DNA of 64,000 nucleotides. Source: Persicimonas caeni (GTDB taxonomy: Bacteria; Myxococcota_A; Bradymonadia; Bradymonadales; Bradymonadaceae). Below are positions 1 to 64,000 of the stretch, one piece after another; the first letter of the stretch is position 1; the number at the start of each line of letters is the position of its first letter. The position numbers were made by a program, and so were the translations under genes. The stretch is from NCBI RefSeq assembly GCF_006517175.1, contig NZ_CP041186.1, positions 5,111,074-5,175,073 on the forward strand, read 5' to 3'. Below the pieces are notes generated by a model. That model did no database searches. It saw nothing but the letters and a program-made list of their open reading frames with translations, and was not told the origin of the DNA.

Positions 1-1362
1 CGCCAGTTCAAGCTGGGCGCGATGTTCAAATCGGCCGAGCAACTCTTCGCCAACAAGCAGTACGAGAAGGCCGCCAAAGAGTACCAGCGCGTGGTCAACA
101 ACGCGCCGGATCACGAGTATGCGCCCAAAGCGCTGAACAACGCGGCGGTCGCCTACGAGAATATCGGCAAGTACGAATCGGCGATGAAGCTGTACGAGCG
201 AGTCTACAATGACTACCCGCAGAATCCGCTGGCCGGCTACGCGCTGTATCGCGTCGCGGTCAACTCGGAGCGCTTCTTCGACTTCGATAAGGCTGTCCAG
301 TCGTACACGCTCTTTTACGACAAGTACGAGGGGCAAAACCCTCAAGAGCTGACCGACATGGGCTTCATCATCGCCGACAAGCGCCAGAACGCGCTGCGAA
401 GCGCCTCGGTCCTCACCGAGAACCTGCAGCGCTACGAGCGGGCCGCCAAGCTCTACGAACAGTATGTGCGTGCATATCCGAGCGCCGAAGATTCTGCAGG
501 AGCTCAGTGGCGAGCGCTCAAGAGCTGGCAGAAGGCTGGCGAGCCGCGCAAGATGATGAAGGCGATCTCGACCTACCGACGCGAATTCGGTGGAAGCGCC
601 GACAAGAATGCCAAGGTCCTCGAAGCGATGATGATGGTCGCCGAGCATTACGAGGACTCGGGCGACGAGCGCAAGGCCACCAAGTGGTACGAAGACATCG
701 TCGAAGAGTTCAAAAAGCGCAGCCCCGAGGGCGACCCGGCGTCGGCCTACTACGCTGCCAACGCCCGCTTTCTGTTGGCCGAAGAGTCCTTCCAAGACTG
801 GAAGGCCATCGAAATCAAAGGAAGCATGAAGCGGCAGGGCCGTCTGCTCAAGAAGAAGATCGAGGTTCAAAAAGAGGTCGCCAAGGAGTTCCAGGAAGTC
901 TGGAGCTACGGAAGCCTCGAGTGGACCCTGGCCAGCACTTTCCGCATCGGCAGCCTCTATCAGGCCTTTGCCGAGTCGCTCTACAACGTGCCGATTCCCT
1001 TCGAGGAGGGCACCGAAGAGTTCGATATTTACCGGATGCAGCTCGACGACATGGTCATTCCGCTGGAGGACAAGGCCATCCAGTACTACGAGCAGACCAT
1101 CGCCAAGGCGCGCGAAGAGAAGGTGGTCAACGAGTGGACCAAGAAGACGCTCGAGGAGCTCAACAAGTTCATGCCGGACAAGTACCCGCTCTACAAAGAA
1201 GAGCGTCGCGAGGTTGCCAAGCGGGCTCGCACCGGCACGTCGTTCATGAGCGCCGACGCCTACGAAGCGAGCACCACCGAGCCTTCCGGCTCGGCGCTCG
1301 ACGAGGGCAGTGATTCTTCGGGAGCCAACGGAGCTGCCGGTGAGCAGGGAGATGACTCGTGA
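1..1362 (+). CDS. TPR-repeat protein (5' end outside window), Glt/Agl-type
   Basis: The reading frame is open from base 1, and the first in-frame ATG at 22 lies inside a TPR helix pair, so the gene almost certainly starts upstream. The visible 453 codons contain successive TPR-like units with the usual A-x-x-x-Y and P-pattern, for example near residues 10-45, 47-80 and 125-160. The tail is acidic and Ser/Gly-rich. No membrane segment is visible in this part. The stop overlaps the next gene by four bases (GTGA), so the two are translationally coupled. TPR proteins of this kind scaffold multi-protein envelope machines. The TolQ/TolR/AgmX genes downstream make a GltD/AgmU-like role in a motility or transport complex plausible, but that is inference from context. 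Confidence 0.75.
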   Translation, partial: RQFKLGAMFKSAEQLFANKQYEKAAKEYQRVVNNAPDHEYAPKALNNAAVAYENIGKYESAMKLYERVYNDYPQNPLAGYALYRVAVNSERFFDFDKAVQSYTLFYDKYEGQNPQELTDMGFIIADKRQNALRSASVLTENLQRYERAAKLYEQYVRAYPSAEDSAGAQWRALKSWQKAGEPRKMMKAISTYRREFGGSADKNAKVLEAMMMVAEHYEDSGDERKATKWYEDIVEEFKKRSPEGDPASAYYAANARFLLAEESFQDWKAIEIKGSMKRQGRLLKKKIEVQKEVAKEFQEVWSYGSLEWTLASTFRIGSLYQAFAESLYNVPIPFEEGTEEFDIYRMQLDDMVIPLEDKAIQYYEQTIAKAREEKVVNEWTKKTLEELNKFMPDKYPLYKEERREVAKRARTGTSFMSADAYEASTTEPSGSALDEGSDSSGANGAAGEQGDDS

Positions 1363-2750
1363 GCCGTACCCAACGTAAACATGCCATTGTCTGGTTGCTT
1401 TGCCTTGCCCTCGGGGGCGCTGCGTGCTCGACGCCCGAGCAAAAGCCCGACGAAACGCAAGAGCAGGTCGCCGAAAAGCCCGAGCAGTCTGCCTCGAAAG
1501 AGGTGCCGCCCGAGGTAGTCGACGGCCAATCGGACGAGCAGGCGCAACAAGAGGCCGAAGCGCTGCCGCAGGCCGACGAGCCTGAAGAGCAAGCGCCGGA
1601 AAGGAAGCCCGGCGAGAAGATCGTTATCGACAGCGACTTCAAGTCGGACCTCGCGGACGCGCTCGAGGCCGCCAAAGATGGTGATCGTGACGCCGCGGTC
1701 AGCGAACTGCAGAGCTTGGCGGATCGTCGCAACGGCGGCTTCTTGGCGGCATTCAACCTTGGCGTTCTCTACGAGCACGAGGGCGACTACCGCAAAGCCG
1801 CCCAGCGTTACTCGCAGGCGCTTCAGAAGAACCCCGATTTTTCCCCCGCGCTGCTCAACCTTGTACGCCTGTACCTGCGGCTCGATCAGCCGCGAGACGC
1901 TGAAAAGCTCGCGCGCAAGTATACCAACGATCGCCCGGAGAATATGGACCATCGCGCGGTCGCCCTGCAGGTCGACTTGCACGAAGGCAAATACGAAGAG
2001 GTGATCCGCAAGGCCAAGCAGATTCTGCGCCGCGACGAAAAGAACGTCGAATCGATGCTGGCCATGGCCGAGGCCAACATCCAGCTCGAACGCGCCGAAC
2101 TCGCCGAGGCGATCTTGGATCGCGCCCACGAGTTGCGACCCGAGCGCGCCGAAATCTATTTCAAGTACGCCAAGATTCGCTCGCAGGAGGAGAAGCTCTC
2201 CGATGCGATCTCCCTTCTCGAGCAGGCACTCCAAAAGCGGGTGAATTTCCCCGAGGCGCACAACAACCTGGGCGTTCTCTACCACGAAGCCGGCGACTAC
2301 AACGCCGCCGTCAAAGAGTTTCGGGCCGCCATCGGTGACTATCCCGATTTCAAAGAGGCGTATCTAAACCTGGGCAACTCCCTCAAGGGCCTGCAGAAGT
2401 ACAAGAAGGCTGAAAAGGCCTTCACGAAGGCGCTCGAAATCGACGCTGACTACGGCGACGCGCTCTTCAACTTGGGGGTGCTCTACCTGGACAGCGACAT
2501 CGAAGGGATCGACAAGATCGCCCAGCTCAACAAGTCGATCGAGTATCTGACGAAGTACAAGAACGCGGCCGGTGGACGAATCGAAAAAGATGACCCCGCA
2601 GGCAAGTATATCGCCGAGGCGCGCAAGACCATCGAAGTCGAGAAACAGCGCCAGGAGATGATGCGTCAGGCTCAGATGCAGGCCGAGGACGACTCGGGCG
2701 ACGAGAGTTCGGAGTCCTCCGACGGCTCGGAAAGCGCCGACGGTCAGTAG
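1359..2750 (+). CDS. TPR-repeat outer-membrane lipoprotein (AglT/GltE-like)
   Basis: This 463-residue protein starts at a GTG that overlaps the upstream stop by four bases. Residues 1-23 form a lipoprotein signal with a GGAAC lipobox, so the mature protein is a lipid-anchored periplasmic protein. A Glu/Pro/Gln-rich linker runs to about residue 85. At least eight TPR units follow (about 90-420), several with the canonical A-x-N-N-L-G and A-L-F-N-L-G signatures. The C-terminus is Asp/Ser-rich. TPR lipoproteins bridge peptidoglycan-spanning complexes to the outer membrane, and AglT/GltE of Myxococcus is the closest functional analogue I can suggest given the following TolQ/TolR/AgmX genes. Its last seven bases overlap the 3' end of the convergent methyltransferase gene. 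Confidence 0.8.
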   Translation: MSRTQRKHAIVWLLCLALGGAACSTPEQKPDETQEQVAEKPEQSASKEVPPEVVDGQSDEQAQQEAEALPQADEPEEQAPERKPGEKIVIDSDFKSDLADALEAAKDGDRDAAVSELQSLADRRNGGFLAAFNLGVLYEHEGDYRKAAQRYSQALQKNPDFSPALLNLVRLYLRLDQPRDAEKLARKYTNDRPENMDHRAVALQVDLHEGKYEEVIRKAKQILRRDEKNVESMLAMAEANIQLERAELAEAILDRAHELRPERAEIYFKYAKIRSQEEKLSDAISLLEQALQKRVNFPEAHNNLGVLYHEAGDYNAAVKEFRAAIGDYPDFKEAYLNLGNSLKGLQKYKKAEKAFTKALEIDADYGDALFNLGVLYLDSDIEGIDKIAQLNKSIEYLTKYKNAAGGRIEKDDPAGKYIAEARKTIEVEKQRQEMMRQAQMQAEDDSGDESSESSDGSESADGQ

Positions 2751-5182
2751 GTCGCCGGAGCGCAGGCGTCCGCGAAGGCGGCCATCGCCGCCTCGTCGAG
2801 ACCGAAGAGGCGGGCAGCTTGTGCGTTGACCGCCTCGAGGGCCTCCTTCGTTTTTTGAATCTCGCCCGATTGGGCAAAGTAATGGCCGGTGCGACATGCA
2901 TCGGCCATTTTTTCGTGGTCGGGATGGCTCGCATCATACGGGGGGATCCCCAGAGGCTCGATCACGCTCGCCGAGATCTGCGTGGACGTGCTCGAAGAGA
3001 GTACTTTCCAGCGAACCGGATCCGACGAGAGAACTCCGCACAAGTAGTAAGCCTCAGCCTCGTCTGCGCAGCCAATATACATCACCTTATCATTCGGCAG
3101 GCGAGGGCGTCCCTCCTCCGTTGGGGGGATCACCGACACGATGAAATCATCTGCCATGTAACGCCAGGCCACTTTGTACGGCTCGAACGTATAGTCGCCG
3201 ATGCGCAAAATGGCATAGAAGGCCTCTTCGCGCGCTGCCTTCTCCCAGCCGGAAAATCCCCTGCGTTTGTCGAGTACCGATCGCATTTCCTCCAAGTAGC
3301 TCTTCGCGAGGGGATACGTGTCAGCCATTGTCTGCGGTGGGATCGCCCGCATCCTGGTCTCTTTGGTGTGAGGACACAGAAGATGCTCGTGACCACGAAG
3401 GTGCCATCGGCCCACATCTCGCCCGCGAATGATCTCGTAGACCAGCGCCTCTTCGAGCATCGTGCATGTCTGTGGGGCTTTGCGTCGGGCTCGTTCGGTG
3501 CGGTTGCGGAACCATGACACGCCAGGACGATCGGTCGAGGCGTCGAGCGGCTCGAGGTAATACACCGCGTTGGCTCCGCCCGTGAAAACACCTGTGCGCG
3601 CGCGGTATGGGTTGTCTCCTTCGAGCTTCTTGGATGCGCGGAGGCAATCGGGATCGCCGATCGTCCAGCGGCTTTTCGGATCACTTGCATCGACCCGACG
3701 AAGTGCCAGTTCGTGACGGCAGATCCGCTCCTCGACCTCGGCGAGGGTCGACCCGCCCGAGAGCTTGCTATTCTCGCCGTCGAGTTCCCACTGCTCGACC
3801 GGAACCGGAAACGATGTCGGCGTTCCTTTGGTCAGATGCCATACAGCCGTCTTCGTGACGGCGTGCTCGAAGACACGAAGCTCGTCGAAGATCGCCACCT
3901 TTCGCAACTCGAGCGGACGATCGGATGGCTTCAAGTGCAGCCGTCTCAGCCCACCAGAAGCGGCGTTCGACGTCATCGAAGCATAACGCAGCACCACCGA
4001 GGCGCGTCCGCCATCAGTTAGAAAGAGGTCGAACGCAACGGCGAGCGCTAACGTCGATAGATCTTCTTTTAGGAACGCGGCTTCACGGCCTGTGCTTTCG
4101 AACAGCGAATAGTGCGCCCAGAGTGGCTCTAGATGCTCTCGATATGGCCGCGAGATATACTCCCAGCCCACCCACGGAGGGTTGGTCAGGATCACGTCGA
4201 CGGGATCGGGCATCCCCTGATCGCTCGATACGAAGTCAGCCTCGCCGCGACATCTGTCGCGCCACATATCCTGTTGATGATGGCTACAACGGGTCAGCGC
4301 AAACTCGAGGGTGTCCGCACAGAGCACCGGCAGGTCGATCGGACCGTCGGCTGGATCGAGATCGTCGCTGATCGACTTGATCAGGTTTGCCTTGGCGATC
4401 GCAGCGGTGGCCGGATTGAGCTCGATCATGCTCAGCTGCTGGAGTGTCGTGAGGCGATCGACTCCAGCACGATGTGCGTGCTCGAGGGCTGCCAGGAGCA
4501 TCACGCCACTTCCGCCGAAAGGATCGATCATGCGCTGATTGGCAGTCCACCGGGAGGCGGCGACGAGCTCCTCGGCCAACCAGAAGGGGGTGTAGTGCTC
4601 GCCCGTTGGATGGAGCAGCGCCTTGGGCGCGATCGCAAGATAGAGCCGGCCAAAGCAATCTTTGTGCGTCTCTAGGAAATCGTGGAGGGTCAGGACGTCC
4701 AACGATCTCAGAAACGCCCGTGCGTATTCGAGATGATCGCCCTCAAACATACTTGGCCACCACCCAAAGTCGAGCGCGTGAGGCGGGTATGCGATGCCGT
4801 GATCGGCAAAGATCGTCCCCGAGGCGATCGCATCGAGGTGAGCGGTGAACTCTCCGTCAGGCAGCTGCGCCAAACTTTCGACTCGCCGGCATCCTTCCGG
4901 ATCGACCGCACATAGTGCACCCAGATTCGCGACGAAGACGACAAAAGACTCGACAGCCATGACGAGCTGCGCAGTCGGTTGGCGCCCGTTGAGGTGCACG
5001 CCGAGATCCCTCGCCATCGCCTCGGCAGTCGAACCCCGCTGGCCCGCGAGATCCCCCTTCAGAAACGTCACATGCTCGGTCCACGCCTGCTGAAGCCCGG
5101 GGTCCATGATGCTGGTCGCGTCGAGAATTGCCTGAAGAAGCTGACGGGCCGGCGCTGACTTTGACGGCAGTAACTGGTCCAT
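2744..5182 (-). CDS. N6-adenine-specific DNA methyltransferase, apparently without nuclease domain
   Basis: This 812-residue protein has the two hallmark motifs of gamma-type N6-adenine methyltransferases: the AdoMet-binding loop D-P-F-G-G-S-G at 220-226 and the catalytic N-P-P-W at 334-337. The segment from about 510 to the end (TGVFTGGANAVYYL, then R-G-R-D-V-G-R-W) resembles the target-recognition half of type IIG/Eco57I-like enzymes. Residues 1-180 show no PD-(D/E)xK nuclease motif, and no restriction gene lies next to it, so it may be an orphan methylase or the methylation arm of a defence system whose partner is elsewhere. It runs opposite to its neighbours and interrupts the TPR-TolQ cluster. 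I saw no Shine-Dalgarno before the start, and the start codon is the first available. The specificity cannot be read from sequence. Confidence 0.85.
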   Translation of the reverse strand: MDQLLPSKSAPARQLLQAILDATSIMDPGLQQAWTEHVTFLKGDLAGQRGSTAEAMARDLGVHLNGRQPTAQLVMAVESFVVFVANLGALCAVDPEGCRRVESLAQLPDGEFTAHLDAIASGTIFADHGIAYPPHALDFGWWPSMFEGDHLEYARAFLRSLDVLTLHDFLETHKDCFGRLYLAIAPKALLHPTGEHYTPFWLAEELVAASRWTANQRMIDPFGGSGVMLLAALEHAHRAGVDRLTTLQQLSMIELNPATAAIAKANLIKSISDDLDPADGPIDLPVLCADTLEFALTRCSHHQQDMWRDRCRGEADFVSSDQGMPDPVDVILTNPPWVGWEYISRPYREHLEPLWAHYSLFESTGREAAFLKEDLSTLALAVAFDLFLTDGGRASVVLRYASMTSNAASGGLRRLHLKPSDRPLELRKVAIFDELRVFEHAVTKTAVWHLTKGTPTSFPVPVEQWELDGENSKLSGGSTLAEVEERICRHELALRRVDASDPKSRWTIGDPDCLRASKKLEGDNPYRARTGVFTGGANAVYYLEPLDASTDRPGVSWFRNRTERARRKAPQTCTMLEEALVYEIIRGRDVGRWHLRGHEHLLCPHTKETRMRAIPPQTMADTYPLAKSYLEEMRSVLDKRRGFSGWEKAAREEAFYAILRIGDYTFEPYKVAWRYMADDFIVSVIPPTEEGRPRLPNDKVMYIGCADEAEAYYLCGVLSSDPVRWKVLSSSTSTQISASVIEPLGIPPYDASHPDHEKMADACRTGHYFAQSGEIQKTKEALEAVNAQAARLFGLDEAAMAAFADACAPATY

Positions 5183-5499
5183 GGGGATCGTGTCAGTGCG
5201 CTGAAAGATGGAGGGGCTTGCTGCGAGAATTAAAGTCGAGGGAACAATGTGTCGATGATGTTGTCCAACCTAGCAGACCGCCGCGAAGGGGCGCTAGGAA
5301 CTCGGCAGAACGCGCAAAGTTCAACAGGTTACTGAAGTTACTGTACATGAGTGAATTCGTAGACTAAGTTATACCGGAATCCTCGGTCACACCCAGTGAC
5401 ACTCATCCACATGGCGTTTGGCGCCAGACAAGGTGGTGTCTTGGAGCGTGTCCAGAGGACGTTGGAAGTAGCAACTGGCTTGACCGTCTGCAACACGAC
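5183..5499. other. Intergenic gap between divergent genes
   Basis: These 317 bases separate the methyltransferase start from the small secreted-protein gene. They must hold the promoters for both directions. The stretch around 5320-5400 is noticeably more AT-rich than the flanks, but I see no convincing -35/-10 pair, repeat or RNA. Confidence 0.4.
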
Positions 5500-5751
5500 A
5501 TGCGATCACCCAAAGACATCCTGCGATTGGCCCTCACGGCCCTGGCACTTGCCGCAGGACTCCTCGTGAGTTCGAGTGCATTTGCACAACAGGGCGTCAT
5601 CGATCTCGAAGAGACCGTGATCAAGGGTCGTATCCAAAAGCCTGAGGCGTTCTACATTCTACAGCACGCCAATCTCGACTACGAGCCCTTCGACAAGAAG
5701 CCCTCGTTCATTCCCGAGCTGCTAGAGACAGTGAAGGAGGAGCCGTTTTGA
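5500..5751 (+). CDS. Small secreted protein preceding the TolQ gene, function unknown
   Basis: This is an 83-residue protein. Residues 1-29 form a clean Sec signal peptide (Arg/Lys n-region, Leu/Ala core, cleavage expected after A-F-A before Gln-Gln). The mature part is only about 54 residues, rich in charged and aromatic positions (QKPEAFYILQ, then DYEPF and SFIPELL), with no Cys and no membrane helix. It lies about 225 bases upstream of a TolQ homologue in the same direction, so it may be a periplasmic accessory of the motor complex. I do not recognise a family. The protein-like composition, the signal peptide and its position support it being a real gene; no good ribosome-binding site is visible. 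Confidence 0.65.
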   Translation: MRSPKDILRLALTALALAAGLLVSSSAFAQQGVIDLEETVIKGRIQKPEAFYILQHANLDYEPFDKKPSFIPELLETVKEEPF

Positions 5752-5975
5752 GACGGCGCGTCGATGAAGCGAATCCCCGCATTGCTGGGCTAGATTCGTT
5801 GTGCTATAGAAGTGACTCCTCGTTTTGGACCGCAAATCCCACATCAATTGGGAGGAGCCAATCGGGATGGTCCGACATCAGGGGCTGCAACAAGATATAC
5901 GAACGGAGCTTTTTTCCTTTCCTTTAAGGAAGCGCCTGAGTAATCAGACTCACTTACCCACGGAGGTAACAGGAC

Positions 5976-6626
5976 ATGAGCGCAATTGCTGAAGCGTTTC
6001 GCAGCGGCGGTATTTGGATGTATCTCATCCTCGCCGTTAGCATTTTCGCCATCGGTATCACCATCGAGCGATTCATCTTTTTGTTCTTTAAGTACAACAT
6101 CAATGCGCAAGCCTTCATGGCCCAGATCCAGAAGCTTGTCATGGCCGACAATATCGATCGCGCCATCAAGCTGTGCAACGCCGCCCCGTCGCGTGCGCTG
6201 CCGAAGGTCATCAAGGCCGGTCTGACTCGCGCCAACAAGGGCGAAGTCGAGATCCAGAACGCCATTGAGGAAGCCACGCTCGAGGTGGTCCCCAAGGTGC
6301 AGAAGCGCACGCCCGCCCTGGCAGTTTTGGCGAACATCGCCACGCTGCTCGGACTTCTGGGTACCATTATTGGTCTTATCGAGGCTTTCGAGGCTCTCGA
6401 GTCGGCAACTCCCGAAAACCGTCAGCAGATGCTGTCGCGTGGTATCGCTCTCGCGATGAACACCACGGCTTTCGGTCTTGTCGTCGCAATTCCGACGCTG
6501 GTCGCTCACCTTATCCTGTCGGGCATGACCAAGAAGATTCTCGACGAGATCGACATGTACAGTGTCAAGCTCGAGAACCTTCTGGTCACCCGCGGAAAGG
6601 GTGGTACCAACCCGCTCGAACAGTAA
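5976..6626 (+). CDS. MotA/TolQ/ExbB proton-channel family protein (AglR-like)
   Basis: This 216-residue inner-membrane protein is preceded by a strong ribosome-binding site (GGAGGT, 8 bases before ATG). Three membrane segments are visible: about 13-35, 108-133 with the family signature L-G-L-L-G-T-I-I-G-L-I-E-A-F, and 150-182 with the polar N-T-T-A-F-G-L stretch that lines the channel. The cytoplasmic loop lies between segments 1 and 2. Members form a pentamer around a dimer of TolR/ExbD and couple proton flow to work in the envelope. Two TolR homologues follow directly, as in the AglR-AglQ-AglS motor of Myxococcus gliding and in ExbB-ExbD systems. A strong hairpin lies between this gene and the first TolR gene. 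Confidence 0.92.
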   Translation: MSAIAEAFRSGGIWMYLILAVSIFAIGITIERFIFLFFKYNINAQAFMAQIQKLVMADNIDRAIKLCNAAPSRALPKVIKAGLTRANKGEVEIQNAIEEATLEVVPKVQKRTPALAVLANIATLLGLLGTIIGLIEAFEALESATPENRQQMLSRGIALAMNTTAFGLVVAIPTLVAHLILSGMTKKILDEIDMYSVKLENLLVTRGKGGTNPLEQ

Positions 6627-6650
6627 GAGCGCATACGTCAGGCGCATCCA

Positions 6651-6700
6651 CTGACGGCCGCAGGCTCGCTGGCGCGAGCCGGCCAGCCTGCGGCCCTCAG
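6651..6700 (+). promoter_or_regulatory. Intercistronic hairpin after the TolQ gene
   Basis: GGCCGCAGGCT (6656-6666) pairs perfectly with AGCCTGCGGCC (6685-6695). The stem extends through one mismatch to CTGA/TCAG (6651-6654, 6697-6700), and GGCTCG/CGAGCC nests inside it. No T-run follows, so it is not a standard intrinsic terminator. It could stabilise the TolQ message or reduce read-through into the TolR genes. Confidence 0.6.
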
Positions 6701-6762
6701 TCGAGCTGACACATGAGGACGGCTCTTGTGTAAAGGGTTGTTCGTCTCAAGGAGGTCATCAC

Positions 6763-7431
6763 ATGGCGCGTCAACGACGCGATGCAGGAGCGGACGGGAC
6801 AGACGAGCTGAACCTCGCTCCCTTCATGAACATGGTCGTTATCCTCATTCCGATGCTTTTGCTGTCGGTTGTCTTCATCAAGATCGGTGTGATCAACATT
6901 ACCGCACCGAAGCTTTCGGTGGGGCCACCTTCGGACGAGCAGCCGGAGAAGGAAGAGGAACCCCTGAATTTGACGATCGCCATCAGCGCGAAGGGTTTCC
7001 GGATTGCTGCCAAGGCAGCGACGCTTCCGGAAATGGAAGGTTGCCCTCGCCCGGGTCCGACGATTTGCCTGGAAGATCAGGACGTCGATGTTGCCGGTAA
7101 ATTCGAGAGCGCCCGCAAGGCGTTCGAGAATGGCAACGCTCCGGCTGGCACCAAGGCGCTCGAAGAAGCCATGGCGGCGTACAACTTTCGCGAGCTTTAC
7201 AACCGGTTGGCCAAAATCAAAAACGAGTATCCGGAGGAGACGATTGTCAACCTCTCGGCTGACTCGGACATGCCCTACTCGGTTCTGGTGCGTGTCATGG
7301 ATGTGGCCCGCTACAAGCTCAAGAAGGACTCGTACAGCGATACCAGCGCGTTCTGGGAGGCCGAATACAAGAAGAGCGGCGACAATTACGCCGAGCTCTT
7401 CAACGACCCGGTACTCTCGGTCGTTCAGTAA
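6763..7431 (+). CDS. ExbD/TolR-family protein with Asn in place of the proton-carrying Asp
   Basis: This 222-residue protein has an AAGGAGG ribosome-binding site. It has the ExbD/TolR layout: a short cytoplasmic N-terminus with the conserved L-N-L-A-P-F before one membrane helix (about 22-42), then a periplasmic domain of about 180 residues containing the TolR-like fold near the C-terminus (SADSDMPYSVLVRVMDVARY). In ExbD, TolR and AglQ the helix begins P-F-(I/M)-D-(V/M); here the codon is AAC, giving Asn23. That Asp is essential for proton transfer in studied members, so this subunit may be structural or half-functional and rely on the second TolR. The periplasmic part has an extra region with two Cys (about 91-101), which could form a disulfide. 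Confidence 0.88.
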   Translation: MARQRRDAGADGTDELNLAPFMNMVVILIPMLLLSVVFIKIGVINITAPKLSVGPPSDEQPEKEEEPLNLTIAISAKGFRIAAKAATLPEMEGCPRPGPTICLEDQDVDVAGKFESARKAFENGNAPAGTKALEEAMAAYNFRELYNRLAKIKNEYPEETIVNLSADSDMPYSVLVRVMDVARYKLKKDSYSDTSAFWEAEYKKSGDNYAELFNDPVLSVVQ

Positions 7432-7464
7432 CCGAGCCTCGTAAAGCGCATACGGAGAAGATTC

Positions 7465-8061
7465 ATGGCGAATCAACAAGAAATGTCGGGGTTCAGCGCC
7501 GAGGAAGAAGAGTGGATCAAGGCCCAGCGCGCTCGTAAGGAGCGCCGCCAAAAAGGGGGCCGTGACGAGGAGGGCGGGGGGTCGATGAACATCAACTCCC
7601 TGATGGACATCCTGGTCATTCTGCTCGTCTTCCTGCTCAAAAGCTACGGCGACCAGCCCATCAAAGTGACCGGCCCGGACTTGCAGGTGCCTAAAAGTAC
7701 CACGCAGCTGACGCCGGAAGACATGACGACGATTACCATCAGTCGCAGCACCATCTTGGTCAACGACAAGAAGGCAGTCGACGTCAAAGATGGCTCGGTC
7801 GATCGCAGCCAGAAGAAAGGCGGCGAGTCGAGCCTGTATATCCAGCCGCTGTTCGACAGCCTGACCGAGGCCGTCAACAAGAAGAAGCGTCAGCAGCAGC
7901 TGCTCAACCAGAAGTACGAGCCGGTCGCCACGATCATTGCCGACCAGACCACGCCTTATCGCTTGGTCACCGAGGTGATGTATACGGCAGGCCAAGCGGA
8001 ACTGAGTAAGTTCAAGTTTGCAGTCATCAAAGGGACGCGGTCGAGCCTCTCGGGCAAGTAA
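7465..8061 (+). CDS. ExbD/TolR-family protein, second copy with Asp retained
   Basis: This 198-residue protein begins 33 bases after the first TolR gene and is surely co-transcribed. A highly charged cytoplasmic stretch (residues 8-38, E/K/R-rich) precedes the membrane helix at about 41-60. The helix carries S-L-M-D-I-L-V-I-L-L, so the proton-accepting Asp48 is present. A periplasmic TolR-like domain follows, ending in L-V-T-E-V-M-Y-T-A-G-Q. Having two different TolR subunits beside one TolQ matches the AglR/AglQ/AglS arrangement and would allow a hetero-dimeric stator core in which only this copy handles protons. Confidence 0.9.
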   Translation: MANQQEMSGFSAEEEEWIKAQRARKERRQKGGRDEEGGGSMNINSLMDILVILLVFLLKSYGDQPIKVTGPDLQVPKSTTQLTPEDMTTITISRSTILVNDKKAVDVKDGSVDRSQKKGGESSLYIQPLFDSLTEAVNKKKRQQQLLNQKYEPVATIIADQTTPYRLVTEVMYTAGQAELSKFKFAVIKGTRSSLSGK

Positions 8062-8222
8062 GTGGGACGCACCGACGCACACGATGGTGAAGAAGTGGCG
8101 GGTGAAAGGGGACGCAAAGACGCGTTATACCGTGCTCTTTGAATCCCCTTTTGCCGCTCTGAAGTGCCGACGAATCACGACGGCACCACGCGTGACGAGG
8201 ACGAATAGTCTGAGGAATCCTC

Positions 8223-9659
8223 ATGTCCAGTAAGCCCGGTAAAAAAATTCTTCGGATTGGTCTTATCCAAAACGGTAAGATTGTCGAAGAGCGCCTGATG
8301 CGCTCGATCAAGCCGGTCACGATCGGCCACGACCTCAATCCCAAAAAGAATACCCTGGTCGTCCCGGCCTCGGATCTGCCGAAGTCCTTCAAGCTCTTTG
8401 AGCCGACTGAAGGCGGCTATCAACTCTTTTTCACCTCGAAGATGAGCGGTCGTGTCTCCCTGGGAGACGGGGTGCGCACTCTCGAGGAGTTGATCAGCCA
8501 AGGGAAGGCGAAGAAGAGCGGCAATGGCTATGTCCTGACGCTTAGCTCGCGTGCGCGCGGCAAGCTCAAGATGGGCGAAGTTACGATTCTCTTCCAGTTT
8601 GTCACACCACCGCCCCCTCGTCCGAAGCCCGTTTTGCCGGCTTCGATGCGTGGAGGCTGGTTTAAGGGCGTTAACCCGTTCCTCGCCGCGGTCATGGCCA
8701 TCTCGGCGGTGATCCAAGTTGGTTTTGTTGTGTGGCTCGAGAGTCAAGAGTGGCCCGAGCAACTCGACGCCGCCAATGCCGAGATTCCGGATCGCTTCGT
8801 CAAAATCATGGCCGAGCCGGAGCCCGAAGAGCCTGAGATCCCCGAAGAGCAGCAACAACCCGAAGAGGGCGAGGGTGAAGGCGAGTCTGAAGCTCAGCAG
8901 GAGCAACCCAAGCCGCAGCCTCAGCCGAAAAAGCAGAAGAGCGAAGAGCCTAAGAAGGACGACAAGCCCAAGACTGCAGAAGAGCGGGCGAAGGCCGAAG
9001 CTGAGCGTCGAAAGCGCATGGCCGAGAAGGTCCGTAAGTCGACCATCCTCCATCAGATTGGTGCGGTGGCCGGTGAAGACGGCAACCTTGCGAATTCGCT
9101 TTCAGAGGGCGCTGGCGACACGACCATGCAGGCGGCCTTCGAAGGCTCGGAAGGCATGAAAGCCGGTGAACTGGGTGCCGAGAAGAGTGGCCTTCGAACG
9201 AGCGGCTCTTCCGACGCCGAAGGCAGCGGCTCAGCCGCCGGTATCGGCGACCTGGGCGCAACCAGCGGTGCCAAAGAGGCGGGTAAAGGTGTCAAGACTG
9301 GCACCAAGAAGGAAGAGACCGTCAAAGCCAAGGTCGACATCAAAGGTGGCGGCCAGCAAATCGGCACCGGCAAGCTCGACGCCAACCGGCTTTCGAGCGT
9401 GGTGCGACGTGGTGCTGGCGCAATCAAGCGCTGCTTCGAACGCGAACTCAAGAAGAACCCGAACGCCGGTGGTAAGCTCGTAATTACTGTGACTGTCGGT
9501 CGCGCCGGTCGCGCCACCAACGTGATGGTCAAGGACAGCGGCATCGGCGGAAGCATGCAGAGCTGCACGAAACGAGCTGTCAAGCGGTGGCGCTTTCCGC
9601 GCCCCAAGGGCGGGGACGTGACCTTCACCAAGACATTTGTTCTGGAAGGTTCTAAATAA
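8223..9659 (+). CDS. AgmX/PglI-type protein: FHA-like head, one membrane helix, TonB-like C-terminus
   Basis: This 478-residue protein has three parts. Residues about 8-125 look like a beta-sandwich (FHA-like: VTIGHD near the start, GEVTILFQF at the end). A single membrane helix lies at about 150-170. A long Glu/Pro/Gln/Lys-rich linker (about 195-275) is long enough to cross the periplasm. The C-terminal 90 residues carry the AgmX/PglI domain, a TonB-like fold: V-V-R-R-G-A-G-A-I-K-R-C-F, then G-K-L-V-I-T-V-T-V, then C-T-K-R-A-V-K-R-W-R-F-P. Such proteins transmit TolQ/TolR motion to the outer membrane; GltG and GltJ in Myxococcus are examples. The two Cys of the last domain are placed as in that family. 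It closes the motor operon. Confidence 0.88.
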   Translation: MSSKPGKKILRIGLIQNGKIVEERLMRSIKPVTIGHDLNPKKNTLVVPASDLPKSFKLFEPTEGGYQLFFTSKMSGRVSLGDGVRTLEELISQGKAKKSGNGYVLTLSSRARGKLKMGEVTILFQFVTPPPPRPKPVLPASMRGGWFKGVNPFLAAVMAISAVIQVGFVVWLESQEWPEQLDAANAEIPDRFVKIMAEPEPEEPEIPEEQQQPEEGEGEGESEAQQEQPKPQPQPKKQKSEEPKKDDKPKTAEERAKAEAERRKRMAEKVRKSTILHQIGAVAGEDGNLANSLSEGAGDTTMQAAFEGSEGMKAGELGAEKSGLRTSGSSDAEGSGSAAGIGDLGATSGAKEAGKGVKTGTKKEETVKAKVDIKGGGQQIGTGKLDANRLSSVVRRGAGAIKRCFERELKKNPNAGGKLVITVTVGRAGRATNVMVKDSGIGGSMQSCTKRAVKRWRFPRPKGGDVTFTKTFVLEGSK

Positions 9660-9741
9660 ATCACCTGAGCGTGTCGTCGTAACTGGTGCGGCCAGGGGAG
9701 CGTGACCAACTTTGTTGAAAAGGCCGTCACGATCGACTACC

Positions 9742-9764
9742 GTATACAAGCTGATGCGTATACA
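9742..9764. promoter_or_regulatory. Duplicated GTATACA motif upstream of the export genes
   Basis: GTATACA occurs twice, at 9742-9748 and 9758-9764, spaced 16 bases, about one and a half helical turns. Each copy contains the palindrome GTATAC. It lies 70-90 bases before the next gene, a sensible place for a promoter or operator. I cannot assign -35/-10 elements with confidence. Confidence 0.25.
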
Positions 9765-9834
9765 TCGGTTTCGATAGACGCGCGGTTGATTCTAATGTTG
9801 CGGCTAGTAGCCGTCTGGACTTGCGGGAGGAGTA

Positions 9835-10443
9835 ATGAAAAAACGTTACCCCCTAAATATTTTGACGGCTCTCCTTGTATGCGTGATGAGCACCCAGATC
9901 GCTTGGGGCCAAGGGGCTGGCAACGCTTCTGCCGGGGACGATCCTCTCTCGGAGTTGACCAGCGAAGATAGTCTGTCGCTGCTCGACGAGGACATTGACA
10001 GCCTCTCCAACCAGGAGATGCTCAGCCGCGCGTCGAAGAAAGTCAAAACGATGCGCCAAACGCTGGCTCGAACTGGAGAGTTGCTGGATACGGTTCAAGA
10101 GAAGGAGCGCGACGTCCTGAAGGTCAACTGCATCAACGAAAAGCAGGCGGCCATGAAGGGGTTCGTTAAGGTAAGCGAACAGGCATACGTCAATCTCGAG
10201 ACCGCAGCGCAAAAAGGGGACAACGCCGAGGCCAAGCACAACTACAAGCTTGTCTCGCTCGGCAACCAGCGCGTGAAGAGTCTTTCTCAGGAGGCGCGTC
10301 TGTGCACTGGCGAGGAGCGTCGATTTGCTGGTAAGGGCGACATCGAAGTAGTTCGGCCTGATAACGGCAAAGAAGAAGTCGACGGTCCTGATGAGGGGGA
10401 TATCCTCACCGAAGACCTGCCCGAACTTACGCCGTATCAGTAG
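9835..10443 (+). CDS. Secreted coiled-coil protein at the head of the OPX/barrel operon
   Basis: This 202-residue protein has a near-perfect ribosome-binding site (GGGAGGAG, 4 bases before ATG). Residues 1-26 form a Sec signal peptide ending A-W-G before Gln-Gly. Residues about 55-175 are predicted helical and heptad-like, with two Cys (about 101 and 159). The last 35 residues are strongly acidic. It is followed after about 100 bases by the barrel and OPX genes in the same direction, so a periplasmic role in polymer export, or a role as an exported structural protein, is possible. I do not recognise its family and do not assign a function. Confidence 0.75.
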   Translation: MKKRYPLNILTALLVCVMSTQIAWGQGAGNASAGDDPLSELTSEDSLSLLDEDIDSLSNQEMLSRASKKVKTMRQTLARTGELLDTVQEKERDVLKVNCINEKQAAMKGFVKVSEQAYVNLETAAQKGDNAEAKHNYKLVSLGNQRVKSLSQEARLCTGEERRFAGKGDIEVVRPDNGKEEVDGPDEGDILTEDLPELTPYQ

Positions 10444-10551
10444 ATACTCTTGCAAAATTGCACCGTTTGGGGCACACACGAATCCCCCAAATTGATAGCC
10501 TCGTAATGTTTTGAATTAGCTGTGAAGGCTTGTGCTGAATCGGATTGCCGT

Positions 10552-11895
10552 ATGAATTTCCGACACCCTCGATGGCTCGCTGCTGCGGCCCTGTTTGTTG
10601 GGCTGTTTCCAGTGGGGCAACCTGCAGCCGCCCAGCCAGGCGACGGACTGAAGTCCTCTGACGGTGGATGGAAGTTGACCCCTGCGCTTACCCTTTCCGG
10701 CGGATACAACTCCAACGTCTTCAGAACCGGTGAGGGTGAGGAGTTCTCGTCACCGACGGTGGACTCTCCTTTAGGATACGTCGAGCCGAGCCTGAGGATT
10801 TCTAATCCGGGCGCGCGCAGTTTTCTTCTCGATTTCGACGCTTCTCTACAGTGGGAGCAGTACTTCGGAGGTGAGGTCACCGCCGAGTCAGGCGGGGTCG
10901 TCAACCCTGTCGAACAAAGCGGCCTGAGCGCGAAAGCCGATATTGCCGCCACGTTCAATCCAAAGGGCGACGTCAGCCTGACCTTAGACGAGAATTTCAC
11001 GCGGCTGAACGAGCCGTCGAATTTCACGGGCAACGGTACTTACAACTGGATAGTGAACCGAGCCGGTGCCACGGTGGGCATCCAGCCGGGCGCGGGCATT
11101 TTGGACGTCGATCTCGGCTATCATTGGTGGTTGCACTACTACGAGACGGAGACGCTTTCACAACTGGATCGAAACGAGCACCGCTTCGATTTGGCCGCCC
11201 GCTGGCGCTTTCTTCCGAAGACCGCTCTGCTTGTAGAGGCGGATTACGGCATCCTCAGCTATTCCGACAGTGCGAACGAAGGTGAGCGTGAGGACTTGGA
11301 CGAGCCAGTGTTGGCGAACTTCGGGTCGACACCGTTACGCGTTCAGGGGGGGCTCTCGGGCCTGCTCACTCGACGGATTGCTGTACGAGCTTTGGCCGGG
11401 TACGGCTGGTCGATGTATGAAGAGGGGCCCAGCTTCTCCGGGGTGATCGGAACGGCGGCATTGGCCTATACGTTCGGACGCTTGGACCTGAAGAATAACC
11501 TCGAGTTGGGCTATACTCGAGATTTCCGGAATTCCACGCTGGGTAACTACTATTCTGGTCATACGGTCTTCGCGAATCTGGAGGCCGGATTGTACGAGCG
11601 ATTGGTCGTGATGCGCCTGGGTGGTCGGTTCGAACTGCGAGACTACACGCAGAACATCGACGGCACCCAGAGCGAAGAGGATACCGGCAACTCCTTGAAC
11701 GATGAACTCCTCATCGGGGTTGCGGGCGTTCAGACCAACCTCAACGACTGGCTCATCTTCGATTTGGAGTACAACCTGCGTGCGAATTTCACCGACGACT
11801 TTTACACGGTGCCGTCCTTCGATGGCGAGCAACTCAACTTCGTGCGCGAGTACACCCAACACATCATCACCCTCAGTACGACGTTCCAATACTGA
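10552..11895 (+). CDS. Outer-membrane beta-barrel, likely barrel half of a composite OPX polysaccharide translocon
   Basis: The start at 10552 is chosen over a GTG at 10522 because it places a clean signal peptide at the N-terminus (LAAAALFVGLF core, cleavage after A-A-A before Gln). The mature protein of about 420 residues shows repeated amphipathic strands ended by aromatic residues (for example L-T-L-S-G-G-Y-N-S-N-V-F-R and V-D-L-G-Y-H-W-W-L-H-Y-Y-E-T) and ends in Phe-Gln-Tyr, typical of outer-membrane barrels. The G-Y-N-S-N-V-F-R start is characteristic of the BBP2_2-type putative barrel porins seen in exopolysaccharide loci. The next gene, a short OPX protein, begins one base after its stop. 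That pairing is the arrangement of the composite OPX/beta-barrel exporters known from Myxococcus. Barrel strand number is not determined here. Confidence 0.82.
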   Translation: MNFRHPRWLAAAALFVGLFPVGQPAAAQPGDGLKSSDGGWKLTPALTLSGGYNSNVFRTGEGEEFSSPTVDSPLGYVEPSLRISNPGARSFLLDFDASLQWEQYFGGEVTAESGGVVNPVEQSGLSAKADIAATFNPKGDVSLTLDENFTRLNEPSNFTGNGTYNWIVNRAGATVGIQPGAGILDVDLGYHWWLHYYETETLSQLDRNEHRFDLAARWRFLPKTALLVEADYGILSYSDSANEGEREDLDEPVLANFGSTPLRVQGGLSGLLTRRIAVRALAGYGWSMYEEGPSFSGVIGTAALAYTFGRLDLKNNLELGYTRDFRNSTLGNYYSGHTVFANLEAGLYERLVVMRLGGRFELRDYTQNIDGTQSEEDTGNSLNDELLIGVAGVQTNLNDWLIFDLEYNLRANFTDDFYTVPSFDGEQLNFVREYTQHIITLSTTFQY

Positions 11896-11896
11896 C

Positions 11897-12538
11897 GTGA
11901 CAAGTAGCAAATACCACCGAATCATCTCGCTGAGAGGACTGGCCGTCGTGCTGGTCCTCCTTGCTTTTGTGGCCGGTTGCGCGCACGAGCGCGTGGACCC
12001 TGCCTATTTGGCACTCGTCGAGCAGCAGGAGAAGCAGGACGCGCCGGTCGCCGGTTCTTTGGGCCCGACGGACAAGTTCGAGATTCGTGTCCACGAAGAA
12101 AAGGAATTGTCCGGCGAATATACCGTGTCTTCCGACGGGACGATTAATTACCCGCACATCGGACGTATTAAGGTCGACGGGCTGACCTGTGGACAGGTCG
12201 AGCGTCGAATTACGGAAGGCTTGGCAGACGGGTACCTGCGAAACCCGAGCGTGTCGTGCTCGATTCTCGAGTACAATTCGAAGAAGATCTTCGTCTTCGG
12301 CGAAGTCAAAAAGCCGGGAAGCTACCCCTACAAGACCAACCTCACCATTGTAGATGCGTTCGCCTTGGCGGAAGGGTTCACCGAGCGGGCCAACTCCAAC
12401 GACACGAAGCTGACACGCACCGTCAACGGAGTCGAAGTGCAGGTGCGCGTGCCGATGCAGGAGATCGTCGAAGGACGGCGCAAAAACCTGAAACTTCTGC
12501 CTGGGGATATCGTGTTCGTGCCGGAGTCGGCGTATTAG
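11897..12538 (+). CDS. Short OPX (Wza-like) polysaccharide export lipoprotein, Poly_export plus one SLBB domain
   Basis: The open frame extends upstream into the barrel gene, but the GTG at 11897, one base after the upstream stop, gives a proper lipoprotein signal: Arg-rich n-region, V-V-L-V-L-L-A-F core and lipobox V-A-G-C with Cys28. The 213-residue protein then has a Poly_export (PES) domain (about 48-118, P-T-D-K-F-E-I-R-V and Y-P-H-I-G-R-I-K-V-D-G) and one SLBB domain (about 119-180, V-F-G-E-V-K-K-P-G-S-Y-P). It ends there with G-D-I-V-F-V-P. The C-terminal amphipathic helix that lets E. coli Wza form its own outer-membrane pore is missing, so a separate barrel is needed; the adjacent gene supplies one. 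Confidence 0.92.
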   Translation: MTSSKYHRIISLRGLAVVLVLLAFVAGCAHERVDPAYLALVEQQEKQDAPVAGSLGPTDKFEIRVHEEKELSGEYTVSSDGTINYPHIGRIKVDGLTCGQVERRITEGLADGYLRNPSVSCSILEYNSKKIFVFGEVKKPGSYPYKTNLTIVDAFALAEGFTERANSNDTKLTRTVNGVEVQVRVPMQEIVEGRRKNLKLLPGDIVFVPESAY

Positions 12539-12562
12539 TCGGTGCGGGTGCCGGACAGCACT

Positions 12563-13513
12563 CTACAGCTTGAAGAAGCGGCGGACCTCAGCGACGTCCC
12601 GTTGGATCTGGGCGACCAGATCTTTGGGGCTGTCGAACTTCTTCTCTTCACGCACAAACTTCCAGAAGTCGAGTTCGACCGACTCACCGTACAGGTCGAG
12701 GTCGACTTCGTCTGTTCCGTGGCTGAGTACAAAGCACTCCACGGTCACCTCACTGGCCCCGAAGGTTGGGCGGACACCGACGTTGGTGATGGAGTGGAGC
12801 GCCGGGAGATCGGCGACGTGCAGCGTGGTCGCGTAGACACCATGCGGCGGAAGCAGCGGATTTGCCGGAGAGATATTCGCCGTGGGAAAACCCAACTTGC
12901 GCCCACGTTGCTCGCCGCGTACGACCTCGCCAAGAATGCGGTAGGGGCGACCGAGCAGACGCACGATTTCCTCCATATGAGCGGCGGCGAGTTCGCGCCG
13001 CACACGGGTCGAGCTGACCGGCTCGCCATCGAGTGTCACGTGCTTCGCAATCTCAGTCTCGATTCCCCGCTCCTCGCAGAGTCGCTCGAGGTCAGCAGTG
13101 GTCCCTGCACGCCCCTTTCCGAAAGCGAAGTCTTCCCCGACGACCACGTAGGTTGCGTCGAGGCCATCGACGAGGACCTGCTCGACGAAGTCCGCTGGCG
13201 TTAGCCCTGCAAGTTCGTCATCGAAAGCTAATGCGACGGTCGCGTCGAGGCCGTATTGACCGATAAGGGCGGCTTTCTGGGAGTTGGTGGTCAGGCGGAA
13301 GGGGGGCGCATCCTTGCGAAAATAACGCACTGGATGCGGAGCGAAAGTCAGCGCTACCGCCGGCACACTCCGTTCGTCGGCGAGTTGGCGCACACGCTGG
13401 AAAATCGCCTGGTGCCCAATGTGGACACCGTCGAAGTTTCCGATGGTTACCACGGGGTGGTTGAGGCCGGCGGATGCTTCTTCGAGACTGCGGTACACGG
13501 TATGCTGATACAT
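12563..13513 (-). CDS. ribF: Bifunctional riboflavin kinase / FAD synthetase RibF
   Basis: The 316-residue protein is the normal length for RibF. The N-terminal FAD-synthetase domain has G-N-F-D-G-V-H-I-G-H (residues about 23-32), the nucleotide-binding signature. The C-terminal riboflavin-kinase domain begins near residue 190 and carries G-R-K-L-G-F-P-T-A-N-I, the PTAN motif. It phosphorylates riboflavin to FMN and adenylates FMN to FAD in the cytoplasm. The gene is convergent with the OPX gene (24-base gap) and divergent from the UDP-glucose dehydrogenase gene. Nothing odd is seen. Confidence 0.96.
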   Translation of the reverse strand: MYQHTVYRSLEEASAGLNHPVVTIGNFDGVHIGHQAIFQRVRQLADERSVPAVALTFAPHPVRYFRKDAPPFRLTTNSQKAALIGQYGLDATVALAFDDELAGLTPADFVEQVLVDGLDATYVVVGEDFAFGKGRAGTTADLERLCEERGIETEIAKHVTLDGEPVSSTRVRRELAAAHMEEIVRLLGRPYRILGEVVRGEQRGRKLGFPTANISPANPLLPPHGVYATTLHVADLPALHSITNVGVRPTFGASEVTVECFVLSHGTDEVDLDLYGESVELDFWKFVREEKKFDSPKDLVAQIQRDVAEVRRFFKL

Positions 13514-13680
13514 GGCTTACCGATTGAGGCTCATGCCAATGATGGTGTGCAAAGCGCCGCGGCTGTTTACGTTTCTGCGCATAGCGTCTTACTTGATAGT
13601 TGAAGCAGATCCACGTAGCGTTGGCGGCCACGTCGCAGCGGCTGGCTGCCACCTAGTAGCATACTTTGCGGAGGTTATGA

Positions 13681-14988
13681 ATGAAGATCGCAGTCGTTGG
13701 AACCGGATATGTAGGTCTCGTAACGGGGGCTTGTCTGGCCAATGTTGGCAACGAAGTCATCTGCGCTGACAAAGATGCGGCCAAAGTCGAACTCCTCAAC
13801 GCCGGCGGTATTCCGATCTACGAGGAAGGCTTGGAGACCATCGTCAAACGCAACCGAGCCGACGGTCGCATTCGCTTCACCACCGACACCGGTGAGGCTG
13901 TGCGTGAATCCGACGTTGTGTTCATCGCGGTGGGTACCCCGCCCGACGAAGACGGATCTGCCGACCTCAAGCATGTGCTCGCTGTCGCCAAAGAGATCGG
14001 CGAGAACATGAACGGTCACAAGATCGTGATCTGCAAGAGTACAGTGCCGGTGGGCACATGCGACAAGGTGGCCAAGGTGATCTCCTCGGTGACCGAGCAC
14101 GACTTCGACGTGGCCTCCAACCCCGAGTTCCTCAAAGAGGGCACCGCCATCAACGACTTCCAGTCGCCCGATCGCGTCGTCATCGGCTGCGCCAGCCGCG
14201 AGGCCGCTGAGACCATCGGCGAGTTGTACAAGCCGTTCATGCGCCGCAGTGAGCGTATCGTCTACATGGACGTACGCAGCGCTGAGATGACGAAGTATGC
14301 CTCCAACGCGATGCTTGCGACCAAAATCTCGTTCATCAACGAGATCGCCAACATCTGCGATCGTGTCGGCGCCGACGTCGAGAAGGTGCGCACCGGTATG
14401 AGCCTCGACGAGCGCATCGGGCCGCATTTCATCTATCCGGGCGTGGGCTACGGCGGCAGTTGCTTTCCCAAGGATGTGCGCGCGATCGCCAGCCTGGGCA
14501 AAGAGAACGACATCGACACCAAGCTTCTCGACGCGGTGCGCGACGTGAATGGTTCGCAAAAGCTCCGCTTGTATCACGCAGCGAAGGCGAAATTTGGTTC
14601 GCTCGAGGGCAAGAAATTTGCGGTATGGGGCCTGAGCTTCAAACCTCGAACGGACGACGTGCGCGAAGCGCCGTCGCTGCTCAATATTCGGCTTTTTGTC
14701 GAAGAGGGCGCCCAAGTTGCCGTGACCGATCCGGAGGCCATTGACAATGCTCGCCGCGACCTGGCGGATCTGGGTGACGCCGTCAAGTTTGCCGACGACG
14801 ACTACGCGGTCCTCGAGGATGCCGATGCGTTGTTCATCTTCACCGAGTGGGAAGAGTTCCGCAGCCCGAACTTCGATCGGCTCAAGGGACTGATGAGCGC
14901 TCCGGTCATCTTCGACGGGCGCAACCTGTACCAGCCGGACAAAATGCGCGAGCGAGGCTTCGACTACTTCAGCGTGGGTCGTCCCTAA
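13681..14988 (+). CDS. ugd: UDP-glucose 6-dehydrogenase
   Basis: The 435-residue protein starts with the Rossmann motif V-V-G-T-G-Y-V-G-L and has the family's active-site loop G-Y-G-G-S-C-F-P-K-D with nucleophile Cys261. C-T-V-P-V-G-T and F-L-K-E-G-T-A motifs are also present. It oxidises UDP-glucose to UDP-glucuronate with two NAD+, giving the acidic sugar donor for capsule, exopolysaccharide or lipid modification. A ribosome-binding site (GGAGG) lies just before the ATG. Its place 1.1 kb after the OPX gene suggests that it feeds the polymer exported by that system, although no glycosyltransferase lies in the window. Confidence 0.95.
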   Translation: MKIAVVGTGYVGLVTGACLANVGNEVICADKDAAKVELLNAGGIPIYEEGLETIVKRNRADGRIRFTTDTGEAVRESDVVFIAVGTPPDEDGSADLKHVLAVAKEIGENMNGHKIVICKSTVPVGTCDKVAKVISSVTEHDFDVASNPEFLKEGTAINDFQSPDRVVIGCASREAAETIGELYKPFMRRSERIVYMDVRSAEMTKYASNAMLATKISFINEIANICDRVGADVEKVRTGMSLDERIGPHFIYPGVGYGGSCFPKDVRAIASLGKENDIDTKLLDAVRDVNGSQKLRLYHAAKAKFGSLEGKKFAVWGLSFKPRTDDVREAPSLLNIRLFVEEGAQVAVTDPEAIDNARRDLADLGDAVKFADDDYAVLEDADALFIFTEWEEFRSPNFDRLKGLMSAPVIFDGRNLYQPDKMRERGFDYFSVGRP

Positions 14989-15021
14989 AATCGATCAGTC
15001 GAGCCCGAGTTCGAGTACGCT

Positions 15022-16461
15022 GTGCCAAAGCGAAGCCGTCACAAATCGACCGTCACGGCCAGAAGGCTTGCCGCCGTCTGTGTAGTCGCCGTGGTGTTGG
15101 CAGTCTCGCCGCCGGAGACGGCGGCTTCGGATGAAGAGGCTGTTCGCGGCGGTGCTGCCGTCGAGATGGGCTATGGCCAGTTGGGCGAAGACAGCTTTCT
15201 AAACTTGCGACTCAAGCTCGGCTACACCTTCGAGCTTGCGCAAATTGGTTGTGACGAAGACCGAGAGCCTGAAAGTTGCCAGACCCAGCTTCGTCTGGCG
15301 GCCCAGGCCCCGCTGCGCCTTCGCGTCCAAGACGCCACGCCGAGTGAAGGCACGTTGCTTCGGCGTGCAGATTGGGACGAGCCGGGCGACTATCTGCGCG
15401 TCATTCGCACCGTCGAGTACGGGCACCCCACCGAAACCCTTCATGCCAAAATCGGAGAGCTCGGGCCGGTCTCGCTGGGTCATGGCACCGTCGTAGGCGA
15501 CTTCTACAACGTCGTCACCGTCGATCATTACCATCTTGGCGTCACCGGAACCGTCAACACTGTCTACGGCGGCTTCGAGATGCTGCTCGACGACGTCATC
15601 GCGCCGTCTGTGGTGGGAGGGCGCGCGTTCGTTCATCCGTGGTCCTTCGTCGACACCGATAGCATTCTATCGCGTGTGGCTGTCGGAGCGACTGTCGTGT
15701 CGGACGTCAATGCACCGTCCAAGCTCGCCGCCGCAGACACCACGAGCGGCAGAACCGCTGTCGACGATACGTATAACCCGGTGGTGACCGAAGATCAGGC
15801 GACCGGCCTTTTGGGTGTTGACCTCGAGGTGACGCTTCTCGACTCCGAGCATGTCGGGGTGGTCCCGTATGCCGACTATGTGCGACACACCAGTCTCGGC
15901 TCGGGATTGCACGCAGGCACGTTCATCAGTGTGCGTCCGAACGAATCACTCGAGTTTCTCTCGAAGCTCGAGTACCGCCGGGTCGGCGAAAACTACCTTC
16001 CGGACTATGTAGGCCCGCTCTATGCTATCGAGCGCTACCAATTCAAAGGTTGGGGGCTGAACTTGCCTGCGCCGAAGGTGCGCGCGGCCGCGAGCATTGA
16101 CGCTGGGGCCTCGCACGGATTCTCGGGATCGATCACCGCGCGCATGCATCGCCTCTTCAGCGTCACGGCCACGTACGCGGATCATCAAGGCCCGGCGAAT
16201 CAAACCGTACGCTTTAGAGCCTCCGCCCGTCCGGTCGAGACCGTTCAGCTGGGTCTTTTCTACCACAAGCAGAATTTCGACGAGTTCTCTCAGGTCCTCG
16301 ACCTCGACGGTGCATTGGTGGTCGCCGAGTCGCGCGTTGGAATTTACGGGCCTGTCTTCGCCCTGGGCACCTATGGACGCATGTGGCGTCTGGCGGACAA
16401 CGGGCAGTATCAGACCATCGACGACTGGAATGTGGGCTTGGGCGCATCGATGGGTTTTTAG
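15022..16461 (+). CDS. Outer-membrane beta-barrel-like protein, function unknown
   Basis: This 479-residue protein starts with GTG 33 bases after ugd. Residues 1-35 form a signal peptide with a twin-Arg n-region and cleavage expected after T-A-A-S or nearby. The remainder has alternating hydrophobic strands (VEMGYGQLG, LRLKLGYTFEL, LGVTGTVNTVYGGFEMLL, AASIDAGASHGFSG) and ends M-G-F, with a terminal Phe as in outer-membrane barrels. One pair of Cys (about 74 and 83) may form a disulfide in a periplasmic turn. It could be a porin or structural barrel. It is probably co-transcribed with ugd and the PBP gene, with 12 bases to the latter. Confidence 0.7.
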   Translation: MPKRSRHKSTVTARRLAAVCVVAVVLAVSPPETAASDEEAVRGGAAVEMGYGQLGEDSFLNLRLKLGYTFELAQIGCDEDREPESCQTQLRLAAQAPLRLRVQDATPSEGTLLRRADWDEPGDYLRVIRTVEYGHPTETLHAKIGELGPVSLGHGTVVGDFYNVVTVDHYHLGVTGTVNTVYGGFEMLLDDVIAPSVVGGRAFVHPWSFVDTDSILSRVAVGATVVSDVNAPSKLAAADTTSGRTAVDDTYNPVVTEDQATGLLGVDLEVTLLDSEHVGVVPYADYVRHTSLGSGLHAGTFISVRPNESLEFLSKLEYRRVGENYLPDYVGPLYAIERYQFKGWGLNLPAPKVRAAASIDAGASHGFSGSITARMHRLFSVTATYADHQGPANQTVRFRASARPVETVQLGLFYHKQNFDEFSQVLDLDGALVVAESRVGIYGPVFALGTYGRMWRLADNGQYQTIDDWNVGLGASMGF

Positions 16462-16473
16462 AGCGGCGCTGCG

Positions 16474-18852
16474 ATGGACCGATTCTCCAAACGTACCGGC
16501 GGTCTATGGTTGATGCCCCTGCGGCTATTGGTCGTGCTGGCGATCTGGCTGCCGGTGTTGCTCGCTGCGGGTGGCGGCTACTACCTCGCCCAACTCGCTG
16601 ACGAAGTGCCGCAGACCCCAGACCTGGAGCGCCTCGTCTCGTCTTCGCCGAGCGCCGTCGAGACACGCACCGGATGGCGCCTCGCTGGGCGCCGTGCCAG
16701 CAGACCAATCGAGCTCTACGACCTGTCTCCTGTGACAATCAGCGCGTTTCTGGCCGCCGAGGATGCCGAGTTCTTCGAGCATGACGCGTACAATGCCAAG
16801 GCGATTGTTCGAGCCTTCTTGGCGAACATGCGCGAAGGCGACACGGTCCAGGGAGCGAGCACGATCACCCAGCAACTCGCCAAACGATTTGCGTCGCGAG
16901 AGAAGACACTTCGGCGCAAGGTCAAAGAATTGTTGATCGCCCGGCGCCTCGAGGCCACATATTCGAAGACACAGCTTCTCGAGACGTACCTGAACACCGT
17001 GTACTTCGGTGAAGGCGCTTTCGGCATCTCGCAGGCGAGTTGGACCTATTTCGGCAAGTCCGCAAGCGAGCTCGAGGTGGCCGAGGCTGCTGTGCTGGCG
17101 GGTCTGCTGCCGGCTCCGAGTCGGTACAATCCGGTCGCGGATCCTGAGCGAGCGAAGAGTGAGCGTGACGCAGTGCTTCGTCGCATGGCTGAGTTGGAGC
17201 TACTCTCCGAGGAACGTGCAAGATCCGAGGTAGCAAGGCCGGTCGAGGTCGTGTCCCAGCGTGACGTGCAGCCAGAGCGCATGCCTTATGCTGCGTCTAG
17301 CGCCCTGAGGGCGCTCGAGCGCCATTTCGACGACAAGGCGTGGGCAGAAGGCGGGTATACGGTGGTCATGTCCCACAGCCCGGTCAGGCAGGCGCGTGCG
17401 CGAAGGAGTGTGCGCGCCAGCGTCGAGGCACTCGACCGCCGGCAAGGGTGGCGCGGCCCGCTCGGTCGGGCGTTGGATGCAGAGGCCGTCGATTCCCGGC
17501 TCGAGCAGCAGCCGACGAATGCCGCGTACGTCTTGGCGCGCGTCGTCGCCGTAGAGCGGGAGCGGGCGATGCTCCGCGCGACAGGCGAGAAGAGGATTTC
17601 TCTTGCGCTGGGGCAGGCCAAATGGGCCGCACCGGCCGAGCGCGATCGCCACTATAAGCGTCCAGCCGAACTCGAGGATCTGCGCGATATCTTGCAGCCC
17701 AACGACCTCGTCACCGTGCGCCGTGGCGAGGACGGCTGGGCGCTCGTGCAACCGCCATCTTACGAGGGCGCCTTTGTCGCGATCGACTCGCGCACCGGCG
17801 GCGTGTGGGCATCGGTTGGCGGTTTCGACGCCGACCAAAGCATCTTTCATCGCGCCGAACAGGGGTGTCGCCAGCCGGGAAGTGTCTTCAAACCGATCGT
17901 CTACAGTGAAGCGATTTCGCAGGGATTGACCGCGGCGACCATGCTCGCCGACCTGCCCAAGAAGTTTGCGACCGGCCGCGGCACCATTTGGCAGCCGAAG
18001 AACGCCGATCGTGATTTCAAGGGATACGTGATCTTGGCCGACGCCTTGGCGTGGAGTCGAAATATCCCCACCGTGCACCTGATGGAGTATCTGGGGCGCA
18101 TGAGCGTGGTGGCGCGGGCGCGAAAATTGGGCGTGCGTTCCGAACTCGACACCACGTCGTCTGTGGCACTGGGGGCGAGCTGTGTGCGTCCTGTGGAGAT
18201 GGCATCGGTCTATGCCGCCTTTCAGCGGGGTGGGCGCATTGTCGATGTCTCACCTGTTGCCCATATCCGTGACCGGGCGGGCGACGTGTTGGTAGATCGG
18301 GAGCACTTCGCAACACCCGATTGGTCGACGGCCGCGCGTCTCGATCGCCTCGCTTCGGTCGACAAGCCTGCGAGTTCGGGGGTGAGCAGCGAGGTGGCGT
18401 TTATCATCACGCGGTTGCTTCGCCGTGTGGTCACCGCGGGCACGGCCCACGAATTGCCTGATGAGTGGCAAGTCGCAGGCAAGACCGGCACGACCAACGA
18501 GTTCGATGCTTGGTTTGTCGGATTCGACGGCGAGTTGACCGCGGCCAGTTGGATTGGAAGCGACAAAAATGAGCGCGCCCTTGGAAACGGCGAGCACGGA
18601 GCCACGGTCGCCATGCCAGTCTTCGAGGGGTTCTACGGCGACTATGTCGTCGAGGCGCCTGCGTTGTGGCAGCTTGAGCCACCGGAGCGCGTGGTGCAGC
18701 ACCGCATTGATGCGCGAACAGGGCTGCGCAGCCGCCCGGGAGAGCCGGGCGTCGAGCTCCCGTTCATCCAGGGCAGCGCGCCCACTGAGTTGGCGCCAAC
18801 GCGGGGAACGCGTCAGGCCGAGCAAATCGACTCGCTGATTCACGAATTTTAG
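16474..18852 (+). CDS. Class A penicillin-binding protein (PBP1A-type transglycosylase/transpeptidase)
   Basis: The 792-residue protein has a short cytoplasmic tail, a membrane anchor (about 9-32), then a GT51 glycosyltransferase domain with E-D-A-E-F-F-E-H (catalytic Glu96) and Q-G-A-S-T-I-T-Q-Q-L-A-K. The transpeptidase domain has all three penicilloyl-transferase motifs: S-V-F-K with nucleophile Ser470, S-R-N at 528-530, and K-T-G-T-T starting at Lys670. It polymerises lipid II and crosslinks peptidoglycan. The insert between GT and TP domains (about 280-430) is Arg/Glu-rich and longer than in small PBPs. I do not give a gene symbol because PBP1 paralogues cannot be separated from sequence alone. 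Confidence 0.94.
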   Translation: MDRFSKRTGGLWLMPLRLLVVLAIWLPVLLAAGGGYYLAQLADEVPQTPDLERLVSSSPSAVETRTGWRLAGRRASRPIELYDLSPVTISAFLAAEDAEFFEHDAYNAKAIVRAFLANMREGDTVQGASTITQQLAKRFASREKTLRRKVKELLIARRLEATYSKTQLLETYLNTVYFGEGAFGISQASWTYFGKSASELEVAEAAVLAGLLPAPSRYNPVADPERAKSERDAVLRRMAELELLSEERARSEVARPVEVVSQRDVQPERMPYAASSALRALERHFDDKAWAEGGYTVVMSHSPVRQARARRSVRASVEALDRRQGWRGPLGRALDAEAVDSRLEQQPTNAAYVLARVVAVERERAMLRATGEKRISLALGQAKWAAPAERDRHYKRPAELEDLRDILQPNDLVTVRRGEDGWALVQPPSYEGAFVAIDSRTGGVWASVGGFDADQSIFHRAEQGCRQPGSVFKPIVYSEAISQGLTAATMLADLPKKFATGRGTIWQPKNADRDFKGYVILADALAWSRNIPTVHLMEYLGRMSVVARARKLGVRSELDTTSSVALGASCVRPVEMASVYAAFQRGGRIVDVSPVAHIRDRAGDVLVDREHFATPDWSTAARLDRLASVDKPASSGVSSEVAFIITRLLRRVVTAGTAHELPDEWQVAGKTGTTNEFDAWFVGFDGELTAASWIGSDKNERALGNGEHGATVAMPVFEGFYGDYVVEAPALWQLEPPERVVQHRIDARTGLRSRPGEPGVELPFIQGSAPTELAPTRGTRQAEQIDSLIHEF

Positions 18853-18863
18853 GTGCTGGGGAC

Positions 18864-20714
18864 CTATTCGTCCTCAACTTCGTACTCGATCGTGCCCGAG
18901 CCGGGTGTGGATTGTTTGGCCGGCGTTCCGCTCTCGAACGTCTCGGCGCGGTCGAGGATAGAGGCGGCGAGCTTTCGATGGGCTTCGAAGGATTTGGGCA
19001 TTGCTTGCAAGCTGTACGACACGATGAGGTCGTCGCGGCGAAAGTGCCACAGCTGTAGCTTGCGCGCGGTCTTGTCGATATTTCCGGAGACACGCACCGT
19101 AAGTCCGCGTGTGGGTGTCAGGTCGGTAGGGGCCACCTCTTCGAGCTTGGCCTGTTGGACGGTCGCTTGCAGCGCATCGACCAGGCGCTTGCGGTAGGCG
19201 TCGCTGGCGAAATCAGGGCCGAGTGGATTGCCGAGCTCGACGGTTAGCTGAAGCAACGAGCCGTCGCGGTGCTGCGCAAACCAGCGTACCGGCCCGTGAT
19301 CGGGTTGCTGGACCTTCCAGTCGTCGCCGAGCATCGACAAATCGAGTTCGAGCCCGGTGGCCGGATCTCGCCAGACACGCTCATCGAGGGTCGCCTTTTG
19401 CATGGTCTGCACCAATTCGTCGCGGCGCGTGGGCTCGAAGCTCGTGGGCAGGCCCTGTCGCGGTGTCAGTTTGACTGTGTGCGACTCGAGTAGATGCTGG
19501 GCGCGCTCGCGCTTTTTGGCGCCCGGCTCTTTGGAGAGGAGCACGCCGACTTTGAGGCCCTGCTGGAACACGACGAAGTGCGCATCTGCATCTTTGGCAT
19601 TGGCGAAACGTTGACGCAGGCGCTTCTCGAAGGCGCGCGCGACCTGCCGTGCACTTTCTGGGGTGTCCCACAATGACAGCCATTCGAAGCGCGCCGGGGC
19701 GTCCTCTGTGGCGTCGAAGACGCGGTAGGCGTCGGAGACGTACCCGGCGTAGACGGTGCGCGCCAGGCGTGGATCGATCACGTCCTCGAGCCACATCGCC
19801 GCGATCGAAGGTCCGACGAGCCCCGCTTGGGTGGGCTTCGCGTCTTCAGGCCAAGTCCAATCGCCCACGGGCTCGCCGCCCATCCACTGGTCGGGGCGCA
19901 CGACGTCTGAGGAGCGCTTGGGCGGCATGAGTCGGGTGAGTTCCACGCCCGACCAGCCACTGCTGCGATACAACGCTGCAGCGAGCGCCCAGCCTTCACG
20001 CTGCAGGAGTGCGCGCTCGCGGGCGCGAATCCGGACGGTTGGTGTTGCGTCCTGGGCACCGGTCGCGCGCAGCCACTGAGTCAGCACCGGCAACTCAGTC
20101 GCGAGGGCGGGGCGGTCGGTCACAAGCGTCACGTCCAACTCCGGGTGGTGGGCGTCGAGAAGGTGGTGCGTGAGCGCCAGAGAGACCGTCGCGTTTTGGG
20201 CTGTGGCGACCGCCAGATGCTCATCCCAGGAGGAGGGTGTCGGCATCGGGTCGAAGTGCTGGGCGTCGATACCCTCGACGAGCGCAGCCAAGATCGCGGC
20301 TTCACGTTGTGGGGCGCGAGTGTGTCCGCCAAGGTACAGGACGCGGTTCGTCTCGGCATCGTAACGAGCGAGGTCTCGAAACGGCGGGGTGGCGATGGTT
20401 TGGGACGGAGTCGAGTCGACGCCGAAGAGTTGCTCCAATAGGAGTCGTCGCTCCGTGGCGACGGGCTGGGGGAGAGCCGGAGGGGAGCCGAGGTCATCGG
20501 CGGAGGAGACGGCGACGAGTTCGGGCTTGCGCTCGAAGGTCCGGTCGCGCAGCGTCTCGGCACGAGCGACCAGCCGGGTTGCTTCATCTTCACTCAGCGC
20601 CGCAGCTTCGGCGGGTGACGTCGACGTCTCGGGTCGCTCGGGCTTGGATGTCTCGCAGGCGGCGGCGAACGCCACGAGCGCGGCAGCGAAAAAGACGTAA
20701 TATCTCATCGACAT
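18864..20714 (-). CDS. Large lipoprotein, function unknown
   Basis: The open frame reaches back to 20837, but the N-terminal 41 residues look non-coding. Starting at 20714 (or 20708) places a lipoprotein signal first, ending F-A-A-A-C, which is why I prefer it; no good ribosome-binding site decides between the two. The mature protein of about 590 residues has a Glu/Ser/Pro-rich linker, then globular sequence without repeats. The last 110 residues (L-Q-L-W-H-F-R-R-D-D-L-I-V-S-Y and then A-S-I-L-D-R) faintly resemble the DcrB/PsbP-like fold. No catalytic motif is recognised. It converges on the PBP gene with a gap of 11 bases. Confidence 0.6.
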   Translation of the reverse strand: MSMRYYVFFAAALVAFAAACETSKPERPETSTSPAEAAALSEDEATRLVARAETLRDRTFERKPELVAVSSADDLGSPPALPQPVATERRLLLEQLFGVDSTPSQTIATPPFRDLARYDAETNRVLYLGGHTRAPQREAAILAALVEGIDAQHFDPMPTPSSWDEHLAVATAQNATVSLALTHHLLDAHHPELDVTLVTDRPALATELPVLTQWLRATGAQDATPTVRIRARERALLQREGWALAAALYRSSGWSGVELTRLMPPKRSSDVVRPDQWMGGEPVGDWTWPEDAKPTQAGLVGPSIAAMWLEDVIDPRLARTVYAGYVSDAYRVFDATEDAPARFEWLSLWDTPESARQVARAFEKRLRQRFANAKDADAHFVVFQQGLKVGVLLSKEPGAKKRERAQHLLESHTVKLTPRQGLPTSFEPTRRDELVQTMQKATLDERVWRDPATGLELDLSMLGDDWKVQQPDHGPVRWFAQHRDGSLLQLTVELGNPLGPDFASDAYRKRLVDALQATVQQAKLEEVAPTDLTPTRGLTVRVSGNIDKTARKLQLWHFRRDDLIVSYSLQAMPKSFEAHRKLAASILDRAETFESGTPAKQSTPGSGTIEYEVEDE

Positions 20715-20823
20715 GAGTCGAACCATAGCTGGAAGAGGAGGCGGACGAATTCGACCGCTATTACTGGGATACGGCGTGAGGCGGCCGACGTCAATTTTCG
20801 CGCCACCGCAATTACCCAACCGA

Positions 20824-20840
20824 ACGGTGTCAGACACCGT
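20824..20840. repeat. 17-bp palindrome (REP-like), copy 1
   Basis: ACGGTGTC-A-GACACCGT is a perfect palindrome with 8-base arms around one central base. It lies 254 bases beyond the 3' end of the Y1 transposase gene. The same sequence occurs three more times on the other side of that gene. Confidence 0.85.
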
Positions 20841-21093
20841 GTTGAAGTGGCTCAGATGGCCTTCTGGGCTGGATCTGGAGGGGGTGTACGTGGGGAGAGG
20901 GGCGGCCGATTGAGTTGGCAGTAGCCTCTGGTTGCAATTGCGTCCAAACCTAGGGGACTGAGAGTCCTTGTCGGGCGGGGCGTTTTGTACTGTACGGGGA
21001 GCACGCAGATTCGAGCACGCATATGTGCGCGCTCGCTTCCGGTTTAATGGCGCGAGTGGGGGTACAAAGGCTGGGACAGCGAATTGGGGGGCC

Positions 21094-22056
21094 TCAGTTG
21101 AGGTGAGACGGTGGCTCGCGCCGAATACTGCAGCTGCCGCCCACGCAGAACTGGTGGCCCGGTGGGATGGTCCCGTCGGGAAACTCGACCTCCGACTTGC
21201 CCTCGCGCCACCTGCCGACTGCGGTTCGGTACCGATCGACGAGAAGTCGTCGGTCTTCGCGGTACTCCTGGCGCTGCTTGAAATCGCCGCCGTGGCACAG
21301 GGGCCGAGGCGCCTTTTTCGGCTTCCTCGGAGAATCGCTCCATTTCACACTGAGCGCCTTCTTTGGCCCAGGGCACGGCACGGTGCGCAGTTTGGCTAGT
21401 TCCCCAGCGTGTGTGTGGCACTCGTCGACGATCTTTTGGTGATAAGCCTCGTCGTCGAGGCCCTGCCACTGCGGCAGCTTGGCCATCTCGAGGGCATACC
21501 GCTCGGTGGCCATCTCGATGAGCTCGGCTTCGGTCTTGTCCTTGTTTTTCCGTTTGCGCTTCTCCTCCCAGTACGTCTTGCGGTTGACCACCTCGCCCAC
21601 CATGGGCTCGCCAGACGTGTGGATGTCCCACGAGCACAGCCCTGGCCACTGCTTCGGGTGGTGCACGAGGTTCGATTCACTTGGGTTGCACACGATGTAG
21701 CGCAGACGCTGGAGCATCGCCTCGTCTGTGAGGACCTTGGTCGCGGTGTAGCGGCGCTCCCAGAAGGTGCCGGTGCGGTTGCGTAACTTGTTGATCTTTC
21801 TGGCCAGCTGGCTCTGGAAGTCGCGCATGAACAGGTGCATCTGCAGCGAGCGGCAGCGCGCCAGGATGTGGAAGTGGTTGGACATGAAGCAAAACGCGAA
21901 GATCTCGACCCCATACATCCAGGCGTATTTGGCCAAAAGCCCCAGGATGATGGCGTTGACCTGCTCTTCGGGCAGAAGCGCATAGATCTGGTGCAGCGTG
22001 CGGTTGCCGAGTTCGTAAATGGCGTCTTTTTCTTGGTTACGCAGCGGGTGTCCCAT
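21094..22056 (-). CDS. REP-associated-type Y1 (HUH) transposase
   Basis: The start at 22056 is chosen because GGAG lies 9 bases before it and the longer frame to 22203 adds Arg/Ser-rich junk. The 320-residue protein has the HUH motif as H-F-H at 61-63 (F-M-S-N-H-F-H-I-L), then K-L-R-N-R-T-G-T-F-W-E-R-R-Y and L-R-Y-I-V-C-N-P, the conserved core of the TnpA_REP/RAYT family, in which a Tyr forms the DNA link. The C-terminal 150 residues are a Lys/Glu-rich extension beyond the usual core. RAYTs act on palindromic REP sequences, and copies of one palindrome lie on both sides. It is likely a domesticated single-copy transposase rather than an insertion sequence with its own ends. Confidence 0.85.
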   Translation of the reverse strand: MGHPLRNQEKDAIYELGNRTLHQIYALLPEEQVNAIILGLLAKYAWMYGVEIFAFCFMSNHFHILARCRSLQMHLFMRDFQSQLARKINKLRNRTGTFWERRYTATKVLTDEAMLQRLRYIVCNPSESNLVHHPKQWPGLCSWDIHTSGEPMVGEVVNRKTYWEEKRKRKNKDKTEAELIEMATERYALEMAKLPQWQGLDDEAYHQKIVDECHTHAGELAKLRTVPCPGPKKALSVKWSDSPRKPKKAPRPLCHGGDFKQRQEYREDRRLLVDRYRTAVGRWREGKSEVEFPDGTIPPGHQFCVGGSCSIRREPPSHLN

Positions 22057-22217
22057 GTGCCGTGCTCCGTGAGTAGATGAAGGTTCGTCTACAGCCCTCA
22101 TTACGGTTTTCGGCAAAAGGGGGCGATTCGTTGCGTGATCGAGCAAATTTTTTTGCGGAGACGCGGCAGAAGATCGGCTCTCCGATCGCGCTGTGACGCG
22201 CATAAAAGCTAACCCAC

Positions 22218-22234
22218 ACGGTGTCTGACACCGT
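22218..22234. repeat. 17-bp palindrome (REP-like), copy 2, inverted
   Basis: ACGGTGTC-T-GACACCGT is the same palindrome as at 20824 but with the central base complemented, so it is in inverted orientation relative to copies 1, 3 and 4. It lies 162 bases before the transposase start. Confidence 0.85.
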
Positions 22235-22269
22235 CTCGGGGGTGGGGCGAGATCGGGGTGGATTTTCTG

Positions 22270-22337
22270 TTTGCAGAAATGGTGTCAGACACCGTGTGGC
22301 TGGTTTGCAGAAATGGTGTCAGACACCGTGTGGGCGG
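22270..22337. repeat. Tandem 34-bp repeat containing palindrome copies 3 and 4
   Basis: Two consecutive 34-base units (22270-22303 and 22304-22337) differ at two positions. Each begins TTTGCAGAAAT and contains GGTGTCAGACACCGTGTGG. Together with the inverted copy at 22218 they form a palindrome cluster upstream of the transposase gene, as seen in REP/BIME arrangements. Confidence 0.85.
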
Positions 22338-22423
22338 CGTGTCAGTCGTGGTGGAAGATGTGGCAATGCCGTGGCGGTTCCGTTAAGTTGACACTGTGAA
22401 CGGTAACGTCGCAGGAAGTATCA

Positions 22424-23239
22424 GTGCCCAGTCACGCTCCGTCCCAACATCCCGTGGTCCTACGCTCAGAGGACTTTCGCTACTTTTTGTGGCGGCGCCA
22501 CCATCAATCTACTGCGCTCGACGGGTTCGTGCCGGAGTTGTTGGCTACCGACGGGCAGACCGTGCGGAGGATGATTGCCGACCGCACCCAGCTGGCCTTT
22601 CAGCAGTTCGACTGTGAGCGCACGGCCCAGGCGATTGTGGACTCGGTCGAGTCTCACTCGACGGCGGGCATCGGGATTTGCGGCTACTCGATGTACTCCG
22701 ACGCCGAGGCCCTAGCGATCGTGCACACCGGAGAGAAGCTCGACGCCGGATGGTTGGCCTTCCCCTACACGACCAGTGCCTCCGGTCGGCCTGCCGGAAT
22801 CCCGACCCTGCCGGTCTACTTGAACGAAATTCCGACAGTCCGCCTCTGTGGCGGCGCCCACCTCCACTGGCGGCACTGCCGCCTTGTGCTCGAGGTTGCC
22901 ATCGAGCAACGCTCCGAGGGGCACGATGCGCCGCTTCAGATCGATCTGCTCGACCACCTTGCCAGTTGGAGACTACGCACCACCGTGCTCGAAAATGGAC
23001 GCGCCAAACTTGTGCGGCTGCCGGCCAGACAGCACTCGGAGGTCGAGATTTGCCGCCCGTCTCCCACTCGTGCCGAGGCCAGTTTCGAGATTGACGCCAA
23101 TCTCTATCGCCAACTTGTCGATCGCGACGAACTCAGCGCCTGGCTGGTCCTCGACTTCGACCGCCGCCTGTTTTGTCTTCCGTCTGAATGGGCCACCTGG
23201 TGGTTCCAGGTGCGTTTTCCTCGCCATATTCAGTGCTGA
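22424..23239 (+). CDS. Conserved-looking protein of unknown function
   Basis: This 271-residue protein starts at a GTG with AGGAAG 6 bases upstream. It is soluble, with no signal peptide or membrane segment and several Cys and Trp residues scattered through it. The composition is normal for the genome and the frame is uninterrupted, so it looks like a true gene. I do not recognise a domain. Its neighbours are the transposase region and the phosphomannomutase gene; the gap of 144 bases to the latter suggests separate transcription. Confidence 0.55.
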   Translation: MPSHAPSQHPVVLRSEDFRYFLWRRHHQSTALDGFVPELLATDGQTVRRMIADRTQLAFQQFDCERTAQAIVDSVESHSTAGIGICGYSMYSDAEALAIVHTGEKLDAGWLAFPYTTSASGRPAGIPTLPVYLNEIPTVRLCGGAHLHWRHCRLVLEVAIEQRSEGHDAPLQIDLLDHLASWRLRTTVLENGRAKLVRLPARQHSEVEICRPSPTRAEASFEIDANLYRQLVDRDELSAWLVLDFDRRLFCLPSEWATWWFQVRFPRHIQC

Positions 23240-23383
23240 CCGTGGCGAGCTGTTCTCCTCCACAAGTTGCTTTTTGACGCTGCGGAAACACCTTTGGCGT
23301 CGACATTGCCAACAGTGCGCATCTCATGCATCCTCGTGGGCAACTCCCGAGGCTAAAAAATTCTGACATCACGGAGCCACCAA

Positions 23384-24760
23384 ATGAATCCGGACATCTT
23401 CCGCAAGTACGATATTCGCGGCATCGCCGAAACTGATCTCGACGACGCGACGGTCGGCCTAATCGGCCGTGCCTTCGGCACCAAGCTAACCCGTCAGGCT
23501 GGCAAAGGTCTGCGCGTAGGCATCGGTCGCGACGCGCGCGGCTCGAGCGACCGCATCTTCAAGGGGCTCTCCGACGGACTTCGTAGTTGCGGCATCGACG
23601 TCATCGAACTCGGCATGGTGCCCACTCCGCTGGTCTACTTTGCCGCGCACACCCACAAGCTCGACGGCGCCATCCAAATCACCGGCAGCCACAACCCCGC
23701 CGAGTACAACGGCTTCAAAATGATGATGGGCACCGACACGCTGCACGGTGAGGCCATCCAGGAGCTTCGTGAGATCGCCGAGGCGGGTGATTTCGCCTCA
23801 GGTGACGAGGGCGAATTGCGCGAGTACCCCGATCTCATCGACGAGTATGTCGACTGGGTCAAAAACGACATCGAGCCGGGTGAGCGCACCTTCAAGGTAG
23901 CGCTCGATAGCGGCAACGGTGTCGCCGGGGTGGCCGCACCGCGGCTGGTGCGCGAGGTCTTCGGCTGCGAGGTGGTCGAGCTTTTCACCGAGCCCGACGC
24001 ATCGTTCCCCAACCACCACCCGGACCCCACCGTCGAAGAGAACCTCGAAGACCTGATCGAGACGGTGCGCGAGCAGAACTGTGATCTCGGCATCGCCTAC
24101 GACGGCGACGGTGACCGTATCGGCGTGGTCGACGAGAACGGCAAGACCATCTGGGGCGACAAGCTCATGATCGTGCTCAGTCGGGCGCTGCTCTCAGAGA
24201 TCCCCGGCGCCACCATCATCGGCGAGGTCAAGTGCTCCCAGACGCTTTATGACGACATCGACGCCCACGGCGGCGAGGCGATCATGGCGCGGGTCGGTCA
24301 CAGCCTCATCAAAGCGAAGATCAAAGAGACCGACGCCGAACTCGCCGGCGAGATGAGCGGGCACATCTTCTTCAATGATCGCTTCTTCGGCTTCGACGAC
24401 GCTCTCTACACCACGTGTCGCACGCTCGAAATTCTGTCGAAGACCGATCAGCCGTTCTCCGCACTGCTCGAGGGTGTACCCGAGACCTTCGCCACTCCCG
24501 AGCTTCGCCTCGATTGCGACGAGAAGCTCAAGTTCGAAATCCCCGGAGTGGTCGCCAAGGAGTATGCCGACGACCACGAGGTCAACACGATCGACGGCGT
24601 TCGCGTCAAGTTTGACAACGGGTGGGGACTGGTGCGTGCTTCCAATACCCAGCCGGTACTGGTCGTACGTGTGGAAGCGAAGTCGGCCGACGACCGCGAC
24701 AAATACCTCAAGGAACTCAAAGAGGCGATCGAGCGTGCCAAGCAAGAGTTGAAAGGATAA
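23384..24760 (+). CDS. Phosphomannomutase/phosphoglucomutase (AlgC type)
   Basis: The 458-residue protein starts M-N-P-D-I-F-R-K-Y-D-I-R-G and has all four signature loops of alpha-D-phosphohexomutases: the phosphoserine loop T-G-S-H-N-P, the Mg-binding D-G-D-G-D-R, the sugar-binding G-E-M-S-G-H and the phosphate-binding R-A-S-N-T-Q-P. It interconverts mannose- or glucose-6-phosphate and the 1-phosphates, which are precursors of GDP-mannose and UDP-glucose. It therefore lies upstream of the ugd step and probably supports exopolysaccharide and lipopolysaccharide synthesis. The exact sugar preference cannot be read. A hairpin follows the stop. Confidence 0.93.
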   Translation: MNPDIFRKYDIRGIAETDLDDATVGLIGRAFGTKLTRQAGKGLRVGIGRDARGSSDRIFKGLSDGLRSCGIDVIELGMVPTPLVYFAAHTHKLDGAIQITGSHNPAEYNGFKMMMGTDTLHGEAIQELREIAEAGDFASGDEGELREYPDLIDEYVDWVKNDIEPGERTFKVALDSGNGVAGVAAPRLVREVFGCEVVELFTEPDASFPNHHPDPTVEENLEDLIETVREQNCDLGIAYDGDGDRIGVVDENGKTIWGDKLMIVLSRALLSEIPGATIIGEVKCSQTLYDDIDAHGGEAIMARVGHSLIKAKIKETDAELAGEMSGHIFFNDRFFGFDDALYTTCRTLEILSKTDQPFSALLEGVPETFATPELRLDCDEKLKFEIPGVVAKEYADDHEVNTIDGVRVKFDNGWGLVRASNTQPVLVVRVEAKSADDRDKYLKELKEAIERAKQELKG

Positions 24761-24766
24761 GGGGCC

Positions 24767-24819
24767 CGTGCGAGGGCCGTTCGCTCTCCTCCCGATGAAG
24801 GGCTACAAGCCCTCGCACG
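24767..24819. terminator. Possible bidirectional hairpin between convergent genes
   Basis: CGTGCGAGGG (24767-24776) pairs perfectly with CCCTCGCACG (24810-24819) across a 33-base loop, between the stop codons of two convergent genes. The loop is long and no T-run follows, so termination is likely but not shown. Confidence 0.45.
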
Positions 24820-24825
24820 AAAGGT

Positions 24826-25701
24826 TCAAACTCGCCAGGGAGCGGTGCGCTCCTCGCGCAACTCGACGAGCATCTCGGCCGTCTCCTTGATGACGGGGTG
24901 CAGGTGCGTCGAGTTGCGCACCTGGCGAAGCTTGTGGATGCCGAGGGTGGGCAACAGCTTGAGCGACACGCCGGTGCTGTTGTACGGGTTCATGACCAGC
25001 GAGTGGCGCACCTCACGTCGCTTGTACCAGCGCTTGTGAAGCGCAATCTTGAGCAAAATTTCGGGGGTGTTCGGGCGTCGTGACGAGATCATCAGCACGT
25101 CTTGCTCACGCAGGTTCCGGTTGTCGAGGATCTGCTCGACGACCAACGGGTGCGGGTCGAGCAGAAGCTTCTCGATCACGAGCCGGTTGCTGCCGCGTGC
25201 CATCTGGCGTTTCTCGCCGACGGTGACGTCGCGCCCCAGGTCGAGCTTGGGCTCGGGAAGCTTCTTTCCCTTTGGCAGCGCCTGATGAGGCGGTGGGTCA
25301 CGCAGGATCGCGATGACTCCCTTGCGCTCATCGGCGTGAGCGGCCTCGAAGATGCTTTTGAGCAGGTCATAGTCGTCGTCGAGGCGTTTTCGCACGAGCC
25401 AAAGAGTACACGCCATCATCGCATCGATCTCGGGCGATTTTCCCCACAGCGCGCCGCGCATGAGTTGGTCGAGCCACCAGGCAGCCTCCTCGGAGGTGCG
25501 CTGGCGGATCGCCTCGTCGAGCGCGGCGACGCGCATGTCGAGCTCGGGGAGCCGCTCGATGCGGTGCAGGTGGGCGGTGTAGGCCTCGTGGAGTTCGTCG
25601 AACCCGTCGGCAGCCGGCCGATAGTCTTCGGCCGTATCTTGTTCGGCGCCTTCCAGTTCGGCGCTTTTTAGTTCGGGCGTCTTTGAAGAGTCGTCGCTCA
25701 T
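24826..25701 (-). CDS. HEAT/ARM-like repeat protein, function unknown
   Basis: This 291-residue soluble protein has an acidic N-terminus. It becomes a helical-repeat protein from about residue 160: segments such as L-L-L-D-P-H-P-L-V-V-E-Q-I-L, then R-R-P-N-T-P-E-I-L-L-K-I-A, then L-V-M-N-P-Y-N-S-T-G-V-S-L-K-L-L-P repeat at about 35-residue spacing. This resembles the short leucine-rich HEAT-like repeats common in myxobacterial proteins. Such proteins bind other proteins, but no partner is indicated apart from the zinc-ribbon gene 11 bases upstream, with which it surely forms an operon. Confidence 0.65.
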   Translation of the reverse strand: MSDDSSKTPELKSAELEGAEQDTAEDYRPAADGFDELHEAYTAHLHRIERLPELDMRVAALDEAIRQRTSEEAAWWLDQLMRGALWGKSPEIDAMMACTLWLVRKRLDDDYDLLKSIFEAAHADERKGVIAILRDPPPHQALPKGKKLPEPKLDLGRDVTVGEKRQMARGSNRLVIEKLLLDPHPLVVEQILDNRNLREQDVLMISSRRPNTPEILLKIALHKRWYKRREVRHSLVMNPYNSTGVSLKLLPTLGIHKLRQVRNSTHLHPVIKETAEMLVELREERTAPWRV

Positions 25702-25712
25702 GGCGTGGTGCC

Positions 25713-27632
25713 CTAGTTGGTCGTGGCCGCGGCGGCTTCGCCTCCTTGCGGCGTTTTCTCAGCGATCTCGACCCGATAGCTGACGTCCGGGCTCTTGAAG
25801 GCTTTGGCAGGAACGTTGGTGAAGATGAGGCTAAACGGCTCGGTCGACCGGCTCGCCAACGTGGCCGCGCTCTCGGGCAGCAGAGACTTGGCAGCATCGG
25901 CCGAGCCCTGCTCGATGATCTGGGACTGGAGTACCCGAGCTCCGAGCGGCGCCTTCGTTTGAGCGATCACCCGCTCGTTCTTGTCGTACAAAATGCCGCG
26001 CACGACGACATCGCCGTAGCCGGTCTGGTCGACGTTTTCGACTTTGCCGCGCACCAAGATGACTTTGTCGGATTTGCCCAGCTCGACGGGGGTGGCGAAC
26101 ACGCCCTCGAAACGCATCGGCTCTTCGGGCGCCGGAGCCGCAACCGGAGCAGCGGCCGTTTTCCACTCCTCGCGTGGTTCGAACTCGGCGCCCTCGAAGG
26201 CCACCGAGAGCATGTGCGAGAAGCGCTTGAAGTCGACAAATCCTCCGCTGAGCCCTGCGATGAGACCCACAAAGCCGGCGCCGATCAGAAGGGCGATGAG
26301 CGTGAAGTTGGCGAATTTCTGCAGGCCCGAGCCGCCCACCGTGTGTGGGGCAATGGGCTCGTCGACAGCGTCGACTTCCCATCCCCCGTCATTTTGGGTC
26401 GACGGGGAGGGCGACGCCGCAGGCTGGGGGGTCGGCTGGGCGGCGGGCTTGGCTGCCGGTGCACGCGCCGGGGCAGCGCCCGCAGGTGCGTTGCTGGCCG
26501 CGGCGGGCTTGGCTGCTGCCGCGGGTTGCTCTCGGACCACGCCCTGCTCGGGATCGAATGCCGGGCCGTCCTGACCAAAGCTCGGGTCGACCATTTCCTC
26601 GGGTCGGTAGGGGCTGTCTTTTTGAGCCCAGAAGTCGGCATCTCGCTCTTGCGGCGCGGCATTTGCCGGCGCCGCCGGCTGCGCGCCCGCCTGGGCCACG
26701 GCGGCAGACGCCTGCGCGGCTGCGGCCGGGCCGGGAGCCGGTGACTGCGTCGGAGCTTGTTGGACCGGAGGCGCCTGAGCTGCGGGCGGAGCCTGAGCCG
26801 CCGCCGGCGGAGCTTGAGTCGCCGCCGGTGCACCTTGTGTTGCTGCGGGCGGAGCGTGAGCCGCCGCCGGTGCTTGGGCAGGAGCTTGGGCTGCAGGAGC
26901 GTCGTCTCCTTCGTCGAACGCGCCTCCGAACGGATCGTCGTCTCCAGCCGCTTCTTCGTCATCAAACCCGCCCGCGAACGGATCATCCGGATTGTCGGGG
27001 TCGGTTACCCGGGTCGCTTCTTCGCCCCAGCCGAGGTCGTCTTCAGGCTCTTCGGTTTGCGCCTGGCTCGCGACTTCCTCGCCCGCTGGGTCCTCGCTCG
27101 CTTGTTCCTCGACTGCAGGAGCGTCGGTCGCCGGGGCCTCTTCAGCCTCTTCGTCGGCCGAAGGGCTGCTCAACACGCTCTCCTTTTTGGGCTTGAGATC
27201 GAGATTGGCGTGCGGGAATGGGTTGTAATTCGACGAGGCACTCTTCGAGCGCTTTTTGACGCTCCCCGAGTCCTCGGCCTTTGCGGGCATGCCAAACTGG
27301 GTCTTGTTGCCTTCGTCTGGGTCGACCGCCTCGTCGTCTTCGTCGGAGGCCGGCTTTCCCGGTGCCGCCATCGGGCGGCCGAGTTGCGTGTGCTCGGCCT
27401 CCTCCCACTCGTTTTCCTCGGGCTGCGCGTCAGCAGAATCTTCCTGCGCTGCCAGCGCTTCGTTCTGCTCGCGATCCCCGTCGTTATAAAAGATCTCGGT
27501 CTCGCCCGCGTCGTTCGCGCGGATACGAAAGACATGGCTGCACTTCGAGCAGCGCAGTTTGACGCCTTTCTCAGAGACGCGATCATCGGGGAGCTTGAAA
27601 CCGGTCGAACACTCGGGGCACCGGACAATCAT
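25713..27632 (-). CDS. Zinc-ribbon / DUF3426 membrane protein with long Pro/Ala linker
   Basis: The 639-residue protein has a good ribosome-binding site (GAGGT). Residues 1-38 form an MJ0042-type zinc ribbon with C-P-E-C and C-S-K-C. Residues 40-440 are low-complexity, rich in Asp/Glu then Ala/Pro/Gln. A single membrane helix lies at about 448-470. The C-terminal domain (about 500-625) matches DUF3426, a periplasmic immunoglobulin-like domain: V-I-L-V-R-G-K-V-E-N-V and then V-V-R-G-I-L-Y-D. Family members are widespread in deltaproteobacteria and of unknown role. The layout suggests sensing or scaffolding across the inner membrane. The HEAT-like gene follows. Confidence 0.85.
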   Translation of the reverse strand: MIVRCPECSTGFKLPDDRVSEKGVKLRCSKCSHVFRIRANDAGETEIFYNDGDREQNEALAAQEDSADAQPEENEWEEAEHTQLGRPMAAPGKPASDEDDEAVDPDEGNKTQFGMPAKAEDSGSVKKRSKSASSNYNPFPHANLDLKPKKESVLSSPSADEEAEEAPATDAPAVEEQASEDPAGEEVASQAQTEEPEDDLGWGEEATRVTDPDNPDDPFAGGFDDEEAAGDDDPFGGAFDEGDDAPAAQAPAQAPAAAHAPPAATQGAPAATQAPPAAAQAPPAAQAPPVQQAPTQSPAPGPAAAAQASAAVAQAGAQPAAPANAAPQERDADFWAQKDSPYRPEEMVDPSFGQDGPAFDPEQGVVREQPAAAAKPAAASNAPAGAAPARAPAAKPAAQPTPQPAASPSPSTQNDGGWEVDAVDEPIAPHTVGGSGLQKFANFTLIALLIGAGFVGLIAGLSGGFVDFKRFSHMLSVAFEGAEFEPREEWKTAAAPVAAPAPEEPMRFEGVFATPVELGKSDKVILVRGKVENVDQTGYGDVVVRGILYDKNERVIAQTKAPLGARVLQSQIIEQGSADAAKSLLPESAATLASRSTEPFSLIFTNVPAKAFKSPDVSYRVEIAEKTPQGGEAAAATTN

Positions 27633-27753
27633 GAAGCGACCTCGGTAAGCTGCGGATCTTTCGGATATCTAGGTGTTCCGACACAACTGTACTACCGACG
27701 AGGCTCTTTTTCCAAGGAACTTCAGTGGGGGCACCTGACGAACGGCGTCGTCA

Positions 27754-28329
27754 TCACGGTAAGTTTTCGTGGGGATTGGTCACCGTCGGCTGACGGGTGG
27801 GTTGGGCGGCACGCAGGTCGCGCTCGAGTCGCTCCAGGCGTAGCTCGAGGTCGATCACACGACGTTCGAGCTGATGCATGTCGCGATTCATCTCGGGGAT
27901 GTGGGTGAGCTGGTCGACCGCATCGCGCAGGCGATCGTCGATGCGCCGCTGCATCTCGTCGATGGAGCGCTGAGTCGAGTCGACGAAGTCACGTACGGCC
28001 TTGCCGCCTTCCTCGATCGCCTCGGCTTTTCGGCGGAATTCGTCGCGAAATTGAGTCACAGGGGATTGCAACCGATTGATGAAGTCCTCGCCCGATTGGA
28101 TGATGCCGCGCAGTGCTGACAGCGGCAGCATACTCTGCTTCGACTTTTCCTGCTCGAAGATGATGTGGGCGAGCGTCGCCTTGGTGATGTCCTCGCCGGA
28201 GGTATTGTCGACGATCTTGACGTCTTCGCCGGCTTTGACCATCTCCTCGATCTGGTCGAGGGTCACATAGGCGCTCTGGTCGGTGTCGTAAAGCTTGCGG
28301 TTGGGATAGCGCTTGATGATTTTCGTCAT
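27754..28329 (-). CDS. phaR: Polyhydroxyalkanoate synthesis regulator PhaR
   Basis: The 191-residue protein begins I-K-R-Y-P-N-R-K-L-Y-D-T, the unmistakable start of the PHA/PHB accumulation regulator DNA-binding domain (residues 4-65). The PHB_acc domain follows, then a coiled coil (about 100-175) rich in R/E/D. PhaR binds PHA granules and represses phasin genes, releasing DNA as polymer accumulates. No phaC, phaA/B or phasin gene lies in the window, so it acts in trans. Its spacing from neighbours suggests an independent transcript. Confidence 0.92.
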   Translation of the reverse strand: MTKIIKRYPNRKLYDTDQSAYVTLDQIEEMVKAGEDVKIVDNTSGEDITKATLAHIIFEQEKSKQSMLPLSALRGIIQSGEDFINRLQSPVTQFRDEFRRKAEAIEEGGKAVRDFVDSTQRSIDEMQRRIDDRLRDAVDQLTHIPEMNRDMHQLERRVIDLELRLERLERDLRAAQPTRQPTVTNPHENLP

Positions 28330-28427
28330 GAGTCGGCTTGGGCGATGCGGGAACTGCTCGAGAGAGTGCGGCGGAACTTTTCGGCGTCGTCAGACGCGCA
28401 TTCCGCCGGATGCTCGCCCGTTCTGTC

Positions 28428-29321
28428 TCAGAAATCAACCCCACCTGACAAGGTAAGCTGGGTGACGTTGTCAGCAAGGACGCCCTCGAGCGAAAAGCTC
28501 ATGATCCACACGTTGAGCCGGGTGCCCACGAAGAAGCGATTGATCGCCTCGTGGTTCTGCGAGAAGACGAACTCCGGCGAAAATGTCTCGTTGCCGTCGG
28601 AGGGATCGTCGTCGAATTGCGGCGGGCGCGGATCCTGCGGGTACGCGTTGAGCAGGCGGCTCGAGGCAATGATGTGCAGCTGTTGGTAACCGGCGTACGG
28701 GGCCAGCGACATGACGCCGGAGATGTCGAACGCCTTCGAGATCGAGATATCCCAACCTGCGTTGATCAGGTTGAGATCTTCGGAGCCCAACAGCGTGTTG
28801 ACCGTGCCGCGTACCGCGATGTCGGGGAAATAATAGAAGCCTTCGTTGAGCGCCCACTTGACGTGGCTTCCCAAACTGAACATCTCGCTGGCGAACAGAT
28901 AGGCCATGTCCGCGGCGAGTTCGAACGAGAAGGGAAGGCCCTTTCGGATTTGGAGGTGGGCGGTGAACAGCGACGAGGAGGGGTCTTGGTCCTCGACGGC
29001 GGTCTGCCAGTAGTCGGCTTCGTTGTCGATGAACGACAGGCTCGTCATCAGGTTGACCGCAAAGCCCGCTTCACCCAGCGTCTCGGCCGGGTTGAGGAAG
29101 CGAGGGGCGAGGACCTGGCCCATGTCACGCGCCAGCGCCCGAAAGGCGTCGGTGTCCTTTTCGACCACGCCACAGGCGTTCGTGCAGTCGTTCTGGAACC
29201 GTTGGAACGTGCCGAAGCGTGACAACACGAGGTCATTTTCGGCGGCGCTCGCCGGCAGAGCCGACAGAGTCGCCAGAGCGACTACCAATACAGCAAATAC
29301 GCGTTGCATCTTGGGCATCAT
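28428..29321 (-). CDS. Secreted/outer-membrane protein, function unknown
   Basis: The frame extends to 29405, but ATG 29321 has a textbook GGAGGT six bases upstream and puts a signal peptide at the N-terminus (F-A-V-L-V-V-A-L-A core, cleavage after A-S-A). The mature protein of about 270 residues has two early Cys (C-T-N-A-C) and strand-like segments (GFAVNLMTSLSFID, GVMSLAPYAGYQQLHII, VWIMSFSLEGVL), ending G-G-V-D-F with terminal Phe. That suggests a small outer-membrane barrel. No family is recognised. Confidence 0.7.
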   Translation of the reverse strand: MMPKMQRVFAVLVVALATLSALPASAAENDLVLSRFGTFQRFQNDCTNACGVVEKDTDAFRALARDMGQVLAPRFLNPAETLGEAGFAVNLMTSLSFIDNEADYWQTAVEDQDPSSSLFTAHLQIRKGLPFSFELAADMAYLFASEMFSLGSHVKWALNEGFYYFPDIAVRGTVNTLLGSEDLNLINAGWDISISKAFDISGVMSLAPYAGYQQLHIIASSRLLNAYPQDPRPPQFDDDPSDGNETFSPEFVFSQNHEAINRFFVGTRLNVWIMSFSLEGVLADNVTQLTLSGGVDF

Positions 29322-29628
29322 ACAAGTACCTCCGGCCGCAGATGATGCCGCACCGGACATCAAGCTCACAATAACATTCGGCAAACGCGTCATAGAGACC
29401 CGCAAGGTCTAACAAGGCCCCCTAAAACCGTCAAGTTTGAGGGAGGGCCGCGCGTCGGCATTGGTGCGTCATCTGTGCCGATGATAGGGCATCGCGCCTC
29501 ACGGGTCCAATTAATAACGGAGTCGTTCGAGGCGGACTCATCCCTTTTCTTTACATTTCGCGATTGTCGATGCACCCTTAGCCCGTTAAACCGGAATTGA
29601 GTTGTACCGGCCACGGATGCAGTAACCC
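29322..29628. other. Intergenic gap between divergent genes
   Basis: These 307 bases separate divergent genes. They are somewhat AT-richer than the surroundings and contain only short imperfect hairpins (AGACC/GGTCT near 29395-29412). Promoters for both sides must be here, but none is identified. Confidence 0.35.
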
Positions 29629-30492
29629 GTGTTTCTTACCTATTCGACAGCCCCGCGACCCTTCCCGATCCGTTCGGTGTACCGCACCGCGCCTGGATAC
29701 GGGAAGTCATTTCACTGGCTCGAGGCCGGTTGGGAGAACCGCGAGACGATCGTGTTACTCCACGGCCTGATGGCCCACTCGATGGCCTACCGCAAGGTCG
29801 TGCCGAGACTGGCGTCGCGCTATCGCCTGATCATCCCCGACCTTCCGGCCCACGGGCGCGACCAGACTTTTCGCTCGCAGATGCTCGGCCCACGAGTCGA
29901 CGGGATGGTGGGGTGGCTCGAGCAGCTTCTGGCCGCGATCGACGCCGAGCGCATTCACCTCGTGGGCCATTCGCTCGGGGCGTTGGTTACCTTTATGGCG
30001 GCGCGCCACCGCACGTTGTTGTCCGAGGTGGCCACGGTCACCCTGGTCAGCCCGGGGATTCGTCTCGGGGTGCCTCGATGGACGCACCGGGTGGTCGAGA
30101 AGCTGCCGTTTCGCCTGGCGAAGCTCGGCGCCAGCCCGCTGGGGATGCGTGCTTACGAGCCGATTCAGTGGCGAAAGAGCCGCATGACCAGCATGGAGAT
30201 TAACTCGTACGTCGAGCCCTTTCGCGACCCCGAGCGGCTCCGGTTCATGAAAGCGATCGGCACCGATCTGGTGCGCGAGCCCGACCGCCTGGTCGGCGCC
30301 GAGCAGATCGACCACCCCACGCTCATAATCTGGGGCGACAAAGATCATTTCCTGCGCTTGGAGACCGGTAAGGTGCTCCAGTCGATGATCGACGGGTCGC
30401 ACTTCGAAGTGCTCGAAGGCGTAGGTCACTGCCCGATGGAAGATTCCCCCCATGAATTCAGTCGGATCTTGGACCGCTTTATCCGCGGCTGA
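29629..30492 (+). CDS. Alpha/beta-hydrolase
   Basis: The 287-residue protein has the complete alpha/beta-hydrolase set: oxyanion-hole loop L-L-H-G-L-M, nucleophile elbow G-H-S-L-G with Ser115, acid Asp237 in I-W-G-D-K-D and His267 in G-V-G-H-C-P-M-E. The size and cap-domain length match small esterases and haloperoxidase-like hydrolases. The substrate is unknown. The GTG at 29629 is the first available start and is uncertain, because the first 25 residues are not clearly part of the fold. It stands alone between opposite-strand genes. Confidence 0.88.
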   Translation: MFLTYSTAPRPFPIRSVYRTAPGYGKSFHWLEAGWENRETIVLLHGLMAHSMAYRKVVPRLASRYRLIIPDLPAHGRDQTFRSQMLGPRVDGMVGWLEQLLAAIDAERIHLVGHSLGALVTFMAARHRTLLSEVATVTLVSPGIRLGVPRWTHRVVEKLPFRLAKLGASPLGMRAYEPIQWRKSRMTSMEINSYVEPFRDPERLRFMKAIGTDLVREPDRLVGAEQIDHPTLIIWGDKDHFLRLETGKVLQSMIDGSHFEVLEGVGHCPMEDSPHEFSRILDRFIRG

Positions 30493-30531
30493 GTGCTCGC
30501 CGGCTCTCCGAGTGGGCGTCAGACCACTAAT

Positions 30532-31335
30532 TCAAACCTCGCGAAGCAACAACTCGCCGGGGTCTTGGCCTAGCTTTTCACGAAGCTCGCGGCGTCCGTC
30601 GTCGAGCTCGCTGACGATGATCTTGCCGCTGCCGCTGGCAAGCTCCCCATTCTCCAAGGCTTGATGCCAGCGGAACGTAATCTGCTCGCCCTTGATGGCG
30701 CCGATAAGGTGGCCGCGCTTGACCGGGGTGCCCCGGTACTGCGCCTCGAGGGTCGAGCCGGACTGGCGAAACAAGAAGACGCTGCCGGGCGGCAGGGTGG
30801 CCTTGTCGGTCGTGTTGTGAATCAGCCGAAAAGCGCACTGGTCGAGGCCTGGCTGCTGGGGCTTGTAGCGTCGCACCATCGGGAAGGAGCCCGACGGTGC
30901 GTGAGCAAACGCAGGGTGAGCGCGTACGCCGTAGGGAATGGTGTCGGGCTCGACCAACTCGAAGGAGAAATCGGCGAAGAAGCGCTTGGCCGAGCGTGTG
31001 GTCAGATAGATCGCCTCGACGGGCTTGTCGTCCATCGCTTCGCCCAGCACGGTCGCCAGCAGCGAGGCGCCGATGCCGCTTCCGCGCGAGGGCGAGGCCA
31101 CGGCCAGCGAGTGGAGCACGATGCATTCGTCACTTCGCGTCCAACCCACGCAGGCCGAGATTCCCCCGGCGGCCGTGCACGAGACCAGGTAGGTCGACGG
31201 CTCCCAGGGGCCGGCCTGCGCAGCTTCTCGAAGCGGCTCGACTCCGCTGGCCCGCAAAAGGGGGCGAACCTTGTCGATGCTGCGTGTCTCTTCGAGGCGA
31301 AAACCGAGGCTGGCGATATGTCGATTGCGTGTCAC
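30532..31335 (-). CDS. GNAT acetyltransferase (ArsN2-like) fused to a barrel-like C-terminal domain
   Basis: The start is the GTG at 31335, which has GGAGG seven bases upstream; a longer frame to 31392 lacks a site. Residues about 5-130 form a GNAT domain with the acetyl-CoA loop S-R-G-S-G-I-G-A-S-L-L, then I-Y-L-T-T-R-S-A-K-R-F-F, as in ArsN2-type acetyltransferases. Residues about 160-265 form a second domain, probably a small beta-barrel (S-V-F-L-F-R-Q-S-G and H-L-I-G-A-I-K-G), related to stand-alone proteins often mislabelled N-acetylglutamate synthase. No arsenic genes are nearby, so arsenic resistance should not be assumed. Confidence 0.8.
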   Translation of the reverse strand: MTRNRHIASLGFRLEETRSIDKVRPLLRASGVEPLREAAQAGPWEPSTYLVSCTAAGGISACVGWTRSDECIVLHSLAVASPSRGSGIGASLLATVLGEAMDDKPVEAIYLTTRSAKRFFADFSFELVEPDTIPYGVRAHPAFAHAPSGSFPMVRRYKPQQPGLDQCAFRLIHNTTDKATLPPGSVFLFRQSGSTLEAQYRGTPVKRGHLIGAIKGEQITFRWHQALENGELASGSGKIIVSELDDGRRELREKLGQDPGELLLREV

Positions 31336-31401
31336 GGCCTTCCTCCCTAGTCGTCGGCGTGCCGGCAAGGTGCCGGCCCTGTGCTGCTTCATCGGAGCGC
31401 C

Positions 31402-32394
31402 TTACTCGCTGTCGGCGACCGGCTTCGCTTTCTTCATGCAGTCCAGCGAGCTCTTGAGCGCGACGACCTGCTGCTGCAGATCGCTGTTCTCCACCCCGGC
31501 CGGCTGCAGCTTCGAGGCTTCCTCGCAAAGCAGGGCCTGAGCTTTCTTGCGCCGCTCGGTGAAGAGATTGTGGGTCTCTTCGCGCTTCTTGCGCGTCTCT
31601 TCGACCTCTTTGCGATACTCGGCGGCCTTTTCGGCGTTGCCATCTTTCTCGGCCTGCTCGGCGGCCTTGATGAGCCACTCGTCGCTCGAGCCGTCCGCGC
31701 TCAAGACCATGTCGATGCGGCCCAGATACTTGTTGAGGTGATTGACGACCAGGTATTGCGCCTCGACCTGCGTGTCGAGATCGTCGCTTTCTTTGGCCCA
31801 GGCCATCGTTTCTTTGTAGACCTTCTGGGCGTCCTCGCCGATCGAAACCGGGTTGGGGGTGTCCGCCTTGCGCGTCTTCATGCGCAGATCGAGCACCGAC
31901 TCCAGACGCCGCAACCTCAGCCACGCGCTCGAGGGCATCTCCTCTTGCGCCTTGGCGAAGTGCTCGGCGGCGTAGCCCAGCGACTCCTCGGAGGGATCTC
32001 CGTCTTTGAGGGCGCTCCGGGCGCGCTGCAGGTTCGACCACTCGGCGCCGTACAGGGTCCACAGGCCCGTCTCTTTGTCGACCCGCACACCCCAGCGCAC
32101 CGGGCCGGTGAAGGCGTGGGCGCTGACATCGCTGGTCATCTCGAACTTGTCGACCTCTTCGCTGCAGGCGACGTGCAGAATCTCGTCGGCTTTGTCGTCG
32201 AACAGTTCGACTTTGTAGAAGCGTCCTTCCGGCTCGGCCTTACGGCACTCTTCGACCGCCTTGGTGATGGCGTTCATCGCCTTCTCTTTCTCACTGGTGC
32301 AGCCGGTGCCGAAAGCCGACACGGTCATGCCGGCGGCCAATAGGAAAGACGCGGTGCGAATCCCGCGGAAGCTTCGAGTGGTAGCGCGACCCAT
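31402..32394 (-). CDS. Coiled-coil lipoprotein, function unknown
   Basis: The start at 32394 has GAGGAGA seven bases upstream and gives a lipoprotein signal ending F-G-T-G-C; the frame open to 32460 is extension. The 330-residue protein has a globular N-terminal half containing W-G-V-R-V-D and L-W-T-L-Y-G-A-E-W. A long charged coiled coil follows (about 225-285, many E/K/R heptads). Four Cys remain in the mature protein outside the lipid anchor. No family is recognised. It lies 66 bases beyond the GNAT gene's start and may be co-transcribed with it. Confidence 0.65.
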   Translation of the reverse strand: MGRATTRSFRGIRTASFLLAAGMTVSAFGTGCTSEKEKAMNAITKAVEECRKAEPEGRFYKVELFDDKADEILHVACSEEVDKFEMTSDVSAHAFTGPVRWGVRVDKETGLWTLYGAEWSNLQRARSALKDGDPSEESLGYAAEHFAKAQEEMPSSAWLRLRRLESVLDLRMKTRKADTPNPVSIGEDAQKVYKETMAWAKESDDLDTQVEAQYLVVNHLNKYLGRIDMVLSADGSSDEWLIKAAEQAEKDGNAEKAAEYRKEVEETRKKREETHNLFTERRKKAQALLCEEASKLQPAGVENSDLQQQVVALKSSLDCMKKAKPVADSE

Positions 32395-32547
32395 GGATAT
32401 CTCCTCGATGTATCTGTCGTCCGAGCGCTCGAGAGCGCCATTCGCTGTGCTTTTTTTCACGCAGAAGAAGTATCACAGACGCTCGAGATGTAACAGTCGA
32501 GGGTGCGGGGCAGGATCTCTGGGGCGCTTTGCGCTATAGTGGCGTCT

Positions 32548-33765
32548 ATGAGCGGAGTGGACGGACAACTCGATCTTTTGGGCGGCCAGGCTCAGGTGCC
32601 GCAGGCGAACAATATTCACCTGCTGGTCGTGTTCGTGGAGGCCGTCGAGGCGGGCGTGCGCACGGTCGATGCGCTGGCCGACAAGCTCGACGTCGATGCG
32701 CGCACCGTGCGTTACTATGGCGACCTCGCACGCTGGCTGGGGTTTGTGCGCCCGAAGGGCAAAGGAGAGTGGGAGCCCACCGAGACCGGGTCGCTCTTCG
32801 CCGACAGCGTCTCGGCACGCGGGCGGCTGTTCAGCCGGGCGGTATTCAGCAAGGACGTCATTAAATTGGCCAACCAGCACAAGCGCCAGGCGCTCGACGA
32901 GGGCCGCGAATTGAGCACGCGAGATGCTTGCCTGCGCGCTATCGAGCGGGCGACCGAGCTCTCCGAGTCGACCGCACGTCGGCGAGCATCTTCACTTGCG
33001 AGTCTGTTGGAGGCTGCCTATCGCCCCTCTCGGGTGGAATGGGAGAGTGGCGAGGTCCTCGACGACCGGCGCCATCCGGCGCTCGAGTTCGAGGGCGAGT
33101 CCTTTCTGACCGCACTGGCCGTGCGGCATCTGGGCGTGCGCCACCGCATGCAGATCGGCTTTCCCGAGCAGGTCGTGCGCTTCACTGCCAACGAGGCGCA
33201 CAAACTCGAGCGCGCCCATTGGAAGCGTGCGAGTTGGCAGGTCGAGCCCAACACCCAGTGGTTCGGGTCGGTGCCGATCAACGACGTCACCCAGGGGATC
33301 GCCATGCGCGGGGGGCGCGATCTGCGCCAGCTTCTGGTGCTCGCGGTGCCTTATGTCACGATGACATGCGCTTTTCTGGCGCTTCGCGACCCCCTCGACC
33401 GCCCGCTGACGAGCATCACCGACGACATGTACGGCATTCGCTTCTGGTTCCACGAGACCGATTTGGGAGCGCCACTCGAGGCGCTCGGCACATTGGCCCT
33501 CGAGTTGGGGTTGGAGCCGGTCGACGCGCCGCCGCATCTTGCGGGTGTCGAGGATCCGCACGCTGCCGCAGCGGGCGACGCCGGGCTACTCGACGTGCTC
33601 CTCACATCCGGCATTTGCCGGCGAAACGACACCGTTATCGAGATTGCCCCGGGCGTGCGCGCAGAATGGCGCGAAGGCTCGGAGGACTCGCCGTCGATTT
33701 TGGAGCGGCTGGAGCCGTTGAAGGATGAGATCTTCGAGAGCTTGAGGCGTTCGGGTTCGCGGTGA
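32548..33765 (+). CDS. Winged-helix-containing protein of unknown function
   Basis: The 405-residue protein is taken to start at ATG 32548, although a GTG at 32503 is in frame. Residues about 18-85 form a winged helix-turn-helix (V-D-A-L-A-D-K-L-D-V-D-A-R-T-V-R-Y-Y-G-D-L-A-R-W-L-G-F), the type that precedes restriction-related and DUF7226-like proteins. The rest contains no recognised catalytic motif; the region 130-260 is Arg/Glu-rich and may bind nucleic acid. It is a candidate transcription factor or defence-associated protein, but neighbours give no support for either. Confidence 0.6.
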   Translation: MSGVDGQLDLLGGQAQVPQANNIHLLVVFVEAVEAGVRTVDALADKLDVDARTVRYYGDLARWLGFVRPKGKGEWEPTETGSLFADSVSARGRLFSRAVFSKDVIKLANQHKRQALDEGRELSTRDACLRAIERATELSESTARRRASSLASLLEAAYRPSRVEWESGEVLDDRRHPALEFEGESFLTALAVRHLGVRHRMQIGFPEQVVRFTANEAHKLERAHWKRASWQVEPNTQWFGSVPINDVTQGIAMRGGRDLRQLLVLAVPYVTMTCAFLALRDPLDRPLTSITDDMYGIRFWFHETDLGAPLEALGTLALELGLEPVDAPPHLAGVEDPHAAAAGDAGLLDVLLTSGICRRNDTVIEIAPGVRAEWREGSEDSPSILERLEPLKDEIFESLRRSGSR

Positions 33766-33790
33766 CCCCCCATCCGCCGTTGTCACACCA

Positions 33791-35248
33791 CTAGTGCCCG
33801 GACAACGTTCGCGCCGGATCCACGTGACTCGCCTGAAACGCCGGGATGAGCGAGCCGAGCCAGCAGAAGACCACCGCCACGCCCACCGCGCCGAGCATCA
33901 TCCACGCCTCCACCACGAACAAACTCTCGGGCTTGAAGGGGAACTCTCCCACCTGGGTGGCGAAGAGATAGTCGATCAGCTTGATGACCAAACCGCCCAA
34001 CACGAGGCCTGCCAGCCCGCCGAAGATGCCCAAGACGGTCGCTTCGCTGATGACCAGCTTGCGGATATCGCCCTTGGTGGCGCCCAGTGCACGCATCAAC
34101 CCGAGTTCTTGGCGCCGCTCCAAAATGACCATCAGGAAGGTGTGCATGATGTTGACCGCCGAGATGGTCAAGATGATCAGACTGATGAAGTTGAACACCA
34201 GCGTCAGCAGCATGATCAGGAGGCCGGCGCGCTGGGCGTCTTCGTACTCGTCGGACAGCGCAAAGCCCATCTCCTCGATGCGCTTGGCCACTCGTGGGAC
34301 GACTTCGTTGCTCTCGGTCTCGACCACGATGGAGTGGTACTCGCCGTTGTCGTCCTGGTTGCCGAAGCGCTGGTTGAGGCGCTGGACGTAGCCGATGGGG
34401 ATGGTCGCGCCCAGGTCGATGGCTTTGTCGGAGAAGCCGACGAACTCCATGCGGTAGGTCACGCGCTTTCCGCGCGCGGCGCTGCCGATAAAGCTCTTGC
34501 CGAAGACGCCGTCGAAGCGAAAGCCGACGAGCGCGTCCTCCGAGAGCTTCGGCAGTTTGGAGAGCACGCCCCGAGCGCCCCCCATGGCGGTCTGAAAGCT
34601 GCCGTTGTAGATCTCGAGCATTTTGGGCGAGGCGATGACCGGGATGGGCATCTGGCACTGTCCCGACGCCTCGTGGCAGTACGATTTGCCGCCACAGACC
34701 GGGTCATTTTCGCCCGAGCATGCCTTGGGCTCGCATACGCCTGCCGAGCAGCTATGCCCGCCCGGGCAGTCGGCCGCCTCGGAGCACGACAGCTCTTGGC
34801 CCCAGTCGCGAAACTCGAGTTTGCCCGGAAGCTCCTCGTCGACCAGCCGGGGCGGAATGCCATCGGCGATGAGCTCGGCGACCATGTCGCGGCCCAAGAT
34901 GCTTTTGCCGCCGCGAAGGCTGGCGGGAAAGGTGAGCTTCATCTTCGGGTAGACCTCGGCGACGCCGTCGACACCTGCGAAGCGCTCGACGGTCTTGTCG
35001 TCGAGTGACTTGCCTCCGAAGAGCCCTTCGGTCCGCATCCCGGCGACGTCGAAGGTCTTTTTGACGACCTCGAGCTGGCGCACCACGAAGATGCGCTCGA
35101 GCACGACCTGTTTGATGCCGCTCCCAAGCGCCGTGAAGAACAGCAGCGTGCTGATGCCCACCACGATGCCGATGCTCGACAATAAGAAATCGCGGCGGTT
35201 GCGCCGAATCGATTGGCTGACCAGTTGGACGAGCTTGTTGATTCTCAC
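33791..35248 (-). CDS. MacB/FtsX-type ABC transporter permease with Cys-rich periplasmic insert
   Basis: The 485-residue protein has the FtsX-like layout: N-terminal membrane helix (about 20-44), a large periplasmic domain, and three C-terminal helices (about 350-380, 400-430, 445-475). It overlaps the ATPase gene by four bases, so both subunits are made together. LolC/E- and MacB-like permeases extract lipoproteins or export peptides, not imported solutes. In the periplasmic domain at about 150-200 there is a run of eight Cys with C-P-G-G-H-S-C-S-A-G-V-C spacing, absent from ordinary permeases. It resembles the Cys-rich modules of the giant lipoproteins at 55034-62992. Confidence 0.85.
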   Translation of the reverse strand: MRINKLVQLVSQSIRRNRRDFLLSSIGIVVGISTLLFFTALGSGIKQVVLERIFVVRQLEVVKKTFDVAGMRTEGLFGGKSLDDKTVERFAGVDGVAEVYPKMKLTFPASLRGGKSILGRDMVAELIADGIPPRLVDEELPGKLEFRDWGQELSCSEAADCPGGHSCSAGVCEPKACSGENDPVCGGKSYCHEASGQCQMPIPVIASPKMLEIYNGSFQTAMGGARGVLSKLPKLSEDALVGFRFDGVFGKSFIGSAARGKRVTYRMEFVGFSDKAIDLGATIPIGYVQRLNQRFGNQDDNGEYHSIVVETESNEVVPRVAKRIEEMGFALSDEYEDAQRAGLLIMLLTLVFNFISLIILTISAVNIMHTFLMVILERRQELGLMRALGATKGDIRKLVISEATVLGIFGGLAGLVLGGLVIKLIDYLFATQVGEFPFKPESLFVVEAWMMLGAVGVAVVFCWLGSLIPAFQASHVDPARTLSGH

Positions 35249-35991
35249 AGCGTCCCCTCGTTTCCAATGCTCAAGACGCCGAGCTCGTCGGGCTGGACCG
35301 GCTCGTTAGCCTCATCGGCGACGAGCACGCCATCTTCGAGGCGAATGATGCGAGATGCCATGCGCGCGATATGCTCCTCGTGGGTGACGACGACCAGGGT
35401 CATCTGCTCCTCACGGTTGAGGTCCTGAAAGATCTTCATGATCTGCAGGCCCGTTTTCCGATCGAGGCTGCCGGTGGGTTCGTCACAAAAGATGATTCTC
35501 GGCTGGTGGAACAGCGCGCGGGCGATGGCCACGCGCTGTTTCTGGCCGCCGGAGAGCTGGGGAGGGCGCTCGGCCGTCTTGTCTCCCAGGCCCACTTTCT
35601 GGAGCAACTCGCGAGCACGCTCATCGGCGCCGGGCGCGGTCGAGTCGGGCTTGGCGCCGAAATACGACGGCAGGCTGATATTCTCGCCTGCGGTCAGGTG
35701 GTCGAGCAGGTTGAACTGCTGGAAGACGAAGCCGAACTTGCGGTTGCGAAGCCGCGACAGCTCTTTGTCGGAGAGTTCTTCGAGGCGATGCTCGTCCAGA
35801 CGCACCGCGCCTTCATAGTTACGGTCGAGCCCGCCCATGATGTTCAACAGGGTGGTCTTGCCGGAACCAGACGTTCCGACAATGGAGACGAATTCGCCGG
35901 AGCGGATGCTCAGGGAGATGTCCCTGAGCACCCGCGTTCGGCCTTGGCCCTTTCCATAATGCTTGGAAAGGTCGGTAATGGAGATATCCAC
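35245..35991 (-). CDS. ABC transporter ATP-binding protein (MacB/LolD family)
   Basis: The 248-residue protein has Walker [11 protein letters not shown]-loop F-V-F-Q-Q-F-N-L-L, the signature [14 protein letters not shown], Walker [13 protein letters not shown] and the switch His of V-V-T-H-E. The F-Q-Q-F-N-L-L form is typical of LolD/MacB/FtsE ATPases that power mechanotransmission permeases. It pairs with the overlapping permease gene downstream. Confidence 0.95.
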
Positions 35992-36001
35992 AGCGGGTCG
36001 C

Positions 36002-37777
36002 TTACTCTTTCTTCGCCTTGTCGGCCTTCTTGGCCTGCGGCGTAAGATCGATGGTCAGGTCGAGGTACGCGCCGGTCTCACCGACTTCGCTAGTGAGGGC
36101 AGCTTCTTCCATCTTGTTGAGGAATTCGACGACCTGCGGCTGGCTTTGGGCCAGCGAGTCGCCGAGCTGCTTCTGGGCGCGCACGAAGTTCAGGTACAGG
36201 CCGTTATACTTGTCGTTGGTGGCAAATTCTTTGCCCAAGTCGAGCTTGTCGGCGGCTTTGAGGTTCTTCTCGTCGCGCTTGCCCTGGATGTATTTGACGA
36301 CCGCGTCGTCGTTGAAGGCGTCGGTGGCGTACACCAGCAGGTTGTCCTGCAGGTAGACCTTGCCGTAGGGCTGGGCGACGTTTTTGAAGGCGAGCTTCTC
36401 GATGCCGTCGGAGACCTTCGTGCGGGTGATCGCGCCGCCGCCCTGGTCGAGCACGGTCTTGACGATCTTCTCGAGGCTGGCCTTGTCCTTGAACTGCACG
36501 GGCACGAGGAAGGCGAGCGCCTTGGTCGGGCCCATCATGGCCGCACGGGCGACGTCGCCGCCGGCCTGCTCGAGCATCGCCGGGTCGAAGCCGTAGAAGA
36601 TGACGCCCAGGTTACCGGTCATCTTGTTGATGACGTCCTTTTCGAAGTCGAGGTTGGCCTGCTTGGCGCTGCGCTCGAGCTGGGCCATCATCTGCTTGCG
36701 CTGATCTTCGGGCAGGCTCTCCTTGTAGAAGGCCCACAGCTTGGGCATGTCGACCGAGGTGCGCAGACCCGCCATCGTGTTCACGGTGGCGAAGTTCTCG
36801 ATAGGCGCTTGGGTCGGCGGAGTCATGATCTCGGTGGCGCGCTTGACGACCTTGTCGGGAAGGCCGGCCCAGCTACGCACCTTGAGCTTGTTGCCCTCGA
36901 CGTGCATCGAGAAGCCCAGCGAGTCGACGTTCTCGTCGATCCAGCTGATGGTGGCCTTGCCGATGGGGTCTTGGGTCTTTTTGAGCTCTTCGACGCGCTT
37001 GTCGTCGAGGGCTTCGCCGGTGTTGACGAACAGCGCCATCGACTGGTCGGTGGCCAGCGCCTTGTTGAACTTTTTGTAGGCGTCGACCGAGGCGAGAGCC
37101 TTGGCGTCTTCGAGGCCCACAAGTTTGGCAGCGAGCTCTTTGGTGTCCTTGAACTCCAGCGAGCTCGACACCTCTTCGAGGTCGGCCGACTTCGGGAAGA
37201 CCGCGGCGACGAGTTTGCCTTCGTAGGCCCAGGTCACCGTCTGATCGTCTTTGCCGAGCACCTTGACCTGCTGGTCGCCGGACTTCTCGTTTTTGACCAT
37301 GCCCTCGATCCCCATGCTCTTTTTGAGCTGGTCGGCGAAGGCTTTCTCGAATTTCTGCTGGTCGGCCACGTAGGTTACGAGCACCGGGTGCTGGCCAACG
37401 GCCGCGAGCATCATGCCGCTGTCGGCGTCGATGCCCGACTTTTTCCAGCTCTCGGCGTCGAACAGGTCGATGCCCAGCTCGTTTTTGGCCTGCTCCTGGA
37501 CCAGGTCGGCCATCGGCACACTGTCGCCGAGGGTGTCGCGCGCGGTCTGAAGCGAGTTGCGCATTCCCTTCAGGTCGCCGACCACCAGAGTGAAGGGCGT
37601 GTCCTGAGGCAGGTTGCTGGCCATGTCCTCGACTCGCTCAGCAGCCGAGCCGGGAACGTCGCCACCGCCGCAGCCGAGGGCGTCGCAGCCAACTCCGGCA
37701 AACAGCATGATGGCGATCGACAAGAGCGCCAGGCGGCCGTAGCCGCTGCGCAGAAGGGAGGTCGATGCGGTCTTCAT
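36002..37777 (-). CDS. DUF3352-like lipoprotein
   Basis: The start at 37777 has GGAG six bases upstream and yields a lipoprotein signal ending A-G-V-G-C; the longer frame (to 37840) adds nothing signal-like. The 591-residue protein resembles the DUF3352 group of secreted proteins, with mixed alpha/beta units, repeated A-F/L-F-V and V-L-V-T-Y segments, and a Lys-rich C-terminal tail. These are of unknown function. The gene ends 10 bases before... its 3' end abuts the ABC ATPase start region (10-base gap), so the lipoprotein and the ABC pair form one operon, with the lipoprotein first. It is a candidate substrate or partner of that exporter. Confidence 0.7.
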   Translation of the reverse strand: MKTASTSLLRSGYGRLALLSIAIMLFAGVGCDALGCGGGDVPGSAAERVEDMASNLPQDTPFTLVVGDLKGMRNSLQTARDTLGDSVPMADLVQEQAKNELGIDLFDAESWKKSGIDADSGMMLAAVGQHPVLVTYVADQQKFEKAFADQLKKSMGIEGMVKNEKSGDQQVKVLGKDDQTVTWAYEGKLVAAVFPKSADLEEVSSSLEFKDTKELAAKLVGLEDAKALASVDAYKKFNKALATDQSMALFVNTGEALDDKRVEELKKTQDPIGKATISWIDENVDSLGFSMHVEGNKLKVRSWAGLPDKVVKRATEIMTPPTQAPIENFATVNTMAGLRTSVDMPKLWAFYKESLPEDQRKQMMAQLERSAKQANLDFEKDVINKMTGNLGVIFYGFDPAMLEQAGGDVARAAMMGPTKALAFLVPVQFKDKASLEKIVKTVLDQGGGAITRTKVSDGIEKLAFKNVAQPYGKVYLQDNLLVYATDAFNDDAVVKYIQGKRDEKNLKAADKLDLGKEFATNDKYNGLYLNFVRAQKQLGDSLAQSQPQVVEFLNKMEEAALTSEVGETGAYLDLTIDLTPQAKKADKAKKE

Positions 37778-38006
37778 GGGTTTCTCCATATCTTTCTGGC
37801 TACCAATCGCGTCCGCGACACTCGAGAATCGTCCGAACACGCCCGCGTGGCCGCTCGAATATAATGCCGGCCCGCAGGAGAGTCACAGTTGCATGCGTCT
37901 ATCCGATGCCACGTTACATATCAAGCTGCGCGGCGATCGTCACGCGGGTTTCGTCTGGTGCTTGGAATCGTCCGGCGCTGCTCGCGGCCAAGCGAATGGA
38001 CTGGGG

Positions 38007-38585
38007 CTAGCCGGAGATCAACAACTCCCCGGCGGTGATGGTGAGCTCCTCGAGATCGGGCACGACGAGCGTGTCGGTCGCAGTCGGCTTGCGATGCAGC
38101 GTATACTCTCCGTCGATCGGGCGCTCGAAGCTCTCGACCCGGCGCGCGCGCAGGTCGACCAGCCACACGACCGGCACGCCGTGCTCGGCATACAGCGGGA
38201 TTTTGTGCTCCCGATCGTACTCGAGCGAGGTGTCGGCGACCTCGACCACAAGCAGCACGTCCTCGCCCGTGGGGTGGGCGTGACGGTAGAAATCGTCGCG
38301 CGGCTTCAACAGAGACACGTCCGGCTCGGGCTCCGAGAAGGTTCCAAGTTGGATAGGGCTCTGCACACGTACGATCGCACGCGTCGAGGTGATTTCCCGC
38401 AGCTTCGCGACGACCTTATCTACGTGACTGGCATGTTCAGTGCCGATAGGTGTCATCTTGACAATCTCCCCATGGATGAGTTCGACCCGGTCGTCTTCAT
38501 CGAAGAAACCCTGCTCAGCCAAGTGGTTGTACTCCTCGACGGTAAACCGACGCCGCCAGGGGCCGATATTTGCCGATGTGCTCAT
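38007..38585 (-). CDS. Uma2-family (DUF820) putative endonuclease-fold protein
   Basis: The start at 38585 has GGAG six bases upstream; the frame to 38789 is extension. The 192-residue protein is the usual Uma2 length. It has the N-terminal F-T-V-E-E-Y, the R-V-E-L-I-H-G-E-I turn, then P-D-V-S-L and the catalytic-like V-E-V-A-D-T-S-L-E-Y-D. These preserve the restriction-endonuclease-like core (acidic residues plus E-V-x-D/S). Uma2 proteins are abundant in cyanobacteria and planctomycetes and mostly uncharacterised. It is divergent from the kinase gene by 189 bases. Confidence 0.85.
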   Translation of the reverse strand: MSTSANIGPWRRRFTVEEYNHLAEQGFFDEDDRVELIHGEIVKMTPIGTEHASHVDKVVAKLREITSTRAIVRVQSPIQLGTFSEPEPDVSLLKPRDDFYRHAHPTGEDVLLVVEVADTSLEYDREHKIPLYAEHGVPVVWLVDLRARRVESFERPIDGEYTLHRKPTATDTLVVPDLEELTITAGELLISG

Positions 38586-38774
38586 CGTCTGCTCCGGTAC
38601 CGGAAAAGAAGGCCGAATCCGCTCGGCCAAAGATAGCACCCACCCATGGGCGAGGCAAAGCGCTGCGGCGGGTGAGTATACGCTGCCGAGGCCGATTCGC
38701 TCTGGAGATCTGGGCGGCGATCGGTTACCTTTTTCGACAGAACGCATCTCCCGTTGAATGCTCACCTGGTTCGC

Positions 38775-41700
38775 ATGTCGAATTACCAAGATGGCTCTAC
38801 CGTAGCGGGTCGATTTGTCGTCCTCGAGAAGATCGGCGCCGGGGGGATGGGCGCCGTGTATCGGGCGCTGCAGACATCACTCGACCGTGAGGTCGCCCTC
38901 AAGGTGCTGCACTCCGATAAGGCGTTCACCGCACGCGCTCGCCGACGCTTCGGTCGCGAAGCGCGCGCAATCGCGCGCCTGAACCACCCGCACATCGCGG
39001 GCGTGTTCGATTTCGGGACCGACAACGACGACCAGACCCTGTGGCTGGCGATGGAGCTCGTCGACGGCTTCGCCATGAGCCGTCTGAAGCGTGAGGACAT
39101 CGACGTCCTGCGATTGGCCTCCCTCACCGATCAAGTGTTGAGCGCGTTGTCCGCCGCCCATGCCCGCGGGATCATCCATCGCGATTTGAAGCCGTCCAAT
39201 ATCTTGGTCTCCCAAGATGACGAGGGCCGCGAGATCATCAAGCTGGTCGACTTTGGCTTGGCTGCCACCCAATCGGGCGACCTCGACCTGACCAACGCCC
39301 CCGGCGGTCTGGGCAACGAGGAGAGCGAGGTGAGCAACCGGCGGGTGATTCTAGGCACCCCGCGCTACATGGCTCCCGAAATCTTTCGGCGCAAGCCGGT
39401 CGATCCCAAAGTCGATCTGTACGCGCTGGGCGTGATCCTGTTCGAGATCTTGGCCGGCACGCCCCCGTATCCCGGCGACGACCCCAAAAAGGTGATGAAG
39501 GCGCACCTGCACGCGCCGATTCCGCAACTCGAGGTGCGCGGCGGGCGCGAGGTACCCCCCGAACTCGAGCGGTGCATCTATCGACTGCTCGCCAAGAACC
39601 CTTCCGAGCGTATCCAGACGGCCGCCGAGGCGCGCGAGAGCGTCCAGACGGTCATCAATCAATTCAGCTATGTGCCCTGGATGGTCACCGGGCCCCAGAT
39701 GGGCGATGCCGGTGGGCTGAGTCACCCGGGCAATATCTCGACGGCGGGCTTTTTGAGCGGCTACGGCGGGCGCACGGTGCCTCCGGCGGCCATGTTCGGG
39801 GGCACGTCGTCCTTCGGGATGAACTCGAGCCAGAAGTCGCCGCTGGTCGGCCGCGTCGAGGAGCGTCGCAGCATCGAGCGCTACGTGCGCCGGGCGGTCG
39901 AGCAAAAAGAGGGCGCGCTGGTCTTCGTCGATGGAGCGGCCGGCTGCGGAAAATCTCGTCTTATCGAGTGGATTCGCGTGCGCGTCGAAGAGTCTGGGGT
40001 GATGCGCGTGGCCCAAGGCGCCTACACGCGCTCGATGAGCGGCTTCAACGGAGTCCGCGCCATCATCGAGTCGGTGTTGGGCACCGAGGACGCCTCGTAC
40101 GACCAGCTCCCCTACATGGTGCGCACCAAGCTGGAGCAGTGGGGCTTCTCGGACAGCGAAATCGAGCTGACCGTGCGCCTGATGCAGCCCGGCGGTGAGG
40201 ACGCGGTCTTCGACCCGGGCGATTTCGACGGTGCCCGGGCCACGACTCGGCGAGAGCGGGTCTTCTCGACGCTCGAAAGCATCCTGCGTCGGGCGGCCGC
40301 CGAGCGTCCGTTGCTCGTCATTCTCGAAGACCTCCACCACAGCGGCGAGCCCACGGCCGCCTTTTTGGAGCACCTGTCGGTAGGGCTCCAATTCAACCCG
40401 GCGCCGCTCGTGGTCGTCGGCTCGGTCCAGAGCGGCGAGCTTCGCAACGCGCCGTATTTGGCGCAGGTGCTCGAGCGGCTCTCCAAGGTCGGCGCCGAGG
40501 ATGTCCTGCGCGTGACGCTGGACCGCTTGAGCGACCAAGAGATCGTCTCGCTCATCGAGAACCTGGCGCCCGTCGAGGCGAACGTGGCCACCGAGATCGC
40601 CCGGCGCGTGTCGGGCAACCCGCTGCACGCCACCGAGCTTTTGCGCTACCTCAAGGAGAGCGGCAAGCTGTTGTACGACAGCGGCAGCTGGGTCCTCGCC
40701 CAGGGCATCGACATCGACGACGAGATCCCCACCGAGATCGCCGACATGATGCGCTACCGGGCCCGCCAGGTCTGGGAGGACGCCGACGACACCGCCGCGA
40801 TGAAGGCGATCTTGGAGCGCGCGGCGATTTTGGGCCGTCGCTTCGATTATCGCCTGTTTCGCTCGATGATTACCCGCGAGCAGGCCAGCCCGTTCGCCCA
40901 GGCGCTCGATCCGGCGCTGGAGGTGTTGGTGCGCGAGGGGATTTTGCGCGAGATCGGCCACAGCGGCGAAGATATCCTCGAGTTCGACCACGTGCTCATG
41001 CGCGAGGTGCTCTTGCAAGACATGCAGGGCCGTCGCGCGCTCCGCGGGCTGCATCGGTTGGCCGCCGAAGCCAAGATCGAGTTTTATACCGACCGCATCG
41101 ACGCGCACGCCGAGGAGATCGCCGACCACTACCGACGAGCGCGTGAGCCGCAAGGCGTCTACATCTACACGCTCAAGGCAGCGCGAGCGGCGGCCAATGC
41201 CTCCGATCTCGACCGAGCCATGCAGTTGTACCGCGAGGCCGAAGAGCTGTCGGGGTCGGCGCAGGCCGAGTCGCTCGACGGCGTGCTCGCCGAGTCATCC
41301 TACGTGCTCGAGAGCGAGGAGGTGGCCCTCGAGGTCGCTCACCTGGAGCGTCGGGTCGGCGAGTACGACTCGGCGCGCTCGCATTATCGAAAGCTCTTGA
41401 GCGGGGGCAACGTCGCCGTAGGGCTGTGGGCGCGTTGGGGGCTCGGCAAGCTCGCCGAGCGCCAAGGTGATCTCTCCGAGGCCGAAGGCTGGTACGAGGC
41501 CGCGCGCCGCGAGGCGCGCAGCGCACGCGACATCGGCTTCGTCGACACCGCCGAGCGGGTCGACACCTTCAGTCTGTGCGCCCTCGGCGGAATCGCATCG
41601 ATGCGCGGCAACTTTTCGGCGGCGGGTGTCTTGTTGGGCGAGGCGCTCGAGAAGGCCGAGGAACTCGAAGAAGCTTCGCTCCAGGCCGAAGCGCTGCAGT

Positions 41701-42548
41701 TGATGGCCGAGGTCAAGGCGAGGCGAGGCGACTTGGATGACGCCGAGTTGTTCAGCCGCCGCGCGGCGATCTTGGTCGAGAGTATCGGCGATGCCGAGCT
41801 CACTGCGCGTATCCAAATGAACGCAGGCACACTGCTCGCCGAAGCCGGCGAGTCGTCCCGCGGCCTGAAGATGCTCCAGGAGGCGCTCGCCAGCATCGAA
41901 GAGCTCGGCGAGAAGCACCTTCGCGCCGAGTGTCAGCTTCGACTGGGCGTCATTCATTGGCGCCACGGTGATTTCAAAAAGGCCGCCCGAAGCTTGCGCA
42001 AGGCCCATCAGGCCTTTAGCGGCTTCGACGACCGGCGCGGTGTGACCCGCTGCAAGCTCCACCTGGCCGCGCTCGCCTTGAGCATCGGGCGTCACAAGGA
42101 GACCCTCTCGCTCGGTCGGGACGCCCTCGAGGGCTTTCGCGACCTCGAAGATCGACGCGGTATCGCGCTGGCGCGGCTGTTGCTCGGCCGCCTGCAGCGC
42201 CAAATCGGCAAAGAGGATTCGGCGCTCAAGCTCGTCGAGCGCTCCGAGGCCGATTTCGAGGCCATCGGCGATGTCCAGGGCCAGTTGTCGAGCCGCGCAG
42301 TCAAGGCGCTGGTGCTCGAGGAGACGGGCGAGCACGATCGCGTCGACGCTTTGCTCGAGTCGATGATGGAAGACGCCTTGCTCGAAAAGGCGTCCGCCGA
42401 AGATGTCGCCACCTGCCTCGATGAACTGGCGAGATTGCTCAACCGGCGAGACCCCGGATTGGCGATTGAGGTCGACGAATACGCCGAGGGCGCTTATCGT
42501 CGTCTCGGACGACCGGCGCATACGCGTTCGTCGACAGCTGCCACGTAG
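38775..42548 (+). CDS. Ser/Thr protein kinase fused to an AAA ATPase and TPR array (PknK/MalT-like regulator)
   Basis: The 1257-residue protein starts at ATG 38775 (an upstream TTG at 38754 is possible). The kinase domain (about 10-275) has G-A-G-G-M-G, catalytic Lys43 in V-A-L-K, H-R-D-L-K-P-S-N with Asp137 and D-F-G with Asp159, so it is predicted active. An ATPase follows (about 355-700) with the P-loop G-A-A-G-C-G-K-S (Lys393) and L-L-V-I-L-E-D-L-H-H as Walker B. The C-terminal 500 residues are TPR-like helical repeats with E-A-L-Q-L-M-A-E type units. This architecture senses signals through TPRs and switches kinase output; it is common in Myxococcota. No response partner is adjacent. Confidence 0.93.
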   Translation: MSNYQDGSTVAGRFVVLEKIGAGGMGAVYRALQTSLDREVALKVLHSDKAFTARARRRFGREARAIARLNHPHIAGVFDFGTDNDDQTLWLAMELVDGFAMSRLKREDIDVLRLASLTDQVLSALSAAHARGIIHRDLKPSNILVSQDDEGREIIKLVDFGLAATQSGDLDLTNAPGGLGNEESEVSNRRVILGTPRYMAPEIFRRKPVDPKVDLYALGVILFEILAGTPPYPGDDPKKVMKAHLHAPIPQLEVRGGREVPPELERCIYRLLAKNPSERIQTAAEARESVQTVINQFSYVPWMVTGPQMGDAGGLSHPGNISTAGFLSGYGGRTVPPAAMFGGTSSFGMNSSQKSPLVGRVEERRSIERYVRRAVEQKEGALVFVDGAAGCGKSRLIEWIRVRVEESGVMRVAQGAYTRSMSGFNGVRAIIESVLGTEDASYDQLPYMVRTKLEQWGFSDSEIELTVRLMQPGGEDAVFDPGDFDGARATTRRERVFSTLESILRRAAAERPLLVILEDLHHSGEPTAAFLEHLSVGLQFNPAPLVVVGSVQSGELRNAPYLAQVLERLSKVGAEDVLRVTLDRLSDQEIVSLIENLAPVEANVATEIARRVSGNPLHATELLRYLKESGKLLYDSGSWVLAQGIDIDDEIPTEIADMMRYRARQVWEDADDTAAMKAILERAAILGRRFDYRLFRSMITREQASPFAQALDPALEVLVREGILREIGHSGEDILEFDHVLMREVLLQDMQGRRALRGLHRLAAEAKIEFYTDRIDAHAEEIADHYRRAREPQGVYIYTLKAARAAANASDLDRAMQLYREAEELSGSAQAESLDGVLAESSYVLESEEVALEVAHLERRVGEYDSARSHYRKLLSGGNVAVGLWARWGLGKLAERQGDLSEAEGWYEAARREARSARDIGFVDTAERVDTFSLCALGGIASMRGNFSAAGVLLGEALEKAEELEEASLQAEALQLMAEVKARRGDLDDAELFSRRAAILVESIGDAELTARIQMNAGTLLAEAGESSRGLKMLQEALASIEELGEKHLRAECQLRLGVIHWRHGDFKKAARSLRKAHQAFSGFDDRRGVTRCKLHLAALALSIGRHKETLSLGRDALEGFRDLEDRRGIALARLLLGRLQRQIGKEDSALKLVERSEADFEAIGDVQGQLSSRAVKALVLEETGEHDRVDALLESMMEDALLEKASAEDVATCLDELARLLNRRDPGLAIEVDEYAEGAYRRLGRPAHTRSSTAAT

Positions 42549-42599
42549 TTGCATTGCTGCGAATTGTCACCCACAGTAAGCAGGTAGCCTGTTGAATCT

Positions 42600-42736
42600 G
42601 TTCTTGGTTCTTGGTTCTTGGTAGAGACGCCGATTCGTTTGGACGACATCGCGTAGATTCCAGAATCGAATACGCCGCGAAGATTGCTGCGAGCCTCGGA
42701 CAGCACGCCAAGAACCAAGAACTAAGAACCAAGAAC
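42600..42736. repeat. 22-bp inverted repeat of TTCTTGG heptamers
   Basis: The left arm (42600-42621) is G followed by three tandem TTCTTGG units. The right arm (42715-42736) is its reverse complement with one mismatch, and a partial extra copy lies at 42708-42714. A 93-base spacer separates the arms. The element ends seven bases before the next gene's start, so its RNA hairpin could affect that gene's translation. It may be a small mobile or regulatory repeat. Confidence 0.7.
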
Positions 42737-42743
42737 TAGAGCC

Positions 42744-43562
42744 ATGAACCACGCTGAGTTTGAAGCCAATCTGAAGCCGTACGTGCTCACCATGGGTGAC
42801 AACGTCGATCGGCTCCATCTCGACCTCCCCATCGGTAGCCCCATCGAGGTCTATCGTGTCGAGGACGAGGAGAACGCGGAGTTTTGCTCCATCCTCAATC
42901 GCGGCAATCAGGCGGCGTTTGGTGGCCCCAACGACATGGGCATGCCCCTGTGGGTGATGCTCGACTGCGCGATTCTTCCCTCGGCGATGATCGGCTTTAT
43001 GCTGCCGCGTGATTTCGTCTCCGACGAGATCATCGACCGGCTCGAGGTCGACGACGACTACGACGGCTACGTGCCCATCTCGGAGTACTGCGCGTGCCCG
43101 ACGGTCGAGCCGACCACCGTCTCCGGATTCTCGCTGCACAGCCACGTGCCCGGCCGCGGCGTCGCCACGCGCACCAAGGCGCTCGGTCTGCTGGTGCTCG
43201 GCGCCCAGCGCCAAATCGGCGTGACTCAATTCGACAACCCGGCCATCCGGGTGCATGTGCGCTTTGGCCCGCTGGAGATCAAGATCCACCGGCCGATCGT
43301 GCACACCCACCCCGAAGACAGCTTCGTCTACAGCCTCGACGTCCCCACGACCGAAGAGCTCATCGAGATCGCCCGCGGCGAGTCCGAGTTCGGCGCCGGC
43401 GAGCGCCCCCCGGGGCAGCGCTGGACCTTCCTGCACGACGACGAGCTCGCCCACGGCCGCTTGCGCCAGCACCTGCTCGACGGCGGCCGCGCCTGGGTCA
43501 TCCCGCCGGGCTGGCGGGCGACCGAGCAGGGCTACCAGATTTCGGTGGTGTTGGGGGAGTGA
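42744..43562 (+). CDS. Protein of unknown function
   Basis: This 272-residue soluble protein has no signal or membrane segment. It has a central beta-rich region with G-L-L-V-L-G-A-Q-R-Q-I-G-V and R-V-H-V-R-F-G-P-L-E-I-K-I-H-R, and two Cys in C-A-C near residue 115. Uninterrupted frame, codon use like its neighbours and conserved-looking hydrophobic pattern support a real gene. I do not recognise a family. It begins seven bases after the inverted repeat and lacks a clear ribosome-binding site; it converges on the DUF4215 gene with a six-base gap. Confidence 0.6.
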   Translation: MNHAEFEANLKPYVLTMGDNVDRLHLDLPIGSPIEVYRVEDEENAEFCSILNRGNQAAFGGPNDMGMPLWVMLDCAILPSAMIGFMLPRDFVSDEIIDRLEVDDDYDGYVPISEYCACPTVEPTTVSGFSLHSHVPGRGVATRTKALGLLVLGAQRQIGVTQFDNPAIRVHVRFGPLEIKIHRPIVHTHPEDSFVYSLDVPTTEELIEIARGESEFGAGERPPGQRWTFLHDDELAHGRLRQHLLDGGRAWVIPPGWRATEQGYQISVVLGE

Positions 43563-43568
43563 GGGGGC

Positions 43569-46301
43569 TCACCCCGCCGGAATGCAACTCGAGCCGCCGT
43601 TGCCGTCGTCCTGGCAAACCCAGCCCGGCTCGGTCTCGCAGGTACCGTCGCACCCGTCTCCCCACTGGTCGTTGCCGTCGTCGCACTCCTCGCCGGTGAC
43701 GGTGTCGATGACGCCGTCACCGCAGAATCCACCTCGCGTACAATCCGGGTTGCAGGTGCCATAGGTGCCGTCGTTGACGCCATCGTCGCACTCTTCACCG
43801 TTGACCGTGCTCACCCGGCCGTCGCCGCAGTAGGCGGCGCGTCCGGAGCAGTCGAGCAGGCACGAGCCGTACGAGCCGTCGTTGACGCCGTCGTCGCACG
43901 ATTCGCCGGGGCCCACCACGCCGTCGCCGCAGGTCGCAATCGTACAGTTGTTGGTGCAAGCATCGGTGTCGACCGAGTTGCCGTCGTCACACTCTTCGAC
44001 GCCGGCGTGGACCACGCGGTCACCGCAGGCGGCAGGCTGGCAGCGGTTGGTGCAGGCGTCGGTGGCCACGTCGTTGCCGTCGTCGCAGCCTTCGCCCAGA
44101 TCGACCGTGCCGTCGCCGCAGCTCTCCAATTCACACAGGCTCGAGCAGCCGTCGCTGTCGTCGGTGTTTCCGTCGTCGCACTCCTCGGGGAACTCGATGA
44201 CGCCGTCGCCACACTCGGGGCGCTCGCACGTGCTCGGAGTTCCCGTGCAGTTGTAGCCCGGCTCGATGGCGCACCCGGACGAGCAGCCGTCATTGTCATC
44301 GGCGTTGCCGTCGTCACACTGCTCGATGCCGCTGATGACGCCGTCGCCGCAGACACTCTCACAGGTGCTCTGGCCGGTGTTCAAAAAGCCCGACAGGGTC
44401 AGCCGATAATTCGACTGGGTGGTGTGGCGCTCGGCGTGGAACACCACGATCTCGTAGACGCCGCCCTCGAAGATATCGAAGCGCGCATCGTAGATCTGGC
44501 CGGTCTGGGCGTCCTGGGTGTCCGACAGCGTCACCGAGTCGCTCACCGCCGAGTGCAACCCGCCGATATCGACGGCCAACCGGCCGTTGATGAAGACCCA
44601 CACGTCGTCGTCGCCCGTAAACGCCAGCTCCTCGCCGCCGCGGTACTCGAAGTAGCTGCGGAACTCGCTGGTGAAGTGAAAGTTCTTCGACTCACCCGGC
44701 GTGTTGCCAAAGCCGATGCCGGTCAGCGGGAAGAAGTCGTTGCTCGCGAAACGATAGGTGCGCCCGGTCGAGTCGAGATCGGTGCGCTGGGTCAGCTCGA
44801 TGGTGTCGACCACCGTGATATTGACGCCGGGGGTGTCGTGGTACCACTGGTCGAAGCTTTGAGTGCTCGTCGCACAACCCGCGCCGGTGTAGACCGGTTT
44901 GCCGTCGGCGCCGAGTTGGTCCTCGACCATGCCCCTGTAGACGCCGCACGAGAAGCTCTCGAAGTCGGGATGACCGCCCGACTCGTTCGCGCCTTTGAAA
45001 TCACGCAGCACGATGGGCACCTCGATGCTCGGCGGGGTCTGGTTCTGGAAGTCGGTGCACTGGAAGCCGTTTTCGACGGTGCAGGCTGCCGAGCAGCCGT
45101 CGCCTGAGGTGAGGTTGCCGTCGTCGCAGGCTTCGAACGGGTACAGCGTGACGCCGTCGCCGCAGACCGGGTCGCAGGTGCCGCCGGTGCAGTCCCAGAT
45201 GAGCTCTTCACGGCACAGCGGGTCGCAGCCGTCGCCGGCGGTCAAGTTGCCGTCGTCGCACTCCTCGAGCCCTTCAATGACGCCGTCGCCGCAGGTTGTC
45301 TCTACGCAGCTCTGCCCGGCGGTGGGGCAGGCATAGCCCGGCTCGAGTTGGCAGTCGGCGTCGCAGCCGTCGTTCGCATCGGCGTTGCCGTCGTCGCACT
45401 GCTCGGCGCCTTCGACGGTGCTGTCGCCGCAGGTGGTCGCCACGCAGTCTTGGCCGGCGGTCGGGCATTTGTAGCCGATTTCGAGGGCGCAATTCGAGTC
45501 GCAGCCGTCGCCGCCATCGGTGTCGCCGTCGTCACATTCTTCCAACCCCTCGACGACGCCGTCGCCGCAGGTGGTCGGCTCGCAGGCTTGGTTGGGCGTG
45601 GGGCATTTGTAGCCATCTTCGATCACGCAGCGCTTGCTGCAGCCGTCGAGCGACACGCCGTTGCCGTCATCGCACTCCTCGTTGGCCGCAATCACCCCGT
45701 CGCCGCACGCAGCCGCGATACAGGCTTGGCCGACGAACTGGCAGTCGTAGCCGGGCTCGACGCTCGTGCACGTCTCGTCGCAGCCGTCGCCGGAGCTCTG
45801 GTTGGCGTCGTCGCACGCCTCGCCGTCCTCGATCGCGCCGTTGCCGCAGGTGTTCGCCTGGCACAACTCCCCGGGAGTTCGGCAGATGAACCCGTCTTCG
45901 GGTTGGCAGGTGTCGTCGCAGCCGTCGCCGGCGTCGGCGTTGCCGTCGTCGCAGGTCTCGGCGTGCGTGATCAGGCCGTCGCCACAGTAGGGCGACAGCG
46001 TGCAGTTGACGCGGCAGGTTCCGTACGAGCCGTCGTTGGTGCCGTCGTCGCACTCCTCGCCTTCGTCGAGATCGCCATCGCCACATTCGGGGTTTGGCGC
46101 GGTGTCGCTCTCCGAGCTGTCGGGCTCGGATGTATCGGAGGGGGAGCTGTCTGTCTGAGCATCTCCAAGAGCGTCGGTACCGGCGTCGGACAGGGCCGAC
46201 CCGGTGTCTTGGCCGCCTTCGACGTCGTCCGAGCACGCGCTCAGAAGGCCGAACAGGATACAGATCAGGACGAAGAGGGGGAGGCGAAGCGACATTCTCA
46301 C
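43569..46301 (-). CDS. Lipoprotein with 15 DUF4215 Cys-rich repeats and a fibro-slime domain
   Basis: The 910-residue protein has a lipoprotein signal ending L-L-S-A-C, then an Asp/Ser/Thr-rich linker. I count 15 units of the form C-G-D-G-(x)n-E-x-C-D-D-G-N-x(3-4)-D-G-C-x(3)-C: eight before and seven after a central fibro-slime domain (about 423-643) with [18 protein letters not shown] and [11 protein letters not shown]. The latter is a PA14-like, probably sugar-binding domain; the repeats are disulfide-rich and likely bind calcium through D-D-G-N loops. It is an anchored surface protein, perhaps adhesive. A shorter paralogue lies next to it. Confidence 0.92.
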
Positions 46302-46450
46302 AGCAAATTCTCCACAGAGACTTGGTAATGCGTTCTCAAGGTACCAAGCAGCACGAGAGGGTTAAAGCGAAAGCCTCTCTAATATGTGCCAATGCTGTGA
46401 ACTATCTTGGCCGCTGCGCCCTCCGGATCTTCCGGGAGCGCATTTTGTTC

Positions 46451-47935
46451 TCAGCCGGCCGGAATGCAGTTCGAGCCGCCGCTTCCACCGTCCTCGCAGA
46501 CCCAGCCCGGCTCGGTCTCGCACGAGCCGTCGCAGCCGTCGCCCCACTGCTTGTTGCCGTCGTCGCACTCCTCGCCGGCGTCGGTGTCGAGCACGCCGTC
46601 ACCGCATTCGGCTTCGGGGTTGCAGTTTTCGACGCAATCGCTCTCGCAGGTGCTCTGGCCGGTGTTCAAAAAGCCCGACAAAGTCAGCCGGTAGTTCGAT
46701 TGGGTGGTGTGGCGCTCGGCCTGGAAGACGACGATCTCGTAGACGCCGCCCTCGAAGATGTCGAAGCGGTCGTCGTAGACCTGGCCAGTTTGTGGGTCGG
46801 TGTCGTCCGACAAGGCCACCGAGCCGTTCTCCGCGCCGTGGATGCCTCCGATGTCGACGGCGAGCCGGCCGTTGACGAAGACCCAGACGTCGTCATCGCC
46901 GGTGAACTCGAGGGTTTCGCCGCCGCGGTACTCGAAGTAGCTGCGGAACTCGCTGGTGAAGTGGAAGTTGAGCGATTGCCCCGGCGTGTTGCCGAAGCCG
47001 CGGTCGGTCAGCGGAAAGAAGTTGCCGCTCTCGAAGCGGTAGGTGCGCCCGCTCGGGTCGAGGTCGGTGCGTTGGGTCAACCCGATGGTGTCGACCACCG
47101 TCTGGTTGACGCCGTCCACGTCGCGGTACCACTGGGCGAAGCTCTCGGCGCTCTCGGCGCAGCCGGCCCCGGTGTAGACCGGCTTCCCGTCGGCGTCGAG
47201 TTGGTCTTCCACCATGCCCTGGAGCTGCCCGCAGACGTCACGCTCGAAGTCCGGGTGTCCGCCCGATTCGCCGACGCCTTTGAAGTCGCGCAACACGATC
47301 GGCACCTCGATCGTCTCGGGGGTCTGATCTTGGAAGTCGGTGCAGGTGAAGTCGTCCTCGACGGTGCAATCCTCCGAGCAGCCGTCGCCCGAAGTGTTGT
47401 TGCCGTCGTCGCACTCTTCGATGGGATAGAGGGTGACACCGTCGCCGCATGCCGGCTCACAGGTGCCGTCTTCGCAGTCCCAGATGAGCTCCTCGCGGCA
47501 AAGCGGGTCGCAGCCGTCGCCGGCGATCAGGTTGCCGTCGTCACACTCTTCACCGCCTCCGAAGAGGCCGTCGCCGCAGGTCGTCTCCACGCAGGCTTCG
47601 CCGGGCGTCGGGCACGCGTAGCCGTCCTCGAACTCGCAGTTGTCGTCGCAGCCGTCGTTGGGGTCGGTATTGCCGTCGTCGCACGCTTCGTCGCCGACCA
47701 GGAGGCCGTCGCCGCAGATCTCGGGGGGCGGGGCGGTGTCGGCGGCGTCTTCAGAGGGTCCCGAGTCATCGGAGGTCTCGACGTCCGACTCGGTCGTGTC
47801 GGCGTCGCTGCCGCCATCTTCTTGCAGGTTCGTGCCTGTGTCTCGGTTGCCGTCGGTGTCATCCGAGCAACCGGTGGGCAGACCCAGCAACACGAGGGCG
47901 AGTAATACGAGCAGGGAACGCAGCGACGCTTTCAT
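46451..47935 (-). CDS. Lipoprotein with 4 DUF4215 repeats and a fibro-slime domain (paralogue)
   Basis: The 494-residue protein has a lipoprotein signal ending L-P-T-G-C. It carries three DUF4215 repeats, a fibro-slime domain (about 208-428) and a final repeat [16 protein letters not shown]. The fibro-slime domain is highly similar to that of the neighbour (for example D-D-D-V-W-V-F-V-N-G-R and [19 protein letters not shown] shared in both), so the pair arose by tandem duplication. Both end with C-I-P-A-G, but they differ by 11 repeats. It points to copy-number change of the Cys-rich module. Confidence 0.92.
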   Translation of the reverse strand: MKASLRSLLVLLALVLLGLPTGCSDDTDGNRDTGTNLQEDGGSDADTTESDVETSDDSGPSEDAADTAPPPEICGDGLLVGDEACDDGNTDPNDGCDDNCEFEDGYACPTPGEACVETTCGDGLFGGGEECDDGNLIAGDGCDPLCREELIWDCEDGTCEPACGDGVTLYPIEECDDGNNTSGDGCSEDCTVEDDFTCTDFQDQTPETIEVPIVLRDFKGVGESGGHPDFERDVCGQLQGMVEDQLDADGKPVYTGAGCAESAESFAQWYRDVDGVNQTVVDTIGLTQRTDLDPSGRTYRFESGNFFPLTDRGFGNTPGQSLNFHFTSEFRSYFEYRGGETLEFTGDDDVWVFVNGRLAVDIGGIHGAENGSVALSDDTDPQTGQVYDDRFDIFEGGVYEIVVFQAERHTTQSNYRLTLSGFLNTGQSTCESDCVENCNPEAECGDGVLDTDAGEECDDGNKQWGDGCDGSCETEPGWVCEDGGSGGSNCIPAG

Positions 47936-48016
47936 GAATCCATCCTCTCCAAAGAAAAACCGCGACTGTTAGACTACCAGCCACCGAATCCAGGTGAAAG
48001 AGGGCGGATTGCGAGC

Positions 48017-49252
48017 TCAACGGCGGGCGCGTTCGATGAGCCCGTCGAGGCCGACGCTCTTGGCCAGCGCAGGATCGCGCTTTTTGGCGTCTTGCCACAG
48101 CTCGAGTGCCAGCTCGTTAGCGCTCATCTTGGTGAAGGCGAAGAGCCCGATTTCGTATTGCTGTCGCGGGGTGAGGTCGTCGCGTTCGGCCAGTTTGCGC
48201 ACCGTTCTGGCGAGCTCGTTGCGCTGGTCTTCGTTGCGCCAGGCGTTCTGAACGAGCCCGAGGCGCGCCTCGACGTTGTCCGGATCGCGCTCGAGTGCCT
48301 TGTTGAAGAACTGCTTGGCCTGATCGGATTGACCTTGCGACAGGGCCATCTGTCCACGCGCAATGGTCACCGCCACCGGCTCGGCGGCTTGCTCGGGGGC
48401 CGGGGCTGCTTCAAGCGCCGCGGCTTCCGGCACCGCTGCTTCAGGCTCAGCCTCCGCAACCGGCGCGGCCTCCGCGACCGGCGCCGTCTCGGCTTGCGCC
48501 TCCGGCGCCTGCGCTTCGGATTCCGTCTCGGTTTCTTCCTCGGCATCCGGCGTCGGCTGAGCCGGAGCTTCACCCAGGGCGGCCACGGCCTCCTCGACGT
48601 CCTCTTTCGGCGTGCGCTGGCGCAGCGCAGAGAGCTGCTCGCGAAGCGGCGGCGCGCCTTGTTGCTCGAAGCCCTCGAAGTTGGGGTCGATCGAGAGCGC
48701 CTTTTGCCAGCTGGCGATCACCTTGGCGGACGCCTCTTTGGAGCCTTCGGCTTTGGGCAGCCAGTAGGCGCCGTTCAGAAACCAGGTCAACGCCTCGTCG
48801 CCACGCTCGGCGATTATCTCATCGAGCAGCTCGCGCGCTTTGTGCTCTTGACCCAATCGCAGGTAGGCGCGGGCCAAGCGCGGGGTCGCCTGGCTGGAAA
48901 TACCTTGTTTCTCCACGACATTCTGGTAGATGCCGACAAGGTCGAGGTAGTGGCCCGAGGCGATGAAGACCGCCTCGATTTCGGGAAGGCGTCCCTCCGG
49001 ATCTCCGCGCTCGAAGAACTTCAGCGCGCTCCTGCTAAAGCCTTCGACCACCGCGTCGACGTTCGCGCGCTCGTTTTCAGGCACGAGTTGCGGCTGCGGG
49101 ATGGTCTGCGAGGTGACCTCGGTGGTCTCCAGCGGCGAGAAATACGCCGTGCCCGCGCTGTCGTCGACCGGACCTTCGCTGCAACCGGTGACCGATGCAG
49201 CGGAGACGAGCACGACGGCGGCCACCAACAGTTTTTCGAGCGAGTTAAGCAT
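48017..49252 (-). CDS. TPR lipoprotein with Ala/Glu-rich linker
   Basis: The 411-residue protein has a lipoprotein signal ending S-V-T-G-C. TPR-like helices follow (about 60-180), including A-R-A-Y-L-R-L-G-Q-E-H-K-A-R-E-L-L. Then comes a low-complexity linker rich in Ala, Glu and Pro (about 235-300), and a second TPR segment with A-L-E-R-D-P-D-N-V-E-A-R-L-G-L. Such proteins tether or assemble envelope complexes. Partners are not indicated; the divergent folK start is 19 bases away. Confidence 0.75.
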   Translation of the reverse strand: MLNSLEKLLVAAVVLVSAASVTGCSEGPVDDSAGTAYFSPLETTEVTSQTIPQPQLVPENERANVDAVVEGFSRSALKFFERGDPEGRLPEIEAVFIASGHYLDLVGIYQNVVEKQGISSQATPRLARAYLRLGQEHKARELLDEIIAERGDEALTWFLNGAYWLPKAEGSKEASAKVIASWQKALSIDPNFEGFEQQGAPPLREQLSALRQRTPKEDVEEAVAALGEAPAQPTPDAEEETETESEAQAPEAQAETAPVAEAAPVAEAEPEAAVPEAAALEAAPAPEQAAEPVAVTIARGQMALSQGQSDQAKQFFNKALERDPDNVEARLGLVQNAWRNEDQRNELARTVRKLAERDDLTPRQQYEIGLFAFTKMSANELALELWQDAKKRDPALAKSVGLDGLIERARR

Positions 49253-49271
49253 TCGGAGTCGCGGTATTCAG

Positions 49272-49811
49272 ATGGAAAACAAAACCCAAAGCGCCTACGT
49301 CGGGCTGGGGTCGAACCTCGGAGATCGCGCGGCCAACCTGCACCGGGCGGTCGAGCTCATCGGCGAGCTTCCCGACACGCAGGTCCTCGCCACCAGTTCG
49401 CTCTACGAAACCGAGCCGCGGATGTACACCGAGCAGCCCGACTTTCTGAACGGCTGCGTGAAGATACGAACCGGCCTGCCGGCACGCAAGCTCCTCGACG
49501 CCTTGCTCGACATCGAGCAGGCGATGGGGCGGGTGCGCCGGCTCGAAAACGGCCCGCGCACGCTCGACCTCGATATCCTGCTCTACGGTCCCCAACAAAT
49601 CAGCGAAGAAGGCCTCGAAATTCCCCATCCGGGCCTGCACGAGCGCGCGTTCGTGCTCGTCCCGCTGGCCGAGCTCGCCCCCGACCTGGTCCACCCCGGG
49701 CTGGGCGAGACCATCGCCGAGCTTCTGGGCCAATGCGAGGATGCGGGTTGGGTGAAGCGGGTTGGCGGCAAAGTGTGGGCGCTTTGCAGGTCAGCGACGC
49801 CTGCTAAATGA
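49272..49811 (+). CDS. folK: 2-amino-4-hydroxy-6-hydroxymethyldihydropteridine pyrophosphokinase
   Basis: The start at 49272 is chosen because the upstream frame (to 48963) runs antisense through the divergent TPR gene. The 179-residue protein has the HPPK set: A-Y-V-G-L-G-S-N-L-G-D, S-S-L-Y-E-T-E-P, and the Mg/ATP loop R-T-L-D-L-D-I-L-L-Y-G, plus I-P-H-P. It transfers pyrophosphate from ATP to 6-hydroxymethyl-7,8-dihydropterin in folate synthesis. A long hairpin follows directly after the stop. Confidence 0.95.
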   Translation: MENKTQSAYVGLGSNLGDRAANLHRAVELIGELPDTQVLATSSLYETEPRMYTEQPDFLNGCVKIRTGLPARKLLDALLDIEQAMGRVRRLENGPRTLDLDILLYGPQQISEEGLEIPHPGLHERAFVLVPLAELAPDLVHPGLGETIAELLGQCEDAGWVKRVGGKVWALCRSATPAK

Positions 49812-49880
49812 GCAATTAAGGATTTAGGGGTTGCGATTTGTGAATCTGTCTCGGTTCGCAGCCCCAAAATCCTTAATTGC
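49812..49880. terminator. Long hairpin between convergent folK and deoB
   Basis: The arms 49812-49834 and 49858-49880 are 23 bases long and differ from perfect complementarity at two positions, enclosing a 23-base loop. It begins on the base after the folK stop and lies 36 bases from the deoB stop, so it could end transcription from both sides. Length and A/T content exceed a normal intrinsic terminator. Confidence 0.6.
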
Positions 49881-49915
49881 CCAAATAGAAGGCCCTCCTT
49901 GCCCCACCCACGCCC

Positions 49916-51082
49916 CTACTTCAATTCTCCCAAGAAACTCTCACCCACCGTCCAGTCCACCCCGAAGTAGTCGGCGACCGTAGCGCCCACGTCCGAGAAG
50001 CACTTGCGGGTGCCCAGGTCTTTGCCCCAGCCGCCGCCTTTGATCAGCGCGACCAGCGGGACGTACTCGCGGGTGTGGTCGGTGCCGGCGTAGGTCGGGT
50101 CGTTGCCGTGGTCGGCGGTGATGATGAGCAGGTCGCCGTCCTGCAGCGTCTCGATGATCTCGGGGAGTTGCTCGTCGAAGCGCTCCAGCGCCTGGGCGTA
50201 GCCCTCGGGGTTTCGCCGGTGGCCGTACTTCGAGTCGAAGTCGACCAGGTTCGTGAAGATGAAGCCGTTGCGGTTCTTCATGCAGTCGAGGGTCACCTCG
50301 ACGCCGTGGTCGTTATTCTTGGTCTTGATCTTTTCGGTGATGCCGCGGCCCGAGTAGATGTCGCTGATCTTGCCCACGCCGGTCACGTCGACACCGTGCT
50401 CGACCAACTCCTCCATCATCGTCTTGCTGGGCGGCGGGAACGAGTAGTCCTTGCGGTTGGCGGTGCGCTCGTAGTTGGGCCACTCGCCGACGAAGGGGCG
50501 GGCGATGACGCGCGAGATGCCCCGCGGGGTGACGATCTCGTAGGCTGCCTCGCACCACTCGTAGAGCGTGTCGAGGCCGACGACGTCCTCTTTGGCCGCG
50601 ATCTGGAAGACCGGGTCGGCCGAGGTGTAGACGATGGGCTTGCCCGTCTCCTCGTGCTCGCGGCCGAGCTCCTCGATGATCACCGTGCCGCTCTCGGGGC
50701 GGTTTCCGAGCACGCCGTCGACGCCGATCTTGTCGCAAAACGCCTCGATGATGTCGTCGGGAAACCCGTTCGGGAAGGTGCGAAACGGCTTGTCCATCAT
50801 CACACCGGCGAACTCCCAGTGCCCGCTGGTCGTGTCCTTGCCGGGCGCAATCTCGAGCATGCGCCCGAAGTTAGCGCACGGCTCGTCGACCGGCTCGAGG
50901 TCGTCGACCCCGGCGATATTGCCCAGCCCAAGGCTGCGCATATTCGGCATGTCGAAACCCTCGACGGTCTGGGCGATGTGGCCCAGCGTATCGGCGCCCT
51001 CGTCGCCGAAGTCGGCCGCGTCGGGCAGCTCGCCGATGCCTACGGAGTCGAGGACGATGAGGACGGCGCGTTTGTTGGTCAT
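49916..51082 (-). CDS. deoB: Phosphopentomutase
   Basis: The 388-residue protein is the family length. It belongs to the alkaline-phosphatase-like superfamily: N-terminal metal-binding D-S-V-G-I-G, the catalytic Thr of G-A-D-T-L-G-H, then T-A-D-H-G-N-D-P and T-D-H-T-R-E-Y-V-P metal ligands near the C-terminus. It interconverts ribose- or deoxyribose-1- and 5-phosphate in nucleoside salvage with Mn2+. No other deo gene is adjacent; the 260-base gap upstream holds a long inverted repeat. Confidence 0.96.
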   Translation of the reverse strand: MTNKRAVLIVLDSVGIGELPDAADFGDEGADTLGHIAQTVEGFDMPNMRSLGLGNIAGVDDLEPVDEPCANFGRMLEIAPGKDTTSGHWEFAGVMMDKPFRTFPNGFPDDIIEAFCDKIGVDGVLGNRPESGTVIIEELGREHEETGKPIVYTSADPVFQIAAKEDVVGLDTLYEWCEAAYEIVTPRGISRVIARPFVGEWPNYERTANRKDYSFPPPSKTMMEELVEHGVDVTGVGKISDIYSGRGITEKIKTKNNDHGVEVTLDCMKNRNGFIFTNLVDFDSKYGHRRNPEGYAQALERFDEQLPEIIETLQDGDLLIITADHGNDPTYAGTDHTREYVPLVALIKGGGWGKDLGTRKCFSDVGATVADYFGVDWTVGESFLGELK

Positions 51083-51171
51083 GGTGTGTCTCGTGTCTGT
51101 GGTGCCTTGCTACTTGCTGTTTCCTCTCCGCCCGAAGGGAAGGAGAGGATTAAGGAGAGGTCTCCCTTTCC

Positions 51172-51279
51172 GCAAGCGAAGCGAAGTGGAGAGGGACCGA
51201 GGGAGAGGTTGAAACGACTTGCCCATACTGTTTGCCTCCTCCTCGGTCCTCCTCCACTTCGCCTTCGGCTACGCGGAGG
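51172..51279. repeat. Imperfect long inverted repeat between glpK and deoB
   Basis: Reading the reverse complement of 51172-51210 gives C-rich sequence that matches 51238-51279 with scattered mismatches: both contain the cores CTCGGTCC and CTCCACTTCGC. The 13-mer TCCTCGGTCCTCC is also repeated exactly at 51241 and 51291. The region sits between two same-strand genes and can fold strongly. Confidence 0.5.
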
Positions 51280-51342
51280 AGGAGGCCCCTCCTCGGTCCT
51301 CCCCGTGCTTCGCAGGGGGAGGAAGATGTCGAAAATCGGGCG

Positions 51343-52821
51343 TCAAACTCGTTTGAGCCCCTCATGCCACAAATCCAAATGCATCTCCCGCGTCGCCGCA
51401 TCGATCTGCGGGTCGAACTCGCGGTCGACGCGCCACTCGTCGCGGATTTGGTCGAGGTTCTTGAAGATGCCCTCGGCCAGGCCGGCGAAGAGCGCGGCGC
51501 CCAGCGCGGTGGTCTCGGTGATGGCGGGGCGCACGATCTTGCGGCCCAAAAAGTCGGCCTGCATCTGCATGAGCAAGTTGTTGGCGGTCGCGCCGCCGTC
51601 GACCTTGAGCTGGACGAGCTTGTCGCCGGAGTCGTTCTCCATGGCGTGCAGGATGTCGACGTTCTGCAGCGCGATGCCCTCCAGCGCCGCGCGAGCGATG
51701 TGGGCGTCGGTGGTGCCGCGGGTCAGCCCCCAGATGACGCCGCGGGCGCTCGGCCGCCAGTGCGGCGCGCCCAGGCCCGATAGCGCCGGGACCGCCACGA
51801 TCTCGCCCGAGCTGTCGACGGTGCGCGCGAGCGCCTCGATCTCGTGGGACTCTTCGATGATGCCCAGCCCGTCGCGCAACCACTGGACCATCGCGCCGGC
51901 GATGAACGCGCTTCCCTCCATGGCGTAGGTCACCTCGCCGTCGAGCTGCCAGCCCATCGTCGACAGCAAGCGGTGCTGGCTGTGCACGCGCTCGTGGCCG
52001 ACGTTCATCAGCAAGAAGGCGCCGGTGCCGTAGGTGCACTTGGCCTCGCCGGGCTCGAAGCAGCACTGGCCGAAGAGCGCGGCGTGCTGGTCGCCGGCCA
52101 TGCCGCAGATGGGCGTGCCGTCCTTGATGCCGGGCACGCCGTGGGTGACGCCGTAGACCTCTGAGTTGCTGGCGATCTCGGGGAGCATCGGCCGGGGCAC
52201 GTTGAACAGCTCGAGCAGCTCGTCGTCCCAGGCGATCTCGTCGAGGTTCATCAGCAGTGTGCGCGAGGCGTTCGACGCGTCGGTCTTGTGGACCTGCCCG
52301 CCGGTCAAGCGCCACAGCAAGAAGCTGTCGATGGTGCCGAAGGCCAGCTCGCCGGCCTGAGCCCGAGCGCGCGCGCCGTCGACGTGGTCGAGGATCCACT
52401 CGACCTTGGTGCCCGAAAAGTACGGGTCGAGCAGCAGGCCGGTGCGCTTCTGGACCCACTTCTCGTTGCCGTCGTCGATGAGCTGCTGGATGCGCCCGCG
52501 GGTGCGCCGGTCCTGCCACACGATCGCGTTGTGGATGGGCTCGCCGGTCTTTTTGTCCCAGACGACCGTCGTCTCACGCTGGTTGGTGATGCCGATCGCC
52601 GCGATGTCGTTCTCGGTGATCTGCGCCACGCGAGTCGCCTCGGCGAGCGTGGCCAGCGTCGACTGCCAGATCGCCTCGGGGTTGTGCTCGACCCACGACG
52701 GGCGCGGGTAGATCTGCTCGAACTCCTTGTTGACCTTCGCGCGGATGCGAAGCTCGTCGTCGAGGATGATGACGGTGGTTCCGGTGGTGCCCTGGTCGAT
52801 TGCGCAGATGAAACGGGACAT
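51343..52821 (-). CDS. glpK: Glycerol kinase
   Basis: The 492-residue protein has the FGGY-kinase start I-D-Q-G-T-T-G-T-T, the I-T-N-Q-R-E-T-T-V-V-W, W-Q-D-R-R-T and the second-domain D-G-G-A-T-A-N-N-L-L-M-Q motif. A good site (GAGG, five bases) precedes the ATG. It phosphorylates glycerol to glycerol-3-phosphate. No glpF or glpD is present, so the pathway is completed elsewhere. Confidence 0.96.
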   Translation of the reverse strand: MSRFICAIDQGTTGTTVIILDDELRIRAKVNKEFEQIYPRPSWVEHNPEAIWQSTLATLAEATRVAQITENDIAAIGITNQRETTVVWDKKTGEPIHNAIVWQDRRTRGRIQQLIDDGNEKWVQKRTGLLLDPYFSGTKVEWILDHVDGARARAQAGELAFGTIDSFLLWRLTGGQVHKTDASNASRTLLMNLDEIAWDDELLELFNVPRPMLPEIASNSEVYGVTHGVPGIKDGTPICGMAGDQHAALFGQCCFEPGEAKCTYGTGAFLLMNVGHERVHSQHRLLSTMGWQLDGEVTYAMEGSAFIAGAMVQWLRDGLGIIEESHEIEALARTVDSSGEIVAVPALSGLGAPHWRPSARGVIWGLTRGTTDAHIARAALEGIALQNVDILHAMENDSGDKLVQLKVDGGATANNLLMQMQADFLGRKIVRPAITETTALGAALFAGLAEGIFKNLDQIRDEWRVDREFDPQIDAATREMHLDLWHEGLKRV

Positions 52822-52896
52822 AGGAGCCTCGTGTGGCGGCTTGGGTAAGGTTGTGGATCCTCTGGTTTATGCGAGTGACGGGCTTGTTGCAAGCCG

Positions 52897-54708
52897 TCAC
52901 GGCACGCCCGCGTACACGAAGTCGAGCGGCAGGCTCTCGGCCTGCGACTGGGTGAACCGCTTCCAGCGTCCGATGCGGGCGCGCTTTCGGGTGGGGGCGT
53001 CGCAGGCGTCGTCTTTGAGGATGCGCTTGTAGAGGTATTTAGCCGCGCCGCGCTGCTCTTGCAGGTCGAGCGCCCAGGCCAAAAAGAGGCCGATCTCGGC
53101 GCGGCGCGCCGGGTCGACGACCTGCTCGAGGGCGCGGCGAAACGCCCCTTCGGCGCGCTTGGCGCGGCCGATGCGCAGGGCCAGCAAGCCGGCGAGCACA
53201 TGCAGGTTGGGCTCCTGAGGAAAGAGCGCCAGGGCGTGCTCGATGAGGATCAACAGCCGGCTGTCGGTCTCGCCGGCCCAGTAGCGGTGGCAGGCTTTGC
53301 GGTACAGCTCGAAGGCTTGGCCGTGGGCGCTGTGGTGCCAGGCGCGGTCGGGCAAGAAGGGGTCCTGCGACAGGTCCGGCCCGCCGGTGTGGCTGCCGTT
53401 GGCGTCGAGGGTGAAGGGGATGAACCAGTTCTTGGACGTCGGCGAGCCGCCCGCGCCCACCCAGACGCGCCGATGCTCGGGCTCGAAGACGACGCTGGCG
53501 ACCGTGTTGACGTTGGCGATGCTCTTGCCGAAGAGCCGGCGCCGCTCGGTGGTCGGGTCGACGAAGTCGCCCAAGACACCGGCGACGTCGACGGGGGCCA
53601 GGTCGCCGTCGCGCTCGCCCAGGGTGCGCAGGCAGTCGTTGACCCGCTCCTGGCGCGCGTAGTTGGCGCGACGGTACTGCGGGTAATAGTCGACCTCGGC
53701 GTCGACCAGATCGGCGCCCCAGTAGACGTTGGCGTAGCCGAATTTATGCTGCGAGGAGGGGATGACGTAGAAATTCTCGCGCCCCGGCGCGACCTCGTAG
53801 ATCGCCGCGCGCCCGGTGTCGCCCTCGGTCATCACGTAGGTCCAGCCGGCCACCGGCGGGTTGTCGCGCAGGATCGCCACCGCCTCTTCGATGGTGTGCG
53901 CGTGGCGCATCACCTTGTCGCCGGCGTAGCCCACCGGCACCCCGTCGAGGTCGAACTCGTCGAGGAAATGCTGGTGGACGACCATCGTCAGCCCGGCCGC
54001 GTTCATGCCCGTGATGCCACCGCCCAAGATCCCGGCGCTGGAGACGGCCACATAGTCGATGCCGTCGTCGGGGTGGTAGAAGACGACCGTGGCATTCTTG
54101 TCCCAATGCTCGACGCCGAAATAGTCGAAGTTGCGCCCGTGCATCATCGTCGACGACAGCGGCGAGCGCACCACGGCGCTCGTGCAGCCAAACGAGGGCG
54201 GGGCGCCCAGGCCGTTGGCCGGGCCGGTGCCCAGCAATTTGTGGTACTGGCCGATGAGCCACAAAAAGCTCTCCGGCATCAGGTAGGCCTTGAACAGCGT
54301 CTCCGGCTGCAGCCCCGAGGTGCGTGCGAGTGCCAGGGCGGCCTCGTAGAACTCGCGCGGCAGGTTCTCCTCGAGGCGGTTCGTCACCCATCGGTGGGTC
54401 GCCCAACGCAGCACGTTGGAGACCTTGGCCACCGGCGAGTTCTTCTGCAGCACCGCCTCCAGATAGGTCGCAAAGAAGGGCACGGCGCCGGCGTGAATCT
54501 GGTCGCCCATGCGCTCGCCGAGCTGGCCGGCCATGTCGGCGAAGCTGCCGCGCACGTTCAAGAAGAGCAGGTCCCCGTGGGGCGTGCTCACGCGTCCGGG
54601 CTCGTGTGGGCGCTCCGGGTGAACCACGCAGGGCGGGGCAGTGGGAACAGAGGGGTTCCACGGACTCGTCTGGCGGGCGGGATTTGGGCTTTCCGAAATG
54701 TCGTGCAT
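52897..54708 (-). CDS. C45/acyl-CoA:6-APA acyltransferase-like Ntn-hydrolase fused to TPRs
   Basis: The 603-residue protein contains a C45-type autoproteolytic domain: S-F-G-C-T-S with Cys175 as the likely N-terminal nucleophile after self-cleavage, then M-H-G-R-N-F-D-Y, and G-M-N-A-A-G-L-T-M-V-V-H-Q. Residues 1-174 would be the propeptide, longer than in the fungal AAT. The C-terminal 130 residues (about 475-600) form TPR-like helices (L-A-L-F-P-Q-E-P-N-L-H-V-L-A). Bacterial relatives hydrolyse amide bonds of acyl-peptides or related compounds, and the substrate here is not known. No signal peptide is obvious at the start. Confidence 0.85.
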   Translation of the reverse strand: MHDISESPNPARQTSPWNPSVPTAPPCVVHPERPHEPGRVSTPHGDLLFLNVRGSFADMAGQLGERMGDQIHAGAVPFFATYLEAVLQKNSPVAKVSNVLRWATHRWVTNRLEENLPREFYEAALALARTSGLQPETLFKAYLMPESFLWLIGQYHKLLGTGPANGLGAPPSFGCTSAVVRSPLSSTMMHGRNFDYFGVEHWDKNATVVFYHPDDGIDYVAVSSAGILGGGITGMNAAGLTMVVHQHFLDEFDLDGVPVGYAGDKVMRHAHTIEEAVAILRDNPPVAGWTYVMTEGDTGRAAIYEVAPGRENFYVIPSSQHKFGYANVYWGADLVDAEVDYYPQYRRANYARQERVNDCLRTLGERDGDLAPVDVAGVLGDFVDPTTERRRLFGKSIANVNTVASVVFEPEHRRVWVGAGGSPTSKNWFIPFTLDANGSHTGGPDLSQDPFLPDRAWHHSAHGQAFELYRKACHRYWAGETDSRLLILIEHALALFPQEPNLHVLAGLLALRIGRAKRAEGAFRRALEQVVDPARRAEIGLFLAWALDLQEQRGAAKYLYKRILKDDACDAPTRKRARIGRWKRFTQSQAESLPLDFVYAGVP

Positions 54709-55033
54709 GGGCGGGAATTTGGATTTAACGCTCGTTTACCTCTTACCCCAATTTGAGCATTGCAGCAAGTTAGTGTAGGCGGCCGTTGGCGCCCTGCTGC
54801 GCCGCCAGTGCCCTCTCGACCCCCTCCAACACGTCGACTTAGGTGGTTGTGACATTGAAAACCGACGCGGTTTCATAGATAGTGCGTGGCGTCGATGTCA
54901 CAGGGGGTGAGAAATCGGCAAATAGAATTGCAATAACTACGTCCCGCGCTCGAATGTTGCGTGGGCACGTTTGGCGCGCTCTGATGATCTCGCACAGCGC
55001 ACCGTCTCATACTTCCAACGCGGCAAAATTAAG
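54709..55033. other. Upstream region of the first giant lipoprotein gene
   Basis: These 325 bases are divergent-promoter space between the Ntn-hydrolase start and the lipoprotein gene. The short palindrome AAACCG-ACG-CGGTTT (54858-54872) sits in a TA-richer patch, a possible operator. No clear sigma-70 pair is visible. Confidence 0.35.
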
Positions 55034-58000
55034 ATGGCTTCTGCAGTACTTCCTTCCCTTCGCGGTCTCGTATTTTCTTCATTGCTCGTGGTCTTTGCGG
55101 CGTTCGGTCTGATCGGGTGCGGCGGCGGCTCGGAGTGTGACGACGTCTCGTGCGAATTCGGCGTCTGTCAGGCTGGCGCGTGCGTCAACCCCGACAGTTG
55201 CACGACCGACATGAATTGCCTGCCCGGCTCGGTGTGCGCCGAAGAGGGCGTGTGCAAGGCGCTGACCGCCTGCTCGACCGACTCCGAGTGTGACTCGGGC
55301 AGCTGCCAGAACGGCGCCTGCACCAACCCGGAGACCTGCGAGACCAACGACGACTGCTTCGAGCGCACCTACTGCGCCGAGGACGGCACCTGCCAGCCCG
55401 ACCCGTGCAACACGTTCCAGTGCACCACCGGCCAGTGCGCCCGCGGCACGAAGACCTGCGAGAGCAAAGAGTCCTGCACCCTCGAGACCGAGGGCGAGGA
55501 CTGCGTCGAAGGCGAGCGTTGCCTCGACGGAAACTGCTACGCACCGGAAGCCTACTGCGATGCGATGGCCTGCGAGCAGGGCGTCTGCAGCTTCGAAGAG
55601 CGCACCTGCGTCAACGCCGACGACTGCAAGGGCGACAGCGCCAACTGCCTCGACGGCTACTACTGCAACGACGCCAACGAGTGCGTCGAAGACCTGTGCA
55701 CGGTCAACAACGTCGAGTGCACCGACGGCGGCGTCTGCGTGCCGTCGCTCGGCGAGTGCGAGAACGCCGACCCGTGCGCCTCGAACGACGAGTGCCTCTC
55801 CGGCCACCTGTGCGTCGAAGGGACTTGCCGCCTCGAAGAAAACGCCTGCGGCGACGCCGGCTGCCTGGGCAACCAGATCTGCGAGCACGACCCCGACACC
55901 CTCGAGGTGAGCTGCCTGGAAGCCACCGACTGCGAGACCTCGCTCGGCTGCTTCGACGACCGCCAGTGCGCCGGCGGCATCTGCATCGACCCGGTCAGCT
56001 GCGAGGCCGACCGCTTCGAGCCCAACAACTCGGCTGGCGAAGCGACCGACTTCGACGCCCACTCCTCGGCGCTCGCCGTGGCCGCCACGGCCTGCAGCGG
56101 CGACACCGACGTCTACAGCATCAACACCCGCGCGATCCCCAATTTCCCGCTGCGCGGCACCTTCGTGGTCACCGCCGAGTACGCCAAGCGCGACATTGGC
56201 CTGGGCGGCCTGACCCTCGAGCTCATCGACCCGCAGGGCAACACTGTGGCCACCGAAGACAGCGGCGAGATGGGCAAAGACGGCATCGTCGAGATTCGCC
56301 ACACGCTCAGCGCCGCCGCGCACGGCATCTATACCCTGCAGGTGACCGACTCGGGCGACATCTCCACCGCCGGCGTCTCCTACACGCTCAGCGCCGACAT
56401 CGTCTTGTCCGACACGGTCGACGCGTGCAACGCCGCCACGCTGCTCGAGGCGGGCCAGCCCCTCAACGGCAACACCAGCGACGGCACCAGCTACATGCTC
56501 GGGTCGAGCTGCGCGGGGATTCACAACCCGTCGCTCGAGAATATCTACCAGTTCGAGCTCACCGAGACCTCCGACGTGACCCTGACGGTCACGCCGACCT
56601 CGGGCAACAACAACGTCGACATGGCCGTGTCGGTGCGCCGCGCGTGTGAGCGCCTGGCCACCGAGCAGGCCTGTTCGAACACGTCCACCTCGGGCGGCGA
56701 AGTCGTCGACGCGGTGCTCCCTCCCGGAACCTACTACGCCATCGTCGAGACCGCCGAAGGCACCAGCGGCAGTTCCTACCGCATCCACATGGCCGCCAAC
56801 GCGGTGACCTGCTCGGAGGCCGACAACAGCTGCCTCGACGCGAACACCGCCGAGGTCTGCGTCGACAACAGCACGTTCACCTCCACGTCGTGCAACTTGG
56901 GCTGCGACCCGAGCACCGGCGAGTGCTTGGCCTCCGAGGGCGACACCTGCGAGCGCGCCTACCTCTACAACGGCAATATCAGCGAGACGATCGACTGGTC
57001 GCTCTACACCAACCGCTACGAGATGGCCGTGGGCGGCTGCGTGCCCGCCGAGCGCGGCGACACCTACACCCGCGGCTCCGAGGCGGTCTACGCCATTCCG
57101 CTCGACGCCGGCTACGGCCTGTCGGCCAGGCTCGAGTTCCCTCCCGGCGAGTACGGTTCGCTGTACTTGCTGTCGGGGTGCCTGAACGCCTCGGCCTCGT
57201 GTGAGGCGGGCGCCAACGACGGCAGCTCGACGAGCGAGACGCTCAACTACATCAACGACACCGGCCGACCGACCACCGTCTACCTGGTCGCCGACAGCCG
57301 CTCGGTGGGCCAGACCACCGCTCAACTCGACGTGCAGATCGGCGAGGTCATCTGCTCCCCGTCGAGCCGCATCTGCAACGCCGACGACAACGTCGAGCAG
57401 TGCAACGGTGCCGGCACCGCCTACCGCCTCGACGAGACGTGCAACTACGGCTGCGACGGCGGCGTGTGCAATGAGCCGCCCAACCAGGAGTGCAACGGCG
57501 CCATCGAGGTCGTGCCGGGCACGCCGATCACCGAGCCGATCGACGACTTCACCAACAACCTCAACGCCGGCCAGTCCTGCTCGGGCACCGCGACCGCCGG
57601 CCCCGAGGCGTTCTACAAGGTCGTGACCACCCAGGCAGATCAAGTCGTGACCGTCGAGGTCGTCGCCCCCTACGACGTCGTCCTCTACGCGGTCGACAGC
57701 TGCTCGTCGAGCACGCCCAGCTGCACCGCCGGCGTCGACAACGCGGGCGTGTCGACCCCCGAGATCTTGGAGTTCTTCGCCCCCACCCCGGGCGAGTACG
57801 TCGTGGCCGTGGACACCGACAGCACCGCGCCGACCGGCAACTTCATCATCTCGGCGTCGACCCAGGCCACCCAGTGCACCGCCTACCAGATGATCGGCTG
57901 CTCGCAGACCAATCCGGGCACCCTCGAGTATTGCAGCGCGCTGGGCGTCGTGCGCGAGTTCGACTGCCCGAGCGGCTCGTGCACCAACGCCGCCTGTGAC

Positions 58001-58402
58001 AACCCCACCGGCGACGTCTGCCTGGACGCGATTCCGACCAGCGGCGGAAGCACCCACACCGGCGACTTCTCGACGCTGACGGCAGACTACGCGCCCGACG
58101 ACAATTTCTGCCCCGGACTCAACTTCACCCAGAATGGCCCCGAGGCGGTCTACGCCATCGACCTTTTGGCCGGCGAGACGGTCACCGCCGACATGACCAG
58201 CTCGACCACCGATATCGGCATCTATATCGTGCGCGACTGCAACGATATGGAGAACTCGTGCCTCAACGGGCAGGACAGCGGCGGCACCGAGTCGGCGACC
58301 TACACCGCCTCGTCCGACGAGCGGGTCTATATCGTGGCCGACTCGTACAGCTCGAGCACCACCAGCGGCACCTACCAACTCGACGTCACGGTAACGCCGT
58401 GA
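55034..58402 (+). CDS. Giant lipoprotein: Cys-rich N-terminal modules plus five beta-sandwich modules
   Basis: The start at 55034 places a lipoprotein signal first, ending G-L-I-G-C; the frame to 54971 adds unrelated sequence. The 1122-residue protein has about 300 residues of tightly Cys-patterned modules (C-x(4-5)-C-x(2)-G-x-x-C and D-D-C/D-E-C steps), then five PPC-like beta-sandwich domains of about 120 residues, each with an inner C-x(6)-C and a V-Y-I-V-x-D-like strand, linked by small Cys-rich spacers. Its Cys-module region is closely similar to that of the next gene. It is predicted to be a surface-exposed structural or adhesive protein; no enzymatic motif is seen. Confidence 0.85.
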   Translation: MASAVLPSLRGLVFSSLLVVFAAFGLIGCGGGSECDDVSCEFGVCQAGACVNPDSCTTDMNCLPGSVCAEEGVCKALTACSTDSECDSGSCQNGACTNPETCETNDDCFERTYCAEDGTCQPDPCNTFQCTTGQCARGTKTCESKESCTLETEGEDCVEGERCLDGNCYAPEAYCDAMACEQGVCSFEERTCVNADDCKGDSANCLDGYYCNDANECVEDLCTVNNVECTDGGVCVPSLGECENADPCASNDECLSGHLCVEGTCRLEENACGDAGCLGNQICEHDPDTLEVSCLEATDCETSLGCFDDRQCAGGICIDPVSCEADRFEPNNSAGEATDFDAHSSALAVAATACSGDTDVYSINTRAIPNFPLRGTFVVTAEYAKRDIGLGGLTLELIDPQGNTVATEDSGEMGKDGIVEIRHTLSAAAHGIYTLQVTDSGDISTAGVSYTLSADIVLSDTVDACNAATLLEAGQPLNGNTSDGTSYMLGSSCAGIHNPSLENIYQFELTETSDVTLTVTPTSGNNNVDMAVSVRRACERLATEQACSNTSTSGGEVVDAVLPPGTYYAIVETAEGTSGSSYRIHMAANAVTCSEADNSCLDANTAEVCVDNSTFTSTSCNLGCDPSTGECLASEGDTCERAYLYNGNISETIDWSLYTNRYEMAVGGCVPAERGDTYTRGSEAVYAIPLDAGYGLSARLEFPPGEYGSLYLLSGCLNASASCEAGANDGSSTSETLNYINDTGRPTTVYLVADSRSVGQTTAQLDVQIGEVICSPSSRICNADDNVEQCNGAGTAYRLDETCNYGCDGGVCNEPPNQECNGAIEVVPGTPITEPIDDFTNNLNAGQSCSGTATAGPEAFYKVVTTQADQVVTVEVVAPYDVVLYAVDSCSSSTPSCTAGVDNAGVSTPEILEFFAPTPGEYVVAVDTDSTAPTGNFIISASTQATQCTAYQMIGCSQTNPGTLEYCSALGVVREFDCPSGSCTNAACDNPTGDVCLDAIPTSGGSTHTGDFSTLTADYAPDDNFCPGLNFTQNGPEAVYAIDLLAGETVTADMTSSTTDIGIYIVRDCNDMENSCLNGQDSGGTESATYTASSDERVYIVADSYSSSTTSGTYQLDVTVTP

Positions 58403-58429
58403 TATTCGTGGGATAACTCGCGTTTAGTC

Positions 58430-58463
58430 GACCGACTCGGTGCAAAGGGGCGCCGAGTCGGTC
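58430..58463. terminator. Strong hairpin between the two giant lipoprotein genes
   Basis: GACCGACTCGG (58430-58440) pairs perfectly with CCGAGTCGGTC (58453-58463) around a 12-base loop, 28 bases after the upstream stop. No T-run follows, so it may slow or protect rather than end transcription; the next gene begins 53 bases later. Confidence 0.55.
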
Positions 58464-58516
58464 TTGGAAAAGAATGGTCGGCAGCCTTCGCAGGCGAGGC
58501 CGGGCAGGACATAGAG

Positions 58517-61500
58517 ATGGATAAGTCAATGAGAGCAGTCGTTCACCAATGGAAGCGCTTGGCCACCATCTTGATGCTGGCCGGCATGCTGATGCCCTTT
58601 TTGTCGGGTTGCGGTGGAGAGGAAGACGCCTGCGCCGACGTCGAATGTGATTTCGGCGTCTGCCAGGACGGCGCTTGCCGAAACCCATCGACGTGTCAGT
58701 CCGATCTCGAGTGCCTACCTGGCTACTCTTGCGGGGACCAGTCGGTCTGCAAGGCCCTGACGGCCTGCGAGGCGAACTCCGATTGTGACAGCGGCTGGTG
58801 CCGAAACGGCGCCTGCGCCAACCCGGAGACCTGCGAGACCAACGACGACTGCTTCGAGCGCACCTACTGCGCCGAAGACGGCACCTGCCAGCCCGACCCC
58901 TGCAACGAATTCGAGTGCACCACCGGCCAATGCGCCCGCGGCACGAAGACCTGCGAGAGCAAAGAGACCTGCACCCTCGAGACCGAGAGCGAAGACTGCA
59001 TCGACGGCGAGCAGTGCCTCGACGGCAGCTGCTACGCGCCCGACGCCTACTGCGAGGCGCTCGCCTGTGACAAGGGCGTCTGCAGCTTCGAGGAGCGCGC
59101 CTGCGTCAACGCCGACGATTGCAAAGGCGACAGCGCCAACTGCACCGAAGGCTACTACTGCAACGACGCCAACGAGTGCGTCGACGACCTTTGCGTGGTC
59201 AACGACGTCGAGTGCACGGACGGCGGCGTGTGCATGCCCTCGCTGGGCGAATGCCAGAACGCGTCGACCTGCACCACCAGCGACGAGTGCTTGGGCGGCC
59301 ACGTCTGCGTCGAAGGGGAGTGCCGCCTCGAAGAGCTCGCCTGCGGCGACGACGGCTGCCCGGGCAACCAACTTTGCACCTACGACGCCGATGAGCTGAC
59401 CGCCACCTGCGGGGAGAACCCGAACGTGGCGTGCACCACCTCGCTCGACTGCACCGACGGCCGCCAATGCGCCGGCGACGCCTGCGTGGCGCCGTTCTCG
59501 TGCAACCAGGACGACTTCGAGAGCAACGACACCGCCGCCGAGGCGACGGACCTGAACGCGGTGGCCACCGGCATCTCGGCGCGCGGGAGCATCTGCTCGG
59601 GCGACGTCGACTTCTACACCGTCGACCTGTCGCAGTACTCGGGCCTGCCCATTCGCGGCCGGCTGATGATCACCGCCGAGTACGCCCAGCGCGACATCGG
59701 CCTGGGTGAGCTCGTCATGACCGTGACCGACCCGCAGGGCAACGTGGTGGGCACCGACACCGGCGGCCTGATGGGCCGCGACGGCATCCTGCAGGTGACC
59801 GCCAGCCTCAACGCCGTCAGCCCTCGCCAGTACACCATCGAGATCGCCGAGGCCGACGGCGGCGACCTGAGCTCGGCGGGCGTCGAGTACACCGTCAGCG
59901 CCGACCTGCTCGAGACGAAGAGCCTCGAGGCGTGCAACGACGCCACCCCGCTGACTGCGGGCACCCCGGTGCGCGGCGACACGCGCCAGGCGCTGGGCTA
60001 CCACCTCGGGTCGAGCTGCACGAGCATTCACAACGGCGCGCGCGAGGACATCTACTCGTTCGAGATCACCACGCCGTCCAACGTCCAGCTCAACGTCATT
60101 CCCGACACCGACTTCAACAGCGTCGACTGGACGATCAGCATCCGGCGCGCCTGCGAGCGCCTCGAGACCGAGGTCGCCTGCGTCGACGCCAGCGAGCAGG
60201 GCGGCGAGATCGTCAACCGCCTGCTCGGCCCGGGCACCTACTACGCCATCGTGCAGACCTCCTCGGGCTCGGAGACCGGCGGCGAGTACCGCCTGACCTT
60301 CAACGCCACCCCGACGACCTGCGCGCCGAGCTCGAACGCGTGCACCGACACCAACACCGCCAATATCTGCAACGACGCCGGCTCGCAGCTGGTGACCACC
60401 GCCTGCAACCTGGGTTGTGACCCGCGCACGGGCACCTGCCTGCGCCGCGACGGCGACCTGTGCGTCGACCCGATCTTCGTGAGCGGCGGCGACACCGAGA
60501 CGATCAACTGGGGCGACTTCCAGAACGACTACCAGATCAACCTGGGCGCCTGCCTGGACAACGACGCGCGCGCCCACACCAGCGGCCCGGACGCGGTCTA
60601 CGCGGTCAACCTGCAGCCCAACGAGGGCGTGCAGGCCACCGTCGAGTTCGCCGACGGCGACGCCGGCGCGGTCTACATCGTCACGAGCTGCGCCAGCGCC
60701 GAGAACTCGTGCGTGGGCGGCGGCAACGACGACCTGGGCAGCACCGAGTCGGCCAGCTACCTCAACGAGACCGACGGCACCCAGACGGTCTTCATCGTCG
60801 CCGACACCGAGTCGAGCACCAACCTGGCCCAGGCCACGCTGACCGTGGAGACCGGTCAGAAGGTCTGCCAGCCGCGCACCACCCGCTGCACGGCCAGCGA
60901 GGACGTCGAGATCTGCAACGACGTGGGCATCGCCTACCAGCCCAGCGAGTCGTGCGACTTCGGCTGCACCGGCGGCCAGTGCAACGAGCCGCCCAACCAG
61001 ACCTGTGAGGGCGCCATCGCGCTCACCAGCGGCCAGCCGGTCACCCAGCGCATCAAGGGCTACGCCAACAGCTTCGAGTACGACCCGAGCAGCGACGGCT
61101 GCACCGGCGACGCCGAGGACGGCCCCGACGCGGTCTACTCGCTGACCACCACCCAGGCCAACCAGATGGTCGACGTCTACGTCGACGCTCCCTGGGACGT
61201 CAGCGTGACGGTGGCCGCCGGCTGCTTCAAAGACCAGATGCAGTGCCTCAAGGCCGTCGACACCACCAGCCAGGCCGAGACGCTTAGCTTCGCGGCGCGC
61301 GAGGCGGGCGACTACTACATCATCGTCGACACCGACGAGGCCAGCCCCACCGGAAGCTTCACCATCACCGCCACCGAGCGCACCCCGTCGTGCACCCCGG
61401 GCGAAGTGATCGGGTGCAACGCAAGCAGCCTCGAGTACTGCGACGAGGGCGGCAACTCGCGCACGGTCACCTGCGCGACCTCGTGCACCAACGGCGCCTG

Positions 61501-62992
61501 CGACGGCGCCGACGCCGAGACCTGCGAGCAGGCTGTTTTGATGGGCCACGGCGACTCGGTCACCGACACCCTCAGCGGCTCCGACGACCTCGAATTGCCC
61601 GACCGTCGCTTCGGCGGCTGCGCGCTCGACAGCTACGACTACACCGACGGCAACGACCACTTCTACCGGGTCAACCTGGCCGCGGGCGACCTCTTGCAGG
61701 CCAACCTGCAGACCTCGTCGAGCAGCGTGTACGCCTTCATCGTGGAGAGCTGCTTTTTGGCCGAAGAGACCTGCGTGACCAACAACCCCTCCGGGGGCAC
61801 GGCCACGCTGAGCCACTACGCCGAGACCGCCCAGAGCGTCTACATCGTGGTCGACTCGAGCTCGACGAGCTCCTCGCAGTACACCCTGAGCGTCGACGTG
61901 ACCCAGGGCAAGGTCTGCGCGCCGGGCGAGACGATCTGCACCGGGCCGAACACCGTGCAGAGCTGCAACAGTGACGGCACCGCGATCGTCGGCGAGTACA
62001 CCTGCCTGGGCGGCTGCTACGCCGGCGGTTGCTTCCCCGACCTGGCCGCCTCGAATAGCTGCGCGACCGCCCCCAATATCGGCGACGGCATCGCGGTGTA
62101 CGCCGACTTCGGCGACCTGACCAACGACGTCGAGATCTCGTCGAGCGGCTGCACCGGCGATACCGGCGACGGCAACGACCTCATCTACGAGATGGATCTG
62201 CTGGCCGGTGAGCTGGTCAACGCCCGCGTGGAGGCCTACGGCAACGAAGAGCCGATGGTCTACATCGTCACCGACTGCGCCGACCCGACGAACACGTGCC
62301 TGAGCGGCGCCGACGAGGGCCCCGGCGATATCGCCGAGACGCGCTACCAGGCCACCACCGACGAGACGGTCTACATCGTGGCCGACTCCGACTACTCGGG
62401 CGACGACGAGGCGTTCGCGCTGTTCGTCGACAAGCTGCAGCCCGAGTGTGACTCGCAGTCGCAGAACACCTGCCTCGACCCGAGTACCGCGCGCTACTGC
62501 GACACCGGCCTGTGGACGGTCACGACCTGCGGGGCGGGCTGTTCGAACGGCGGATGCACCGGCGAGGACTGCAGCGCGCCCGCAGATGTGACCAACGACG
62601 CTCGCCTCAGCGGCGGCACGGTCATCAGCGGGGTGTGGGGCGACTATACCAATGACATCAGCGGCAGCGGCTGCGGGCTGACCTCCACGCACACCAACGG
62701 CGAGGACGTGGTGCTCACCGCCACGCTCATGGCCGGCCAGACGATCACAGCCACGGTGACCAACCCAGACGACCCGAGCACCTGGTACGGCGACCCGGGC
62801 GTGGTCATCACCTCGAGCTGCGGCACGATCTCCTCGTCGACCTGCCTGGCCGCCGACGAGGGCGAAGACGCCCCGGCCACCACCAGTTACACGGCCACGA
62901 CGACCGAGACGGTGTTCATCATCGCTGATCACGACGATACGACGACCAGCTCGACCAGCGAGCGGTTCGACATCAGCGTGAGCATTCAGTAG
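58517..62992 (+). CDS. Giant lipoprotein paralogue with seven beta-sandwich modules
   Basis: The 1491-residue protein starts at ATG 58517 (AGGA eight bases upstream) with a lipoprotein signal ending L-S-G-C. Its N-terminal Cys-rich region parallels that of the previous gene almost residue by residue (shared T-C-E-T-N-D-D-C-F-E-R-T-Y-C and N-A-D-D-C-K-G-D-S-A-N-C). I count seven beta-sandwich modules here against five there, so the paralogues differ by two C-terminal modules. Modules carry a conserved D-A-V-Y / D-x-Y-S-x-E-type strand and the S-C-x(5-6)-S-C pair. A perfect terminator follows the stop, so the two genes form one transcription unit at most. Confidence 0.87.
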   Translation: MDKSMRAVVHQWKRLATILMLAGMLMPFLSGCGGEEDACADVECDFGVCQDGACRNPSTCQSDLECLPGYSCGDQSVCKALTACEANSDCDSGWCRNGACANPETCETNDDCFERTYCAEDGTCQPDPCNEFECTTGQCARGTKTCESKETCTLETESEDCIDGEQCLDGSCYAPDAYCEALACDKGVCSFEERACVNADDCKGDSANCTEGYYCNDANECVDDLCVVNDVECTDGGVCMPSLGECQNASTCTTSDECLGGHVCVEGECRLEELACGDDGCPGNQLCTYDADELTATCGENPNVACTTSLDCTDGRQCAGDACVAPFSCNQDDFESNDTAAEATDLNAVATGISARGSICSGDVDFYTVDLSQYSGLPIRGRLMITAEYAQRDIGLGELVMTVTDPQGNVVGTDTGGLMGRDGILQVTASLNAVSPRQYTIEIAEADGGDLSSAGVEYTVSADLLETKSLEACNDATPLTAGTPVRGDTRQALGYHLGSSCTSIHNGAREDIYSFEITTPSNVQLNVIPDTDFNSVDWTISIRRACERLETEVACVDASEQGGEIVNRLLGPGTYYAIVQTSSGSETGGEYRLTFNATPTTCAPSSNACTDTNTANICNDAGSQLVTTACNLGCDPRTGTCLRRDGDLCVDPIFVSGGDTETINWGDFQNDYQINLGACLDNDARAHTSGPDAVYAVNLQPNEGVQATVEFADGDAGAVYIVTSCASAENSCVGGGNDDLGSTESASYLNETDGTQTVFIVADTESSTNLAQATLTVETGQKVCQPRTTRCTASEDVEICNDVGIAYQPSESCDFGCTGGQCNEPPNQTCEGAIALTSGQPVTQRIKGYANSFEYDPSSDGCTGDAEDGPDAVYSLTTTQANQMVDVYVDAPWDVSVTVAAGCFKDQMQCLKAVDTTSQAETLSFAAREAGDYYIIVDTDEASPTGSFTITATERTPSCTPGEVIGCNASSLEYCDEGGNSRTVTCATSCTNGACDGADAETCEQAVLMGHGDSVTDTLSGSDDLELPDRRFGGCALDSYDYTDGNDHFYRVNLAAGDLLQANLQTSSSSVYAFIVESCFLAEETCVTNNPSGGTATLSHYAETAQSVYIVVDSSSTSSSQYTLSVDVTQGKVCAPGETICTGPNTVQSCNSDGTAIVGEYTCLGGCYAGGCFPDLAASNSCATAPNIGDGIAVYADFGDLTNDVEISSSGCTGDTGDGNDLIYEMDLLAGELVNARVEAYGNEEPMVYIVTDCADPTNTCLSGADEGPGDIAETRYQATTDETVYIVADSDYSGDDEAFALFVDKLQPECDSQSQNTCLDPSTARYCDTGLWTVTTCGAGCSNGGCTGEDCSAPADVTNDARLSGGTVISGVWGDYTNDISGSGCGLTSTHTNGEDVVLTATLMAGQTITATVTNPDDPSTWYGDPGVVITSSCGTISSSTCLAADEGEDAPATTSYTATTTETVFIIADHDDTTTSSTSERFDISVSIQ

Positions 62993-63021
62993 CGCCGCAC
63001 ACTCGCCGACTCGGCGCACCG

Positions 63022-63058
63022 GCCGGGCTGCTCTCGTGGAGGGCAGCCCGGCTTTTTT
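63022..63058 (+). terminator. Intrinsic terminator of the giant lipoprotein genes
   Basis: GCCGGGCTGC (63022-63031) pairs perfectly with GCAGCCCGGC (63043-63052), followed by six T residues (63053-63058). It lies 30 bases after the lipoprotein stop. Confidence 0.95.
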
Positions 63059-63080
63059 GTTGGTCTGCTTGGAAAAAAAG

Positions 63081-63350
63081 GGGGTTGGTTGGCCCACCAA
63101 CCCCGCGCTGGCGCACGGGTTGGCGCGCGCGCTGGAACCAAGCCGGCGCTGGTTTTCAACCTCGGGGTTGTTTGGTCAACCAACCCCGCGCCTGCGCACG
63201 GGCTGGCGTTTGTAAGCCTCACAAAGCCGAGCTGGCAAAAAAAGAGGCACCTGGTTCTGAAACCAAGTGCCTCCTGCTGCGCCAGCGCGGGGTTGTTTGG
63301 CCAACCAAGTGCCCGCTGGCGCAGCAAAACGGGGTTGTTTGGCCAACCAA
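63081..63350. repeat. Four copies of a 20-bp repeat with palindromic core
   Basis: GGGGTTGTTTGGCCAACCAA occurs at 63164-63183 (one mismatch), 63289-63308 and 63331-63350 (exact), and in a diverged form at 63081-63100. The core TTGGCCAA is palindromic and each copy is followed by GC-rich sequence such as CCCGCGC or GCCCGC. Copies are in one orientation at 83-, 125- and 42-base steps. The stretch has no gene. Confidence 0.75.
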
Positions 63351-63389
63351 GCCCGCGCTGGAATTCTTGCGCGGCCTTGGTTGGCTCGA

Positions 63390-64000
63390 TCAGGCCTCGT
63401 CGACGATCGGCTCCGGGGTTGGTTCGTCCCCACCCGCCGGGTCGACGGTCGGGTCGTCGTTTGTGGGCGTTCCATGGCCCGCGCGGATGATGTCGTGCAG
63501 GGCGGGCACGATCTGGCCGAGCTTGTCGATCTGGCCGGTCTGGCGCAGGATGCCGCGCATATGGTCGCGGAAGCTCAAGTAGGCGTCACGCACCTGCGCA
63601 CGGCCCGCCTCCAGGCTCGCCTGCGCCTCGACCCACTTGCCCTCGGCCCGCGCCTGGCCTTCGACGGCCTGCGTGAAGTTGTCGAGCGCCGGCTGCGCCA
63701 CCGCCATCACCGGCGCGCCCAACTCGTCGGGCACCAACTTGTCGACGTAGGTGACCGCGCGCTCCAGGTTCGTGCGCGCATCGGCGTGAGACATCGACTT
63801 GAAGTCCGAGGCCTGCACCCGATCGAGGTATCCCTCGGCCTCGCGCGTCTCGCGGATGACGCCTGTTTCATTATTCGCCCGCATCAGCGCCAGGCCGGTT
63901 CCCAACGACGAGCGAATCGCGGTGAAGGCGTGGTCGGCGGTCTGTCGGGTCTCAGCCACGCTCGACTCGGCCTCGATGCGCGCGACCTCCTGAACATCCT
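63390..64000 (-). CDS. 3' part of a protein of unknown function (start beyond window)
   Basis: The frame is open to the window edge; upstream of the GTG at 63959 it continues without a stop (codons give D-V-Q-E-V-A-R-I-E-A-E-S-S), so the true start is outside. The visible 203 codons look like a helical protein with many Ala/Arg/Glu/Gln residues (V-Q-A-S-D-F-K-S-M-S-H-A-D-A-R-T, then L-V-P-D-E-L). It may be a coiled coil. It ends in an acidic, Pro/Thr/Glu-rich tail. No family is recognised. Confidence 0.6.
   Translation of the reverse strand, partial: DVQEVARIEAESSVAETRQTADHAFTAIRSSLGTGLALMRANNETGVIRETREAEGYLDRVQASDFKSMSHADARTNLERAVTYVDKLVPDELGAPVMAVAQPALDNFTQAVEGQARAEGKWVEAQASLEAGRAQVRDAYLSFRDHMRGILRQTGQIDKLGQIVPALHDIIRAGHGTPTNDDPTVDPAGGDEPTPEPIVDEA

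Follow-up and report, generated by a model that had tools for sequence, protein, structure and literature searches.

The question raised by this locus is what a short OPX lipoprotein and the outer-membrane barrel encoded just before it form together, and what the resulting exporter works with. The window, meaning the whole stretch of 64,000 nucleotides of Persicimonas caeni DNA that was analysed, lies at 5.11-5.18 Mb in a genome of 8,047,206 bases. Judged by its own features, the pair at 10552-12538 is a composite OPX/barrel translocon and seems to be the gate in the outer membrane by which a surface sugar polymer leaves; contact between the two proteins is inferred. The OPX (11897-12538, forward strand, GTG start) is a short D1D2-type lipoprotein of 213 residues, in which Pfam finds Poly_export at residues 54-123 (7.6e-21) and SLBB_2 at residues 129-208 (9.7e-11). 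The SLBB domain is followed by just 5 residues, too few to form the C-terminal amphipathic pore helix (D4) of Wza, which was looked for and is absent, and a Wza-type pore is ruled out for this protein, which satisfies the size criterion for the composite type (at most 280 residues, Poly_export and SLBB, no pore helix). By reading, its lipobox is FVAGC28, the Cys28 of which is invariant in 41 of 41 aligned homologues, and its best solved relative by sequence is a 186-residue chain, PDB 9n9a (5.5e-45), with Wza ranking behind.

The barrel gene (10552-11895, forward strand) runs from the ATG at 10552 to a stop codon at 11893-11895, an alternative GTG start at 10522 being possible, and a single base (11896) separates it from the OPX gene. 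Its product matches Pfam BBP2_2 (3.7e-07), carries a signal peptide by reading and ends in Tyr. The AlphaFold2 model, built on an alignment of 38 sequences, has 18 long strands (mean pLDDT 87, pTM 0.83), and when the top Foldseek chains were aligned to it with VIA-align, the alginate exporter AlgE (4afk) was among the best matches, with Z 20.0 and an rmsd of 4.3 Å over 318 residues; by position and fold the protein is EpsX/Wzp-like. Adjacency of barrel and OPX is kept in dozens of genera, i.e. beyond chance. The original prediction had described this arrangement, a 213-residue OPX with Poly_export and one SLBB domain that stops before the pore helix, preceded with a one-base gap by a barrel with signal peptide and terminal Tyr/Phe features, and had likened it to the composite exporters of Myxococcus; the reading frames, the Pfam spans, the EpsX-sized AlgE-like barrel and the conserved adjacency all agree with it, and the barrel is neither too small nor unrelated, which would have refuted it.

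In M. xanthus, EpsY-EpsX (WzaX-WzpX) likewise consists of a short D1D2 OPX lipoprotein and an 18-stranded AlgE-like barrel encoded a few bases apart (PMC9601211, PMC9603273), and Schwabe et al. found AlgE to be the closest structural homologue of EpsX (PMC9601211). The window pair shares this coupling and differs from EpsY-EpsX in being tied to an Agl/Glt cluster and to a secreted three-helix protein, in having no co-polymerase beside it, and in its OPX, which scores 59.5 bits against the NCBIfam EpsY model with a cut-off of 320. A search of our phylum sample with the EpsY model gave no match over the cut-off, so Myxococcus-type genomes seem to be absent from that sample. Composite translocons have been counted as widespread (PMC9601211, PMC9603273), and the survey in PMC9601211 retained only OPX genes with a polysaccharide gene at most 5 genes away.

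What precedes the pair was missed by the original prediction: the composite translocon is supported, but the interpretation was incomplete, as a cluster of Agl/Glt motor genes lies upstream and probably changes what the exporter works with. The barrel, the OPX and the secreted three-helix protein form the end of a cluster of GltC, D, E, F, AglR, Q, S and GltG homologues (window 1-9659 and further upstream), all those inside the window lying on the forward strand. A GltC-like gene (NCBIfam GltC, 2.8e-18) precedes the reading frame of a GltD (AgmU)-like periplasmic TPR protein, which totals 1284 residues, starts about 2.5 kb before the window and occupies 1-1362 with its C-terminal part; its assignment rests on TPR content, length and position (TPR/YbgF-type matches; protein cluster c5, present in 31 loci). 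It is followed by a GltE (AglT)-like TPR lipoprotein of 463 residues (1359-2750; NCBIfam GltE 2.3e-19, under the equivalog cut-off), with a position and length like those in M. xanthus (PMC3169522), and by a GltF-like small secreted protein of 83 residues (5500-5751; protein cluster c9, present in 24 loci, no NCBIfam match); M. xanthus GltF has 89 residues and lies between gltE and gltG (PMC3169522). Next come an AglR-like MotA/TolQ/ExbB proton-channel subunit (5976-6626; Pfam MotA_ExbB 3.2e-26), two TolR/ExbD-like subunits at the AglQ position (6763-7431; Pfam ExbD 2.3e-12) and the AglS position (7465-8061; Pfam ExbD 1.4e-10), and a GltG-like TonB-type transducer of 478 residues (8223-9659; NCBIfam GltG 1.3e-36, under the equivalog cut-off, and myxo_SS_tail 1.6e-22, over its cut-off; alignment A3). 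By these matches and by position the gene set of the Agl/Glt core complex is present. Since the NCBIfam equivalog cut-offs were not reached, we call the genes homologues only, and they are not shown to be the gliding proteins of M. xanthus. Promoter and terminator scans gave results at chance level, so the operon structure is not established.

The Agl/Glt core is a proton-driven machine from which the gliding and the spore-coat assembly of Myxococcus derive. In 2011 Luciano et al. defined it as aglR, Q, S and gltC, D, E, G and gave its role in bacteria that do not glide as unknown; the main text of their article names no polysaccharide exporter with it (PMC3169522). The window holds the same genes in one cluster, GltF included, and unlike the core complex as described it continues into a barrel and an OPX. 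Two features of cluster layout may be recorded here. A DNA methylase-like gene on the reverse strand (2744-5182; N6_Mtase 6.8e-08) splits the window cluster between GltE and GltF, an insertion not seen in the relatives of the class that were laid out, and in locus L076 a 353-residue secreted protein (4150-5211) precedes the GltC-like gene and could correspond to an additional core-complex gene that Luciano et al. mention.

A membrane Asp for proton binding is expected in both TolR-like subunits of the core complex; in the window the subunit at the AglQ position carries Asn instead, while the gene content still fits. Asn replaces Asp at this position in 62 of 79 homologues (Asp in 7, 10 unresolved), whereas the subunit at the AglS position retains Asp in 76 of 82 (the pattern left 6 unresolved), and the channel may differ. 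For M. xanthus, a D28N exchange in AglQ is reported to stop proton conductance altogether and to leave the machine paralysed (PMC3858216). That Asn occurs here naturally suggests that the dimer is mixed, with a single functional Asp, possibly an asymmetric motor with Asn in the first subunit and Asp in its neighbour; the naming of the first subunit as AglQ rests on gene order only.

Between GltG and the barrel lies the gene at 9835-10443 (forward strand), for a protein with a signal peptide, a three-helix bundle and an acidic tail ending in LTPYQ, which the original prediction had called a coiled coil and a possible third component. We find that it is a genuine partner of the pair. A homologue was detected by profile search in 245 of the 379 phylum genomes sampled, nearly always just before the barrel, and when 40 loci outside the window's class were seeded with this family alone, the barrel followed directly in 36 of them (20 of 20 and 16 of 20, one miss being a contig end) and an OPX was nearby in 24. 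The conserved co-occurrence thus upholds its role as third component, and only the label needs replacing, a disulfide-type three-helix bundle being the better description. In the AlphaFold2 model the three helices have a core pLDDT of 90-98 and disordered ends, and the two invariant cysteines of the family, C99 and C157 (alignment A1), fall close to where helix 2 begins and helix 3 ends, positions that suggest a disulfide between them, as far as a predicted structure can tell. Neither Pfam nor NCBIfam has a model for the family, those of its members that were scanned with NCBIfam gave nothing, and Foldseek returned no solved structure at E 0.001 or better, only many generic helical bundles. 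Whether this is the GltH of M. xanthus is not settled; GltH is reported to have 209 residues, to be encoded next after gltG, to be located in the outer membrane and to match autotransporters weakly (PMC3169522). Several MAGs labelled Archangium or Myxococcales have one more gene inserted after GltG and before the three-helix protein (L203, 11333-11773; L234, 11375-11842; L259, 12406-12849), which we considered as GltH in those labelled Archangium and rejected, as by reading it resembles a cyclic-nucleotide-binding protein. In locus L138 (9313-10416) a gene of the three-helix family is present twice in tandem, and neither barrel nor OPX accompanies it.

How firmly is the exporter linked to the motor? 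An OPX was found in 56 of the 58 relatives' genomes searched, and among 40 OPX-centred loci of the class, 36 of which had enough upstream sequence, GltG lies upstream of the three-helix, barrel and OPX genes in 33, mostly together with AglR-Q-S and across seven families, most of those in the class. The remaining three all belong to one family (f5), in which the triplet and a co-polymerase are on one contig and AglR-Q-S-GltG on another, GltD-GltE standing behind the co-polymerase in two of the three. An independent scan of named genomes seeded with GltG alone returned 80 loci, and in the 60 with at least 5.5 kb of downstream sequence the 7 kb after GltG contained all three partners in 45, the three-helix protein and barrel in 6 and barrel and OPX in 5, that is a barrel in 56 and an OPX in 50; this set includes MAGs labelled Anaeromyxobacter dehalogenans, Archangium, UBP6 or Spirochaetales. 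Some genomes recur across the locus sets, which are not additive. None of the three partners was found beside any other full-length GltG paralogue in the window genome (at 6.42, 0.90, 1.13 and 0.46 Mb), and among 23 OPX loci without a glt link this barrel family is absent from 22, a control that omits L277 (part of a linked locus, fetched a second time) and in which some loci extend only 1.5 kb to each side. On a tree of 99 OPX proteins the glt-linked label needs 2 changes, against a mean of 20.9 in label shuffles, and a single clade of linked proteins is not rejected (p-AU 0.28); the motor-linked OPX are nearly one lineage.

Based on these data we propose that the locus encodes one envelope-spanning machine in which an Agl/Glt motor is joined to a composite translocon, a reading that we regard as rather probable and for which there are no expression, interaction or mutant data. 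Its motor part would comprise AglR-Q-S, the TonB-like GltG and a periplasmic and lipoprotein scaffold of GltC-D-E-F, its translocon part the three-helix protein, the 18-stranded barrel and the short OPX. A Wzx/Wzy system with its co-polymerase would make the polymer, which would cross the OPX ring and exit by the barrel, while the motor would act through the periplasmic C-terminal domain of GltG on the outer-membrane side, where GltF and the three-helix protein are candidate contacts. Most likely the proton-driven motor acts on the exporter or on its polymer, a coupling inferred from genes only; export through the pair and motor-driven gliding or polymer movement are likewise inferences. The phylum-wide linkage suggests that the motor works on sugar export. 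What can be read from the DNA is the parts, their order and their conservation, and the contact between motor and translocon, the direction of force and the identity of the polymer are deduced.

The nearest parallel is in M. xanthus, where AglR has both GltG and NfsG as binding partners and the Nfs complex is driven around the spore by AglRQS, along with the Exo polymer, for which the OPX ExoA is the exporter (PMC3858216). An Agl motor and a Glt-like scaffold there act on a polymer that a short OPX exports, as is proposed for the window, but the motor genes, nfs and exo each have a locus of their own and the action of the motor is placed after export, whereas the window genes form one cluster. 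By this analogy the motor might pull or gate the translocon, or might shift translocon and polymer over the cell surface. As agl mutants of M. xanthus still deliver slime and Exo polymer to their surface (PMC3858216), we regard moving or anchoring of the polymer after export as no less likely than direct powering of export, and make no firm choice between them.

The same observation that the M. xanthus motor is not needed for export itself may, by analogy, speak against a single machine, as do the separate contigs of motor and triplet in family f5, the Myxococcota loci with three-helix protein and barrel in which no OPX was detected, and the distance of 1.5 Mb to the synthesis genes in the window genome. 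The chief alternative is an ordinary composite translocon clustered with Agl/Glt for co-regulation only, the polymer leaving unaided and the motor handling it later or doing something else. In its favour, besides the split in f5, M. xanthus exporters lie in loci of their own (PMC9601211) and function without Agl (PMC3858216). We nevertheless think it unlikely, while leaving it some room, because order and tightness are kept over most of the phylum with this GltG lineage only and not with its paralogues, and because the linked OPX is nearly one lineage.

Composite translocons and the Agl/Glt core complex are each already known, and we found no genetic link between them in the open literature, a statement that does not cover the opinion article of Agrebi et al. 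2015 on capsular biogenesis and surface motility, which may mention such clusters. The function of the Agl/Glt core outside Myxococcus was unknown in the 2011 description and the relation between slime and the gliding motor is still open; a phylum-wide cluster of motor and polysaccharide exit gate would be a concrete and testable answer to both questions. If the proposal of one machine holds, this is a polysaccharide exporter with its own proton motor. Independently of that, the three-helix protein adds a new conserved component to composite translocons. We also entertain, more tentatively and short of even confidence, that the ancestral task of Agl/Glt was proton-driven polysaccharide export, the motor energising or dragging the OPX/barrel, and that Myxococcus came to glide and to wind its spore coat after the motor had parted from the exporter genes.

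The rest of the window genome bears on whether a polymer passes through the pair at all. A single OPX and a single BBP2_2 barrel occur in the genome, and its one Wzz-type match is weak and misses the family cut-off; this protein, a co-polymerase of 737 residues that includes a tyrosine-kinase domain, is encoded at 3.58 Mb, 1.5 Mb from the pair. Its gene belongs to a Wzx/Wzy-type locus that also encodes a flippase and, by reading, a polymerase-like membrane protein, together with sugar-nucleotide genes and glycosyltransferases, and as the genome has a sole OPX and one co-polymerase locus, the pair is by elimination likely the exit for that pathway, which remains an inference. Only in other families does a co-polymerase, with a kinase domain, stand beside the OPX, directly after it or within a few genes. 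It could be argued that a force-transmitting or gliding machine took over OPX ring and barrel as its anchor in the outer membrane, with no polymer passing through them, given that the pair is embedded in a Glt cluster, that Persicimonas caeni glides (PMC7188933) and that no synthesis genes adjoin the pair in most loci of the family Bradymonadaceae. We consider this improbable in view of that sole OPX in a genome with a Wzx/Wzy and co-polymerase locus, the co-polymerase adjoining in other families, the fit of the barrel to AlgE, and a second Glt locus more like the Myxococcus gliding locus than the window cluster. This second locus (L295, G000:C1:1117301-1137300, at 1.13 Mb) has GltD, GltE, GltF, a GltG of 741 residues and a TPR protein that measures 2518 residues or more; it lacks barrel and OPX and is a candidate for the gliding machine of the genome. 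Three further GltG-like genes (L293, L294, L296) have no recognised Agl/Glt partner adjoining.

That barrel and OPX are mere neighbours, the barrel being a general porin, can hardly be upheld: Occ-type porins do score level with AlgE against the barrel model in VIA-align and some Myxococcota loci have the three-helix protein and barrel without a detected OPX, but the median gap between barrel and OPX is 9 bases over 121 pairs (some genomes counted twice) and a short OPX without pore helix needs a separate pore. Two genes downstream of the pair lies a UDP-glucose dehydrogenase homologue (13681-14988). It is followed on the forward strand by a 479-residue protein (15022-16461) that belongs to no Pfam family, homologues of which adjoin the same cluster in L036 and L046.
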